From the NCBI GenBank assembly GCA_013911715.1, contig JACEST010000002.1, forward strand, positions 1 through 51,938: 51,938 bases of DNA. Direction: 5' to 3'. Both the position numbers and the translations under genes were made by a program. The DNA is from Sphingopyxis sp. GTDB taxonomy: Bacteria > Pseudomonadota > Alphaproteobacteria > Sphingomonadales > Sphingomonadaceae. The notes below the pieces were generated by a model that did no database searches, was not told the DNA's origin, and was given only the letters and a program-made list of their open reading frames with translations. Below, one piece after another: positions 1 through 51,938 of the stretch (position 1 is the stretch's first letter; each line of letters begins with the position of its first letter).

Positions 1-140
1 GGGCGCAGATGTTCGCGGATGCCCGACAGATCAACGAACCGGTCGATCGAGCGCAGCAGGTGATCCGCCGGAACATGCCGCTCCAGGTTGAAGCTGTAGA
101 ACAGCGCCTCCTGCGCCACCGTCCGTTCACCCATCATCAT
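1..140 (-). mobile_element. 5' end of an IS1182-like transposase gene, truncated by the window edge
   Basis: Minus-strand translation from ATG at 140 reads MMMGERTVAQEALFYSFNLERHVPADHLLRSIDRFVDLSGIREHLRP, the typical N-terminus of IS1182-type transposases. The listed + ORF 9..230 is its antisense. Confidence 0.8.
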
Positions 141-192
141 GACATCTCCGCCTGCCTGCGGAGACATAGAATCAATACTTTAGCGCCGTTGC

Positions 193-222
193 AAGGCCGA
201 GTTTTTCAACACAATCGGGTCG
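193..222. repeat. Probable terminal inverted repeat of the IS element
   Basis: ggccgagtttttcaacacaatcgggtc, with the GTTTTTCAACA motif typical of IS5/IS1182 ends, lies just upstream of the transposase start. The other end is outside the window. Confidence 0.5.
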
Positions 223-298
223 CTAGCTGAAAAGCAGCTTTTGGTAACAAAAGGCCGAAATCTGCCGTGAAATCGGAACTACAGCTATTCCAAGTCCA

Positions 299-811
299 TT
301 ATTCAGCCATCTGCGCGGCCAATGCTGTGAGGATCATATCCTGTTCGCCAAGCCGCGCCGCCAGTTCATCCCTTAGCGCCACAATCTCCGGCAGCCCGTC
401 AATCGCATCGCCGTCCTGCCGCGCCACATAGAGCGCATCGATGTCACCCAGCGCCACCATCAGCGGCCCGCGCGCGACCGTCAGCCTTGACAGCGCTTGC
501 TGCGCCACGACCCACGCCTCGCTGCCCGGCGCTGCGCCGCGCGCGGCGGTGACTGCCGCTTCGGTTTCGCCGCGCAGTGCCGTGAACGCCGCCGCCGCCC
601 CATCGGCATCGCTGCGCCAGCGCGCCAACCGACCGGCCAGATCGGCGGGCAGCAGACCGGGCGGTGCCAGCGGCACACTCTCAACCACCGCGAATCGCTC
701 TTCGATCGGGCGTTTGCCCAGCGAGGGATAATCGCCGCTGGCGCCGCTGGCGCAGGCAGCGAGCAACAGCGCGGCGAGCGGCGTGAGAAAAGAAATGGGG
801 CGGCACAGCAT
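299..811 (-). CDS. Hypothetical lipoprotein
   Basis: From the internal Met (MLCRPISFLTPLAALLLAACASG) the protein has a signal peptide with lipobox LAAC. Confidence 0.6.
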   Translation of the reverse strand: MLCRPISFLTPLAALLLAACASGASGDYPSLGKRPIEERFAVVESVPLAPPGLLPADLAGRLARWRSDADGAAAAFTALRGETEAAVTAARGAAPGSEAWVVAQQALSRLTVARGPLMVALGDIDALYVARQDGDAIDGLPEIVALRDELAARLGEQDMILTALAAQMAE

Positions 812-1042
812 CGCCCTTGCTGATATGGCGGCCACCGGCGGGCGGCAAGCGCCGAATCGGGCCGGTCGGCAACGCGCCGCCATTGATTGGCCTTTGCTGA
901 CCCGAAAAGCGCGGAAATTGGCGGTTGACAGCGCGCACCTCGATCGTTAGGGCGCGCTTCTTTCCTGCTTGTCCGGAAAATGTGCCGCCTTGGCGGTCGC
1001 ATGGACGTGCGGGTCACTTTGTTTGTAATGGATGATAAGACC

Positions 1043-1474
1043 ATGTTCGCAATCGTGCGCACGGGCGGCAAGCAATATCGCGTCGCCGCCGGAGACAAGA
1101 TCGCCGTCGAAAAGCTGGCTGGCGAAGCCGGTGACACGGTGATGCTGGGCGATGTCCTGCTGGCCGGTGACGGCGGCGAGACCCAGAGCACCGACGGCGT
1201 GGTCGTGTCCGCCGAAATCATCGCGCAGGCGCGCGGCGAGAAGGTCATCATCTTCAAAAAGCGCCGCCGGCACAATTATCGCCGCAAAAACGGCCATCGC
1301 CAGTCGCTGACGCTGCTGAAAATCACCGCCATTGGTGCTGCCGAGAAGAAGGCCGCCACCAAGAAGGCCGAGAAGGCCGAAGCCGCACCGGTAGAAGCCG
1401 CTGCTGTTGAAGCTGTCCCGGCCCCCGCCAAAAAGCCCGCTGCCAAGAAGGCAGCCCCCAAGACGGAAGCCTGA
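1043..1474 (+). CDS. rplU: 50S ribosomal protein L21 with a Lys/Ala-rich C-terminal extension
   Basis: [25 protein letters not shown]...[28 protein letters not shown] is canonical L21. It is followed by a [12 protein letters not shown]...[14 protein letters not shown] tail. Confidence 0.97.
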
Positions 1475-1519
1475 GCGCGCCCGCGCAGCTCGGCCCCACA
1501 AACGTAAGGAGTTTAGGTC

Positions 1520-1789
1520 ATGGCACATAAGAAAGCAGGCGGTTCGTCGCGCAACGGCCGCGATTCGCAGGCCAAGCGCCTTGGCGTCAAAAAGTTCGGC
1601 GGTCAGGAAGTGATCGGCGGCAATATTATCGTGCGCCAGCGCGGCACCCGCGTTTATCCGGGCGTCAATGTGGGCCTGGGCCGCGACCACACGCTGTTTG
1701 CCACCGCCGATGGCCGCGTGCGATTCCACGATGGCAAGCAGGGCCGCAAATATGTGTCGGTCGATGCCATGGCGGAAGCCGCCGAATAA
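1520..1789 (+). CDS. rpmA: 50S ribosomal protein L27
   Basis: [29 protein letters not shown]... is canonical. A Shine-Dalgarno (aaggag) lies upstream. Confidence 0.98.
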
Positions 1790-1868
1790 TCGGGACCAGC
1801 TGACCGGCTTGTCCCACCAGGGATGACCCGGATCAGCGGACTGGCAACAGTCCAGCCAGATCGAAACG

Positions 1869-1901
1869 AGGGAGACGGGTCACCCCCGGCCTCCCTTTTT
1901 T
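1869..1901 (+). terminator. Putative intrinsic terminator after rpmA
   Basis: GGGAG...CTCCC stem followed by TTTTTT. Confidence 0.45.
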
Positions 1902-2012
1902 CTTGTGCGCAAGACGCGCGCCGCGAAAATCGGGCCGCTCATCTCCCTCGCTAAACTGCTGACCCGAAAGCGTCATTTGCCGACGCCAAAGGGCCGGTCA
2001 TCTGGGAGATAA

Positions 2013-2630
2013 ATGATGTTTGCGCGTACCGAAAGATTGTTGCTGCGGCCCGGCTGGCCCGAAGATGCTGCGGCGCTAACCGCCGCAATTGCCGACGAAG
2101 CCATTGTCCGCAACTTGGCGCGCGCGCCCTGGCCCTATGGCGAAGACGACGCCCGCGCCTTTCTGGCGGGCTGGGCCACGGCACCGCTGCCGCGCTTTGT
2201 GCTGGTCCAGCGCACCGCCGCGCAGCCGCGTCTGATCGGCTGCATCGGCATGGACCCGATGGAGGATGGCGCGACGGAGCTTGGTTACTGGATCGCGCGG
2301 CCCTTTTGGGGGCTGGGCTATGCCACCGAAGCCGGAAGGCACATGGTTGAACTTGCCCGCACGCTGGGAATCCGCAAACTGACCGCGGGGCATTTCACCG
2401 ACAATCCAGCATCGGGCAGCGTGCTGCGCAAGCTGGGTTTCCGCCCCACCGGGCGCGTCGTCGAACGCGCCAGCAAGGCGCGCGGAGCGCTGGTGCCGAC
2501 GGTTGAATTCACGCGCGATATTGCCGCCCCCGGCAATGACGCGGGCGGGGACGATGATGTGGGAACCGCCACCAAGCCGATGCGATGGCCCGAGACGCTG
2601 CGCGAGGAGTGGCGGCAGTTGGCGGCGTAA
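2013..2630 (+). CDS. GNAT family N-acetyltransferase (RimJ/RimL-like)
   Basis: TERLLLRPGWPEDA...ELGYWIARPFWGLGYATEA...NPASGSVLRKLGFRPTG has GNAT motifs. Confidence 0.9.
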   Translation: MMFARTERLLLRPGWPEDAAALTAAIADEAIVRNLARAPWPYGEDDARAFLAGWATAPLPRFVLVQRTAAQPRLIGCIGMDPMEDGATELGYWIARPFWGLGYATEAGRHMVELARTLGIRKLTAGHFTDNPASGSVLRKLGFRPTGRVVERASKARGALVPTVEFTRDIAAPGNDAGGDDDVGTATKPMRWPETLREEWRQLAA

Positions 2631-2650
2631 TTGCCGCTAATTCATCGCGC

Positions 2651-2728
2651 TGTGCTCCGGCGTAGGCCGGAGCTCTGGAGGTAAGCATTGCGCTTGACGG
2701 CCAAGGCTCCGGCCTGCGCCGGAGCGCA
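2651..2728. repeat. REP-like palindrome pair (CTCCGGC family)
   Basis: tgtgctccggcgtaggccggagc (2651-2673) and gctccggcctgcgccggagcgca (2706-2728) are inverted to each other. The same unit occurs at 50826-50903. Confidence 0.8.
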
Positions 2729-2753
2729 GCGATTTGTCATGGATATGCGAGCT

Positions 2754-3389
2754 TTACCGCCCGCCCAGCTTGCCCGCCATGCCGATGATGTCGTCGAGCG
2801 GATTGCCGTCGCCGTCGAAGTCGAGCATGCTCGCCAGCCCGCCCAGCCCGCCGCCGCTGGCAGGCGCGGCCTGCGGCTGCGATCCGCCGAGCATGCCGCC
2901 CAGAATATTGCCCAAACCGCCGCCCTGGCCGCCGCCAAGCAATCCGCCGAGCATCCCGCCAAGGCCGCCACCTTCGCCTGAACCACCGCCCTGCTTGGCC
3001 ATATAGCCCGCCACCAGCATCGCGAGGATCGGCAGCATTTTCTTGAGCAACCCGGTGTCGAGCCCGGTTTGCGCCGCAGCATGGCCAGCGACCGTGCGGC
3101 TGACATCTTTCGACCCGAAAATCTGGCCCAGCACGTCATTGCCTTTCTCAACCGGTGTGGGCTCGGGCGCGAGCACCGCGTCGAGCAAGCCGCCGCCGCC
3201 GAGCTGGCCCAGCAGCCCGCCGAGCCCTTCGAGCCCCGTCGGCTGCGCCTGTGCCTGTTTCTTGAACCCGCCGAGGATGGCAGGAAGCAGTGCTTCGGCG
3301 CCGGCCTTGGCCATCGCCGGAGGCACCCCCAGCTCGCGCGCAATGACATCGATTCCGCCTGCTTGTGTCAGGATATCGGTTATATTCAT
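2754..3389 (-). CDS. DUF937 (YidB-like) family protein
   Basis: MNITDILTQAGGIDVIARELGVPPAMAKAGAEALLPAILGGFKKQ..., Gly-rich middle, C-terminal LDFDGDGNPLDDIIGMAGKLGGR. Confidence 0.75.
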   Translation of the reverse strand: MNITDILTQAGGIDVIARELGVPPAMAKAGAEALLPAILGGFKKQAQAQPTGLEGLGGLLGQLGGGGLLDAVLAPEPTPVEKGNDVLGQIFGSKDVSRTVAGHAAAQTGLDTGLLKKMLPILAMLVAGYMAKQGGGSGEGGGLGGMLGGLLGGGQGGGLGNILGGMLGGSQPQAAPASGGGLGGLASMLDFDGDGNPLDDIIGMAGKLGGR

Positions 3390-3545
3390 CGGCTGGTCCC
3401 CTCGGCATGCCTGAATTGGCTGCGCCAGACTAGCGCAGCGCACGCGCCGGGCCTAGCCTTTCATCGGCGTGTCAGAACGGCTTGCTAGCTGCGAGTCGGG
3501 AGCGGCGGCACAGGGCCGCCCGGCACCACCAGCAGGAGCAAGGCC

Positions 3546-3926
3546 ATGGGAATTTTCAGCAAAATCAAAGACGCCATTTTCGGCAAGAAGGCGGTAGCCG
3601 CCGAGCCAAAGCCTGCCATCCCGATGGAGGCCGCCGCTCCCGCCGCAGCGCCTGAACCCGAAATGATGAGCGATGTCGATGTCGAGGCGATCCTGGAAAA
3701 GGCCGCCGCCGAGCATGATGAAAAGCTCAACTGGCGCACTTCGATCGTCGATTTGATGAAGTTGCTCGACATTGATTCGAGCTATGAAAATCGCAAAGAG
3801 CTCGCCGAAGAGCTTGAGATTGACGATTATGATGGCTCGGCCGAGGACAATATCCTGCTGCACCGCCTGGTGATGCAGGCGCTCGCCGAAAATGGCGGCA
3901 AGGTGCCGGCTGAATTTATCGATTGA
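3546..3926 (+). CDS. DUF3597 domain-containing protein
   Basis: MGIFSKIKDAIFGKKA...DVEAILEKAAAEHDEKLNWRTSIVDLMKLLDIDSSYENRKELAEEL. Confidence 0.8.
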   Translation: MGIFSKIKDAIFGKKAVAAEPKPAIPMEAAAPAAAPEPEMMSDVDVEAILEKAAAEHDEKLNWRTSIVDLMKLLDIDSSYENRKELAEELEIDDYDGSAEDNILLHRLVMQALAENGGKVPAEFID

Positions 3927-3934
3927 CGCAGGCC

Positions 3935-3966
3935 AGCAACGGCGACCCGCGAAGGTCGCCGTTGCT
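3935..3966. terminator. Bidirectional terminator-like hairpin between convergent genes
   Basis: AGCAACGGCGACC...GGTCGCCGTTGCT is a perfect 13-bp stem between the stops at 3926(+) and 3977(-). There is no long T-run. Confidence 0.5.
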
Positions 3967-3976
3967 TCCTGAACCG

Positions 3977-4315
3977 TCAGCCTTTGTTGCCGCCAAACAA
4001 TCCTTTGGCCATATCGGCGATGTCGTTGATCGGATTGCCGTCGCCATCCTTGTCGAGCGCGCTGAGCATCCCGCCCGCGCCACCGAGCTTTTCCATGATG
4101 CCGCCGAGCGGCCCGTCGCTGCCCGTCAGCGATTGCAGCTTTTCGGGTGACACGCCGAAGTTCGCGGCCGTATCGGTCAGCGTTTGCGTCAAATCGCCGC
4201 CGCTCTGCAGTTTTTCGGTCAGACCGCTCAGCATCGCCTTGGCCTGATCGGCTGGCAGGCCCAGTTTTGCCGCAATATCGTCCACCTGGCCCAACAGGCC
4301 GTCCAAAATGCTCAT
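3977..4315 (-). CDS. DUF937/YidB-like small protein
   Basis: MSILDGLLGQVDDIAAKLGLPADQAKAMLSGLTEKLQ...LDKDGDGNPINDIADMAKGLFGGNKG. Its C-terminal motif resembles that of the protein at 2754-3389. Confidence 0.6.
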   Translation of the reverse strand: MSILDGLLGQVDDIAAKLGLPADQAKAMLSGLTEKLQSGGDLTQTLTDTAANFGVSPEKLQSLTGSDGPLGGIMEKLGGAGGMLSALDKDGDGNPINDIADMAKGLFGGNKG

Positions 4316-4788
4316 GGTTCCATCCCTTCAGCTGGCTGCGCCGACTCACCGAATGGATGGTCGGGATGAACATGATAGCGCCGCGCCGTGACTGAAAACA
4401 GACGCTCGCGGCTGTAAAATCGCAGCGGCCAGTCGCGCTGTCCTGCGGGCGCGACCAGCAGCGCGTTGACGGCGTCGGCCAGCGGCTGATCGCCGGTCGC
4501 GCCGTGATGCGTCCGCACGACGCCGATGTAAAACTGCGTCAGCGTCTCATGATAGCCCTGGGTGTCGTCATTCACGCCGCCGACGCTTTCATTATAGGCG
4601 CGGATGATGGCAGGCAGATCGGCTTCGGGCGCGATGTCGCTGCGTTCGCGCACCAGCCACAGGCAGGCAGCCAGATGCGCCTCGTGTGTCCAGTCGGCGC
4701 GGGGTAGCGTGCGGGCGAGCAGGCCTTCGCCGACGCGGCGCACAGCAGCGTCATTGGCGAACAGGCGGGCGGGGTGATCAGTGGTCAT
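4312..4788 (-). CDS. Conserved hypothetical protein
   Basis: From ATG at 4788: MTTDHPARLFANDAAVRRVGEGLLARTLPRADWTHEAHLAACLWLVRE.... It has a 4-nt stop/start overlap with the downstream gene. Confidence 0.65.
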   Translation of the reverse strand: MTTDHPARLFANDAAVRRVGEGLLARTLPRADWTHEAHLAACLWLVRERSDIAPEADLPAIIRAYNESVGGVNDDTQGYHETLTQFYIGVVRTHHGATGDQPLADAVNALLVAPAGQRDWPLRFYSRERLFSVTARRYHVHPDHPFGESAQPAEGMEP

Positions 4789-4801
4789 TTCAAAGTCCTT
4801 T

Positions 4802-4836
4802 CCGGGTGGAAATGCCACCCGGTCAGAACCGGGTGG
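4802..4836 (-). promoter_or_regulatory. Three-arm alternating hairpin region between pckA and the downstream gene
   Basis: On the minus-strand transcript: CCACCCGG-TTCTGA-CCGGGTGG-CATTT-CCACCCGG, directly followed by AAAGGACTTTGAAATG. Arm 2 can pair with arm 1 or arm 3. Confidence 0.5.
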
Positions 4837-4837
4837 T

Positions 4838-6436
4838 TCAGGCAGCTTGCGGGGCGGCTTGGCGAACCCCTTCGTCGACATGCGCCGCGAATTCCGCGAA
4901 ATTGTCGATGAATTGCTGCACCAATTGGCGCGCGGTTGCGTCATATTGCGCCGGGTCGGCCCAGGCACCGCGCGGGTCGAGCAATTTGGCATCGACGCCC
5001 GCGACCGCGACCGGGACTTCGAACCCGAACCACGGATCCTTGCGAAACTCGGCATCGTTCAGGCTGCCGTCGAGCGCGGCGTTGAGCAATGCGCGTGTCG
5101 CCTTGATCGGCATGCGGCTGATCCCCGGCATCGTCGCCATCCCGCCCGACCAGCCGGTGTTGACCAGCCAGCAGGTGACGCCGCCCTTGGCGATCCGATC
5201 TTTCAGCAGATTGCCATAGACGCTGGGGTGGCGCGGCATGAAGGGCGCGCCGAAACAGGTCGAAAAAGTTGCCTCGGGCTCGGTCACGCCAATTTCGGTG
5301 CCCGCGACGCGCGCGGTATAGCCCGACAGGAAATGATACATCGCCTGATCGGGGGTCAGCCGCGCAATCGGCGGCAGCACGCCATAGGCATCGGCGGTCA
5401 GCATGATGATATTCTTGGGCACCGGTCCCATATTGTGCGCCGACGTGTTGGGAATAAATTCAATTGGATAGGAACCGCGGCTGTTTTCGGCGAGGCTGTT
5501 GTCGTCGAGGTCAATCTTGCGCGTGACGGGATCGATCACGACATTTTCCAGCACCGTGCCGAACCGCTTGGTCGTGGCAAAAATCTCGGGCTCGGCCTCG
5601 GCCGACAGGCGGATCATCTTGGCATAGCAGCCGCCTTCGAAGTTGAAGACCGCCGTGTCCGACCAGCCATGCTCGTCATCGCCGATCAGCGTGCGCGCCG
5701 CGTCGGCGCTCAGCGTCGTCTTGCCCGTGCCCGACAGGCCAAAGAAGACCGCGGTGTCGCCCTTCGGGCCGATGTTGGCCGAACAATGCATCGGCATCAC
5801 CCCGTCGACGGGGAGCAGATAGTTCAAGATGCCGAACACCGACTTCTTCATTTCGCCGGCATAGGCGGTGCCGCCGATGAGCACGAGTTTCTCGGCAAAA
5901 TTGACCGCAACCACCGTCTCGCTGCGCGTGCCGTGACGCGCCGGATCGGCGCGAAAGCTGGGCAGGTCGATGATTGTGTAATCGCTGCTATGCGCCGCCA
6001 GTTCGGCCGCCGTCGGACGCACCAGCATCGTGCGGATAAACAGGCTGTGCCAGGCATATTCGGTGATGACCTGTACATCGACGCGGTGCTCGGCCTGCGA
6101 CCCGCCGAACAGCTGCTGGCGATAGAGGCGCGGGTGCGCGGCAAGTGCGGCAAAGAAATCGGCCTTGAGCGCGGCGAAATGGTCGGGCGTCATCCCGACA
6201 TTGGTTTTGCCCCACCAGATCGTCGATTCGGTCGTCGCATCGCGCACGATGAATTTGTCCTTGGCCGAACGACCGGTGTGCTGGCCGGTCGCGACGACGA
6301 GCGGACCATCCTTGGAAAGCAAGCCCTCGCCATGGCGCACGGCATCCTCGATGAGCGGCGCGGCACCCAGATTTTCGCTAAGCGTCCCTCCAATTGCAAT
6401 CGCGCTGTTGCCCACTATCAGCTGGTTCATTGTCAT
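4838..6436 (-). CDS. pckA: Phosphoenolpyruvate carboxykinase (ATP)
   Basis: Contains [33 protein letters not shown] and [11 protein letters not shown], all characteristic of ATP-dependent PckA. Confidence 0.97.
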
Positions 6437-6700
6437 TTTCCTCGCTCTGCCGCAGCTCCATGCATTCGTATGCGAAGCCGAAGCAATGTCGGGCGCACCG
6501 GCAGTTACCCCGCCGCGAAATCGCTCAATTGTTCCTTAGATGAATGGCCGTTACCCACCTATGCCCGCGCTTGTCAAAACCTATATCGTCGCGCGATTGT
6601 TCCATCTTGCGGTGACGGCGCGGGGGGGACGCGCATTGTGCCTTGGTTGTGCACGGCGCGGCGCTCGGCTAACAGCAGGCGGTAAGGATTTGACGCGCCG

Positions 6701-7411
6701 ATGACTGCCACCATTGCCCTGGTCGATGATGACCGGAACATATTGCAATCGCTGTCCATCGCGCTGCAGGCCGAGGGTTTTGTGACGCGCATTTATGCCG
6801 ATGGCGAAGCGGCGCTCAAACCTTTGCTCGACAACCCCCCCGACCTGGCGGTGTTCGACATCAAAATGCCGCGGCTCGACGGGCTCGAGCTGCTGCGCCG
6901 CCTGCGCGAAAAGAGCCAGTTGCCGGTGATTTTCCTGACGTCGAAGGATGACGAGCTCGACGAGGCGCTGGGCCTCGCTATGGGTGCCGACGATTATATC
7001 GCCAAGCCCTTCTCGCAGCGGCTGTTGATCGCGCGGATCCGCGCCATTTTGCGCCGCGTCGAACTTAATCGCACGCCTGAAGAACCGAGCGACGAACCTG
7101 TCGCCGATCCTATTGAGCGCGGACGGCTGGTGATGGACCCGGCGCGGCACAAGGTGCTGTGGGACGGCAAAGCCGTGACATTGACCGTGACCGAATTTCT
7201 GATCCTGGAAATTCTGGCATCGCGGCCCGGCATTGTCCGCACGCGCAACCAGTTGATGGACGCCGCCTATCAGGACGATGTCTATATCGACGACCGCACC
7301 ATCGACAGCCATATCAAGCGGCTGCGGCGCAAATTCCGTGAGATTGATGGTGAATTCGACGCCATCGAGACGCTTTATGGCGCGGGCTATCGCTTCTCCG
7401 ATGACGGCTGA
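6701..7411 (+). CDS. chvI: Response regulator, OmpR family, ChvI-like
   Basis: [26 protein letters not shown]...[14 protein letters not shown]..., winged-helix C-terminus. Located beside pckA, chvG and hprK as in many alphaproteobacteria. Confidence 0.9.
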
Positions 7412-8972
7412 CCCCCAACTCTCCGGCGACGAACCGCAAAAGCTCGTCTGGTCGGCGCGCTGGTCGCTGACGACGCGGATCTTGGCGGTCAATATTTTTG
7501 CCATAGCGTTGCTCGCGGTCGGCTTTTTCTATCTCGACAGCTATCGCACCCGCCTGCTCGACGCCCGCGTCGAGGCGCTCAATAGCCAATTGTCGCTGCT
7601 GGCCCCCGCGCTGGCCGTAGCGCGGTCCGAAGAGCGGGCGCGACTGACCCGCCATTTTGTCAAGCAGACCGGATCGCGGTTGCGCTTTTACCATGCCGAC
7701 GGGCGCCTCTTGGCCGACAGTTTTGTTGGTGCGCCGCCCACCTATATGCTGCGCGATCCCGACACCCAGCCCTGGTTTCGCGAAGCCGCCCGCATGATGG
7801 ACCGTGCGCTCGACTGGATCGTCGGCGCGCCCATCCCGTTGGCCTTTGTCGAGCCGCGCCGCGATGTGGTGGCAAGCTGGCCCGAGCTGGTCGCCGCGCA
7901 GACGACGGGCCGGGTCGTTCACCGCTATCGCTATGCCCCTGACCGCACGCCGATGCTCAGCGCTGCGCTGCCGGTGCGCTTCGACGACCGTGCCCTCATC
8001 CTGATGACCGTCAATGCGCGCGACATCACGCGCACGGTGCGCGCCGAACGCTGGCGGTTGGGCGTCGTTCTGGGGGTCGTTACCCTCGCGTCGGTGTTGC
8101 TGTCGCTGTTCCTCGCGCGGACCATCGTCGATCCGCTCCGCCGCCTCGCGCGCGCCGCCGTGCGCGTTCGGCTCGGCCGCGCGCGCGAGGTGATCGTTCC
8201 GCGCCTGCCGTCGCGCCGCGACGAGATTGGCACGCTCGCGCGCGCGCTGTCCGACATGACGCAAACGCTGCGCGAACGCATCGATGCCGGCGAGCATTTC
8301 GCCGCCGATGTCAGCCATGAGCTCAAAAATCCGATCGCATCATTGCGATCGGCGGTCGAAGGGCTCGAACGCGTCACCGACCCTGGTCAGCGCCAGCAAT
8401 TGCTGCGCATTGCGGGGGAAGATGTGCGGCGGCTCGACCGGCTGGTGTCGGACATCAGCGAAGCCTCACGCGTCGACGCGCAATTGTCGCGCACGCGGTT
8501 TGAACGCATCGATCTGGGCGCGATGATCGAGGCGATGCTTGCCGCACGCGCCGCGCGGCGCGAAGCGGGTGAGGTCGCGCCGCGTATCGCCTTTGCCCGC
8601 CCGCGCAAGGGCGCTACGCAGTTGTTGGGTGACGGCCACCGGCTGGAGCGCGCGATTGACAATGTCATCGACAATGCCCTGTCCTTTTCGCCCGCAGACG
8701 GGCTGGTCTGCGTCGCCGCCACGGCAGCGGGCGGGCAGGTACGGATTCGCATCGACGACGAAGGCCCCGGCATTGCCGTCGACCAGCGCGAGGCCATTTT
8801 CCGCCGCTTCCACAGCGAACGGCCCGAAGGTGAAGCCTTTGGCAAGCATAGCGGATTGGGCCTCGCCATCGCGCGCACCATTATCGAGGGCCATCAGGGC
8901 AGCATTGCCGCGCTCGACCGCGAAGACGGCAAAAGCGGCGCGTCGATCCTGATCAGTCTGCCCGCCGCCTGA
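7401..8972 (+). CDS. chvG: Sensor histidine kinase, ChvG-like
   Basis: Stimulus-sensing domain, HAMP, H-box [23 protein letters not shown], HATPase motifs. Overlaps the chvI stop. Confidence 0.9.
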
Positions 8973-9026
8973 CGCCCGCGCCGCGCGCGCCCTTGCGGCG
9001 GGCGGTGCGGCCCATTACACCAAGCC

Positions 9027-9461
9027 ATGGCCCCGCCACCCCTTCCTGTCACCACGGTTCATGCCACCTGCGTTGCGATCGACGGCAATGGATTGCTGTT
9101 GCTGGGGCCGTCTGGCGCGGGCAAGTCTGACCTCGCGCTGCGGTTGATCGATCGCGGCGCTGTGCTGGTCGCCGATGACCGCTGCGAGCTTGCCGAACTG
9201 GGCGGAAAATTGCACTGCGCCCCGCCCGAAATCCTTGCCGGTCAGCTGGAGGTGCGCGGCATTGGGGTTACCCGGCGCGCCTGGACCGCGCCGGTGCCGG
9301 TCGCGCTGGCGGTGCGGCTGGTCGAGCGCACCGAGCGCATGCCCGATCCGGCGATCGAGGAATTGGCCGGCCATGTGCTGCCCGCCGTGCGGATCAACGC
9401 CCATGAGGCGAGCGCGCCGATCAAGGTCGAGCTGGCGCTCGCGCGGCAGACCGCCCTGTGA
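9027..9461 (+). CDS. hprK: HPr kinase/phosphorylase (short alphaproteobacterial form)
   Basis: VHATCVAIDGNGLLLLGPSGAGKSDLALRLIDRGAVLVADDR has a Walker A. Neighbours are rapZ, EIIA and HPr. Confidence 0.92.
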   Translation: MAPPPLPVTTVHATCVAIDGNGLLLLGPSGAGKSDLALRLIDRGAVLVADDRCELAELGGKLHCAPPEILAGQLEVRGIGVTRRAWTAPVPVALAVRLVERTERMPDPAIEELAGHVLPAVRINAHEASAPIKVELALARQTAL

Positions 9462-10378
9462 AGGGGCACGAGCCGCCGCTGTTGATTGTCACCGGCCTGG
9501 CTGGTGCCGGCAAATCGACCGCGCTCAAAGTGCTCGAGGATCTGGGGTGGGAGGTGGTCGACAATCTGCCCGTCGCGCTGCTCGACGCGTTGCTGATGGC
9601 CCCCACACCGCGCGGCGCGACCGAACGACCGCTGGCCGTCGGGATCGACGCGCGTTCGCGCGGCTTTCGCCCTGCGGCGCTGGTTCGCGACCTGAAAGCG
9701 ATCCGCGCCGAACAGGAGCGCGATGTCGCGGTGCTGTTTCTGGATTGCGCCGGGGTCGAGCTCGAGCGCCGCTTTTCCGAAAATCGCCGCCGCCATCCGC
9801 TCGCCGACGACCGCCCCGTCACCGATGGCATTGCGCGCGAGCGCGAACTGCTTGAGCCGCTGCGCCGCTGGGCCGAACATGTCGTCGACACAACAAATTA
9901 TTCGTCGAATGATTTGCAGCATGAAATCCGGCAGCGCTTTCAGTTGGGCGAAGCCAGCGCACCGGCGCTGACCGTCACCAGTTTCGGCTTTGCCCGGGGG
10001 CTGCCGCGCAACGCCGATCTGGTGTTCGACGTCCGCTTCCTCTCCAACCCGCACTGGGTGCCCGATCTGCGGCCCAAGACTGGGCTGGATGCCGACGTCG
10101 CGGCGCATGTTGCCGCTGACCCCTTTTATGCCACAGTCATCGGCCAGATTGAGGACCTGCTGTTGACCCTTCTGCCGCGCTATGCGGTTGAAGGGAAAAG
10201 CCATATCAGCATCGCCATCGGCTGCACCGGCGGGCGGCACCGGTCGGTTCACGTAGCCGAGCGCTTGGCAGCGTCACTGCGCGCGCATGGCTATAGTCCC
10301 GTTGTGACACACCGCAATCTTGACTCCACCCCGCAAGATGGGCTTGAGGGCGCACCCCCTTCGCCGCGCACGCCATGA
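9458..10378 (+). CDS. rapZ: RNase adapter protein RapZ (YvcJ family)
   Basis: LLIVTGLAGAGKSTALKVLEDLGWEVVDNLPVALL...IAIGCTGGRHRSVHVAERLA. 4-nt overlap with hprK. Confidence 0.95.
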   Translation: MKGHEPPLLIVTGLAGAGKSTALKVLEDLGWEVVDNLPVALLDALLMAPTPRGATERPLAVGIDARSRGFRPAALVRDLKAIRAEQERDVAVLFLDCAGVELERRFSENRRRHPLADDRPVTDGIARERELLEPLRRWAEHVVDTTNYSSNDLQHEIRQRFQLGEASAPALTVTSFGFARGLPRNADLVFDVRFLSNPHWVPDLRPKTGLDADVAAHVAADPFYATVIGQIEDLLLTLLPRYAVEGKSHISIAIGCTGGRHRSVHVAERLAASLRAHGYSPVVTHRNLDSTPQDGLEGAPPSPRTP

Positions 10379-10396
10379 GCCGAGAGTCGATAGTTT

Positions 10397-10825
10397 ATGC
10401 CTGACCCCAAAGCGATGCCGCTCCTTGGCCTGGTGCTTGTCACCCACGGACGGCTGGCCGAGGAATTTGTGACCGCGATGGAGCATGTCGTCGGGGCGCA
10501 GCGCGCCATCGCGACCGTGTGCATCGGCCCGAACGACAATATGGAGGCGCGCCGCGCCGAAATTTCCGCCGCCATCACCAAAGTGGACGGCGGCCGCGGC
10601 GTCATCATCCTGACCGACCTGTTCGGCGGCACCCCGTCGAATCTCGCCATCAGCCTGATGGACAGCGGGCGGTTCGAGGTGATCGCGGGCATCAACCTGC
10701 CGATGCTGATTCGCCTGGAAAGCGCGCGCAAGACCATGTCGGTGCAGGATGCCGTGCGCGCTGCGCGCGAGGCGGGGCAGAAATATATTTCGGTTGCATC
10801 CGAACTGTTGGGGGCGACACCGTGA
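10397..10825 (+). CDS. PTS EIIA component, mannose/fructose family
   Basis: LLGLVLVTHGRLAEEFVTAMEHVVG...GVIILTDLFGGTPSNLAISLM. Confidence 0.93.
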   Translation: MPDPKAMPLLGLVLVTHGRLAEEFVTAMEHVVGAQRAIATVCIGPNDNMEARRAEISAAITKVDGGRGVIILTDLFGGTPSNLAISLMDSGRFEVIAGINLPMLIRLESARKTMSVQDAVRAAREAGQKYISVASELLGATP

Positions 10826-11100
10826 CCGAGCTGTCGGAAACCGTCGAAATCACCAACCAGCGCGGGTTGCATGCGCGCGCCAGCGCAAAGTTCGTCACCT
10901 TTGTCAGCCGCCTGCCCGAAGGCGTGGCGGTCGAGGTGGAAAAGGCCGGGTCGCGCGTCAACGGCACGTCGATCATGGGGTTGATGATGCTGGGCGCGGC
11001 CAAAGGCGACAGCATCACCATCCATACCAGCGGTGAGGGGGCCGAGGTGGCGCTGACCAAATTGGTCGGGCTGGTCAAGGACAGCTTTGGCGAGGATTAG
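10822..11100 (+). CDS. ptsH: Phosphocarrier protein HPr (GTG start)
   Basis: VTELSETVEITNQRGLHARASAKFVTFVSRL...NGTSIMGLMMLGAAKG has the His15 and Ser46 motifs. Confidence 0.95.
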   Translation: MTELSETVEITNQRGLHARASAKFVTFVSRLPEGVAVEVEKAGSRVNGTSIMGLMMLGAAKGDSITIHTSGEGAEVALTKLVGLVKDSFGED

Positions 11101-11364
11101 GGTCCAGACCCACAACCAGCACGGTCGAGGCGTCAAAATGGCAAAGACATCGGAGGGAAATGCACGCAGTCAGGCAGTTATTCTGCCTGCAAGGGCATTT
11201 CGCTTCGAGGTCGAAGCCATTTTGACGTCCTGCGGATTTGACCAAATTTGCTCATCGCTGCGTTGGCAAGCTTGGCAATATCGACATATTCCCGGCGCTT
11301 GCCGCCTTGAGCTGAGCAAATTTGCTTCAAACCTCGGCCGCGCTGGCTGTGGGTCTGGACCCTA
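11098..11364. mobile_element. MITE-like non-coding element
   Basis: Terminal inverted repeats TAGGGTCCAGACCCACAACCAGCACGGTCGAGG (11098-11130) and its reverse complement at 11332-11364 match at 30 of 33 positions. Several nested internal inverted repeats are present and the element ends in TA. Confidence 0.75.
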
Positions 11365-11370
11365 AGCGCG

Positions 11371-12186
11371 ATGGCTAACCCCGGCCGCCGCAGCCACATC
11401 GACAGTTTGAGCAATCCGCTGGTCAAGCGGCTGCGGCTGCTGCGCGAAAAGCGCCATCGCCGCGCCGAGGGGTTGTTCCTCGCCGAAGGATTGCGCATCG
11501 CCACCGAAGCGCGCGAGGCGGGGGTGCTGCCACGCTGGCTGTTCCTGACGGCACCCAGCGAGGCGCATCCGCTCGCTGCCGTTCTGGCCACCGACACGCT
11601 GGCGGCGGGCGGCGAGGTGGTGACGACCAGCGAGGCCGTGCTCGCCAAATTGTCGGGCAAGGACAATCCGCAGACCGTGGTCGGCATTTATAACGAACCG
11701 CGCCCCGCGCTGGCCGACATCGACCGCAGCACCGCGCCCATCTGGCTGGTGGCCGAACGGCTGCGCGACCCCGGCAATCTGGGGACGATGCTGCGCACTG
11801 GCGACGCGGTTGGCGCAGGCGGGCTGATCCTGATCGACGAGTGCACCGACCCCTATGGCGTCGAAGCGGTGCGCGCGAGCATGGGGGCGATTTTCACCCA
11901 GGCGCTGGTACAGACGGGATGGGATGAATTTCTGTCCTGGCTGCGCAGTGGGCCGGGCCAGTTGGTGGCGACGCATCTCGAGGCGGCCCAGGATTATCAG
12001 GCGGTGCGTTACACCGCGCCGACGTTTATCCTCGTCGGCAATGAATCGCAGGGGCTGCCCGCCGTCTATGCCGCCGCTGCCGATGTCCGCGTCAAAATGC
12101 CGATGCTGGGCAAGGCCGACAGCCTGAACGCCGCGATTGCGGCGGCGGTGATGGCCTATGAGGTGCTCAACCAGCGGCGGGGATAA
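11371..12186 (+). CDS. TrmH/SpoU family RNA methyltransferase
   Basis: HIDSLSNPLVKRLRLLREKRHRRAEGLFLAEGLRI...DPGNLGTMLRTGDAVGA...VGNESQGLP. Confidence 0.93.
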   Translation: MANPGRRSHIDSLSNPLVKRLRLLREKRHRRAEGLFLAEGLRIATEAREAGVLPRWLFLTAPSEAHPLAAVLATDTLAAGGEVVTTSEAVLAKLSGKDNPQTVVGIYNEPRPALADIDRSTAPIWLVAERLRDPGNLGTMLRTGDAVGAGGLILIDECTDPYGVEAVRASMGAIFTQALVQTGWDEFLSWLRSGPGQLVATHLEAAQDYQAVRYTAPTFILVGNESQGLPAVYAAAADVRVKMPMLGKADSLNAAIAAAVMAYEVLNQRRG

Positions 12187-12203
12187 TCCACTGATACCAC
12201 ATC

Positions 12204-12287
12204 CCGATCGTGTCGAGCGAAGTCGAGACATCCCCCGGCAGTGCGCCATGCCGACGGGCCCCTCGACTTCGCTCGAGGCGAACGGGA
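12204..12287. repeat. Palindromic intergenic repeat (TCGAGCGAAGTCGAGA family), copy 1
   Basis: cgtgtcgagcgaagtcgagaca ... cctcgacttcgctcgaggcgaacggg. Related units at 24086 and 38816. Confidence 0.75.
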
Positions 12288-12342
12288 AGAAAAAGGCTCT
12301 AGGTGTTTGGTCCCGGCATTTGACGGTGCGGGTTTGATGTGA

Positions 12343-12543
12343 AGCGATCATGGGGTCAATTATGTCGAACATAAAATCAGCGACAATCCGGACCTGTTCG
12401 ATGTCATGCTCGAACGCGCCGATGGCCGCCACACGGTGCCGCAAATCTTCATCGGTGGGGTCGGGATTGGCGATTCCGACAAATTGGCCATGCTCGACGC
12501 GCAAGGCCGGCTGAAGTCCATGCTGGAAGGGTGCCCAGGTTAG
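12343..12543 (+). pseudogene. 5'-truncated glutaredoxin (GrxC-like) remnant
   Basis: Frame ending at TAG 12541-12543 reads SDHGVNYVEHKISDNPDLFDVMLERADGRHTVPQIFIGGVGIGDSDKLAMLDAQGRLKSMLEGCPG*. It is preceded by in-frame TGA and has no start codon and no CPYC half. Confidence 0.8.
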
Positions 12544-12562
12544 CCGGTGCGGAGAAAAAATA

Positions 12563-12639
12563 TGGCGCACCCGGCAGGATTCGAACCTGCAACCGGCCGC
12601 TTAGAAGGCGGCAACTCTATCCAGTTGAGCTACGGGTGC
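12563..12639 (-). tRNA. tRNA-Arg (TCT), CCA encoded
   Basis: Minus strand GCACCCGTAGCTCAACTGGATAGAGTTGCCGCCTTCTAAGCGGCCGGTTGCAGGTTCGAATCCTGCCGGGTGCGCCA forms a cloverleaf with anticodon loop CTTCTAA. Confidence 0.96.
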
Positions 12640-12699
12640 TCCCGCGCGGTGCCATAGCCCTGTTTGCGCGCGCGCAAAAGCCGGTTAAACGCTTGCGGC

Positions 12700-13437
12700 A
12701 TGATCTCTCCCGACACTCCCCGCCGCACCAGCGCCGCCGCCGTCCAGCATTTCCGCTATTATGACCTCGTCATGGCGGCGTTCGTCGCCATCCTGCTGCT
12801 CTCCAACATCATCGGCGCGGCCAAGCGGTCGGTGGTTGATCTGCCGCTGATCGGCGAATGGCCGTTCGGCGCGGGCGTGTTGTTTTTCCCGATCAGCTAC
12901 ATCATCGGCGACATGCTGACCGAGGTTTATGGTTACGCCCGCGCGCGGCGGGTGATCTGGACCGGCTTTGCTGCGCTGGCGTTCATGGCGTTCATGGCGT
13001 GGGTGGTGGTCAGCCTGCCGCCCGCGCCGGGATGGAACGATCAGGCCGCCTATGAAGCCGTGTTCGGCAACAGCTGGCGCATCGTGCTGGCCTCGATGCT
13101 CGCCTTTTGGGCAGGCGAATTTGCCAACAGCCTGGTGCTCGCGAAACTCAAACTTAGGGACAATGGCCGCCGCATGGGCCTGCGCTTTGTTGCAAGCACC
13201 ATCGTTGGCCAGGGCCTCGACAGCCTGATCTTCTACCCCATTGCCTTTTACGGCCTCGATGGCTGGCCGACCGAGGCGCTGTTCCAGACAGTGCTGTCGC
13301 AATGGGCGATCAAGACCGGATGGGAAATCCTGCTGCTGCCGGTCACCGTCGCGATCGTCACCTGGCTCAAACGGCGCGAAGGCGTCGATGTTTATGACGA
13401 CACCACCGACTTCTCGCCCTTCCATGTAAAGGCGTGA
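12700..13437 (+). CDS. Queuosine precursor transporter (YhhQ family)
   Basis: FRYYDLVMAAFVAILLLSNIIGAAKRS...FPISYIIGDMLTEVYGYARARRVIWTGF. Confidence 0.92.
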   Translation: MISPDTPRRTSAAAVQHFRYYDLVMAAFVAILLLSNIIGAAKRSVVDLPLIGEWPFGAGVLFFPISYIIGDMLTEVYGYARARRVIWTGFAALAFMAFMAWVVVSLPPAPGWNDQAAYEAVFGNSWRIVLASMLAFWAGEFANSLVLAKLKLRDNGRRMGLRFVASTIVGQGLDSLIFYPIAFYGLDGWPTEALFQTVLSQWAIKTGWEILLLPVTVAIVTWLKRREGVDVYDDTTDFSPFHVKA

Positions 13438-13823
13438 CACCCATGGACATGGTGCAATTGTCTGCCGATTTTCAGGCGGTGAAACTGGTGCTGGTCGAGG
13501 GGAGCGGGCTCGCCAAGGACGCGCTGCATGTCCATTTCGGACTGGCGGTGTTCGTCGCGGCGCGGCTCTTGTGGCGCTGGCGCTATGGCTGGGCGGTGGC
13601 GTGGCTCGCGGCACTTTGCGTGGCGCTGGGCGGCGAATGGCTTGATCTGCGCGGCGAGGCGCTGATAGGCGCGCTCCAGCCCGACAGCGCGCATTGGCAC
13701 GATGTATGGAACACAATGTTCTGGCCGACGGTGTTGGCGCTGCTCGGACGCTGGCTGCAACCCACGCCCACTTCGCCGCGCGAAGCCTCAGCCGACGAGC
13801 GCACCGACGGCGGCGGCGAATAA
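13434..13823 (+). CDS. Hypothetical membrane protein
   Basis: [50 protein letters not shown].... Follows the transporter with a start/stop overlap. Confidence 0.65.
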
Positions 13824-14456
13824 CCGCGCACCGTCCTGATTGCCGTGCGCCGGCTCGCACGCGCGTTCGGGGTGCGGCATCATGCCCAGCACATTGCCGC
13901 CATCATTCAGCACCCCGGCGATATCGCGCGCCGACCCGTTGACCGGCTCGCTGTAACGAAAGGCCACGCGCCCTTCGCCCTCAAGCCGGTCGAGCGTGGC
14001 GCTGTCTGCAAAATAATTGCCATCATGGTGCGCGACCGGAAAGCGCACCGCCTCGCCCGCGGCATAGCCGCTGGTGAACAGCGACTGGTTGTTCGCGACC
14101 GTCAGACCGACGCTGCGGCACACAAAATTGAGCCCCGCGTTGCGCATCAGCGCACCGGGCAGCAACCCCGCCTCGGTCAGCACCTGGAACCCGTTGCACA
14201 CGCCCAGCACGGGCACACCGCGTGCCGCCGCCGCGCGTACCGCGTCCATCACCGGCGAACGCGCTGCCATCGCCCCCGAGCGCAGATAATCGCCATAGGA
14301 AAAGCCGCCAGGCAGCGCGATGAAGTCGGTCTTTGGCGGCAGTTCGCTGTTGCGATGCCACACCATCGCCGGCGCCGTGCCAGTCGCCTGCTCCAATGCC
14401 ACCGCCATATCGCGGTCGCAGTTCGATCCCGGAAAGACGATGACGGCGGTCTTCAC
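13788..14456 (-). CDS. purQ: Phosphoribosylformylglycinamidine synthase, glutaminase subunit
   Basis: [26 protein letters not shown]...[24 protein letters not shown]. Confidence 0.97.
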
Positions 14457-14683
14457 GGCCGCACGATCCGGTAATTTTCAATGACGGTGTTGGCGAGCAG
14501 CTTGGCGCACATTGCGTCGAGTGCGGTATCGGTGGTGCCGTCGGCGACGTCGAGTTCGATGAACCGCCCCGCGCGCACATCATTGACCCCGGCAAAGCCC
14601 AGGCCTTCGAGCGCATGGTGGATGGCGCGTCCCTGCGGGTCGAGCACCCCGGGCTTCAGCGTGACATAGACATGGATTTTCAT
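14453..14683 (-). CDS. purS: Phosphoribosylformylglycinamidine synthase subunit PurS
   Basis: [46 protein letters not shown]. Coupled to purQ. Confidence 0.97.
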
Positions 14684-14754
14684 GGGACACTGGTCCTGCT
14701 GGCGCGGCGAAGATGGCGCGGCCTATGCCTTTGATTGGCGCGCGGGGCAAGCCA

Positions 14755-15657
14755 TCAGCGGCGGCAGGTGGGGGGCCCTATGGCTTCTTCCACCGCGCGC
14801 GCGCGGTCGGTCGCGACCACGACAACGCCGGCCCGTTCCAGCGCGGCAAATTCGCTGGCATCGCCATCATCAAGCCAAATGTCATCCAGCCGCTCGCCCG
14901 GGCGGCCCAGCGTGCCGAACAACGGCTCGATGCCCGCAGCGCGCAGTGCGGCAAACAGGTCGGCGTCAGGCACGCGGGTTCCCGTCCACGCAAGCAAGCG
15001 GTCGCGGCGCATGCCGCCCGCAATCAGCCGCTCGGCCGCAGCGGGTGAATTAACCCCCGCCGACACCATCAATTCCGGGGCCAGCCGCGCGACGGCGAGC
15101 GCATCTTCGTCGCGATAGGTGATGATGATCGCGTGCTGCTCGGCCGCCGCCGCGCGCACCGCCGCCACGACCGCGGCGAAATCGACGCCGCGCTTGATGT
15201 CGAGCTGCACCACGCCGCCCTGCGCCTTGACGAGCAGCAGTGCCTGTTCGAGCCTGGGAATGCGCGCCTCGGTCGCCATGCCGCTGTTGTCGCGCAGGTT
15301 GAGCTGCGCCAGCGCGGCCCAATCCTGTTCGCGCGCAAGGCCCGTGCCGGTCGTCGTCCGATCGAGCCGGTCGTCGTGGAGCAGGAACAGCACGCCATCC
15401 TTGCTGACCTGAACATCAATCTCCAGCAGCGCATTGCCGTTGCGCAGCAGCGTGGCCGCCATTGTTGTCAACGCATTTTCGGGCAGGCCCGGCGCGGGAC
15501 CAGCGCGGTGCGCGCCGACGACGGCCTCGCCGCGATCACGCAAGCAATCGAACCATAGGGCCAGATCGCCGCCTTGTTGCTCGGCCCCTGGCGGTGGCGT
15601 TGACGTGCATGCCGTCAGCAGCAGCGCCGCGGCCGCCGCTGACGCCGCCCGGATCAT
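14755..15657 (-). CDS. Glycerophosphodiester phosphodiesterase family lipoprotein
   Basis: Lipobox LLTAC; GAHRAGPAPGLPENALTTMAATLLRNGNALLEIDVQVSKDGVLFLLHDDRLDRTTTGTG. Confidence 0.88.
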   Translation of the reverse strand: MIRAASAAAAALLLTACTSTPPPGAEQQGGDLALWFDCLRDRGEAVVGAHRAGPAPGLPENALTTMAATLLRNGNALLEIDVQVSKDGVLFLLHDDRLDRTTTGTGLAREQDWAALAQLNLRDNSGMATEARIPRLEQALLLVKAQGGVVQLDIKRGVDFAAVVAAVRAAAAEQHAIIITYRDEDALAVARLAPELMVSAGVNSPAAAERLIAGGMRRDRLLAWTGTRVPDADLFAALRAAGIEPLFGTLGRPGERLDDIWLDDGDASEFAALERAGVVVVATDRARAVEEAIGPPTCRR

Positions 15658-18542
15658 TTGGGGGCTTTGTCGCTGACCGCGCGTACGATCAACAGCCGTT
15701 CATCGGTCAGATATTTGCGCGCTGCTGCCTGCAAATCTGCCGCTCTGATCTTCTCGACCATAGGAATGCCCTGGCGGTCGCGGTCCAGCCGTTCGGGACG
15801 GCTGGCGGCAAAACCGACGCTGTTCAGCCAATAGCTGTTCTCGCGCCGCGCCTTGATCATATTTTCCAGCAGCGGCTTGCGCGCCCGGTCGATCAGGTCG
15901 GCGCTCGGCGGAGCAGCGGCCAGATCGGCTGCCACCTTGCGGATTGCCGCTTCGGTCGCCGCCACATCGGCAATATCGACGTTCGCGCCGGCAAAAATAT
16001 GCCCGAAACCGGGGTAAAGCGTCGACAAATCGGTCCTGACATCCGCCCCATAGGTCTTGCCAAGGCGCTCACGCAGTTCATCGGTCAGGGCGATTTGCAA
16101 GACGCGCGCCAGCAAATCGATGTGCAGCGCCTCGGTTAAGTCGCTATCGTCCCGCGCATCCCAATAGAGCCGCACTTCGGCCTGATCCGCCGGCCCCTTG
16201 TGGATCAGCGTGCGCGGCGCGCGGTTGGACGCAAAAGCGCGTTGGCGCGCGTCCGCCCATGCGGCAAAGCTGGCATTGCGCTCGGGCAGCGCCCCAAAGG
16301 TCGAAGCAATGGCAGCAATGGCGGCGTCTTCCTGAATGTCGCCGACAATGCCGATTTCAATCGCCCCGCGCGCCAGCATATCGGCACTTGCGGTGCGGAC
16401 GCCATCCCAATCGAGCGTCAACAGCTTTTCCAGCGGCGGCGTCGCCACGCGCGGATCGTCATTGGCCAAAATGCCGGGCACATCGCGCGCCAGCACCGCC
16501 GACGGGGTCGCATCATTGGCAGCATATTGCTGGGGCAGGACGCGTCGGACCAACGCCAGACCATCGGCGCGCCAGCCCGGTTGCGTCAGGAAAGCGGCAA
16601 ACAGCTGCGCCTGCAATGGCAAATCCTTGGGCGTGGTCGTGGCCGACCCGCCAAAGCCGAAATCGGTGCTGCCCCAAGCCGCCGATACTGAGCGGCCAGC
16701 AAGAATGGATTGCAAATCGGAAAAGCTGTGCGCGCCAAGTCCGCCGACGACGAGCGCCGCACCAAGCGCGACGCGCGTCGGATCTTCGCGCGTTGCCAGC
16801 GCATTGCCGCCATCGACACGTACCGTGATGGCGACGCGGTCGGCCTGAAAATCGGTCCGCTTGATGTTCAGCATCACATTGTTGGCAAAGCGCACCCGGC
16901 GAATATCCAGGTCGGCCACCCGTTCGTCGGCCACAACCCTGCCCGGTGCGCCGAAGTCGGTATAGGCAAAGGTCGCCGACGCCTGCGACGCCGGCGGAGC
17001 CACGGCCACCGCCGTCGCCTGACGCCATGCCGCCAGCACGGCATCGGCGCCGCCGTCAACCGGGGCCTTGGCCGTCACGCGCACCAGCGGTTCGCCATAA
17101 CCGGCATGGCGTTCGCGGAACGCAGCGCTGACCGAGGCGGCGGTCAGCGTCGGCGCAACTTCTGCAAACAGATCGCGCGCGACTTCGGGGCGCGAAAAAA
17201 CGGCGCGTCCGTCGCCGTCAACCATGGCGAGCAAGCCGCCAGCCAGCCCCCCTCTGCGCCTGGTGCTGACCCCGGTCACCGCATTTTCCAGCGCCGTGCG
17301 CCGGTTGGCGATCACTTCAGCCAGCTCGGCATCGGTAAAGCCATGCTGCAATGCACGCCGCCATTCGGCGTCGACCAGCGCCAGGGCAGCGCGCCATTCG
17401 CCCTGCTTTGCAGCGGCGGCGACACTGGCCTGATCAACCGTGTCCCACGCCCGTGTGGTGTTAAAGCTTGCGCCTTGAATCGGCGAATCTTCGGCCAGCG
17501 CCAGCTTTTCAAAGCGGCGGTTCAGGATGGCGGCACCCAGCGTTTCGGCGATGCTCTGCGTCCGCCGTGCGCGCGTATCAGCTTCAAAGGCCCATGGCCG
17601 TGTGGCCGTCAGCGACACGGTGTCGGCAATCGCCGGGTCGACATAGATGTCGGCGGCGGCGCGGCGTTTGGCATCGGGCTTGCCAATGTCGGGGTCGGGG
17701 CCATTAACGCCGCGCCCCTGCCAGTCGGCAAAGCGCGCCTTGATCTTGGCCTCCATCGCCGCGACGTCAAAATCGCCGACGATGACCAGGCTGGCCCGCT
17801 CGGGACGATAATAAGCGTCGTAAAAATCACGCAGTCGCTGCGCGGGAGCGCCGCGGAGGACCTCCTCCGTACCGACGGGCAGACGATCCTTCAGCGTCAT
17901 ATTGGGGAAGTAAAAGCCGAGCGACGCGATGGCATTGCGCAGCTGAAATGTATCACGCACGCGCCGTTCGGACAGGATCACGCCGCGCTCGCGGTCAACC
18001 GCCGCCGGATTTATCGTCAGCTCGCTCGCCGTCTCGCGCATCAGCATCAGGCCAGTATCGACCAGATCGTCGCTGGCATTGGGCAAGTCGAGCAAATAGG
18101 TGGTCGTATCAAAGCCGGTCGAGGCGTTGGTATCCGCGCCGAACGCCAGGCCCTTGCGCTCGAGCAGTTTCACCATCTCGCCTTCGGGCACATTGGTGGA
18201 ACCGTTAAACGCCATATGCTCCAGAAAATGGGCCAGCCCGCGCTGGTCCTCGGCCTCGGCCAGGCTGCCGACATCAAAGTGAAAACGGATCAGCACGCTG
18301 TCCTTGGGCGTCGCGTTCGCCATCAGCGCATATTTCATGCCGTTGGACAGCACGCCTAGCCTGACCGCAGGGTCGAGCGGAATGTCGCTCTGGCTGAGGC
18401 CCCATGCCTTGGCGGCGGCATCCTGTGGATTGACCAGCGCGGGCGCAGTAAGGGCGGGCTGGGCCTGCTGCGCAACCGCTGCAGTGCAGCCGGAGAGGAG
18501 CAGGGTGAGGGCGGCAACGACCGCAGCGCGTGATTTGAGCAT
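15654..18542 (-). CDS. M16 family zinc metallopeptidase (lipoprotein)
   Basis: MLKSRAAVVAALTLLLSGC signal; RGLAHFLEHMAFNGSTNVPEGEMVKLLERKGLAFGADTNASTGFDTT has the HxxEH motif. Two M16 repeats. Confidence 0.93.
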   Translation of the reverse strand: MLKSRAAVVAALTLLLSGCTAAVAQQAQPALTAPALVNPQDAAAKAWGLSQSDIPLDPAVRLGVLSNGMKYALMANATPKDSVLIRFHFDVGSLAEAEDQRGLAHFLEHMAFNGSTNVPEGEMVKLLERKGLAFGADTNASTGFDTTTYLLDLPNASDDLVDTGLMLMRETASELTINPAAVDRERGVILSERRVRDTFQLRNAIASLGFYFPNMTLKDRLPVGTEEVLRGAPAQRLRDFYDAYYRPERASLVIVGDFDVAAMEAKIKARFADWQGRGVNGPDPDIGKPDAKRRAAADIYVDPAIADTVSLTATRPWAFEADTRARRTQSIAETLGAAILNRRFEKLALAEDSPIQGASFNTTRAWDTVDQASVAAAAKQGEWRAALALVDAEWRRALQHGFTDAELAEVIANRRTALENAVTGVSTRRRGGLAGGLLAMVDGDGRAVFSRPEVARDLFAEVAPTLTAASVSAAFRERHAGYGEPLVRVTAKAPVDGGADAVLAAWRQATAVAVAPPASQASATFAYTDFGAPGRVVADERVADLDIRRVRFANNVMLNIKRTDFQADRVAITVRVDGGNALATREDPTRVALGAALVVGGLGAHSFSDLQSILAGRSVSAAWGSTDFGFGGSATTTPKDLPLQAQLFAAFLTQPGWRADGLALVRRVLPQQYAANDATPSAVLARDVPGILANDDPRVATPPLEKLLTLDWDGVRTASADMLARGAIEIGIVGDIQEDAAIAAIASTFGALPERNASFAAWADARQRAFASNRAPRTLIHKGPADQAEVRLYWDARDDSDLTEALHIDLLARVLQIALTDELRERLGKTYGADVRTDLSTLYPGFGHIFAGANVDIADVAATEAAIRKVAADLAAAPPSADLIDRARKPLLENMIKARRENSYWLNSVGFAASRPERLDRDRQGIPMVEKIRAADLQAAARKYLTDERLLIVRAVSDKAPK

Positions 18543-18661
18543 CGGGCCTAAGTGACGGGCGAAGCGGGTCACGTCAAGTGGACTTTGATGTTATCGCCGA
18601 ACAAAAATTTAAACTTTTCCTCCTATTGCTGAGGTCGATGGTCGGTTTGGGAGTGGCCCCG

Positions 18662-19198
18662 ATGCGTTTGCTGTTTTTGACACCATTGTTACTCGCGCTT
18701 GGCGCATGCGGCGGGATGGATAGCCTTAAGGAACTCGCCAAAACCGAGATCAGCGTCAACGCCCCGCGCGACGAGGTGTTCGACACAGCGTTCAATGTCG
18801 ACGAACTGGCCGAATCATTGTCGCTGGTCAGCAACACCGGCACCGACCAGCAATTTGAAATGATCGTCGACGAACAAACGCCGGGTTGGGAAGCGATGAA
18901 GCCCGACGCCGTGCCGTTCGCCAGGAAAATCAAGGTCACGATGACCTTGGAAGACCGGCGCGACGCCAAGCTGCGCTATTCGATCAACGATGGGGCGGTT
19001 AAAACCGGCGTGACCTGGCATTTTGAAGATGTGCCGGGCGGCGGCACCAAAGTGTCGTTCGACCTGATGCCGCTCGAGGGCGATCGTACCGAGGGGCTGA
19101 CCATCAACCGGCTCGAACTGCGCCAGCTGGCGCGCAAGTCGCTCGACAAGATCGAGCGCATGGCCAAGGATCGCGGGCCCGCAACGATCAACGGTTAA
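18662..19198 (+). CDS. SRPBCC-like lipoprotein
   Basis: MRLLFLTPLLLALGACGGMDS signal/lipobox; TEISVNAPRDEVFDTAFNVDELAESLSLV and GVTWHFEDVPGGGTKVSFDLMPLEG. Confidence 0.6.
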   Translation: MRLLFLTPLLLALGACGGMDSLKELAKTEISVNAPRDEVFDTAFNVDELAESLSLVSNTGTDQQFEMIVDEQTPGWEAMKPDAVPFARKIKVTMTLEDRRDAKLRYSINDGAVKTGVTWHFEDVPGGGTKVSFDLMPLEGDRTEGLTINRLELRQLARKSLDKIERMAKDRGPATING

Positions 19199-19303
19199 CC
19201 TCTTTCCGTTGCAAAAACGAACTGAGGGCGCTTGCAACTCGGCGCGCCATCCACCACTTTGGAAGTGAGTGGAATCGGCCGCGTCGAGAAGAGGAACAAA
19301 CCC

Positions 19304-20740
19304 ATGAGCGATACGGAAACGCATCTGAAACAGCATTATATCGGCGGCAAATGGGTCGACAGCATCGGCGGCACACCGCACCAAGTGATCAACCCGGCGA
19401 CCGAAGAAGCCTGCACCACCATCACCATGGGCACGGCGGCCGACGTCGATGCAGCGGTTGCGGCGGCCAAAGAAGCGTTCAAATCCTTCAGCCAAACCAG
19501 CCGCGAAGATCGCCTCGCGCTGCTGGGCCGGATCGTCGAGGAATATAAGAAACGCAGTGCTGACCTTGCCAAATCGATGGCGACGGAAATGGGCGCGCCG
19601 CTCAGCTTTGCCCAGATGGCGCAAGTCGGTGCCGGTATTGGCGGCTTCATGGGCACCATCGCCGCGCTCAAAGATTTCAGCTTCACCGAAAAATATCCGA
19701 ACGGCATCGTCGCCTATGAACCCATTGGCGTCGTCGGCATGATTACGCCGTGGAACTGGCCGCTGAACCAGATCGCGCTCAAAGTCGCGCCCGCGCTTGC
19801 GGCGGGCAACACGATGATCCTCAAACCATCCGAAGAATGCCCCGGCAACGCCACCATTTTCGCCGAAATCCTCGACGCCGCGGGCGTGCCGCCGGGCGTG
19901 TTTAACCTCGTTCAGGGCGATGGACCAACGGTGGGCGCAGCGATCGCCGCGCACCCCGGCATCGACATGGTCAGCTTTACCGGGTCCACCCGCGCAGGGA
20001 TTGCCGTGGCGGTGGCCGCGGCTCCGACCGTCAAGCGCGTCCATCAGGAACTTGGCGGCAAATCGCCCAATATCGTCCTGCCCGACGCCGATTTGATGGC
20101 GGTGCTGCCGCCGACGGTGCAGGGCGTGCTCGCCAATACGGGGCAAAGCTGCATCGCGCCGACGCGCATCCTGGTCCAGAAGGACCGTAAGGACGAAGCC
20201 GTCGCGGTCATCAAGGGCATGTTCGAGGCGGTGCAGGTTGGCGACCCCATGATGGAGGGCGGGCACCTCGGCCCCGTCGTCAACAAATCGCAGCACAGCA
20301 AAATCCAGGAGCTGATCCAGTCCGCCATCGACGAAGGCGCCAAGCTCGAAACCGGCGGCACCGGCCTGCCCGCCAACGTCAATCGCGGCTTTTACATCAA
20401 ACCGACGGTGTTTTCGGGCGTCACCCCCGACATGCGCATCGCCCGCGAAGAGGTGTTCGGCCCCGTCGCGACGATCATGGAATATGACACGATCGAGGAA
20501 GCGATCGAGATCGCCAACGACACCGAATATGGCCTGTCGAGCGTAATCAGCGGCGACCCCGCCAAGGCCGCCGCCGTCGCGCCCAAATTGCGCGCGGGCA
20601 TGGTCGCCATCAACGCCTGGGGCCCCGGCCCCGGCGCGCCGTTCGGCGGCTATAAAGCGAGCGGAAACGGCCGCGAAGGCGGCGTCTATGGCCTCAAAGA
20701 CTTCATGGAAATGAAGGCAATTGCCGGGTTGCCGGGGTAA
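19304..20740 (+). CDS. Aldehyde dehydrogenase family protein
   Basis: HYIGGKWVDSIGG...GMITPWNWPLNQIALKVAPALAAGNTMILKPSEE...FTGSTRAG...QELGGKSPNIVL...NTGQSCIAPTR. Confidence 0.95.
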   Translation: MSDTETHLKQHYIGGKWVDSIGGTPHQVINPATEEACTTITMGTAADVDAAVAAAKEAFKSFSQTSREDRLALLGRIVEEYKKRSADLAKSMATEMGAPLSFAQMAQVGAGIGGFMGTIAALKDFSFTEKYPNGIVAYEPIGVVGMITPWNWPLNQIALKVAPALAAGNTMILKPSEECPGNATIFAEILDAAGVPPGVFNLVQGDGPTVGAAIAAHPGIDMVSFTGSTRAGIAVAVAAAPTVKRVHQELGGKSPNIVLPDADLMAVLPPTVQGVLANTGQSCIAPTRILVQKDRKDEAVAVIKGMFEAVQVGDPMMEGGHLGPVVNKSQHSKIQELIQSAIDEGAKLETGGTGLPANVNRGFYIKPTVFSGVTPDMRIAREEVFGPVATIMEYDTIEEAIEIANDTEYGLSSVISGDPAKAAAVAPKLRAGMVAINAWGPGPGAPFGGYKASGNGREGGVYGLKDFMEMKAIAGLPG

Positions 20741-20797
20741 TCCATCCATCCTTCCCATTGCATGACAGATTCATTCAAGGCTGACGTCGCTATTGAC

Positions 20798-20879
20798 CGT
20801 CATGCTGAACTTGTTTCAGCATCCTTGGTGCGACAAGGCGCCCTTGCGCCATAGACCCTGAAACAAGTTCAGGGTGACC
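20798..20879. repeat. Palindromic repeat (TGAACTTGTTTCAG / CTGAAACAAGTTCAG family)
   Basis: cgtcatgctgaacttgtttcagcatc ... ccctgaaacaagttcagggtgacc is an inverted pair. A related degraded copy lies at 43292-43388. Confidence 0.75.
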
Positions 20880-21019
20880 GAAGGCGGGGACATGGAATAC
20901 CGTGTCCCCGGCGCAATGCTGCCGGGGTGGCGATGTCGCTTGGCTCCTTGGCACCCTTGGCGTGACGCCAGCATGGAAATTGCTGGCCGATCCGGCGGAA
21001 CCCCGGCGGCTCGAATCCA

Positions 21020-21274
21020 TTACGGCCCGGCAATCTCGTCCCCCACAGGCGGCGCTTCACGCTTGGCCTTGTCCAGAAAGGGCAGCATGTCCTGCGGGCG
21101 CGCCTTGCCTGCGCGCTGCGCCAGAAAATCGGCAGCCGTTTCCACCACGCCAATCTTCTGCGCGATAGCCACCGAGATCCACTGGTTGAGCGACACGCCA
21201 TCTTCCTTGGCGAGCCGTGCCGCCGCAGCCTTGACCGACGCTGGCAGTTTGAGGGGGTATGATGCCTTGCTCAT
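21020..21274 (-). CDS. HicB-like (ribbon-helix-helix) antitoxin, apparently orphaned
   Basis: MSKASYPLKLPASVKAAAARLAKEDGVSLNQWISVAIAQKIGVVETAADFLAQRA. Confidence 0.7.
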   Translation of the reverse strand: MSKASYPLKLPASVKAAAARLAKEDGVSLNQWISVAIAQKIGVVETAADFLAQRAGKARPQDMLPFLDKAKREAPPVGDEIAGP

Positions 21275-21345
21275 GTCCGTAGCTCCTTCAACAATTCATC
21301 GGGCCGCACAATGCTCAATCCGAACATTGCCGTGCGCACCGACGC
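21271..21345 (-). pseudogene. C-terminal stub of a probable toxin (PIN-like), coupled to the antitoxin
   Basis: The frame ends ...NASVRTAMFGLSIVRPDELLKELRT* with TGA overlapping the antitoxin ATG (ATGA). The upstream part is replaced by the divergent YeeE gene start. Confidence 0.4.
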
Positions 21346-21381
21346 ATTGCCTTGTCCCGCGCACGCGCTAATCCTTTGCTC

Positions 21382-22338
21382 ATGACCCTCGCTCTCACCA
21401 TCGCGCTCCTCTTCCTTGTCGGCTATGCCAGCCAGCGCAGCGGGGTGTGCATGGTCCGCGCGGCGCGCGAGGTGATTGAGCGGCGGCGGGTGCATCGGCT
21501 CGCCGGGTTTCTGCTCGCGGCGGCAAGTGCCATGCTGGTGATGGCGATGGCGGACGCCGCCGGGGCGCGGCCCTTTACCACCATTTTGGGAGCGCCGCCC
21601 GATGGGTTGGCGGTGGTGGGAGGCGTGATTTTCGGGCTCGGCACGCGGCTCAGCGGCCACTGCGCCATCGGCACGCTCGCCGCGCTGACGGCGGGCGAAG
21701 TGTCGCGCATCGCCTCGCTCGCGGCAATGTTTGTCGCGGCCATCCTGCTGGGTCCCCATATGTCGCAGGCAGCTTTGATGCTGCCAGCGCGGACGCCGCA
21801 AATCTCGCCGCTGGCTAACAATGTGCTGCTGGCGTTTGGCGTGGGCGGAACATTGGCGCTGATCGCGGCAACTTATCTCTACCGCCGCCTTGGCTGGCGC
21901 AAGCCGCGCGGCGGCTGGTCGCCGCTGGTGGCGATGACGCTGATTGGCGCGGCGTCGGGCACATTGTTCGCGCTCGACCAGCAATGGGTCTACACTAGCC
22001 GTATCGCCGAAGTCGCTTATGGCGAAGTCGCTTTCTCGGTCGGCACCGTTGCCGGTCCCCTGGCGCTGATCGCCGGGATGGTCATAGCGGCGGTCATCGG
22101 CGGCATGTTCCGCCTGCAATGGGGCACCATCGGCCAATGGGCGGCGGCGGCGGGCGGCGGCCTGCTGATGGGGCTTGGCGCGACATTGGTGCCCGGCGGC
22201 AACGACACGATGCTGTTCACCGGCATCCCGCTGCTGCTCCCCAATTTGCTCGCCGCCTACGCTGCTTTTTTCGTGACTTTGTGGGTGGGGCTCCGGGTTG
22301 GCAAGCCGACCACGCCGGCGCGTGACATGGGGATGTGA
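21382..22338 (+). CDS. YeeE/YedE family sulfur-compound transporter
   Basis: LFLVGYASQRSGVCMVRAAREV...GGVIFGLGTRLSGHCAIGTLAALTAGEVSRIASLAAMFVAA. Multi-TM, conserved SGVCM and GHC motifs. Confidence 0.85.
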   Translation: MTLALTIALLFLVGYASQRSGVCMVRAAREVIERRRVHRLAGFLLAAASAMLVMAMADAAGARPFTTILGAPPDGLAVVGGVIFGLGTRLSGHCAIGTLAALTAGEVSRIASLAAMFVAAILLGPHMSQAALMLPARTPQISPLANNVLLAFGVGGTLALIAATYLYRRLGWRKPRGGWSPLVAMTLIGAASGTLFALDQQWVYTSRIAEVAYGEVAFSVGTVAGPLALIAGMVIAAVIGGMFRLQWGTIGQWAAAAGGGLLMGLGATLVPGGNDTMLFTGIPLLLPNLLAAYAAFFVTLWVGLRVGKPTTPARDMGM

Positions 22339-22392
22339 GGCCGTCACCGTGCCACGTTGGAAAATGCCGCCCGCTCGGCTAAGCCCCGCGCC

Positions 22393-23619
22393 ATGACCGC
22401 CCGCTCGCCGCTCGCCCCCTCTGCCTTCCCCGACCTGCCAACCATTGGCGGCGTCACGCTGCGCATTGCGTGCGCCCAATATAAGGCGTGGGACCGCTGC
22501 GACCTGACGTTCGTGGAGCTTGCCCCTGGCACGGCGGTGGCAGGAGTGTTTACGCAAAGCCTGTGCCCCAGCAGCGAAGTGGAGATGGGCCGCGAACAGG
22601 TGAAGGGCGGCACCGCGCGCGCAGTGATCGTCAACGCGGGCAACGCTAACGCCTTTACCGGCTATCGCGGACGCGAAGCGGTCGAGGCGATCATGCGCCA
22701 AGTGGCGGGCCATCTGGGCTGCGCGCAAAGCGAAGTCTTCGTCTGCTCGACCGGGGTGATCGGTGTGCCGCTGCCGCAGGACAAGGCGCGCGCCGGGGTG
22801 ACCGCCGCGCTCACCGCGCCGCCCTGTTCGTGGGAAGAAGCGGCGACAACCATCACCACCACCGACACCTTCCCCAAGGGCGCGAGCGCCGCCGCAATGC
22901 TGGGCAGCACGCGGGTGCAGGTCGCGGGAATCGTCAAGGGCAGCGGGATGATTGCGCCCGACATGGCGACCATGCTCGGCTATATCTTCACCGACGCAGC
23001 AGTTGCGCCTGCGCTGTTGCAGGACATGCTGACACGGGCAACAGCGGGCACGTTCAACGCCATCACCGTCGACAGCGACACTTCGACCAGCGACACCGTG
23101 CTGTTGTTCGCGACCGGCGCGGCGGGCAATCCGGTGCTGACGACTTGGGACAGCCCCGGCGCCGATGCGCTTTACGCCGCGATGCACGCCGTTGCGCTCG
23201 AACTCGCCCAGCTCGTCGTGCGCGATGGCGAGGGTGCGTCGAAATTCATTACTATCAGCGTGACCGGCGCGGTGAGTGACGCGAGCGCCAAGCGTATTGC
23301 GCTCAGCATCGCCAATTCGCCGCTCGTCAAGACCGCGATCGCGGGCGAGGACGCCAATTGGGGCCGCGTCGTCATGGCGGTGGGCAAAGCGGGCGAGCCC
23401 GCCGACCGCGACAAGCTGAGCATCCGCTTCGGCGACACCCAGGTCGCGCGCGATGGCCTGCCGGTCGACGGCTATGACGAAGCCCCGGTCGCCGCGCACC
23501 TCAAGGGCCAGAACATCCGTATCGGCGTCGACATTGGCCTCGGCGAAGGCCGCGCCACCGTGTGGACCTGCGACCTCACCCACGGCTATATCAGCATCAA
23601 CGCCGACTATCGCAGCTAG
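22393..23619 (+). CDS. argJ: Bifunctional glutamate N-acetyltransferase/amino-acid acetyltransferase
   Basis: GGVTLRIACAQYKAWDRCDLTFVELAPGTAVAGVFTQSLCPSSEV...KGSGMIAPDMATMLGYIFTDA has the autocleavage motif. Confidence 0.96.
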   Translation: MTARSPLAPSAFPDLPTIGGVTLRIACAQYKAWDRCDLTFVELAPGTAVAGVFTQSLCPSSEVEMGREQVKGGTARAVIVNAGNANAFTGYRGREAVEAIMRQVAGHLGCAQSEVFVCSTGVIGVPLPQDKARAGVTAALTAPPCSWEEAATTITTTDTFPKGASAAAMLGSTRVQVAGIVKGSGMIAPDMATMLGYIFTDAAVAPALLQDMLTRATAGTFNAITVDSDTSTSDTVLLFATGAAGNPVLTTWDSPGADALYAAMHAVALELAQLVVRDGEGASKFITISVTGAVSDASAKRIALSIANSPLVKTAIAGEDANWGRVVMAVGKAGEPADRDKLSIRFGDTQVARDGLPVDGYDEAPVAAHLKGQNIRIGVDIGLGEGRATVWTCDLTHGYISINADYRS

Positions 23620-23652
23620 CTCACGGTCGACGCCGCGTGCCAAGCCCATCCC

Positions 23653-23725
23653 TCGTCATCCCGGACTTGATCCGGGATAACAAGCCGACTGTGGTGCGTT
23701 ATCCCGGATCGAGTCCGGGATGACG
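23653..23725. repeat. Palindromic repeat (TCATCCCGGACTTGATCCGGGAT family), paired
   Basis: cgtcatcccggacttgatccgggataac ... gttatcccggatcgagtccgggatgacg. Confidence 0.8.
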
Positions 23726-23736
23726 ATTTGGTCAGA

Positions 23737-24057
23737 TTATAGCGCGCCCTCAAGCCACCCTTTGAGCGCGCTCTTCGGCGCGGCGCCGACCTTGGTATCG
23801 GCGATCTCGCCATTTTTGAACAGGATCATCGTCGGGATGCCGCGCACGCCATATTTGGCGGGGGCATCGGGATGATCGTCGATATTGAGCTTGGCGACCA
23901 CGACCTGCCCCGCCAGTTCATCCGAAATTTCTTCAAGGCTGGGGCCGATCATCTTGCACGGGCCGCACCATTCGGCCCAGAAATCGACGAGCACGGGGAC
24001 GCTGCTGTCGATCACATCGGCCTGAAAGCTGGCGTCGGTAATGGCCTTGGTCGGCAT
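23737..24057 (-). CDS. trxA: Thioredoxin
   Basis: [29 protein letters not shown]... has the CGPC active site. Confidence 0.96.
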
Positions 24058-24085
24058 GAGAATTCTCCTGAAAAACCCAGATTTT

Positions 24086-24169
24086 CCGTTCATGTCGAGC
24101 GAAGTCGAGACACCCCGCGCCATTGCGCCATGCTGCGGGGCCTCTCGACTTCGCTCGAGGCGAACGGGG
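24086..24169. repeat. Palindromic repeat (TCGAGCGAAGTCGAGA family), copy 2
   Basis: ccgttcatgtcgagcgaagtcgagac ... ctctcgacttcgctcgaggcgaacggg. Confidence 0.75.
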
Positions 24170-24183
24170 TTGCTGCGATATAG

Positions 24184-27100
24184 CTAAGCGTTCACTGCTT
24201 CCGGCTCAAGGCCTGTATCGGGCAAATTCGTCTTCGCCCCCTCCAAGCCCGGCTTGTGCGCCGCGAGCAGCGCCGCAGGAAGCGCGATCAGCTTGGGCGC
24301 GGAGGTATAGAGCAGCGCGGCTGCCACTCGCCGCCCTGGGAATATCGCTGCCAGCGCCGCCGCATAGGCCGACATCTGGCGCAAATAGGCGGGGGCGACA
24401 TCCTCGGCGCGCGCAGGCACCTGCGCGCCGGTCTTGTAATCGACCACCAGCACGGCATCGCCCGTCACCAACAGACGATCGACCGTGCCCGCGACCACCA
24501 GCCCGCCCTCGATCACGGCAGAGAATGGCGCTTCGGCAAGTGAGCGCGGACCAAAAAGCGGCAACCAGTCCGGATGCGCCAAAACCTCGCACGCCTCCGC
24601 CGCCATGGCGGCGCGCTCAGGCGCTGCGATGGCCGCGTCTTGGGCGGCGAGCCAGCGTTCGGCCGCCGCCAGCCTGCGCTCGGGAGCAAGCTGCGGCAGT
24701 CGTTCGATCAGGCTGTGGAGCAAAGTCCCGCGCCGGATCGCCGCCGCACGCCCCGCGCCAACCGGGCGCTGCGGGGCATCATCTTCGCGCAGCCGCGACG
24801 GCGCCAGCGGGCGCGGCGGGCGCGCTTCTTCGGGCGGCGGCCGCACCGCCCAATCGGGCAGCACGCCGCCGACCAACGCCGCCGCTTTGCTGCCTGGGCT
24901 CAGCGCGCGCTTGCCCCAATTGCCCGGCGCGCTCGCCAGCCGCAGCCCGCGCGGATCGTCCCATGGCAGCGGAATTTCCTCTGCTTTCAGCGCCAGCAAT
25001 GCCTGCTCAGCGGCACGGTACCAGCAATGTTCGGGCAGTTGCTTGGCTGTCGCGCGCAGCGTTCCGGTCACCACCAGCAACCGTTCGGCGCGCGTCGCGG
25101 CGACATAGAAGAGCCGCCAATGCTCCTCGAGCTGCGCGCGCCGCGCGTCATTCCACGCCATCTCCAGTTGGTCAGGGCGGTCGTCCTTGCTCGTCCGAAA
25201 CAGCGGCAGGCCGCGCCAGGCCGCAATATCAAACTTGACGTCGAGTTGATTTGCATTGGGTTCGCCCGTCGCATCGGCGAGGATGACAATCGGTGCCTGC
25301 AACCCCTTCGACCCGTGCACCGTCATCACCCGCACCAGCCCGCCGCGCGGGTCGGTCTGGCGCTTCACCTCGACCGGCGCACGTTCAATATGGTCGAGAA
25401 AGCCGATGATCGAGGGTGCTTGGCGCATTTCAAACGCCAGCGCTTCAGCGAGCAACGCGTCGATCGCATCATTGGCCTCGGCTCCCAACCGCGCCGCCAT
25501 CGCTCGGCGCCCCTGCAGCGGGCCCGACAGGATCGCATCGAGCAAGCGGTAGGGCGTCGTATAATCGGCCTCGGCGCGCAGCAGCGCCAGCCGGGCATTG
25601 GCGTGCGCGCAAAGCGTCGTGTCGCGCGCCGCAATCCATTGGCGCAGGGGCGTGCGCCCGCGCTCTGCGGTTTCGTCATAGAGCTGCTGCTGACCCCAGC
25701 CGATCAGCGGCGACACCAGCAGCACCGCGAGGCTATATTCATCGTCGGGCTGGACAGTGAAACGCAGCGCCGCGAGCAAATCCTGCACCGCCAGCGGCTG
25801 CGCCAGATCGAACCGGTCGATCCCCGCCACCGCGATCCCGCGCGACTGCAACTGCGCGACGATGCGCGCCGCGAGCGCGCGCCGAGTGCGCACCAGCACC
25901 AATATATCGTCGGGGCGCACCGCCACCCCGTCAATGCCGTGCGCGGTCCAGTCGGCAATCCGGTCGGCCAGCGCGCGCGCGAGTTTCAGGCTCGCGGGGT
26001 CGGTCGCCGCGCGCAGGCTGTCGTCGCTGCCCTCGCCTTCGTCTTCGTCACCGCTGTCGTCTTCGCTGCCCTTTGGCGCGACGATCAGCGGCGGCCACAG
26101 CTCGACACGCCCGGGCCGATTGGCCCCGTGAAAGGCGTGGTGGTCGGGCACCGGCGGGGCGATGCCCATCGCCGCCACGCCGCCGTCGGCAAGCCACCGG
26201 TCGACAAATTCCAGCACCGCCGGAGCCGACCGGAAATTGCTGGTGAGGTCAGCGGGAACAAAGGGCCGTTCGCCCGCCGCAGCGCGCACAGCAAAGCCCT
26301 GCCGCGCATTTTCAAACGCGACCGGGTCGGTCCCCTGAAAGCTGAAAATCGCCTGCTTGCGGTCGCCCACGGTGAACATGCTCGGCAAGCGGGCTTCGTC
26401 GCGCACGCCAAGGCCCGCGAAGAATTCACCGGTCAGTCCATCGGCGATCGTCCATTGATCGGCGTTGGTGTCCTGCGCCTCGTCGATCAACAGATGGTCG
26501 ATGCGCTGATCGAGCTTGAAACGGATCCAGTCCGACAGCTCACCATTGGCGAGCAGCGCGGCGGTGCGTGCGATCAAATCATCATATTCGGCAAGCCCCT
26601 CGGCACCCTTGCGGTGCGACCATTCGCCCGCGAATTGCGCGGCGAGCTGCCACCCGGCGGCGAGATCGTCGGCGAGCGCCATTTGCGCCGGAAGGCGGAG
26701 CAGCTCGCTGCAAGCGGCGCCAACACGATCGGCGCTGTCGGCAACCGCAATCAGCTTGCCGCGTTTGCCGCCGTCGGCATAGTCGGACCTGAGGGTGCCC
26801 TTTTGCGTCATCACCGTCTGGTAAAGATCGGCAATCATCGATCGGCGCTTTGGCGCATCCGCTGCCCGCCATGCTGCGACGGTGTCAAGCCATTTGACGG
26901 CGGTTGCTGTCCCCCAATCTGACCAGGCCGCCACGAGAGCAGCCAGATCGGCATCCGCGACATGCCCGTCATTGAGTCGAGCGACGAGCCAGTCATCCTT
27001 GTCGCCCAGCGGCAAACCCAGCGCCGCGCGCAAATCCGCCGCCGCCGGCGCAAGCTTGGGTTCGGGGCGTCCCGCAAAGTTGGCAGCCGCCTTTTCAACG

Positions 27101-27702
27101 AAAGCGGTTGCAGCCATCTCGCCCAAACGGCGGCTAAGCTGGCCCAGCCAGCCGCGCCGCCGCGCGCCCTCGGCGGCATCGCTCAGCATCTCGGCGAGCA
27201 GCGCGCGGCGCGCCTCTTTTGCCTCGCCGCCCTCGATCAGGCGAAATCCCGGCAGCACATCCGCCTCGAACGGAAAGCTCGCGAGCAATGACTGGCAGAA
27301 ACTGTGGATCGTCTGGACGCGGATCGCGCCGGCCGGACTGTCGATCACGCGCGCAAACAGCGTGCGCGAATACGCCTGTAGTTCGCGGTCGAGGCCATCA
27401 AGGCCAATCGCCTGAAGGTCGGTGCGCAGCTCTTCGTCCTTGCACCCGACCCACAGCGCGAGCCGTTCGTGGATGCGATGCGCCATTTCGGCCGCGCCCG
27501 CCTTGGTAAAGGTGATGCACAAAATCGCGTCGGGCGACGTCCCCAGCAGCAACAGCCGCAGCACGCGCGCCGACAGCACCTGCGTCTTGCCCGTCCCTGC
27601 CGAGGCATTGAGCCAGACATGTGCCGCCGGGTCGACCGCGGCCAGCTGCGCAGCGTCGAGGTTTTTCAATATGTCGTGGCCCGCGCCGTCCGCCATCGTC
27701 AT
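24184..27702 (-). CDS. addA: Double-strand break repair helicase AddA
   Basis: AAQLAAVDPAAHVWLNASAGTGKTQVLSARVLRLLL (UvrD/AddA motif I), LIDEAQDTNADQW, and C-terminal nuclease motif VVDYKTG. Confidence 0.95.
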   Translation of the reverse strand: MTMADGAGHDILKNLDAAQLAAVDPAAHVWLNASAGTGKTQVLSARVLRLLLLGTSPDAILCITFTKAGAAEMAHRIHERLALWVGCKDEELRTDLQAIGLDGLDRELQAYSRTLFARVIDSPAGAIRVQTIHSFCQSLLASFPFEADVLPGFRLIEGGEAKEARRALLAEMLSDAAEGARRRGWLGQLSRRLGEMAATAFVEKAAANFAGRPEPKLAPAAADLRAALGLPLGDKDDWLVARLNDGHVADADLAALVAAWSDWGTATAVKWLDTVAAWRAADAPKRRSMIADLYQTVMTQKGTLRSDYADGGKRGKLIAVADSADRVGAACSELLRLPAQMALADDLAAGWQLAAQFAGEWSHRKGAEGLAEYDDLIARTAALLANGELSDWIRFKLDQRIDHLLIDEAQDTNADQWTIADGLTGEFFAGLGVRDEARLPSMFTVGDRKQAIFSFQGTDPVAFENARQGFAVRAAAGERPFVPADLTSNFRSAPAVLEFVDRWLADGGVAAMGIAPPVPDHHAFHGANRPGRVELWPPLIVAPKGSEDDSGDEDEGEGSDDSLRAATDPASLKLARALADRIADWTAHGIDGVAVRPDDILVLVRTRRALAARIVAQLQSRGIAVAGIDRFDLAQPLAVQDLLAALRFTVQPDDEYSLAVLLVSPLIGWGQQQLYDETAERGRTPLRQWIAARDTTLCAHANARLALLRAEADYTTPYRLLDAILSGPLQGRRAMAARLGAEANDAIDALLAEALAFEMRQAPSIIGFLDHIERAPVEVKRQTDPRGGLVRVMTVHGSKGLQAPIVILADATGEPNANQLDVKFDIAAWRGLPLFRTSKDDRPDQLEMAWNDARRAQLEEHWRLFYVAATRAERLLVVTGTLRATAKQLPEHCWYRAAEQALLALKAEEIPLPWDDPRGLRLASAPGNWGKRALSPGSKAAALVGGVLPDWAVRPPPEEARPPRPLAPSRLREDDAPQRPVGAGRAAAIRRGTLLHSLIERLPQLAPERRLAAAERWLAAQDAAIAAPERAAMAAEACEVLAHPDWLPLFGPRSLAEAPFSAVIEGGLVVAGTVDRLLVTGDAVLVVDYKTGAQVPARAEDVAPAYLRQMSAYAAALAAIFPGRRVAAALLYTSAPKLIALPAALLAAHKPGLEGAKTNLPDTGLEPEAVNA

Positions 27703-30674
27703 GGCCCGTCCTGCGCCGCGCGGCGGCCAATCCATTCGTCGCGCCGCGCCAGATGGTCATAGTCGCCATTGCCATCGCCCGGGGTGAAGGGGGCGTCGCC
27801 GAGCAGATAGGCATCGCACAGATCGGCAAAGCCGCCCCAGGCCAGGTCTGTCAGCTCCGCAAAGCTCTTTACTTTGCGCCGTGTCCCATAGGGCACGTCG
27901 ATATGACCATCGCAGGATTTGTCCTTGTCGGCTTTCAGCAGCCAATATTCGGCATGCGTTGGAGAAATATTGGGCAACGCAGGAAAAGCATGTTCCTCAA
28001 TCATCGCCGCGAGCAGGCCCAACTGCATGGCGCGCCCTTCCACAAGGTCGGATTGCTTTGCCGCGCCGCCCGACTTGTAATCGACCACCACCAGCCCCTC
28101 GGGTGCCCGATCGATCCGGTCGGCCTTGGCGGTGATGGTGATCCCGCGCTTTGTCCATTCGCCTTTGATTTCATGCGCCACGGGAATCCGTCCCGCCAGC
28201 CTGGCCGCTGCCAGTTCGCTGGCCACCCAGCGCAGCGCCGGGGCGATGCGCGGCAGCCAGCTCGCCGCCTCGACCGGGCCGAGCGCCGGGTCGGCGGCGA
28301 GCGCGGCAATCGCCGCCTCCAGCGTGGCGGGGTCCTGCCCGCGCTTGGCCCAATCCTCGATCAGCTTGTGAACGCGGGTGCCGCGCCAGCGCGGGTCGGC
28401 TACTTCACCCAGCCGCTCGAGCGGGCGCACCCCCAAAATATGTTCGGCGTAAAAACCATAGGGGTCCTTCGCCAATATATCGAGCGCGGTAAGGCGCACT
28501 TTGGTAGGCCGGTTGTCGCGCCCGACCGCGACAGCAGGCTGCACTGCTGGCCGGGGCGGGCCTTCGGGACGGTCGAGCAAAGCGACCAGATCGGGCAGCG
28601 CCGCCCCAGCGATCGCCGCCACCGGAAGCGGCCCGGCCAGCGCCCCCAGCCGCAGCCACAGGCGTGATGCGACCGCCGGGTCGGTACCTTGCCGCTTGGC
28701 GCGCGTCACCACCACATCGGGCGCGCCGAGCGCGGTCACAAAATCATGCGCCGCCAACCCCTGCGCGCGTTCGAGCGAAGGCAACCCCAACTGTCGCCTG
28801 ATGCCCGGCGCGAGCCAGGGGTCGGGGCTGGTTTCGGCGGGCCAGCCGCCTTCGTTCAGCCCACCGAGAATCATCAGATCAGCGCGCTGCAATCGCGCTT
28901 CGAGCAAGCCCCAGATGAACAGGCGCGGGTGGCTGCCAAAGGGCGGGCGCACGCTTTCGCCCGCCAGCAATTCGTCAAACTGGCGCGCGATGGCGCGCGG
29001 CGGCAGCAATTTGGGACCATCGGGCGCGGCGAGCTGCGTTTCGTCGAACAGCGCAGCAAGCTGGCGTCCGGCAGAGCCCGCCCACACTGCGCCGTCGCTC
29101 AGCGCATCGATCAGGCCGCGCAGCGCGTCGAACACAGCCAGCGGCGGCACGTCGTGGTCGCCCGCCGACAGGACCCAGAGCGGGGCGAGCATGGCCGCGG
29201 CACCTTCCCACCAGTCGGCAAGCTGCTCTTCGACCTCGGTCAGCGCCTTGCCCTCGCGGCGCGGGGCGCGCAGCAGCACGCCAATGCCGGCCAGATCGGA
29301 CGGCTTGCCGGCGCCGCGCAAGACAAGGTCCAGCACGCGTACCGATGCAATCCATGCCCCACGATCGCCGCCCGGACGCACCAGCGGGTGCGAAAGCAGC
29401 GCGAGCAACGCGACGAGGCTGGGCTCGGTCGCGGCGGACAGCGCCAGCCGCGCCAGCGCACCCGGCGGGGTCGCGGCGAGCGGCTGGCCGGCGCTGTCAT
29501 CTGCCACCAGTCCCCAGCGGCCGAGCGCGCTGGCGACGCGGGCGGCAAGCTGGCGGTCGGGGGTGACCAGCGCCGCCGTCTGCCCCGGCGTTTCGAGCGC
29601 ATGGCGCAGCTGCAAGGCGATACCGCGCGCCTCGGCCATATCGTCGGGAAATTCGGCAGCGCTTATGCCCGCCGCCGCCCCGTCCGGAACCCGGCTGCGC
29701 CAGTCGGCGGTGAAACGCGACGGCACAAACAGCGCGCTTGCCAGACCGGCGCGGTCGGCGGCGGTCGCGCGGTCGCGCGATTCAGGCCAATGCTGAACCT
29801 CGCCGCGCGCCGCACCCATCCGGTCGAGCAGGATTTTGAACTGATATTGGGGATGCAGGTCAATCGGGCGCGGCCCCAAGGCTTCGGGCTTGGCCGGGCC
29901 CAGCGCGTCCCATTCGGCATCGGGCATCGCCGTATCAAGGCCGGGCAGCAGCACCATGCCCTGCGCCATGTCGGCGACCGTCCGCAGCAGCCGCGCCGCC
30001 GACGGCGCGGTGATGGTGACGCCCGCCGCTACTACAAAGCCCCGCGGCGGCGCTTCGCGCCATTTTGTCGCAATCCGTTCAAAAATCAGGTTGCGGCGGT
30101 ACGCCAGATCGATCTGCCCCAGCCGCCCGAGTTCGGTAGGCCATTGGTCGAGCAACAATTGCAGGTGCCGCATCGACACCTGCCAATGCTGCGAATGCTC
30201 GTCGGCCGCCACCAGATCGAGCACCGCCGGGTCGAGCTCTTCGAAATAAAGCTGGTCGATAACGCGCGCCAGGGCATCGGCCATGCGCAGCGAGGCGGGC
30301 GCGGCGAGCGGAATCGCCAGCTTCGCGCAATTGGCGATAATCAGGCGCGACAGGATCAGGCGGCGGCGCAGCGGCGCGACAGCGGGCGGCAACGGATCGT
30401 CAAGCTCGGCCTCGTCGAGCGCTAGACCCGTGGTTTCGGCGAGATCGGCGTCGCCCAGCGCGACAAGGCGCGGCAGCAACAGCCCGTCACCGCCCGCACG
30501 GACAAAGGCCGCCTGCACGGCGCTGCGCGCCCGGTTGCTGGGGAGCAGGATCATGCCTTGGGCCAGCGCGAGCGGGTCGCTGCCAAAGCGGTCGATCAAT
30601 CCGCAGGCAAGCGCATCGGCAAAGGCCCGGTTGACCGGGATGGTGAATATCCGGGGGCGACGCTCAGTCGCCAC
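27699..30674 (-). CDS. addB: Double-strand break repair protein AddB
   Basis: IFTIPVNRAFADALACGLIDRFGSDPLALAQGMILLPSNRARSAVQAAFVRAG...; C-terminal VVDYKSGG. Overlaps addA. Confidence 0.94.
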   Translation of the reverse strand: MATERRPRIFTIPVNRAFADALACGLIDRFGSDPLALAQGMILLPSNRARSAVQAAFVRAGGDGLLLPRLVALGDADLAETTGLALDEAELDDPLPPAVAPLRRRLILSRLIIANCAKLAIPLAAPASLRMADALARVIDQLYFEELDPAVLDLVAADEHSQHWQVSMRHLQLLLDQWPTELGRLGQIDLAYRRNLIFERIATKWREAPPRGFVVAAGVTITAPSAARLLRTVADMAQGMVLLPGLDTAMPDAEWDALGPAKPEALGPRPIDLHPQYQFKILLDRMGAARGEVQHWPESRDRATAADRAGLASALFVPSRFTADWRSRVPDGAAAGISAAEFPDDMAEARGIALQLRHALETPGQTAALVTPDRQLAARVASALGRWGLVADDSAGQPLAATPPGALARLALSAATEPSLVALLALLSHPLVRPGGDRGAWIASVRVLDLVLRGAGKPSDLAGIGVLLRAPRREGKALTEVEEQLADWWEGAAAMLAPLWVLSAGDHDVPPLAVFDALRGLIDALSDGAVWAGSAGRQLAALFDETQLAAPDGPKLLPPRAIARQFDELLAGESVRPPFGSHPRLFIWGLLEARLQRADLMILGGLNEGGWPAETSPDPWLAPGIRRQLGLPSLERAQGLAAHDFVTALGAPDVVVTRAKRQGTDPAVASRLWLRLGALAGPLPVAAIAGAALPDLVALLDRPEGPPRPAVQPAVAVGRDNRPTKVRLTALDILAKDPYGFYAEHILGVRPLERLGEVADPRWRGTRVHKLIEDWAKRGQDPATLEAAIAALAADPALGPVEAASWLPRIAPALRWVASELAAARLAGRIPVAHEIKGEWTKRGITITAKADRIDRAPEGLVVVDYKSGGAAKQSDLVEGRAMQLGLLAAMIEEHAFPALPNISPTHAEYWLLKADKDKSCDGHIDVPYGTRRKVKSFAELTDLAWGGFADLCDAYLLGDAPFTPGDGNGDYDHLARRDEWIGRRAAQDGP

Positions 30675-31386
30675 GCAGGGCTGCCTCGGTCAGTGGAATG
30701 GCTTCAGGCGTGCCGACCTCAAACCATTGGCCCTGATGTGCGAGGCCGTAAAGACGGCCTTCGGCGATGGCGCGGTCCCACAATATGTTGGTCGAAAAGG
30801 GACCGGCGGGCGCGTCGCGCAGGAAGTGGCGGCTGACGAGCTGGATCCCGGTATAGACAAATGGCGCGACGCGCCCGGGCTTGCGGCGGCTGATCTGTCC
30901 GCGCGCGTCCATATGGAAATCGCCGCGCCCATTGTGCCCGACCGCGCCCGCGTGGCGGACGAGCAACAGCAGCGCGTCCATCCGCGCAGCGTCCCAGCGC
31001 CCGGCAAGCAGGCCAAGGGTGTCGGCGGGTCCGTCGGTCCAGATATTGTCGCTGTTGACGGCAAGGAACGGGTCGCCGTCAAGCAGCGGTGCCGCCTTGA
31101 CCATGCCGCCGCCGGTTTCGAGCAATTGGCTGCGCTCGTCGGACATGGCAATCGTGAAGGGCCACGCGCCCTTGCGCAAATGCGCCTCGAGCGCGTCGGC
31201 CAGATAATGGCAATTGACCACAACCTGCCCAATGCCTGCGGCAGCGATCCTGTCGAGGCTGTGGTCAATCAGCGCCTTTCCGGCGACGCGCACGAGCGGC
31301 TTGGGCCGTGTCGCGGTGAGCGGGCGCATGCGCTTGCCCAGCCCGGCGGCGAGCACCAGTGCCGATGCGATTGCCGTGCCGCTCAC
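30664..31386 (-). CDS. murU: N-acetylmuramate alpha-1-phosphate uridylyltransferase (MurU-like nucleotidyltransferase), GTG start
   Basis: SALVLAAGLGKRMRPLTATRPKPLVRVAGKALIDHSLDRIAAAGI. Coupled to an AmgK-like kinase. Confidence 0.88.
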   Translation of the reverse strand: MSGTAIASALVLAAGLGKRMRPLTATRPKPLVRVAGKALIDHSLDRIAAAGIGQVVVNCHYLADALEAHLRKGAWPFTIAMSDERSQLLETGGGMVKAAPLLDGDPFLAVNSDNIWTDGPADTLGLLAGRWDAARMDALLLLVRHAGAVGHNGRGDFHMDARGQISRRKPGRVAPFVYTGIQLVSRHFLRDAPAGPFSTNILWDRAIAEGRLYGLAHQGQWFEVGTPEAIPLTEAALRGD

Positions 31387-32366
31387 AGCTGGTCCCACGC
31401 GGCGGCGCGTGCGGCGGCGGGGACATTGGCGTCGAACCAGTCGCGCAGCAATTCGAGCCCCGGCTGCGCCAGATTGCGTTCGAGCAGCCCCCACATGCGC
31501 GGCTGGAACATCTTATATCCGGGCTTGCCATCGCGCTGCCACAGCCGCGTAAACACGCCGAGGATGCGGGTGTTGCGCTGCGCCGCGAGCGCCCAGTAGG
31601 CACGGGCGAAACGCGCGTCGGCAGCGACCGCCTGCGTGTAGCGTTCCAGCATCTCGGCCTCGACCGCCGGGGTCACATCGCGCCGCGCATCTTCGAGCAC
31701 CGATACCAGATCATAAGCGGGGTGGCCGACGAGCGCGTCTTGAAAGTCGAGCAAGCCCAATTGGCGCGCCCCGACGCGGTCGGGCAGCAGCATGATATTT
31801 TCGGAGTGATAGTCGCGCAGCACGGTCACCCGCAGCAAGCCGTCACTGTCAATCGGCGCCAGCGTGCCGTGCCACGCCGCGTCCCAGCCGTCGCGGTCGA
31901 CATCGAGCCCGAGGGCTGTGCAATACCAATCGGTAAACAGCGAGACTTCGCCGAGCCATTGGTCGATCCCGTGCGGCGACAGCCCGGCAAGCGGCGCACG
32001 ATCGTGCAGATGGACCAGCAAATCGGTCGCGGCGGCGTATAATTCGCTTTCGCGATCCGGCGCGGTATCAAGCGTTTCGCGCAGCCGGGCATCGCCAAAA
32101 TCCTCGATGAGCAGCAACCCCTGATTGAGGTCGCGCGCATAGATGGCGGGCGCCGACAGCCCTTCGTCCGTCAGCCATTCGGCAATGGCGATGAACGGGC
32201 GCGCGTCTTCGTGCGGCGGCGGCGCGTCCATCAGCACCGCACAGCGCCCGCCATCGCGCACCCGAAAATAGCGGCGGAACGAAGCATCGCCAGCGAGCGG
32301 CGTCACGCGCGCTCCGGCCCAACCATTTTGCGACAGAAAAGAAGGGGTGCCAGCTGGCGGAATCAT
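31383..32366 (-). CDS. amgK: AmgK-like phosphotransferase (N-acetylmuramate/N-acetylglucosamine kinase)
   Basis: VTPLAGDASFRRYFRVRDGGRCAVLMDAPP...LRVTVLRDYHSENIMLLPDR...GLLDFQDALVGHPAYDLVSVLEDARRD. Confidence 0.88.
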   Translation of the reverse strand: MIPPAGTPSFLSQNGWAGARVTPLAGDASFRRYFRVRDGGRCAVLMDAPPPHEDARPFIAIAEWLTDEGLSAPAIYARDLNQGLLLIEDFGDARLRETLDTAPDRESELYAAATDLLVHLHDRAPLAGLSPHGIDQWLGEVSLFTDWYCTALGLDVDRDGWDAAWHGTLAPIDSDGLLRVTVLRDYHSENIMLLPDRVGARQLGLLDFQDALVGHPAYDLVSVLEDARRDVTPAVEAEMLERYTQAVAADARFARAYWALAAQRNTRILGVFTRLWQRDGKPGYKMFQPRMWGLLERNLAQPGLELLRDWFDANVPAAARAAAWDQL

Positions 32367-32812
32367 GGGGGCGGCCATCGCCCTTCCCAAGCGGCGGGCA
32401 CCGTGGCTGTCAAGCGGCGCGTGCTGCCGATACCGTCCAGCCGCAGCCGCAGCATTTCGGGCCATGCCCCCGCAGGCAGGCGTTCGGGCCATTCGATCAG
32501 CAATGCGCCGTTGCCTGCATAATCCTCCAGCCCCAGTTCGCGGCAGTCGCCCGGGTCATCGAGCCGGTACAGATCGACATGCGCCACCGGCAGGCGGACG
32601 TCGGGCCGGTCATAAGGCTGGACAATGGCAAAGGTCGGCGATGGCGCTTCGCCCGCGAGCCCGAGCCCCGCCAAAATGGCGCGCGCCAACGTGGTCTTGC
32701 CCGCGCCCAGGCCGCCCGAAAGGCCGATCACATCGCCTGGGCGCAAGACCCCTGCGATGCGAACGCCTATTGCTGCCACGGCGGCTTCGCTGAGTTGGTC
32801 GCCACCGATCAT
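32363..32812 (-). CDS. tsaE: tRNA threonylcarbamoyladenosine biosynthesis ATPase TsaE
   Basis: GDVIGLSGGLGAGKTTLARAILAGLG...SPTFAIVQPYD...VAHVDLYRLDDPGDCRELGLEDY. Confidence 0.94.
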   Translation of the reverse strand: MIGGDQLSEAAVAAIGVRIAGVLRPGDVIGLSGGLGAGKTTLARAILAGLGLAGEAPSPTFAIVQPYDRPDVRLPVAHVDLYRLDDPGDCRELGLEDYAGNGALLIEWPERLPAGAWPEMLRLRLDGIGSTRRLTATVPAAWEGRWPPP

Positions 32813-35184
32813 GCCGGTTTGGCCGCAGTGCGCGGCAGGCGGACGCGCACCAATGTGCCCTGTCCCTTTTCCGTCATGACATCCATGGTGCCGCAATGCG
32901 CTTCGACCAGCTGGCGCGAGAGGGCGAGGCCGATGCCGCCACTGGTCGTGCCGGTCGCCTTGGCGCGCAGCGCGCGGGCGACCCCGTCGGGGACGCCGGG
33001 GCCATTGTCAGACACGATGATTTCGACCGCATCGGCATGACCTTCGGCATGGAGCAGGACGCGCGCGCCCGTCCGCCGCGCTGGTGCCGTAAAGCGGACG
33101 GCATTGTCGAGCAGCTGGGCAAAGAGCCGTTTGAGCCGCGCAGCATCGCCGTCAATTGAGCCAATTTCGCCCACAAATTCGCGCGCGATTTCGACGCGCT
33201 CGCTGACCGCCAGCGGGGCCGTGGCGGCCAGAACTTCGTTGAGCAGACCCGCCATGTCGACCGGCGCCCGTTCGATCGCGAGCGTCCCCGCCTCGGCCTG
33301 CGCCAGGTCGAGCACATTGTCGATATGCCGCCCGAGCACGGCCACCGATTCGAGGATGGCGATGACATAGGATTTGGCGGCAGGCGCCAGTTCGCCCGCA
33401 TAACCACCGCCCAGCATTTCGGCAAAGCCGCCAATCGAGGTGAGCGGCGTGCGCAGTTCATAGCTCATCCGCGACAGAAAGGCGGTCTTGACCTGATCGG
33501 CCGCCTCCAGCGCTTCGTTGCGTTCGCGCAGCGCGCCTTCCATCCGGCGGCTGTCGGTGACATCGAGCATGATCAGCAGCGCATTACCGTCAGGCAAAGG
33601 TATGGCGGCAAAGTCGAAATGGCGGCCATCGGCGAAGCGAATCTGGCCGCTGCGCTGGCTGCGCTCGAGCGTGGCGGCGCGGATGATTTCCTGGACGATC
33701 GTAACCTGCGCTGGCTTGGCCAGCCGGTCGGCAAGTCCCGCCATCAGCGCATCGACGCGCGGATGGGCCGCCAGCACATTTTCTTCGACCGCCCACAGCT
33801 TGCGGAACCGCTGGTTCCACAGGTGAAGCCGTCCGTCGGGCGCGAACACCGCAATCGCCTCGAACAAATTGTCGAAGGTCGCGGTGCGCACGCGCAGCAG
33901 CGTGTCGCGCGTCGAGGCAAGCTGGATTTGTTCGGTGCGATCCTCGACAATCAGCAGCAGCCCACCGTCGGGGGTCGGCTGCGCGACAAGGCGCAAATGG
34001 GTGCCGTCGCGCAGCAACCAATCCTCTTCGGCAGCCTCGGCGCGCGCGAACCAGTCGACATGCGCCTGGCGCCATTCGGGATAGTCGCGCACCTCGGGCG
34101 TTTTCCCGGCCTCGCGCCAGCTATCCAGCAACCGCGAAAAGTCCGGACTCTCGGCGACGCTGCGGGCGTCAAGCCCGAACAGTCGCCGGAACGGCTGGTT
34201 GGCAAAAATAAGCGCGCGGTCGGCATCATATTGCGCCACGGCTGCCGACAGACGGTCGAGCAGGTCGCGCTGGGTTTCGACGAAACGGCGATGCGCCGCA
34301 CGTTCGCGATCGAGTTCCTGCACGTCCACCGCATAGCCGGCGACGCCAATGGCCTTGCCGTCGCTGTCCGCAAGCGGGACATCGACCACGCGCATCATTC
34401 GCCGTTCGCCCGCGACCGTTACCGGCACCAGCCGCTGCAGCGACGATCCGACCGATGCGGCGCGGTGTGCGGCTTCGATCGCGCTGATCCCCGCCACGCT
34501 TTCGACCAGTTCCATACCGCCGTCGATCACCGCCGCCGCGCTATCGGCTTCGATCGCGCGAACATAGGCGTCATTGACGAGCGCCAGGCGGGCGTCATTG
34601 TCGCGAAACCACATGGGAAAGGGCGCGGCCTCGATCAGCCCCGACAATGCGGCAAAGGCGGCGAGCGCGTCGTCGCGTTCGCGCCGCATCCGGCTCAACA
34701 CCTCTTGCGTTTCGGTGGTGTCGCTGACCCACAACAAGACCGATCCTGGGCCGCCAACCGTAGCGGGTGCCGGTATCCCCTGCACCAGCAATTCGCGTTC
34801 ACCGCCGATGGGCCGCAGCACGAGGGAGAAGCTCTTGCCGCCGCGCTGCGCGCCGATCACCGCTTGGCGCAACGCATCGTGGGTGCGGCTGTCGAGCCCC
34901 TCGTCGACGCCCTTCAGCTCGTCAAAGCTGGCCGGGGATTGCGGCAGCCCAAGCCAGATGCCAAGACGTCCGCCCGCTTCCAATCGCCAATCGCCGCGCA
35001 AGATAACCGGAATTTGTGGGCTCGCCTCGACCAGACTGGCAAGCCGTGCGGTCTGTGCGCTCGCCACCGCTGCACGGCGCTGCATTGCAATTCCGCGCAG
35101 CAGCGCCCCCAGCGCCAGCGCCAGCCAGACCAGCAGGAACAGCCCGATGCCAAACAGCGCGGGCGCGGAAAGCACGCCGGTCAT
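32809..35184 (-). CDS. divL: DivL-like PAS-domain kinase with Tyr in place of the phosphoacceptor His
   Basis: N-terminal TM segment, several PAS-like segments, H-box FLSRMSYELRTPLTSIGGFAEMLGG (Tyr codon 33460-33462), HATPase motifs (DNAVRF, DNGPGVP, GGIGLALSRQLVEAH). Confidence 0.8.
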   Translation of the reverse strand: MTGVLSAPALFGIGLFLLVWLALALGALLRGIAMQRRAAVASAQTARLASLVEASPQIPVILRGDWRLEAGGRLGIWLGLPQSPASFDELKGVDEGLDSRTHDALRQAVIGAQRGGKSFSLVLRPIGGERELLVQGIPAPATVGGPGSVLLWVSDTTETQEVLSRMRRERDDALAAFAALSGLIEAAPFPMWFRDNDARLALVNDAYVRAIEADSAAAVIDGGMELVESVAGISAIEAAHRAASVGSSLQRLVPVTVAGERRMMRVVDVPLADSDGKAIGVAGYAVDVQELDRERAAHRRFVETQRDLLDRLSAAVAQYDADRALIFANQPFRRLFGLDARSVAESPDFSRLLDSWREAGKTPEVRDYPEWRQAHVDWFARAEAAEEDWLLRDGTHLRLVAQPTPDGGLLLIVEDRTEQIQLASTRDTLLRVRTATFDNLFEAIAVFAPDGRLHLWNQRFRKLWAVEENVLAAHPRVDALMAGLADRLAKPAQVTIVQEIIRAATLERSQRSGQIRFADGRHFDFAAIPLPDGNALLIMLDVTDSRRMEGALRERNEALEAADQVKTAFLSRMSYELRTPLTSIGGFAEMLGGGYAGELAPAAKSYVIAILESVAVLGRHIDNVLDLAQAEAGTLAIERAPVDMAGLLNEVLAATAPLAVSERVEIAREFVGEIGSIDGDAARLKRLFAQLLDNAVRFTAPARRTGARVLLHAEGHADAVEIIVSDNGPGVPDGVARALRAKATGTTSGGIGLALSRQLVEAHCGTMDVMTEKGQGTLVRVRLPRTAAKPA

Positions 35185-35278
35185 GGGCTGGAACGGATCA
35201 CGGGACAGGCGCAGGGCATTGACAATGCCCTAAAGGCAGCGCGACCCGAGTTCAATGTCGGTGGCCAACCGCAAAATC

Positions 35279-35307
35279 GTCGTCCCGGATCAAGTCCGGG
35301 ACGACGA
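35279..35307. repeat. Palindromic repeat (TCCCGGA family), single unit
   Basis: cgtcgtcccggatcaagtccgggacgacg. Related to 23653-23725. Confidence 0.75.
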
Positions 35308-35323
35308 ACCATCTTTTCTTCGC

Positions 35324-36742
35324 TCAATAGCGATAATGGTCGGGCTTGAACGGCCCCGCCTGCGGCACGCCGATATAGTCGGCCTGCTTTTTGGTCAGGC
35401 TGGTCAATTTGACGCCCAGCTTTTCCAGATGCAGCGCCGCGACCTTTTCATCGAGATGCTTAGGCAGGACATAGACGTCGTTCTTGTACGCATCGCCGCG
35501 CGTCCACAGTTCAATTTGCGCCAGCGTCTGGTTGGTAAAGCTCGCCGACATAACAAAGCTGGGGTGGCCGGTGGCGTTGCCGAGATTGACCAGGCGGCCC
35601 TTCGACAGGATGATGATCTGCTTGCCATCCGGAAATTCGACCAGATCGACCTGCGGCTTGACCTCGGTCCACTTATAGTTGCCCAGCGCAGCAATCTGAA
35701 TTTCGCTGTCGAAATGGCCGATGTTGCAGACGATCGCCATATTCTTCATGCCCAGCATATGTTCGGCAGTGATGACATCAGCGTTGCCGGTGGCGGTGAC
35801 GAAAATGTCGGCGCGCGTGACGGCCTCTTCCATCGTTACAACTTCAAAGCCTTCCATTGCGGCTTGCAGCGCGCAAATGGGATCAACCTCGGTCACCAGC
35901 ACGCGCGCGCCGCCGTTGCGCAGGGATTGCGCGCTGCCCTTGCCGACATCGCCAAAGCCCGCGACGACCGCGATCTTGCCCGCCAGCATCACATCGGTGC
36001 CGCGGCGGATGGCGTCGACCAGTGACTCTTTACAGCCATAGAGGTTGTCGAACTTCGACTTGGTGACGCTGTCGTTGACGTTGATCGCGGGGAAGGGCAG
36101 CTCGCCCTTTTTGGCGATAGCATAAAGGCGGTGGACGCCGGTGGTGGTCTCCTCCGACACGCCCTTGATCGCCTTGACCGTCTTGGTGAGATAACCGGGG
36201 CGCGCAGCGACGAACGCTTTGAGCGCGCGCTGCATTTCGACCTCTTCCTCATTTTCGGGCGCGGGCATGGTGTCACCGGCTTCGAGCTTGGCGCCCCACA
36301 GCGCGAACATGGTGGCATCGCCGCCGTCGTCGAGGATGAGGTTACACGTCTGGCCGTCGCCGTCCTGATCCCAATCGAAAATGCGGCCGACATAATCCCA
36401 GTAATCGGCGAGGCTTTCGCCCTTGATTGCAAAAACCGGCACGCCCGAGGCGGCAATGGCGGCGGCGGCATGATCCTGCGTCGAATAGATATTGCACGTC
36501 GCCCAGCGCACTTCGGCGCCCAGCGCGGTCAAAGTTTCGATCAGCACCGCCGTCTGGATCGTCATGTGCAGCGATCCGGTGATCCGCGCGCCCTTGAGTG
36601 GCTGCGATGCACCAAATTCGGAACGCAGCGCCATCAGGCCGGGCATTTCGGTTTCGGCAATGTCAATTTCCTTGCGGCCAAAGGCGGCAAGGCCGATGTC
36701 GGCGATGACATAGTCACGGGTGTCGGCGGCGAGAGTGGCCAC
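35324..36742 (-). CDS. ahcY: Adenosylhomocysteinase (GTG start likely)
   Basis: [32 protein letters not shown]...[15 protein letters not shown]...[44 protein letters not shown]-terminal KPDHYRY. Confidence 0.97.
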
Positions 36743-36838
36743 GGCGAAAGCTCCTGTCTGGCAATGGGCTGGCGATGCCCACGCGCGGAGCACCCCATCG
36801 ATGCTGCGCGCCCTAGCCCAAACGCCCGCGCCATTCAA

Positions 36839-36858
36839 ATATAAACTTTTCTTTATAT
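36839..36858. promoter_or_regulatory. Palindromic operator candidate upstream of ahcY
   Basis: ATATAAA-cttttc-TTTATAT perfect 7-bp inverted repeat in an AT-rich patch about 100 bp upstream of the ahcY start. Confidence 0.5.
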
Positions 36859-37016
36859 GGCGTCGCTGCGAGGAAAAATGCGACGAACCGAGTGAGAATT
36901 TTGCATGGCACTTTCGCCAGGCAACAGCCATCCGACCGCGCCCGCAAAAGAGCGGGCGGCGCATATCATTGATTTATGGCGCATATAAACGCCCTAGCGA
37001 AAGCATAATTTGTCTA

Positions 37017-37034
37017 TGTGACACCAGTGTTACA
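37017..37034. promoter_or_regulatory. Palindromic operator candidate upstream of the TPR gene
   Basis: TGTGACACcagTGTTACA near-perfect inverted repeat about 70 bp upstream of ATG 37105. Confidence 0.4.
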
Positions 37035-37104
37035 TTTAGGCGATTTTATTGATTTTCTCGCAGATTCTGCCATCATCCTCAGCAAGGAAGAGGGAGAATT
37101 ACCA

Positions 37105-37512
37105 ATGAAAAAGACTGTTTTGGCGAGCGTCGCCATGGTCTTGGAAATCGCGCAGGCGGCAACACCTGCAGCGGCGCGCAACTTAACCGCCGACGGCGTC
37201 ACGGTCCTGCCAGTCGCCTTTGACGAGATGCGCAGCGGGCGCACCGACGCGGCCATCGCCAAATTGCAAGCCGACAATGACCTGTCGGCGCGCGATCCGT
37301 CGCGGCTGATCAATCTGGGCAGCGCCTATGCCCGGTTGGGTCGCCATGCCGAAGCAGCGGAAATGTTCCGCAAGGCCATTACCAGCCCAATCCGCTATGA
37401 TCTGGAACTGGCGAATGGTGCCTATATGGACTCACGCTGGGCGGCACGCACCGCATTGGCGCGGCTCGAAAATAATCCGCGCGGCACGGTAACCATCGCC
37501 CAGACGCCATAA
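37105..37512 (+). CDS. Secreted tetratricopeptide repeat protein
   Basis: MKKTVLASVAMVLEIAQAATPAAARN signal-like; ARDPSRLINLGSAYARLGRHAEAAEMFRKAI is TPR-like. Confidence 0.7.
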   Translation: MKKTVLASVAMVLEIAQAATPAAARNLTADGVTVLPVAFDEMRSGRTDAAIAKLQADNDLSARDPSRLINLGSAYARLGRHAEAAEMFRKAITSPIRYDLELANGAYMDSRWAARTALARLENNPRGTVTIAQTP

Positions 37513-37552
37513 AGGCGCGGCGACCTACCCCACCATCCACGGGGGAGAGGGT

Positions 37553-37593
37553 GAGGGCGGCAACGGTCACGGGCGTTGCCGCCCTCTTTTTTT
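37553..37593 (+). terminator. Intrinsic terminator
   Basis: GAGGGCGGCAACG...CGTTGCCGCCCTC 13-bp perfect stem followed by a T-run. Confidence 0.85.
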
Positions 37594-37595
37594 GA

Positions 37596-38159
37596 TTATG
37601 CGCGTCCACCCTCGGCGCTGAGCATCCGGGCATCGACGCCGACGCTGGTAAAGGCGGCGGCCCAGCGTTGATCGCCCGGCACCTCGAACATCAGCGCGGC
37701 GGTCGCGGGGGCGGCATGCCAGGCATGGCGGGCGAATTCTTTTTCCAGCTGGCCAGCATCCCACCCCGCATAGCCCAGCGCAAAATGCCATTGCGAGGGC
37801 CCCCGGCCCGCCGCAATAGCGCGCAGGACATCAGGCGAGCTGCTCACCATCCACGCCCCGGCCACATCGACCGCATCGACCCCGGCCCAATCGCGGCTGT
37901 GGATGACAAATCCGCGCTGACGTTCGACCGGGCCACCGTCGAGCACCGCGACGCCGCCGATCGCGCCCGCGTCAATATCAAGCTGGCCCAAGACATCCCC
38001 CATAGTCAGCACGGCATGGGGTTGCCCGATGGCGATGCCAAGCGCGCCGTCTTCATCGTGGCGCACCATCGCCAGCACGGCGCGGTCAAAGCGCGGGTCG
38101 CCGACGCCGGGAAGTGCCAGCAACAATTGGCCAGTCAGCCAGGGCGGGGAATCGTCCAT
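37596..38159 (-). CDS. YqgE/AlgH family protein
   Basis: LTGQLLLALPGVGDPRFDRAVLAMVRHDEDGALGIAIGQPHAVLTMGDVLGQL...GGPVERQRGFVIHS. Confidence 0.92.
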   Translation of the reverse strand: MDDSPPWLTGQLLLALPGVGDPRFDRAVLAMVRHDEDGALGIAIGQPHAVLTMGDVLGQLDIDAGAIGGVAVLDGGPVERQRGFVIHSRDWAGVDAVDVAGAWMVSSSPDVLRAIAAGRGPSQWHFALGYAGWDAGQLEKEFARHAWHAAPATAALMFEVPGDQRWAAAFTSVGVDARMLSAEGGRA

Positions 38160-38321
38160 CGCGGGCATCTTGGCGCAGCGCGCCGAGTTGGTCCACCCTG
38201 CCGTCGCGCAAACACGCGCAGCCCCTGCACGCGCGCCCTTGACTCGCGCCCCTTGACACGGCGCGCGTGGCAACCGATTTCCCGCGCGCAGCCCTTGCCC
38301 CCCCTCCAACGGAGAGCTCCC

Positions 38322-38804
38322 ATGTCCATTGCCCCCGGCGACAAATTGCCCAGCACCAGCTTCATCAAAGTCGGCACCGACGGTTCGCAGCCCGTCAGCA
38401 GCGATGATTATTTTGCCGGCCGCCGCATCGCACTCTTTTCCGTGCCCGGCGCTTTCACGCCGACCTGTTCGGCCAAGCATCTGCCGGGCTTTGTCGAAAA
38501 GGCCGCCGAACTCAAAGCCAAGGGCATCGATGAAATTGCCTGTACCGCCGTCAACGACCCCTTTGTTATGGGCGCATGGAGCAAGGCATCGGGCGCGACC
38601 GACGCCGTCACCATGCTCGCCGATGGCAATGGTGCTTTTCCCAAGGCCGTGGGCCTTGAAATGGACGGCAGCAAATTCGGCATGGGCTCGCGCGGCCAGC
38701 GCTTTGCGATGGTCGTCAACGACGGCGTGGTCGAACAATTGTTCGTCGAAGCCCCTGGCGAGTTTCGCGTATCGAGCGCAGACCATATGCTCGAGAATAT
38801 TTGA
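38322..38804 (+). CDS. Peroxiredoxin (Prx5 type)
   Basis: ALFSVPGAFTPTCSAKHLPGFVEKAAELKAKGIDEIACTAVNDPFVMGAW. Confidence 0.95.
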   Translation: MSIAPGDKLPSTSFIKVGTDGSQPVSSDDYFAGRRIALFSVPGAFTPTCSAKHLPGFVEKAAELKAKGIDEIACTAVNDPFVMGAWSKASGATDAVTMLADGNGAFPKAVGLEMDGSKFGMGSRGQRFAMVVNDGVVEQLFVEAPGEFRVSSADHMLENI

Positions 38805-38815
38805 TTCTCCTTTTC

Positions 38816-38898
38816 CCGTTCGCTTCGAGCGAAGTCGAGAGGCCCCGCGTCCTTGCGCATGGCCGAAGCATGTCTCGACTTCGCTCGACACGAACGGG
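38816..38898. repeat. Palindromic repeat (TCGAGCGAAGTCGAGA family), copy 3
   Basis: cccgttcgcttcgagcgaagtcgagag ... gtctcgacttcgctcgacacgaacggg. Confidence 0.75.
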
Positions 38899-38955
38899 AA
38901 TTGACGAAGTCCTAACCCCTTTCCCTCGCCCGCGCTTTGCGGCACAAGCCGCGCC

Positions 38956-40431
38956 ATGAACAAACAAACTCCAATCACCCCCGGCGAGGACGAAATCGCC
39001 GCCACCATCGCGCGCATCCAGGGCGAATTGCGCGCGCATTTTCGTACGTCGGTCGATGCGCTGAAGTCGGCGATTGCCGATTATGTCGCCGACGGCAAAT
39101 TGCCGGCAGCGGACAGCGCGTTCGACTATCCGGCGCTGCGCATCATCGCGGGCGGCAAATTGCGCGAAGGCGTCAAGGACCATAATATGTCGTTCGGGCG
39201 GATCGACCGCGCCGGCGAATTTGTCACCACCATCACGCGGCCCGACCTGTTCGCCGACTATCTGTCCGAACAGCTTTCGTTGATCCTGCGCCATTATGAT
39301 GTGCGCATCGAGGTGACCGGCTCGGGCCAGCAAATCCCCTTCCCCTATGTGCTCGACCCGTCGGGCTCGACCGATATGGGCGGCGTTGCCCCGCTCGAGC
39401 TCGCGCGCCATTTCCCGACCACCGAACTCGCCGATATCGGTGATGAGCTGGCCGATGGCCTGTTCGGGTTCGATTCGGCCGCCGAGCAGCCGCTCGCGTT
39501 GTTCGATGCGCTGCGCACCGATTTCTCCCTCGCGCGGCTGCGCCATTATACCGGGACCGCGCCCGAGCATTTCCAGCGCTATATATTGTTCACCAACTAT
39601 CACCGCTATGTCGACGAATTTGTCCGCTGGGCGGGCGATCAGGTCGGGCAGGGTCGCTATACCGCGCTGGCCGGGGCAGCGGGGCTCTATGTCAACACGC
39701 CGGGCGTCGATGCAAGCCAACAGGTTGCCGACAGCGCGTGGCGGCGGCACCAGATGCCCGCCTATCACCTGATTGCGCCCGACGGCGATGGCATTACCCT
39801 CGTCAACATCGGCGTCGGCCCGTCGAACGCCAAGACGATCTGCGATCACCTCGCGGTGCTTCGGCCCGAGGCGTGGTTGATGATCGGCCACTGCGGCGGC
39901 CTGCGCGCCAGCCAGCGCATCGGCGATTATGTGCTCGCCCACGCCTATCTGCGCGACGACCATATTCTCGACGAAGTGCTGCCCCCCGAAATCCCGATCC
40001 CGCCGATTGCCGAGGTGCAACAGGCGCTCGCCAGCGCAGCGGGGCAGGTGTCAGGGGAAACCGGCGCTGACCTCAAGCGCCGAATGCGCACTGGCACCGT
40101 CGTCACCACCGATGACCGCAACTGGGAACTCCGCTTCACTACTTCGGCGCTGCGCTTTTCGCAGTCGCGCGCGATCGGCATTGACATGGAAAGCGCAACC
40201 ATCGCGGCGCAGGGATACCGGTTCCGCGTGCCTTATGGAACGCTGCTGTGCGTCAGCGACAAGCCGCTCCACGGCGAACTCAAGCTGCCAGGGCAAGCCA
40301 ACCGCTTCTATGAAGAGGCCATCGCCGCCCATTTGCAAATCGGCATCCGCGCCTGCGAAATGCTGCGCGACGAAGGCGCGAAACTGCACAGCCGGAAATT
40401 GCGCGCGTTCAACGAGCCGCCGTTCCGGTAA
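38956..40431 (+). CDS. amn: AMP nucleosidase
   Basis: GGKLREGVKDHNMSFGRIDRAGEFVTTITRPDLFADYLSEQL...VNIGVGPSNAKTICDHLAVLRPEAWLMIGHCGGLRASQ. Confidence 0.93.
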   Translation: MNKQTPITPGEDEIAATIARIQGELRAHFRTSVDALKSAIADYVADGKLPAADSAFDYPALRIIAGGKLREGVKDHNMSFGRIDRAGEFVTTITRPDLFADYLSEQLSLILRHYDVRIEVTGSGQQIPFPYVLDPSGSTDMGGVAPLELARHFPTTELADIGDELADGLFGFDSAAEQPLALFDALRTDFSLARLRHYTGTAPEHFQRYILFTNYHRYVDEFVRWAGDQVGQGRYTALAGAAGLYVNTPGVDASQQVADSAWRRHQMPAYHLIAPDGDGITLVNIGVGPSNAKTICDHLAVLRPEAWLMIGHCGGLRASQRIGDYVLAHAYLRDDHILDEVLPPEIPIPPIAEVQQALASAAGQVSGETGADLKRRMRTGTVVTTDDRNWELRFTTSALRFSQSRAIGIDMESATIAAQGYRFRVPYGTLLCVSDKPLHGELKLPGQANRFYEEAIAAHLQIGIRACEMLRDEGAKLHSRKLRAFNEPPFR

Positions 40432-40434
40432 ACT

Positions 40435-41316
40435 ATGTCAGGCGCTATCCCCGTCCAGTCTGTCGCCATGCCAGCTACGCCGACAGGCTGGATAGACCTG
40501 TGCTATTCAGTCACGGCTGATGGGAAGCTGTGCGTTCTGCGCGGCAAAGAAGAAACATCGACATGGGGCGACCCGAGAGGGCCCTGCGAAGTGAGTCTGT
40601 TCGACGGCACCTTCACAGCAAATTGGGGCGATATTCCGCCACATCCGTTCGCGAAAGTTGATTTTTTGCCAGATGGTAGGCTGGCGGTTGTCCAATTGCG
40701 CGGGCGGAACAATCTCTACATCTATGGCCCGGATGACTCGCTGTTGCTGCAAGCAGACGTCGGTGACGGCGTAGAAGCCATGTGCTGTACCGCTCACGGG
40801 GCCATCTGGATTAGCTATTTCGACGAAGGAATCTTCGGTACCAATCAGCTGGCTGACGGGAGTTGGCCACCCGCCTCAACGGGTCTTGCATGCTTTAATG
40901 AATCTGGCGTGTGCGTTTGGCGAGCCGACAATGCAGGTCTGGAAATAGACGATTGTTATGCCATGACTTCGAATGCTTCAGACGTGTGGATCTGCGCTTA
41001 CTCCGACTTCAACATCGTGCACATTTCAAACGAACAAGCTACGGTTTGGACCAATGACATCGTTGGCGCCCATGCGATTGCGGCGAGCGGCGACTATATA
41101 TTGCTGGCTGGGGGCTATGCCTCAAAAGGCGACCAAGACAAAGTCTGGTTGCTCAGATTGGTCGGAAATCGAGCTGAACTATTGAATGAAGCTAGTCTTA
41201 CCGGACTTGGCACGAGCCGCGCTTTCGGTCGCGACGGCGTGTTGCATTTTATCACAAATAATCAATGGCACAGAGTAAACGTTTCTGAATGGGCCGCTCA
41301 AAGCGCTGCAGACTGA
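40435..41316 (+). CDS. Hypothetical protein, possible beta-propeller-like repeats; lower GC than neighbours
   Basis: Intact 293-aa ORF with recurrent short beta-like segments (GRLAVVQLRGRNNLYIYGPDDSLL, GAIWISYFDEGIFG, DVWICAYSDFNIVHIS). Composition visibly less GC-rich. Confidence 0.6.
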   Translation: MSGAIPVQSVAMPATPTGWIDLCYSVTADGKLCVLRGKEETSTWGDPRGPCEVSLFDGTFTANWGDIPPHPFAKVDFLPDGRLAVVQLRGRNNLYIYGPDDSLLLQADVGDGVEAMCCTAHGAIWISYFDEGIFGTNQLADGSWPPASTGLACFNESGVCVWRADNAGLEIDDCYAMTSNASDVWICAYSDFNIVHISNEQATVWTNDIVGAHAIAASGDYILLAGGYASKGDQDKVWLLRLVGNRAELLNEASLTGLGTSRAFGRDGVLHFITNNQWHRVNVSEWAAQSAAD

Positions 41317-41338
41317 CCGATTCATCGCGTCCTCCAAT

Positions 41339-41415
41339 CGTCATTGCGAGCGCAGCGAAGCAATCCAGAGCTGAGCGAGACAACCCTGGATTGCTTCGCT
41401 GCGCTCGCAATGACG
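41339..41415. repeat. Palindromic repeat (TCATTGCGAGCGCAGCGAAGCAATCCAG family), paired
   Basis: cgtcattgcgagcgcagcgaagcaatccag ... ctggattgcttcgctgcgctcgcaatgacgg. Confidence 0.85.
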
Positions 41416-41425
41416 GATCAGGCTG

Positions 41426-43237
41426 TTACCACCCCTTCGCCGCGCCCTTATTCTGCTCTTTCAGCCATTCGAGCAGCGGCGCGAAATATTCGAGCATCGG
41501 TTTGCCCGACATTTCGCGGGTGCCGGTGAAGGCCTCGAGCGCATCGGGCCAGGGCTTCGACGCGCCCAGTTCGAGCATCGCATTGAGCTTCGCGCCGACG
41601 TCCTTATTGCCATAAAAGGAACAGCGGTGGAGCGGGCCTTTCCAGCCCGCTGCGTCGCACGCCGCCTTGTAGAATTGGAATTGCAGCACGCGCGCGAGGA
41701 AATAGCGGGCATAGGGGGTGTTGCCGGGGATATGATATTTGGCACCCGGATCGAAGCTGTCCGTCTGCCGCTCAACCGGCGGGGTAATCCCTTGATATTG
41801 CAGCCGCAGCGCACTCCACGCCTGATTATAGCCCGCAGGCTTGATCGTCCCCGAAAACACGCCCCAGCGCCATTTGTCGACGAGCAGGCCGAAGGGCAGA
41901 AACGCCACCTTGTCCATCGCCTGGCGCAGCAAGAGGCCGGTGTCCTTGTCCGCGCCCGGCACCTTGTCAGCGTCGAGCAGGCCGATCTGGACCAGATAAT
42001 CGGGCGTGATCGACAGCGCGAGCATGTCGCCGATGGCTTCGTGAAAACCGTCGTTGGCGCCGTTCAAATGGAGGAAGCTTTTATCATTATAGGCGCGCTG
42101 GTAATAATTATGGCCGAGTTCATGGTGCACCGTGATGAAATCATCCGTGTTGACCTTGATGCACATTTTGATGCGCAAATCATCCTTGTTATCAAGGTTC
42201 CACGCGCTGGCGTGGCAGATGACCTCGCGGTCGGCGGGCTTCAGAAACTGCGAGCGCGTCCAGAAGGTTTCGGGCAGCGGCGCGAGGCCGAGCGAGGTGA
42301 AAAAGCCTTCGCCATATTTGACCATGTCGATCGGCGTCTTGCCCTTCGCGGTCAAGAGCTCGCCAATGTCATAGCCGATGTCGCCAGCGCCCGGCGGCGC
42401 GACGAGGTCGTAAATGCCGCCCCATTCCTGTGCCCACATATTGCCGAGCAGGTCGGCGCGGATCGCACCGGTCTTGGGCTGAACCGCGTCGCCATATTTG
42501 GTGTTGAGCTTGCCGCGGACAAAGGTGTGAAGCTCGTCATAGAGCGGTTTCACGTCGAGCCACAGCTGGTCCATCGTCTGGCCAAATTGTTCGACCGGCA
42601 TGTCGTAATTGGAACGCCACAGCGCGCCGGTGTCGGCAAAGCCCAGCTCGCGCGCGCCGTCTTTGGCGATGCTGGCGAGTTTGACATAGTCCGCCTTCAT
42701 CGGCTTGCCGACATTATCGTGCCAGCTGGCCCACATTTCCTTAAGCTCTTCGGGGTTGCGGTTGGTCCCCATTTCGGCCTCGATATCCGAGCCACTGATG
42801 GGTTGGCCGCGCAGCGTGCCCTTGCCCTTGCCATAGAGCGAGCCGAGCTTGGTCGCGATGGTGGCAAGCTCCGCCGCCGCACCGTCGCGCGTTGGGGCGG
42901 GCAGGACGAGGCCGGTGCGCAGCATCAGCAATTTGCGCTTGGTTTCGGCGTCGAGCCCCGCCGCCTGATCATATTTCGCCGCCGCGAGCGCGAGGTTGAC
43001 CTGGAGCTTGGTGTCTTCCTCACCCTGCTGCGCCGCCAGCGCGTCGGTGTCGTCGGTGATGAAGGTGTTGTTGATCCAATAGACTTTGGACGCACGGTTC
43101 GATTGGGCGAGCAGCTTGGTCTCGGCGTCGGCGACAAAGGCCTTGGCATCGGCGGCAGTGGGCGCAGCATCTTGCGCGTTCGCGGGTGCGGCGGCGAGCG
43201 CCAGGCCAAGCGCCAGCGCGGAAACGAAGTTTTTCAT
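41426..43237 (-). CDS. M2 family (angiotensin-converting-enzyme-like) metallopeptidase
   Basis: Signal peptide MKNFVSALALGLALAAAPANAQ; TVHHELGHNYYQRAYNDKSFLHLNGANDGFHEAIGDMLALS has HExxH plus downstream E. Confidence 0.93.
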   Translation of the reverse strand: MKNFVSALALGLALAAAPANAQDAAPTAADAKAFVADAETKLLAQSNRASKVYWINNTFITDDTDALAAQQGEEDTKLQVNLALAAAKYDQAAGLDAETKRKLLMLRTGLVLPAPTRDGAAAELATIATKLGSLYGKGKGTLRGQPISGSDIEAEMGTNRNPEELKEMWASWHDNVGKPMKADYVKLASIAKDGARELGFADTGALWRSNYDMPVEQFGQTMDQLWLDVKPLYDELHTFVRGKLNTKYGDAVQPKTGAIRADLLGNMWAQEWGGIYDLVAPPGAGDIGYDIGELLTAKGKTPIDMVKYGEGFFTSLGLAPLPETFWTRSQFLKPADREVICHASAWNLDNKDDLRIKMCIKVNTDDFITVHHELGHNYYQRAYNDKSFLHLNGANDGFHEAIGDMLALSITPDYLVQIGLLDADKVPGADKDTGLLLRQAMDKVAFLPFGLLVDKWRWGVFSGTIKPAGYNQAWSALRLQYQGITPPVERQTDSFDPGAKYHIPGNTPYARYFLARVLQFQFYKAACDAAGWKGPLHRCSFYGNKDVGAKLNAMLELGASKPWPDALEAFTGTREMSGKPMLEYFAPLLEWLKEQNKGAAKGW

Positions 43238-43291
43238 TAATGTGGTTCCCCGGCTCGTTAATCTTGACAGCTCAAACGCTGTTCCAATTTT

Positions 43292-43388
43292 CGTCATGTT
43301 GGCTCAGCGATGGCCTCGCTGTTTCAGCATCTATGGCGCATTGTGGCAACCCCGCTCCATAGACCCTGAAACAAGTTCAGGGTGACGG
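43292..43388. repeat. Degraded palindromic repeat (AAACAAGTTCAGGGTGAC family)
   Basis: cgtcatgttggctcagcga ... tagaccctgaaacaagttcagggtgacgg. Only the right arm matches 20798-20879 closely. Confidence 0.6.
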
Positions 43389-43454
43389 CAATGAATGCCA
43401 ATCAAGCCGTCGCATCGACAGAAGGGCACGGCTATTCGACGAACAGCGAAAACT

Positions 43455-44210
43455 TCAAGCGGTCAGGAATTCGGCGATTGCCGCGCCCAGCGCTGCCTCG
43501 GTCACGCTCGACATGTGGGTGCCCGGCACCTCGACATAGCGGGCATCGTGCAAGGCGTTGGCGAGGTCGGGCGCGCTGCCATTGTCGCGGTCGTCGGCCC
43601 CGCACACCACCAGTGTTGGCATGGTTACGCGCGCGAGCAGTGCGGGATCGGTATCGGTAAAGCTGTGCAGCAAATGCGATGCCGCGATGCGGTCGACGCC
43701 CATGGTTTTCATAAACTGGATCGCCAGCCATATGTCATCGCCGCGCTTCGCCGTGTCGAACCCGGCGATGGCGCGGTGAAAGAAATCGCCGCGCCGCTGC
43801 CACCCTGCCAGCCCGCTGAGTCCCATGCCGCCGAGGATCAGGCGGCGAGGCCGGAGCCCGCCGACCACGGCGCGGATGCTGGTCCGCGCGCCGAGCGAAA
43901 ATCCGCCGAGATCAAAATGATCAAGCGCCAGATGGTCGATCAGGTCGGTGAGATCATCGACCAGCACATCGGGCGGATAATGGACCGCATCATGCGGCGC
44001 ACCGCTGTCGCCATGGGCGCGCAGATCGGGCATGATAACGCGGTAGCCCGCCGCCTCAATACGCGCGGCATGGCCGAATTTAATCCAGTTGACGGTGGCG
44101 CTCGAAAACAGGCCGTGGAGCAGGATGACGGGCGGCCCATCGCCCAGTTCGCGCCAGACGAGCGATATGCCGTCGCGCGCGGCGAAGCGGTGGCGGGTGG
44201 GGTCGGTCAC
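43455..44210 (-). CDS. Alpha/beta hydrolase
   Basis: GDGPPVILLHGLFSSATVNWIKFGHAARIEAAGYRVIMPDLRAHGDSG...HFDLGGFSLGARTSIRAVV. Confidence 0.92.
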   Translation of the reverse strand: MTDPTRHRFAARDGISLVWRELGDGPPVILLHGLFSSATVNWIKFGHAARIEAAGYRVIMPDLRAHGDSGAPHDAVHYPPDVLVDDLTDLIDHLALDHFDLGGFSLGARTSIRAVVGGLRPRRLILGGMGLSGLAGWQRRGDFFHRAIAGFDTAKRGDDIWLAIQFMKTMGVDRIAASHLLHSFTDTDPALLARVTMPTLVVCGADDRDNGSAPDLANALHDARYVEVPGTHMSSVTEAALGAAIAEFLTA

Positions 44211-44608
44211 AATGTTTCAACCGCAACGGTGAGGCCCGATGCCCTGACCTTGCCGATCAGCCGTTCGTCTGCCGACACCAACGCGATGCCGCGTTGCCGC
44301 GCGAGTGCCAGATATACACAATCATACACGGGATGCCCCAAGCTGATGGCAAGATCGAGCGCGTTGTGCATCAAATCTGGCGAGGCAACCCGTTCGCCAA
44401 TCATCCTGTCCAAAATCGGCATCACGGACAGCGCGGATTGCCCGTCGATGTCGCCCTGCATTGTCTTGCGCCAAAGACCATTGGCGACCTCTGACCAGAG
44501 CAAGTCAGGCGCGATCAGGTCGTTGGAGCGAGCGATCTCAAGCGCTGCTTCGGTTCCGGTTTCATCAACCAACCATTTGAATGCCACGCTGGCATCGACC
44601 ACTTTCAC
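44207..44608 (-). CDS. PIN-domain toxin (VapC/FitB family)
   Basis: MKVVDASVAFKWLVDETGTEAALEIARSNDLIAPDLLWSEVANGLWRK...GHPVYDCVYLALARQRGIALVSADERL. Confidence 0.88.
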   Translation of the reverse strand: MKVVDASVAFKWLVDETGTEAALEIARSNDLIAPDLLWSEVANGLWRKTMQGDIDGQSALSVMPILDRMIGERVASPDLMHNALDLAISLGHPVYDCVYLALARQRGIALVSADERLIGKVRASGLTVAVETL

Positions 44609-44841
44609 CGCTTGTCGCGCTCTTCATTGATCAATCGCCAGCCCTCGACCGAACCGGGACGATTGGCGGTCAGCGCCCTTGCGCGCTCCGATAACTGCAT
44701 TTTTTCCTCTGGCGATGCCGGGCCGCCGCGTTCCAACGCAGCCCGCACTTCGGCTTCCAGCGAGCGACCATTCAAGGTCGCCAGCAATTTATATCTGTGG
44801 ATAACGGCATCATCCAGATTGCGGATCAAAATCTGTCCCAT
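44605..44841 (-). CDS. FitA-like ribbon-helix-helix antitoxin
   Basis: MGQILIRNLDDAVIHRYKLLATLNGRSLEAEVRAALERG. 4-nt overlap with the PIN toxin. Confidence 0.85.
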   Translation of the reverse strand: MGQILIRNLDDAVIHRYKLLATLNGRSLEAEVRAALERGGPASPEEKMQLSERARALTANRPGSVEGWRLINEERDKR

Positions 44842-44953
44842 GCGGCAATGATAGCATAATGCTATCGTCGCCTCAACACAGCGGGCCCACATGCGCGCGG
44901 CAGGCCCCACCTGGGCGTCGCGCCGCACAGGCATCCGCTAAACAGCTCGCCCT

Positions 44954-45601
44954 TTATCGCGCCACCAGCCCCTTTTGCTCCATCCGCCATCGGGCCATTT
45001 CGATGCGGTCTTGCCCGAAAAAGGGCTCGTCATCGAACAGAAGCGTTGGCACGCCCCAATGACCGGCGGCTTCGAGCGCGGCCTGATTGGCGTGGATTTC
45101 GGCGTCGAGCGTTTCGGCATCGGACGCGGCTTCGGCTTCCAGCTCAGCAAAGTCGAGGTCCGCGCGGTTTGCGGCACCGGCAAGGTGATCGCCTTCATGC
45201 CAGTCCTCCTGACCACCCCAAATGAGCATGCCGACCTCGTGACAAAAGGCGAGGCTTTTGCCCCGCCGCGCCGCCGCTTGCCCCAGCCGGGTGAGGCGGA
45301 AGATATGCGGCTGCTCCGCCGATATTTCGCGCGTCATCACATTCTGGACGATCGGGTCGGGGCGCGGCAGGCCGAATGGGATGGCATGAAACTGCGCCAC
45401 GCGCACCATGTCGCGAAAGGTGTAGCCCAGCCAGTTGGGGTGGTTTTTTTCAAAGAAATCGGGCTGGCGGATCGCGAGCGGATAGACCGGACGAACGATG
45501 ATATCGACGTCATGGCTTTCGGCGAGCGCGCGATACCGCCCGATAGCAAGATAGCTGTAGGGCGAGCGAAAGGACCAGAAGAGGTCGGCGGTGAGGGTCA
45601 T
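44954..45601 (-). CDS. 2-hydroxychromene-2-carboxylate isomerase/DsbA-like thioredoxin-domain protein
   Basis: TADLFWSFRSPYSYLAIGRYRALAESHDVDIIVRPVYPLA...HWGVPTLLFDDEPFFGQDRIEMARW. Confidence 0.85.
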   Translation of the reverse strand: MTLTADLFWSFRSPYSYLAIGRYRALAESHDVDIIVRPVYPLAIRQPDFFEKNHPNWLGYTFRDMVRVAQFHAIPFGLPRPDPIVQNVMTREISAEQPHIFRLTRLGQAAARRGKSLAFCHEVGMLIWGGQEDWHEGDHLAGAANRADLDFAELEAEAASDAETLDAEIHANQAALEAAGHWGVPTLLFDDEPFFGQDRIEMARWRMEQKGLVAR

Positions 45602-45683
45602 GCCACACTTGTGTCAGCCCGGTCTGGCTAACGCAACTGGCGTTATCCACGCCTTTGCATCAAAACCCTCGATCCGCTCAATC

Positions 45684-46709
45684 TCACCCCTTTTTCAAAT
45701 GCCGCCGCCCGAGCAACTCCGCGATCTGGACCGCGTTCAGCGCTGCGCCCTTGCGCAAGTTATCGGACACGCACCAAAAGGCGAGGCCGTTGTCGACGGT
45801 CGAGTCATCGCGTACGCGGCTGACGAAGGTAGCATAATCGCCGACGCATTCGACCGGGGTGATATAGCCGCCGTCTTCGCGCTTATCGACGAGCATCACG
45901 CCGGGGGCCTCGCGCAGGATGCGCTGGGCGTCTTCGGCGCTGAGTTCATTTTCAAATTCGACATGCACCGCCTCCGAATGGCCAACGAACACCGGCACGC
46001 GGACGCAGGTGGCAACGACCTTCACCTTGGGGTCGAGGATCTTCTTGGTTTCGACCACCATCTTCCATTCTTCCTTGGTCGAACCATCGTCGAGGAATTT
46101 GTCGATGTGCGGGATGACGTTGAAGGCGATCTGCTTCGTGAATTTCTGCACATCCTTTTCATCGCCGACGAAAATCTGGCGCGTCTGGTTCCACAGCTCG
46201 TCCATCCCTGCCTTGCCCGCGCCGCTGACCGATTGATAGGTCGCGACAACGACGCGCTTGATCGTGGCAACATCGTGGAGCGGCTTCAATGCGACGACCA
46301 TCTGTGCGGTCGAGCAATTGGGGTTGGCGATAATATTCTTGCGCTTGTAACCGTCGATTGCGTCGGGGTTCACCTCGGGCACGATCAAGGGCACATCGGG
46401 GTCCATGCGGTACAGCGACGAGTTATCGATCACGACGCAGCCCGCCGCCGCCGCGCGCGGAGCGTGGATTGCGGTCGCTTCCGACCCGATGGCAAAGATC
46501 GCCAAGTCCCAGCCGGTGAAATCGAAATTCTCGATATTCTGGCATTTCACGGTGCGGCCACTGTCGCCAATTTCGACATCCTCGCCCTGGCTGCGCGACG
46601 AGGCGAGCGCGGCGAGTTCGGCAATCGGGAATTCGCGCTCTGTGAGAATCGCGAGTATTTCGCGCCCGACATTGCCCGTGGCTCCGGCGACGGCGATACG
46701 ATAACCCAT
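45684..46709 (-). CDS. asd: Aspartate-semialdehyde dehydrogenase
   Basis: YRIAVAGATGNVGREILAILTEREFPIAELAALASSRSQG...IIANPNCSTAQMVVALKPLHD. Confidence 0.96.
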   Translation of the reverse strand: MGYRIAVAGATGNVGREILAILTEREFPIAELAALASSRSQGEDVEIGDSGRTVKCQNIENFDFTGWDLAIFAIGSEATAIHAPRAAAAGCVVIDNSSLYRMDPDVPLIVPEVNPDAIDGYKRKNIIANPNCSTAQMVVALKPLHDVATIKRVVVATYQSVSGAGKAGMDELWNQTRQIFVGDEKDVQKFTKQIAFNVIPHIDKFLDDGSTKEEWKMVVETKKILDPKVKVVATCVRVPVFVGHSEAVHVEFENELSAEDAQRILREAPGVMLVDKREDGGYITPVECVGDYATFVSRVRDDSTVDNGLAFWCVSDNLRKGAALNAVQIAELLGRRHLKKG

Positions 46710-46732
46710 GGTAACAGCCTTCTTTCAATAAA

Positions 46733-46865
46733 CCCGTTCGCCCTGAGGAGGGGCTGAGCCTGTCGAAGCCCCATCTCGAAGGGCTTTGCGCGCTGGCCGG
46801 CCCTTCGAGACACCATTTTGCCCTTCGACAAGCTCAGGGACAAAATGGCTCCTCAGGGGGAACGG
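46733..46865. repeat. Compound palindromic repeat (CTGAGCCTGTCGAAG / CTTCGACAAGCTCAG family)
   Basis: cccgttcgccctgaggaggggctgagcctgtcgaag ... cccttcgacaagctcagggacaaaatggctcctcagggggaacgg. Confidence 0.75.
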
Positions 46866-46891
46866 AGGTGGAAATCGATCTGACATAAACG

Positions 46892-46930
46892 AAAACGGCC
46901 GGGGCCGCATTAGAGCGGAACCGGCCGTTT
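46892..46930 (-). terminator. Intrinsic terminator after rplS
   Basis: Minus strand ACGGCCGG...CCGGCCGT stem followed by TTTTCGTTT. Confidence 0.65.
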
Positions 46931-46976
46931 GTGGAAGCTGCAAAAGCTGGGGTGTGAGAGCGTTTGCCCTTTCCCC

Positions 46977-47348
46977 TCAGCTGGCGTCCGACCGGTTGTC
47001 GCGGCGCTCGGCAATACGCGCCGATTTGCCAGTGCGTCCGCGCAGATAATAGAGTTTCGCACGGCGCACCGCGCCCTTGCGAACAACAGTGATGCTGTCG
47101 ATGTTGGGCGAATAGAGCGGGAAGACGCGCTCGACGCCTTCACCGAACGACATTTTGCGCACGGTGAAGTTTGATCCCATGCCCTTGTTCGAGCGCGCGA
47201 TGCACACGCCTTCGAAATTCTGGACGCGGGTGCGTTCGCCTTCGACCACTTTCACGCCAACCTTCAGCGTGTCGCCGGGACGGAATTCGGGCAGCGCCTT
47301 GGCGGCCTTGGCAATTTCTTCGGCTTCAATCGTCTGGATGAGGTTCAT
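46977..47348 (-). CDS. rplS: 50S ribosomal protein L19
   Basis: [56 protein letters not shown]. Confidence 0.97.
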
Positions 47349-47354
47349 GACCCT

Positions 47355-48191
47355 CTAGTCCTTATCTTCACGCCGCGCGCCAGAGGCAGGTCGGGCCCGA
47401 GCGCCGATATGGCGCTCCCAAAGGTCCGGCCTGCGTAACCGTGTATGATCCTCCGCCTGCCGTTTCCGCCAGGCCGCGATCTTCGCATGATCCCCCGATC
47501 GCAGCACTTCGGGGATCGTGCGCCCTTCCCACTCAGCGGGCCGGGTATAGTGCGGATATTCGAGCAAACCGTGTTCAAACGATTCGTCATCCCCACTGGA
47601 AGCCGCGCCCATTACGCCGGGAAGCAGCCGAATGCAAGCATCGAGCAGCATCAGCGCCGCGACCTCGCCTCCCGACAAGATGATGTCGCCCATGCTGACC
47701 TGTTCGATGGCCGGGCGGGCGTCGAACAGCCGTTCGTCAAGGCCTTCGAACCGCCCGCACAGGATGATGACGCCGGGGCCTTGGGCCAGTTCGCGGACGC
47801 GGGCTTGGGTGATCGGGGTGCCGCGCGGCGTCATGGCGAGGATGGGGAGAGTCTCCCTCTCCCCTTCAGGGGAGAGGGCCGGGGAGAGGGGGAGTCCGGT
47901 CGAACCAGTTGACTCCCCCTCTCCCAACCCTCTCCCCTGAAGGGGAGAGGGCTTCTTGGTCGCCACCGCATCCACCGCCCGTGCCAGCACATCGGCGCGC
48001 AGCACCATCCCCGCCCCGCCGCCCGCCGGTGTATCATCCACCGTGCGGTGCTTGTCGGTGGCAAAATCGCGAATGTTGGTGGCCGCGCACGACCAAATCC
48101 CTTCGCTCAGCGCGCGCCCCGCCATGCTGTGTCCCAGCGGCCCGGGGAACATGTCGGGATAAAGCGTGAGGATGTGGGCGGCGAAAGTCAT
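47355..48191 (-). CDS. trmD: tRNA (guanine-N1)-methyltransferase carrying an in-frame palindromic-repeat insertion
   Basis: [28 protein letters not shown]...[20 protein letters not shown]...[56 protein letters not shown]. Confidence 0.95.
47855..47951. repeat. Palindromic repeat inside trmD
   Basis: ccctctccccttcaggggagagggccggggagagggggagtc (47855-47896) and gactccccctctcccaaccctctcccctgaaggggagaggg (47911-47951) are near-perfect inverted copies. Confidence 0.92.
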
Positions 48192-48192
48192 G

Positions 48193-48525
48193 TCATTCCA
48201 AGTTGTGCCGCTGCATCGCTACTTTTCGGTTCCTCAACCGCCACCGGAGAGCACAGAAATTGATCATGAGGATCATGGCAAACCCAACGCCGTCCTCGAC
48301 ACGCCAGCCATTAATCCAATCGAACGGTGAATGCGTTTCGCTTGTGAATAAGGACGCCAGCATAAGAACGGAGAGCGGTGCGATCGACGCAATTCCCACA
48401 GCCAAAAGCCAATGCAGCGCCAGCCGCTGCCTTTGAGGCATGATAGCCGAAAGCGCCAAGCTGATCGGCAACGTGAATGCGGCCACAATGAAAAATCCCG
48501 AGATCCAATCCGAATCAATCGCCAT
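48193..48525 (-). CDS. Small hypothetical membrane protein
   Basis: [60 protein letters not shown]... has three predicted TM segments. Its start overlaps the vapC stop (ATG/TGA). Confidence 0.65.
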
Positions 48526-48899
48526 CACATCGCCCAATTCTCAACCTTCAGCCCCGGCACATCGGCGAAATCACTTTCATTCTCGGTTACCATGATCAGG
48601 CCATGCGAGAGAGCGTGGGCCGCAATCAAGCGATCATAGCTGGCCCGCCGGAATGGCAAGCTGGTGTATGCCAGCGCCGCCTTGAAGTCGAAATCCAGTA
48701 CCGGCACTTCTTCGACAAAGGCCTGCAGTTGCTCCACTGCGGGCGGCTTGTTGTTGACCGAACCATAGGCGACCTCGGCATAAGCAATCGCCGACGTTAC
48801 CATGTCGCCAACATCGCATTCGGCAGCGCGTCGCACGACGCCTTCGTCGTCGTTCATGACCAGCGCTATGATGACGTTGCTGTCGAGCAAGTATTTCAA
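48525..48899 (-). CDS. vapC: PIN-domain toxin VapC
   Basis: MKYLLDSNVIIALVMNDDEGVVRRAAECD...SYDRLIAAHALSHGLIMVTENESDFADVPGLKVENW. Confidence 0.9.
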   Translation of the reverse strand: MKYLLDSNVIIALVMNDDEGVVRRAAECDVGDMVTSAIAYAEVAYGSVNNKPPAVEQLQAFVEEVPVLDFDFKAALAYTSLPFRRASYDRLIAAHALSHGLIMVTENESDFADVPGLKVENWAM

Positions 48900-49261
48900 T
48901 CGTCATCGCCCCGCGCATATTTCTCCCAACGAAGCGGGCGCTCGTCGAACATGCGATCTTGCGGTTCGATGTACCGCAGGTTCGTTGCCGAGCCAGCGAC
49001 TTTGGCAATGTTGAACTTTCGCTTTGGTTGCTCAATTGGTTCATAGCTCAAGAACTGCCCGTCCTCGATGACCAGTTCCATTTCCATGCCTGCGGTCAAT
49101 TTGGTTCCCGCCGGAATTCGAACTGCAAGCGAATTGCCCGACCGAAAAACCTTGGTCGTGTGCGTTTGTTTGTCGATGCGCTCCAACCAAGGCATCGAAC
49201 CGGCCAAACGTTCGAAATCGAACTTTCGCCGTTCTTCGTTGAGATGGTTCTTGTTGGTCAT
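48896..49261 (-). CDS. vapB: AbrB/SpoVT-type antitoxin (VapB)
   Basis: HTTKVFRSGNSLAVRIPAGTKLTAGMEMELVIEDGQFLSYEP is a swapped-hairpin AbrB domain. Coupled to vapC. Confidence 0.85.
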   Translation of the reverse strand: MTNKNHLNEERRKFDFERLAGSMPWLERIDKQTHTTKVFRSGNSLAVRIPAGTKLTAGMEMELVIEDGQFLSYEPIEQPKRKFNIAKVAGSATNLRYIEPQDRMFDERPLRWEKYARGDDD

Positions 49262-49270
49262 AAGGAACTC

Positions 49271-49293
49271 CGTATATACTTAGCGTATATACG
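49271..49293. promoter_or_regulatory. Putative VapB operator
   Basis: cgtatatac-ttag-cgtatatacg: repeated self-palindromic CGTATATACG half-sites about 10 bp upstream of the vapB ATG. Confidence 0.6.
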
Positions 49294-49312
49294 TCGCCCC
49301 AAATCCTGTCAA

Positions 49313-50944
49313 CTACGGCTTACCCGCCACAAACCGCAGCCCCAGCGCCTGCACCGTCAGCGGCGTGGTCGGCGCGAGCAGCAATTGGCCATCGACAAAC
49401 CCCTTTTCGCAATTCCAGCGGAAGACCGTGCCCATGGCGCCGCGCGGCGACAGGGGATCGGTGGTGGTGCAGGCGCCGGCCTGCGCCTTCACCGCCGCCA
49501 GTTCCTTCGCCCAATTGGCGGCGCTGCGGTCGAGCAGGAAATTGTTCGCCAGCCGCCCTTCAAGCGGGCCGAGGTTGCCCGCATCATAGGCCGCGCGCAC
49601 GGCGGCAACCATTTCGGGCAGGATCGGTGCCACCGGTTCGGGTTGACGCTTCAGCAACCCCGCCTTGTGCATCGCCACTGCTATGTCCCACGCCGCACCG
49701 CTGGGTCCGGCATAGGTGCGGTTCGACAGCGCAAAAATGCCCACGCCATAATCGGGCATCAGCATGACATGGCTGCCATAGCCAGGATAGCCGCCGCCAT
49801 GCGCCAGCGTCAGCCCCAGATCGCAATCCTGCGCCACGCGCCAGCCCATGGCATAGGCGGCGGCCTGGCGGCAGGCGTCCGCCCCGCTTTTGCCGCTGCG
49901 CTGCGCGACGCTGACAAAGTTCAGCCCCTGCGCCATTTCGCGCACCGTCGCGCGGCGGACCGGGCCGGTGTCGGCATCGTCGCGCGGCGGCCAGGCCGAC
50001 AGCAGGAAGGCGAGCCATTTGGCATAGTCATTCGCACTGACTTGCAAGCCGCCCATGCTGTTAAACGCGCCGTCGCGCATCGTCGGCTCTTCGGTCCACG
50101 CGTCATTTTCCCAGCGATAGCCGATCGCGCGGCGTTCAACCGGCGCGTCGGTGACTTCAAACCCGCTGTTCGCCATGCCCAGCGGGGTCAGCAGCGTCGT
50201 TTCGACATAGCGGCGATAGGGCATGCCCGACGCCGTGCCGATGATCCGGCCAAGCAGCGCATAGCCATAATTGCTATATTCGTGGCGCGATTGCGGCACG
50301 CGGCTGAACGGCGGACCCTGGCGCAGCAGCGCGGTGAATTCGTCCTCGGTCAATATCTGTTGCCGGTCGCCCCACGGATCGTCGGTGACGAGCCCGCCGA
50401 CATGCGCCAGCAAATCGCGAATGCGAATGCGCGGGCTGTCTTTGGTGGGATAGGTCCAGCCGCGCATTTCGGGCACATATTGTTCGGCCAGATCATCAAG
50501 CCGCAGCTTGCCGTCATCGCGCAGCTTGAGGATCGACAGCGCCGTGAAAGCCTTGGTCATCGATGCGATGCGGAACAGGCTGTCGGGGGTAACGGGACGG
50601 CGCGCGGCCAGATCCTGCACCCCTTGCGCACCGATGTGCGCAAGGCCGTCGGAGCGGACGATGCCATAGACGACGCCCGGAACATGATTGTCGGCCATGA
50701 AGGCTGCGAAGGCGGCGTCCATTTCGGGCTGGATGCTGGCGATAGCGGGGGCGGCGGGCGAGGTTTGCGCGGCTAGTGGGGTAATTGCGGCAACAGCGAT
50801 GAATGCTGCCGCAACGGCGCCCACTGTGCTCCGGCGCAGGCCGGAGCCTTGGCCGCACACGCGGCGCTTTCCTGCCAAAGCTCCGGCCTGCGCCGGAGCA
50901 CAAATGGGATCGAAAAGTTGCGCCTGAAAGGCCATAGCCCGCAT
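49313..50944 (-). CDS. Serine hydrolase (beta-lactamase/class C-like), start uncertain
   Basis: DSLFRIASMTKAFTALSILKLRDDGKLRLDD (SxxK), RHEYSNYGYALLGRIIGTASG (YxN), LAHGGGYPGYGS. A signal-like core AVAAAFIAVAAITPLAAQ follows a REP-encoded segment. Confidence 0.88.
   Translation of the reverse strand: MRAMAFQAQLFDPICAPAQAGALAGKRRVCGQGSGLRRSTVGAVAAAFIAVAAITPLAAQTSPAAPAIASIQPEMDAAFAAFMADNHVPGVVYGIVRSDGLAHIGAQGVQDLAARRPVTPDSLFRIASMTKAFTALSILKLRDDGKLRLDDLAEQYVPEMRGWTYPTKDSPRIRIRDLLAHVGGLVTDDPWGDRQQILTEDEFTALLRQGPPFSRVPQSRHEYSNYGYALLGRIIGTASGMPYRRYVETTLLTPLGMANSGFEVTDAPVERRAIGYRWENDAWTEEPTMRDGAFNSMGGLQVSANDYAKWLAFLLSAWPPRDDADTGPVRRATVREMAQGLNFVSVAQRSGKSGADACRQAAAYAMGWRVAQDCDLGLTLAHGGGYPGYGSHVMLMPDYGVGIFALSNRTYAGPSGAAWDIAVAMHKAGLLKRQPEPVAPILPEMVAAVRAAYDAGNLGPLEGRLANNFLLDRSAANWAKELAAVKAQAGACTTTDPLSPRGAMGTVFRWNCEKGFVDGQLLLAPTTPLTVQALGLRFVAGKP
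50826..50903. repeat. REP-like palindrome pair (CTCCGGC family), inside the N-terminal coding region of the serine hydrolase
   Basis: tgtgctccggcgcaggccggagc (50826-50848) and gctccggcctgcgccggagcaca (50881-50903). Same family as 2651-2728. Confidence 0.85.
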
Positions 50945-50993
50945 CGTCATTCTCACGCTCGTTCTTGCAGCGGCGCTAACACCGCTGCCGGGC

Positions 50994-51503
50994 CTAGGCA
51001 ATGAAGGCCGCGTTCACCGTGACCACGTCGCCCCACACCGGCACTGCCCGCGCATTCATTGGCACCATGAAACGCTGGGGCTTTTTGCCCGCTTCGGCGG
51101 GGCGTTCGATTTCGAGGATGTCGCCCGCGCCGAAATTTTCGACCGCGACGACATGGCCGAGCGTCTCGCCCGTGGTGGCAACGGCGAGCAGGCCGATCAG
51201 GTCGTGGTGGTAATATTCACCCTCAGCCAGCGGCGGCAGTGCGCTGCGCGGGACGGTCAGCACGGTGCCGCGCAGCGCCTCGGCAGCCTCGCGCGTGGTG
51301 ATTTCGGCGAAGGCCGCGACCGCGCCCTGATTGACGGGGCGCACGCTTTTCAAGGTCAGGCACCGGTCGCCTGCCGTGAATTGGGAGTAAGCGCGCAGGC
51401 CTTCGGCGGTGTCCCCAAATAATTTGAGCCGCACCTCGCCCCGCACGCCATGCGCGCCAGCGATGGCGGCAAGCGTGACGGGGCGGTTGGGGTCAAACGC
51501 CAT
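50994..51503 (-). CDS. rimM: 16S rRNA processing protein RimM
   Basis: RPVTLAAIAGAHGVRGEVRLKLFGDTAEGLRAY...EGEYYHHDLIGLLAVATTGETLGHVVAVENFGAGDILEI. Confidence 0.96.
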   Translation of the reverse strand: MAFDPNRPVTLAAIAGAHGVRGEVRLKLFGDTAEGLRAYSQFTAGDRCLTLKSVRPVNQGAVAAFAEITTREAAEALRGTVLTVPRSALPPLAEGEYYHHDLIGLLAVATTGETLGHVVAVENFGAGDILEIERPAEAGKKPQRFMVPMNARAVPVWGDVVTVNAAFIA

Positions 51504-51512
51504 AAGGTAACT

Positions 51513-51611
51513 CCCCAACCCCGTTCGCGCTGAGCTTGTCGAAGCGCTGTCCTTGCCTTCGTGAAAGAAAGAACGGTCCTTCGACATCGACCCGTCGGAA
51601 GACAGGACAGA
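51513..51611. repeat. Repeat related to the CGCTGAGCTTGTCGAAG family between rpsP and rimM
   Basis: cccgttcgcgctgagcttgtcgaagcgctgtcc ... gtccttcgacatcgacccg. Core shared with 46733-46865. Confidence 0.5.
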
Positions 51612-51635
51612 CGGGAATGGAGTGCATGGCCGGTT

Positions 51636-51938
51636 TTAGCCTGCGGCCTTTTCTTCGCCGGCTTCTTCGGCAGGCGTTTCTTCGGCGGCAGCGTCAGCGG
51701 CGGGTGCCTCTTCGGCAGCGGCTTCCGGGGCAGCTTCTTCTGCAGCCGGTGCTTCTTCGGCCACGACTTCAGCAACCGGTGCTTCTTCAGCAACAGCTTC
51801 TGGAGCGGCCTCTTCGGTCACTTCGGCGGCAGGCGCTTCGTCGGCAGCGGCCTCAGCAACAACCTCTTCAGCGGCCACTTCTTCAACCGCCGGCGCCTCT
51901 TCCACAACCGGAGCAGCCGCCGCTGAAGCGGCTGCTGC
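51636..51938 (-). CDS. rpsP: Probable C-terminal Glu/Ala-rich extension of 30S ribosomal protein S16 (truncated by window edge)
   Basis: Open Glu/Ala-rich frame (...VVEEAPAVEEVAAEEVVAEAAADEAPAAEVTEE...EEAGEEKAAG*) directly upstream of rimM in the conserved rpsP-rimM-trmD-rplS order. The S16 core is outside the window. Confidence 0.55.
   Translation of the reverse strand, partial: AAAASAAAAPVVEEAPAVEEVAAEEVVAEAAADEAPAAEVTEEAAPEAVAEEAPVAEVVAEEAPAAEEAAPEAAAEEAPAADAAAEETPAEEAGEEKAAG

Follow-up and report, generated by a model that had tools for sequence, protein, structure and literature searches.

The intracellular bacteria Rickettsia and Wolbachia are the best-known hosts of palindromes that lie in frame within conserved genes (PMC2229807 and its references). 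Rickettsia palindromic elements (RPEs) are described in PMC2229807 and PMC10969869 as dispersed palindromes of ∼100 to 150 bp that lie in frame inside conserved protein genes. Caulobacter CIRs are alphaproteobacterial repeats of ∼110 bp with two inverted-repeat arms; PMC2229807 reports that they are never intragenic and have stops in all frames. REP/REPIN sequences with RAYT transposases, and MITEs, are short, palindromic, dispersed, and nonautonomous, but mainly extragenic.

The element considered here belongs to Sphingopyxis sp., a member of the Sphingomonadaceae, and lies in a stretch of 51,938 nucleotides that we call the window. The original prediction placed a 97-bp palindrome with arms of ∼41 bp at 47855-47951 inside trmD, as an in-frame insertion adding ∼34 residues. 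Both arms were found at that place, and the inserted peptide and its borders are exactly those predicted. The features of the locus are as follows.

47355-48191, minus strand: trmD, tRNA (guanosine(37)-N1)-methyltransferase, 278 amino acids, with in-frame insert (NCBIfam and Pfam matches).
47854-47953, minus strand: palindromic repeat unit of ∼100 bp, family A twin-hairpin (ends set by alignment to other genomic copies).
47855-47896, plus strand: left arm of the long inverted repeat (arm pairing and RNA fold).
47911-47951, plus strand: right arm of the long inverted repeat (arm pairing and RNA fold).
47855-47878, plus strand: sub-palindrome CCCTCTCCCCTTCAGGGGAGAGGG, a hairpin by itself (inverted-repeat analysis).
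47928-47951, plus strand: second sub-palindrome CCCTCTCCCCTGAAGGGGAGAGGG (inverted-repeat analysis).
47850-47951, minus strand: codons 81 to 114, the 34-residue inserted peptide (ORF translation and linker comparison).
47820-47831, minus strand: TPRG, residues 121 to 124, counterpart of the AdoMet cover loop SPQG (alignment to PDB TrmD chains).
46977-47348, minus strand: rplS-like ORF downstream of trmD, free of repeats, included in the local control (sequence and gene order).

TrmD is essential in well-studied bacteria. The window protein matches the NCBIfam equivalogs NF000648 (4.9e-85) and TIGR00088 (2.4e-72), both above cutoff, as well as Pfam PF01746; it has the conserved columns and, as TPRG, the SPOUT cover loop, which reads SPQG in known TrmD proteins (PMC5372744). 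The trmD ORF stays open across the whole palindrome, and four of the six reading frames of the element are open.

The span of 97 bp is the paired part of the ∼100-bp unit: pairing of 47855-47883 with 47923-47951 (29 nt, 93%) and of 47882-47896 with 47911-47925 (15 nt, 100%) combines into a single stem of ∼41 bp. Alignment of copies gives the family A layout, for the window unit at 47854-47953, as (A)GCCCTCTCCCC-TTCA-GGGGAGAGGG-TTGGGAGAGGGGG-(variable centre)-CCCCCTCTCCCC-GG-CCCTCTCCCCTGAAGGGGAGAGGG. Within the window, the 24-mer half-palindrome is unique to this element, with 0 occurrences expected from shuffling. The RNA strand of the element folds at −97.7 kcal/mol (z = −9.3), a value that no shuffle equaled, bearing out the expectation of a very stable mRNA hairpin. 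By eye, no target-site duplication is evident at the borders of the element, and an Rfam search of it returned only subgathering matches, mostly to microRNA models that fit any long hairpin.

Two other observations concern the window. Upstream of trmD, two small overlapping ORFs at 48525-49261 (minus strand) resemble, on reading their sequences, a PIN toxin of the VapC type with a cognate antitoxin and may encode such a pair. Arms CTGAGCYTGTCGAAG, resembling those of a family described below (family E), occur as a facing pair downstream of the rplS-like ORF (46754-46837) and singly at 51530-51544, with 0.05 expected by chance.

Of the described systems, RPEs are the nearest precedent in mode of working, likened to our element by form and placement. 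At 97 to 100 bp, the window's long hairpin falls within the RPE size range, and, as had been suggested from the window, it resembles them as a dispersed hairpin of ∼100 bp found in frame in conserved genes: here TrmD, PheS, and GlyS, along with copies where no gene is listed (plasmids). It differs in that its host, judged by relatives, is a member of the Sphingomonadaceae and in that, among related species, the same loop of a single gene is filled by several unrelated families. The element also resembles CIRs in form, and its copy in the window contains three GANTC sites. We rejected membership in that group: GANTC is absent from 13 of the 16 other fetched matches and from 10 of the 13 other family A trmD inserts, and the window element is in frame in trmD with most of its frames open. 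Across the window, GANTC is strongly avoided (56 sites versus 197 expected), and 3 of the 56 lie in or at the edge of the 100-bp element. Family E resembles paired REP arms in a general way; the window element shares with REP/REPIN sequences and MITEs a short, dispersed, nonautonomous palindromic form and differs from them in being intragenic.

In the protein, the insert (residues ∼81 to 114) lies between a helix (66 to 77) and a strand (117 to 126) that runs into TPRG; TPRG sits ∼6 residues past the insert. An AlphaFold2 model (mean pLDDT 67; 38 sequences) predicts the insert as coil, mostly at pLDDT <50 (residues 85 to 105), which is consistent with the surface loop originally proposed; since confidence is also low in some conserved stretches (53 to 61 and 195 to 218), the model supports the position and disorder of the insert and nothing further. 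Another TrmD of solved structure, PDB 7kff, has a natural long loop of ∼40 extra residues at the very position occupied by repeats here; we know of no repeat origin for it.

A mobile palindrome had been predicted, and the host assembly (1.86 Mb, 157 contigs, 68% complete) contains four other full or near-full family A copies (C97, C81, C113, and C105), a partial one (C133), and fragments. One of these copies lies in frame inside another gene, the host pheS (G000:C113:3417-3521; L021 and L295), between HDTFYM and LLRTHTS. Thirteen plasmid records have matches, none under a listed gene in a gene table that is incomplete.

To assess recurrence, we drew evenly 160 Sphingomonadaceae genomes, each ≥90% complete. 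Sequence-confirmed inserts of 29 to 45 residues occur at the same TrmD loop in 18 of them, leaving out G230, which has a contig break at the locus; with named records included, the distinct carriers number 34. Cultivated carriers include Citromicrobium bathyomarinum IOP_28, Novosphingobium jiangmenense 1Y9A, Parerythrobacter lacustris RS5-5, and Erythrobacter sp. WG. Eighty noncarriers fetched by coordinate all have short linkers. The site is empty in ∼89% of family genomes, and most of the GTDB genus to which the window belongs likewise lacks an insert. The variable loop lies between ...DVLxxAxD and PILAMTPRG, and its length in 199 distinct sequences has two peaks: 33 to 38 residues in 164, 43 in 1, and 65 to 93 in 34. 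The long linkers are repeat derived, and the objection that most sphingomonad TrmD proteins share a homologous loop of nonrepeat origin therefore fails. Outside the family, a class-wide draw yielded just two longer TrmD loops (G278 and G249), neither palindromic looking, and one incomplete match (G343).

The fragmentary nature of the host metagenome assembly, and the difficulty of assembling palindromes in general, raise the question of an assembly artifact at the repeat. We give this next to no chance: the reading frame continues intact on either side, and in-frame trmD inserts occur in the single-contig genomes G110, G167, G164, G178, G102, and G229, which makes assembly error unlikely in general.

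The trmD-loop inserts, which we assigned by reading their sequences, belong to at least four unrelated palindromic families. Family A comprises the window's twin-hairpin and its variants, including a B-type (CCCCTTCCC...); family C reads CCTCCCCGG...GGGGACC...CCCCTCCACCA...GGTCCCCCTCCCC; family D, a small one, contains TCTCGAGCGAAGTCGAGA; and family E contains GTTCGTGCTGAGCCTGTCGAAG and its partner arm. Families A, B-type, C, and E are multicopy in the carrier genomes tested: with representative inserts as queries, matches per genome ranged from 0 to 57 for A, 3 to 14 for B-type, 7 to 72 for C, and 3 to 54 for E, numbers that exceed copy counts because both strands of one palindrome may be counted. 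The zero for A came from querying G130 with the window element; G130's own variant found further copies. We considered a uniform reading-frame rule, as families C and E each show a single phase throughout (10 and 6 inserts, respectively). In L077 and L167, however, family A-like repeats are read in different phases, and we therefore claim no general rule. L077, a Sphingorhabdus MAG, has ∼25 extra TrmD residues on top of the palindrome.

Recurrence at one TrmD loop by unrelated families, which the original prediction did not contain, is well supported and identifies the loop as a recurrent landing site for repetitive DNA. In the openly licensed literature, we found no description of palindromes in sphingomonad trmD. 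Our best explanation, to which we assign a probability of roughly 0.8, is that nonautonomous dispersed palindromes insert often and that those keeping the frame persist in a tolerant surface loop. A dispersed Sphingomonadaceae palindrome would enter trmD, probably by a transposition-like mechanism, with the reading frame kept; in-frame, stop-free insertions would survive because ∼30 to 60 extra flexible residues would be tolerated in this loop, which follows the helix next to GGGAGM and precedes the strand running into the AdoMet cover loop. With several repeat families active in these genomes, unrelated ones would have struck the same loop again and again, and occupants would be lost or replaced over time. 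Tolerance is the likeliest cause of occupancy, and the enzyme with the insert presumably remains active.

We scanned 132 trmD loci for inverted repeats with arms of ≥16 nt, a strict setting that misses weaker inserts. Thirteen strong repeats fall in the 100-bp bin of the trmD loop, and none from −700 to 0 or from 200 to 900; besides those in the loop bin, the single strong repeat between −700 and +900 is that of L112, in the first bin. Other strong repeats lie ∼1 kb downstream, at and just after a conserved position that is probably a terminator following rplS, and farther away. Many insertions by several families within a few codons, with none in neighboring genes, could reflect a true target hotspot, in which the insertion machinery favors a DNA feature of the trmD loop whatever the protein tolerates. 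We consider this quite improbable, as the site is shared by families whose ends differ and we identified no common target motif or duplication, and as PheS, GlyS, and a terminase-like protein hold repeats at other sequences; such repeats fit a protein-tolerance filter better than a DNA hotspot.

The identities of PheS and GlyS were confirmed by NCBIfam. Among the fetched copies, GlyS has in-frame inserts in G110 (L267, G110:C1:1760320-1760421) and G229 (L262, G229:C1:1823390-1823500). At one site, after KYFVCT, the insert is of family A in both genomes; at a second, after EEGI, one insert is of family C and the other reads PAKAG...PASAGMT. In two genera, a protein resembling the terminase large subunit shares the site of a palindromic insert (L264 in G179 and L270 in G229). 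This protein, which had no NCBIfam match and was identified by reading its sequence, possibly derives from a gene transfer agent.

PheS was considered as a second hotspot and rejected. A split PheS match occurs in 19 other family genomes, and in the 18 that were read no loop was recognized as belonging to families A to E: most loops are longer or variable, and G213 proved to be a contig split with a normal loop. Among the genomes read, family A in PheS is confined to the host. Some PheS loops (L293, L299 to L302, L304, and L306), from several genera, share a strongly conserved nucleotide stretch, CCTCAAGCAGCGAAGCGGTAGGC (ASSSEAVG), at the site of the host palindrome.

The history of the site was examined on a quick maximum-likelihood tree of TrmD only, with the loop removed and no mixture model (199 sequences, 34 carriers), on which gain and loss are not distinguishable. 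Occupancy changes 21 times, 18 times with branches of support <80 collapsed, and 8 times with those of <95 collapsed; the corresponding numbers of family-labeled changes are 28, 26, and 13. Clustered occupancy could also stem from one ancient insertion into the loop that recombination with other copies of repeats has since modified, and L053 seems by eye to be a family A remnant fused to family E. This history is distinctly unlikely, given that empty sites prevail across the family, including most members of the window's genus, and that at least 8 changes remain when only branches with support of ≥95 are used.

Occupancy is more clustered than chance: 21 changes, where 500 shufflings of the labels gave a mean of 31.8 and never fewer than 26. 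The family found at the site is distributed almost at random on the tree: identity among carriers changes 14 times versus 16.7 in shuffled data (P = 0.07), and 13 versus 13.4 times without the Novosphingobium group (P = 0.48). In five pairs of sisters, with support of 83 to 99, the two members differ in family: the window (A) and G012 (E), L154 (A) and L158 (C), L156 (A) and L152 (C), L157 (A) and L151 (E), and L167 (A) and L168 (E). Mixed occupants occur within the GTDB genera coded g3, g5, and g32. Clustered occupancy with turnover of identity is not explained by tolerance alone. It might arise if occupancy itself were selected, with a strong hairpin in the coding part of trmD mRNA, or a flexible loop of any sequence, being useful, for example, through slower translation or less read-through into rplS, so that only the occupant changes. 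The five mixed pairs would suit such selection, as would the strong hairpins kept in most inserts: 25 of 34 fold with z < −3, while control trmD segments average 0.16.

We nevertheless regard selected occupancy as unlikely. Four inserts are in frame yet have weak hairpins (L053, z = 1.3; L168, −0.6; L159, −1.3; and L161, −1.7), which argues against a strict hairpin requirement; such sequences are to be expected if a palindrome that was formerly mobile decays gradually while the protein frame must be maintained. Moreover, ∼89% of family genomes manage without an insert, and the same clustering is expected from clades rich in active repeats. Exaptation of the palindrome, as originally suggested, is likewise not supported: nothing points to a gain of function, and the hairpins of several inserts are weak. 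A further reading, which we regard as rather unlikely, is that certain lineages keep the trmD loop filled as a slot whose occupants are exchanged, with selection or a local mechanism acting on the hairpin or the flexible insert and not on its sequence.

In tolerating dispersed palindromes at this loop, as we favor, the Sphingomonadaceae provide an experiment that nature has replicated: in these mostly environmental, partly cultivated bacteria, a single site in a core tRNA enzyme has undergone some 8 to 21 changes involving unrelated repeat families, and empty relatives serve as controls. It thereby becomes possible to test whether such insertions are no more than tolerated and how proteins gain length from mobile palindromes. 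Loops of TrmD, PheS, and GlyS may be repeat derived, which calls for caution in annotation, alignments, and inhibitor work.
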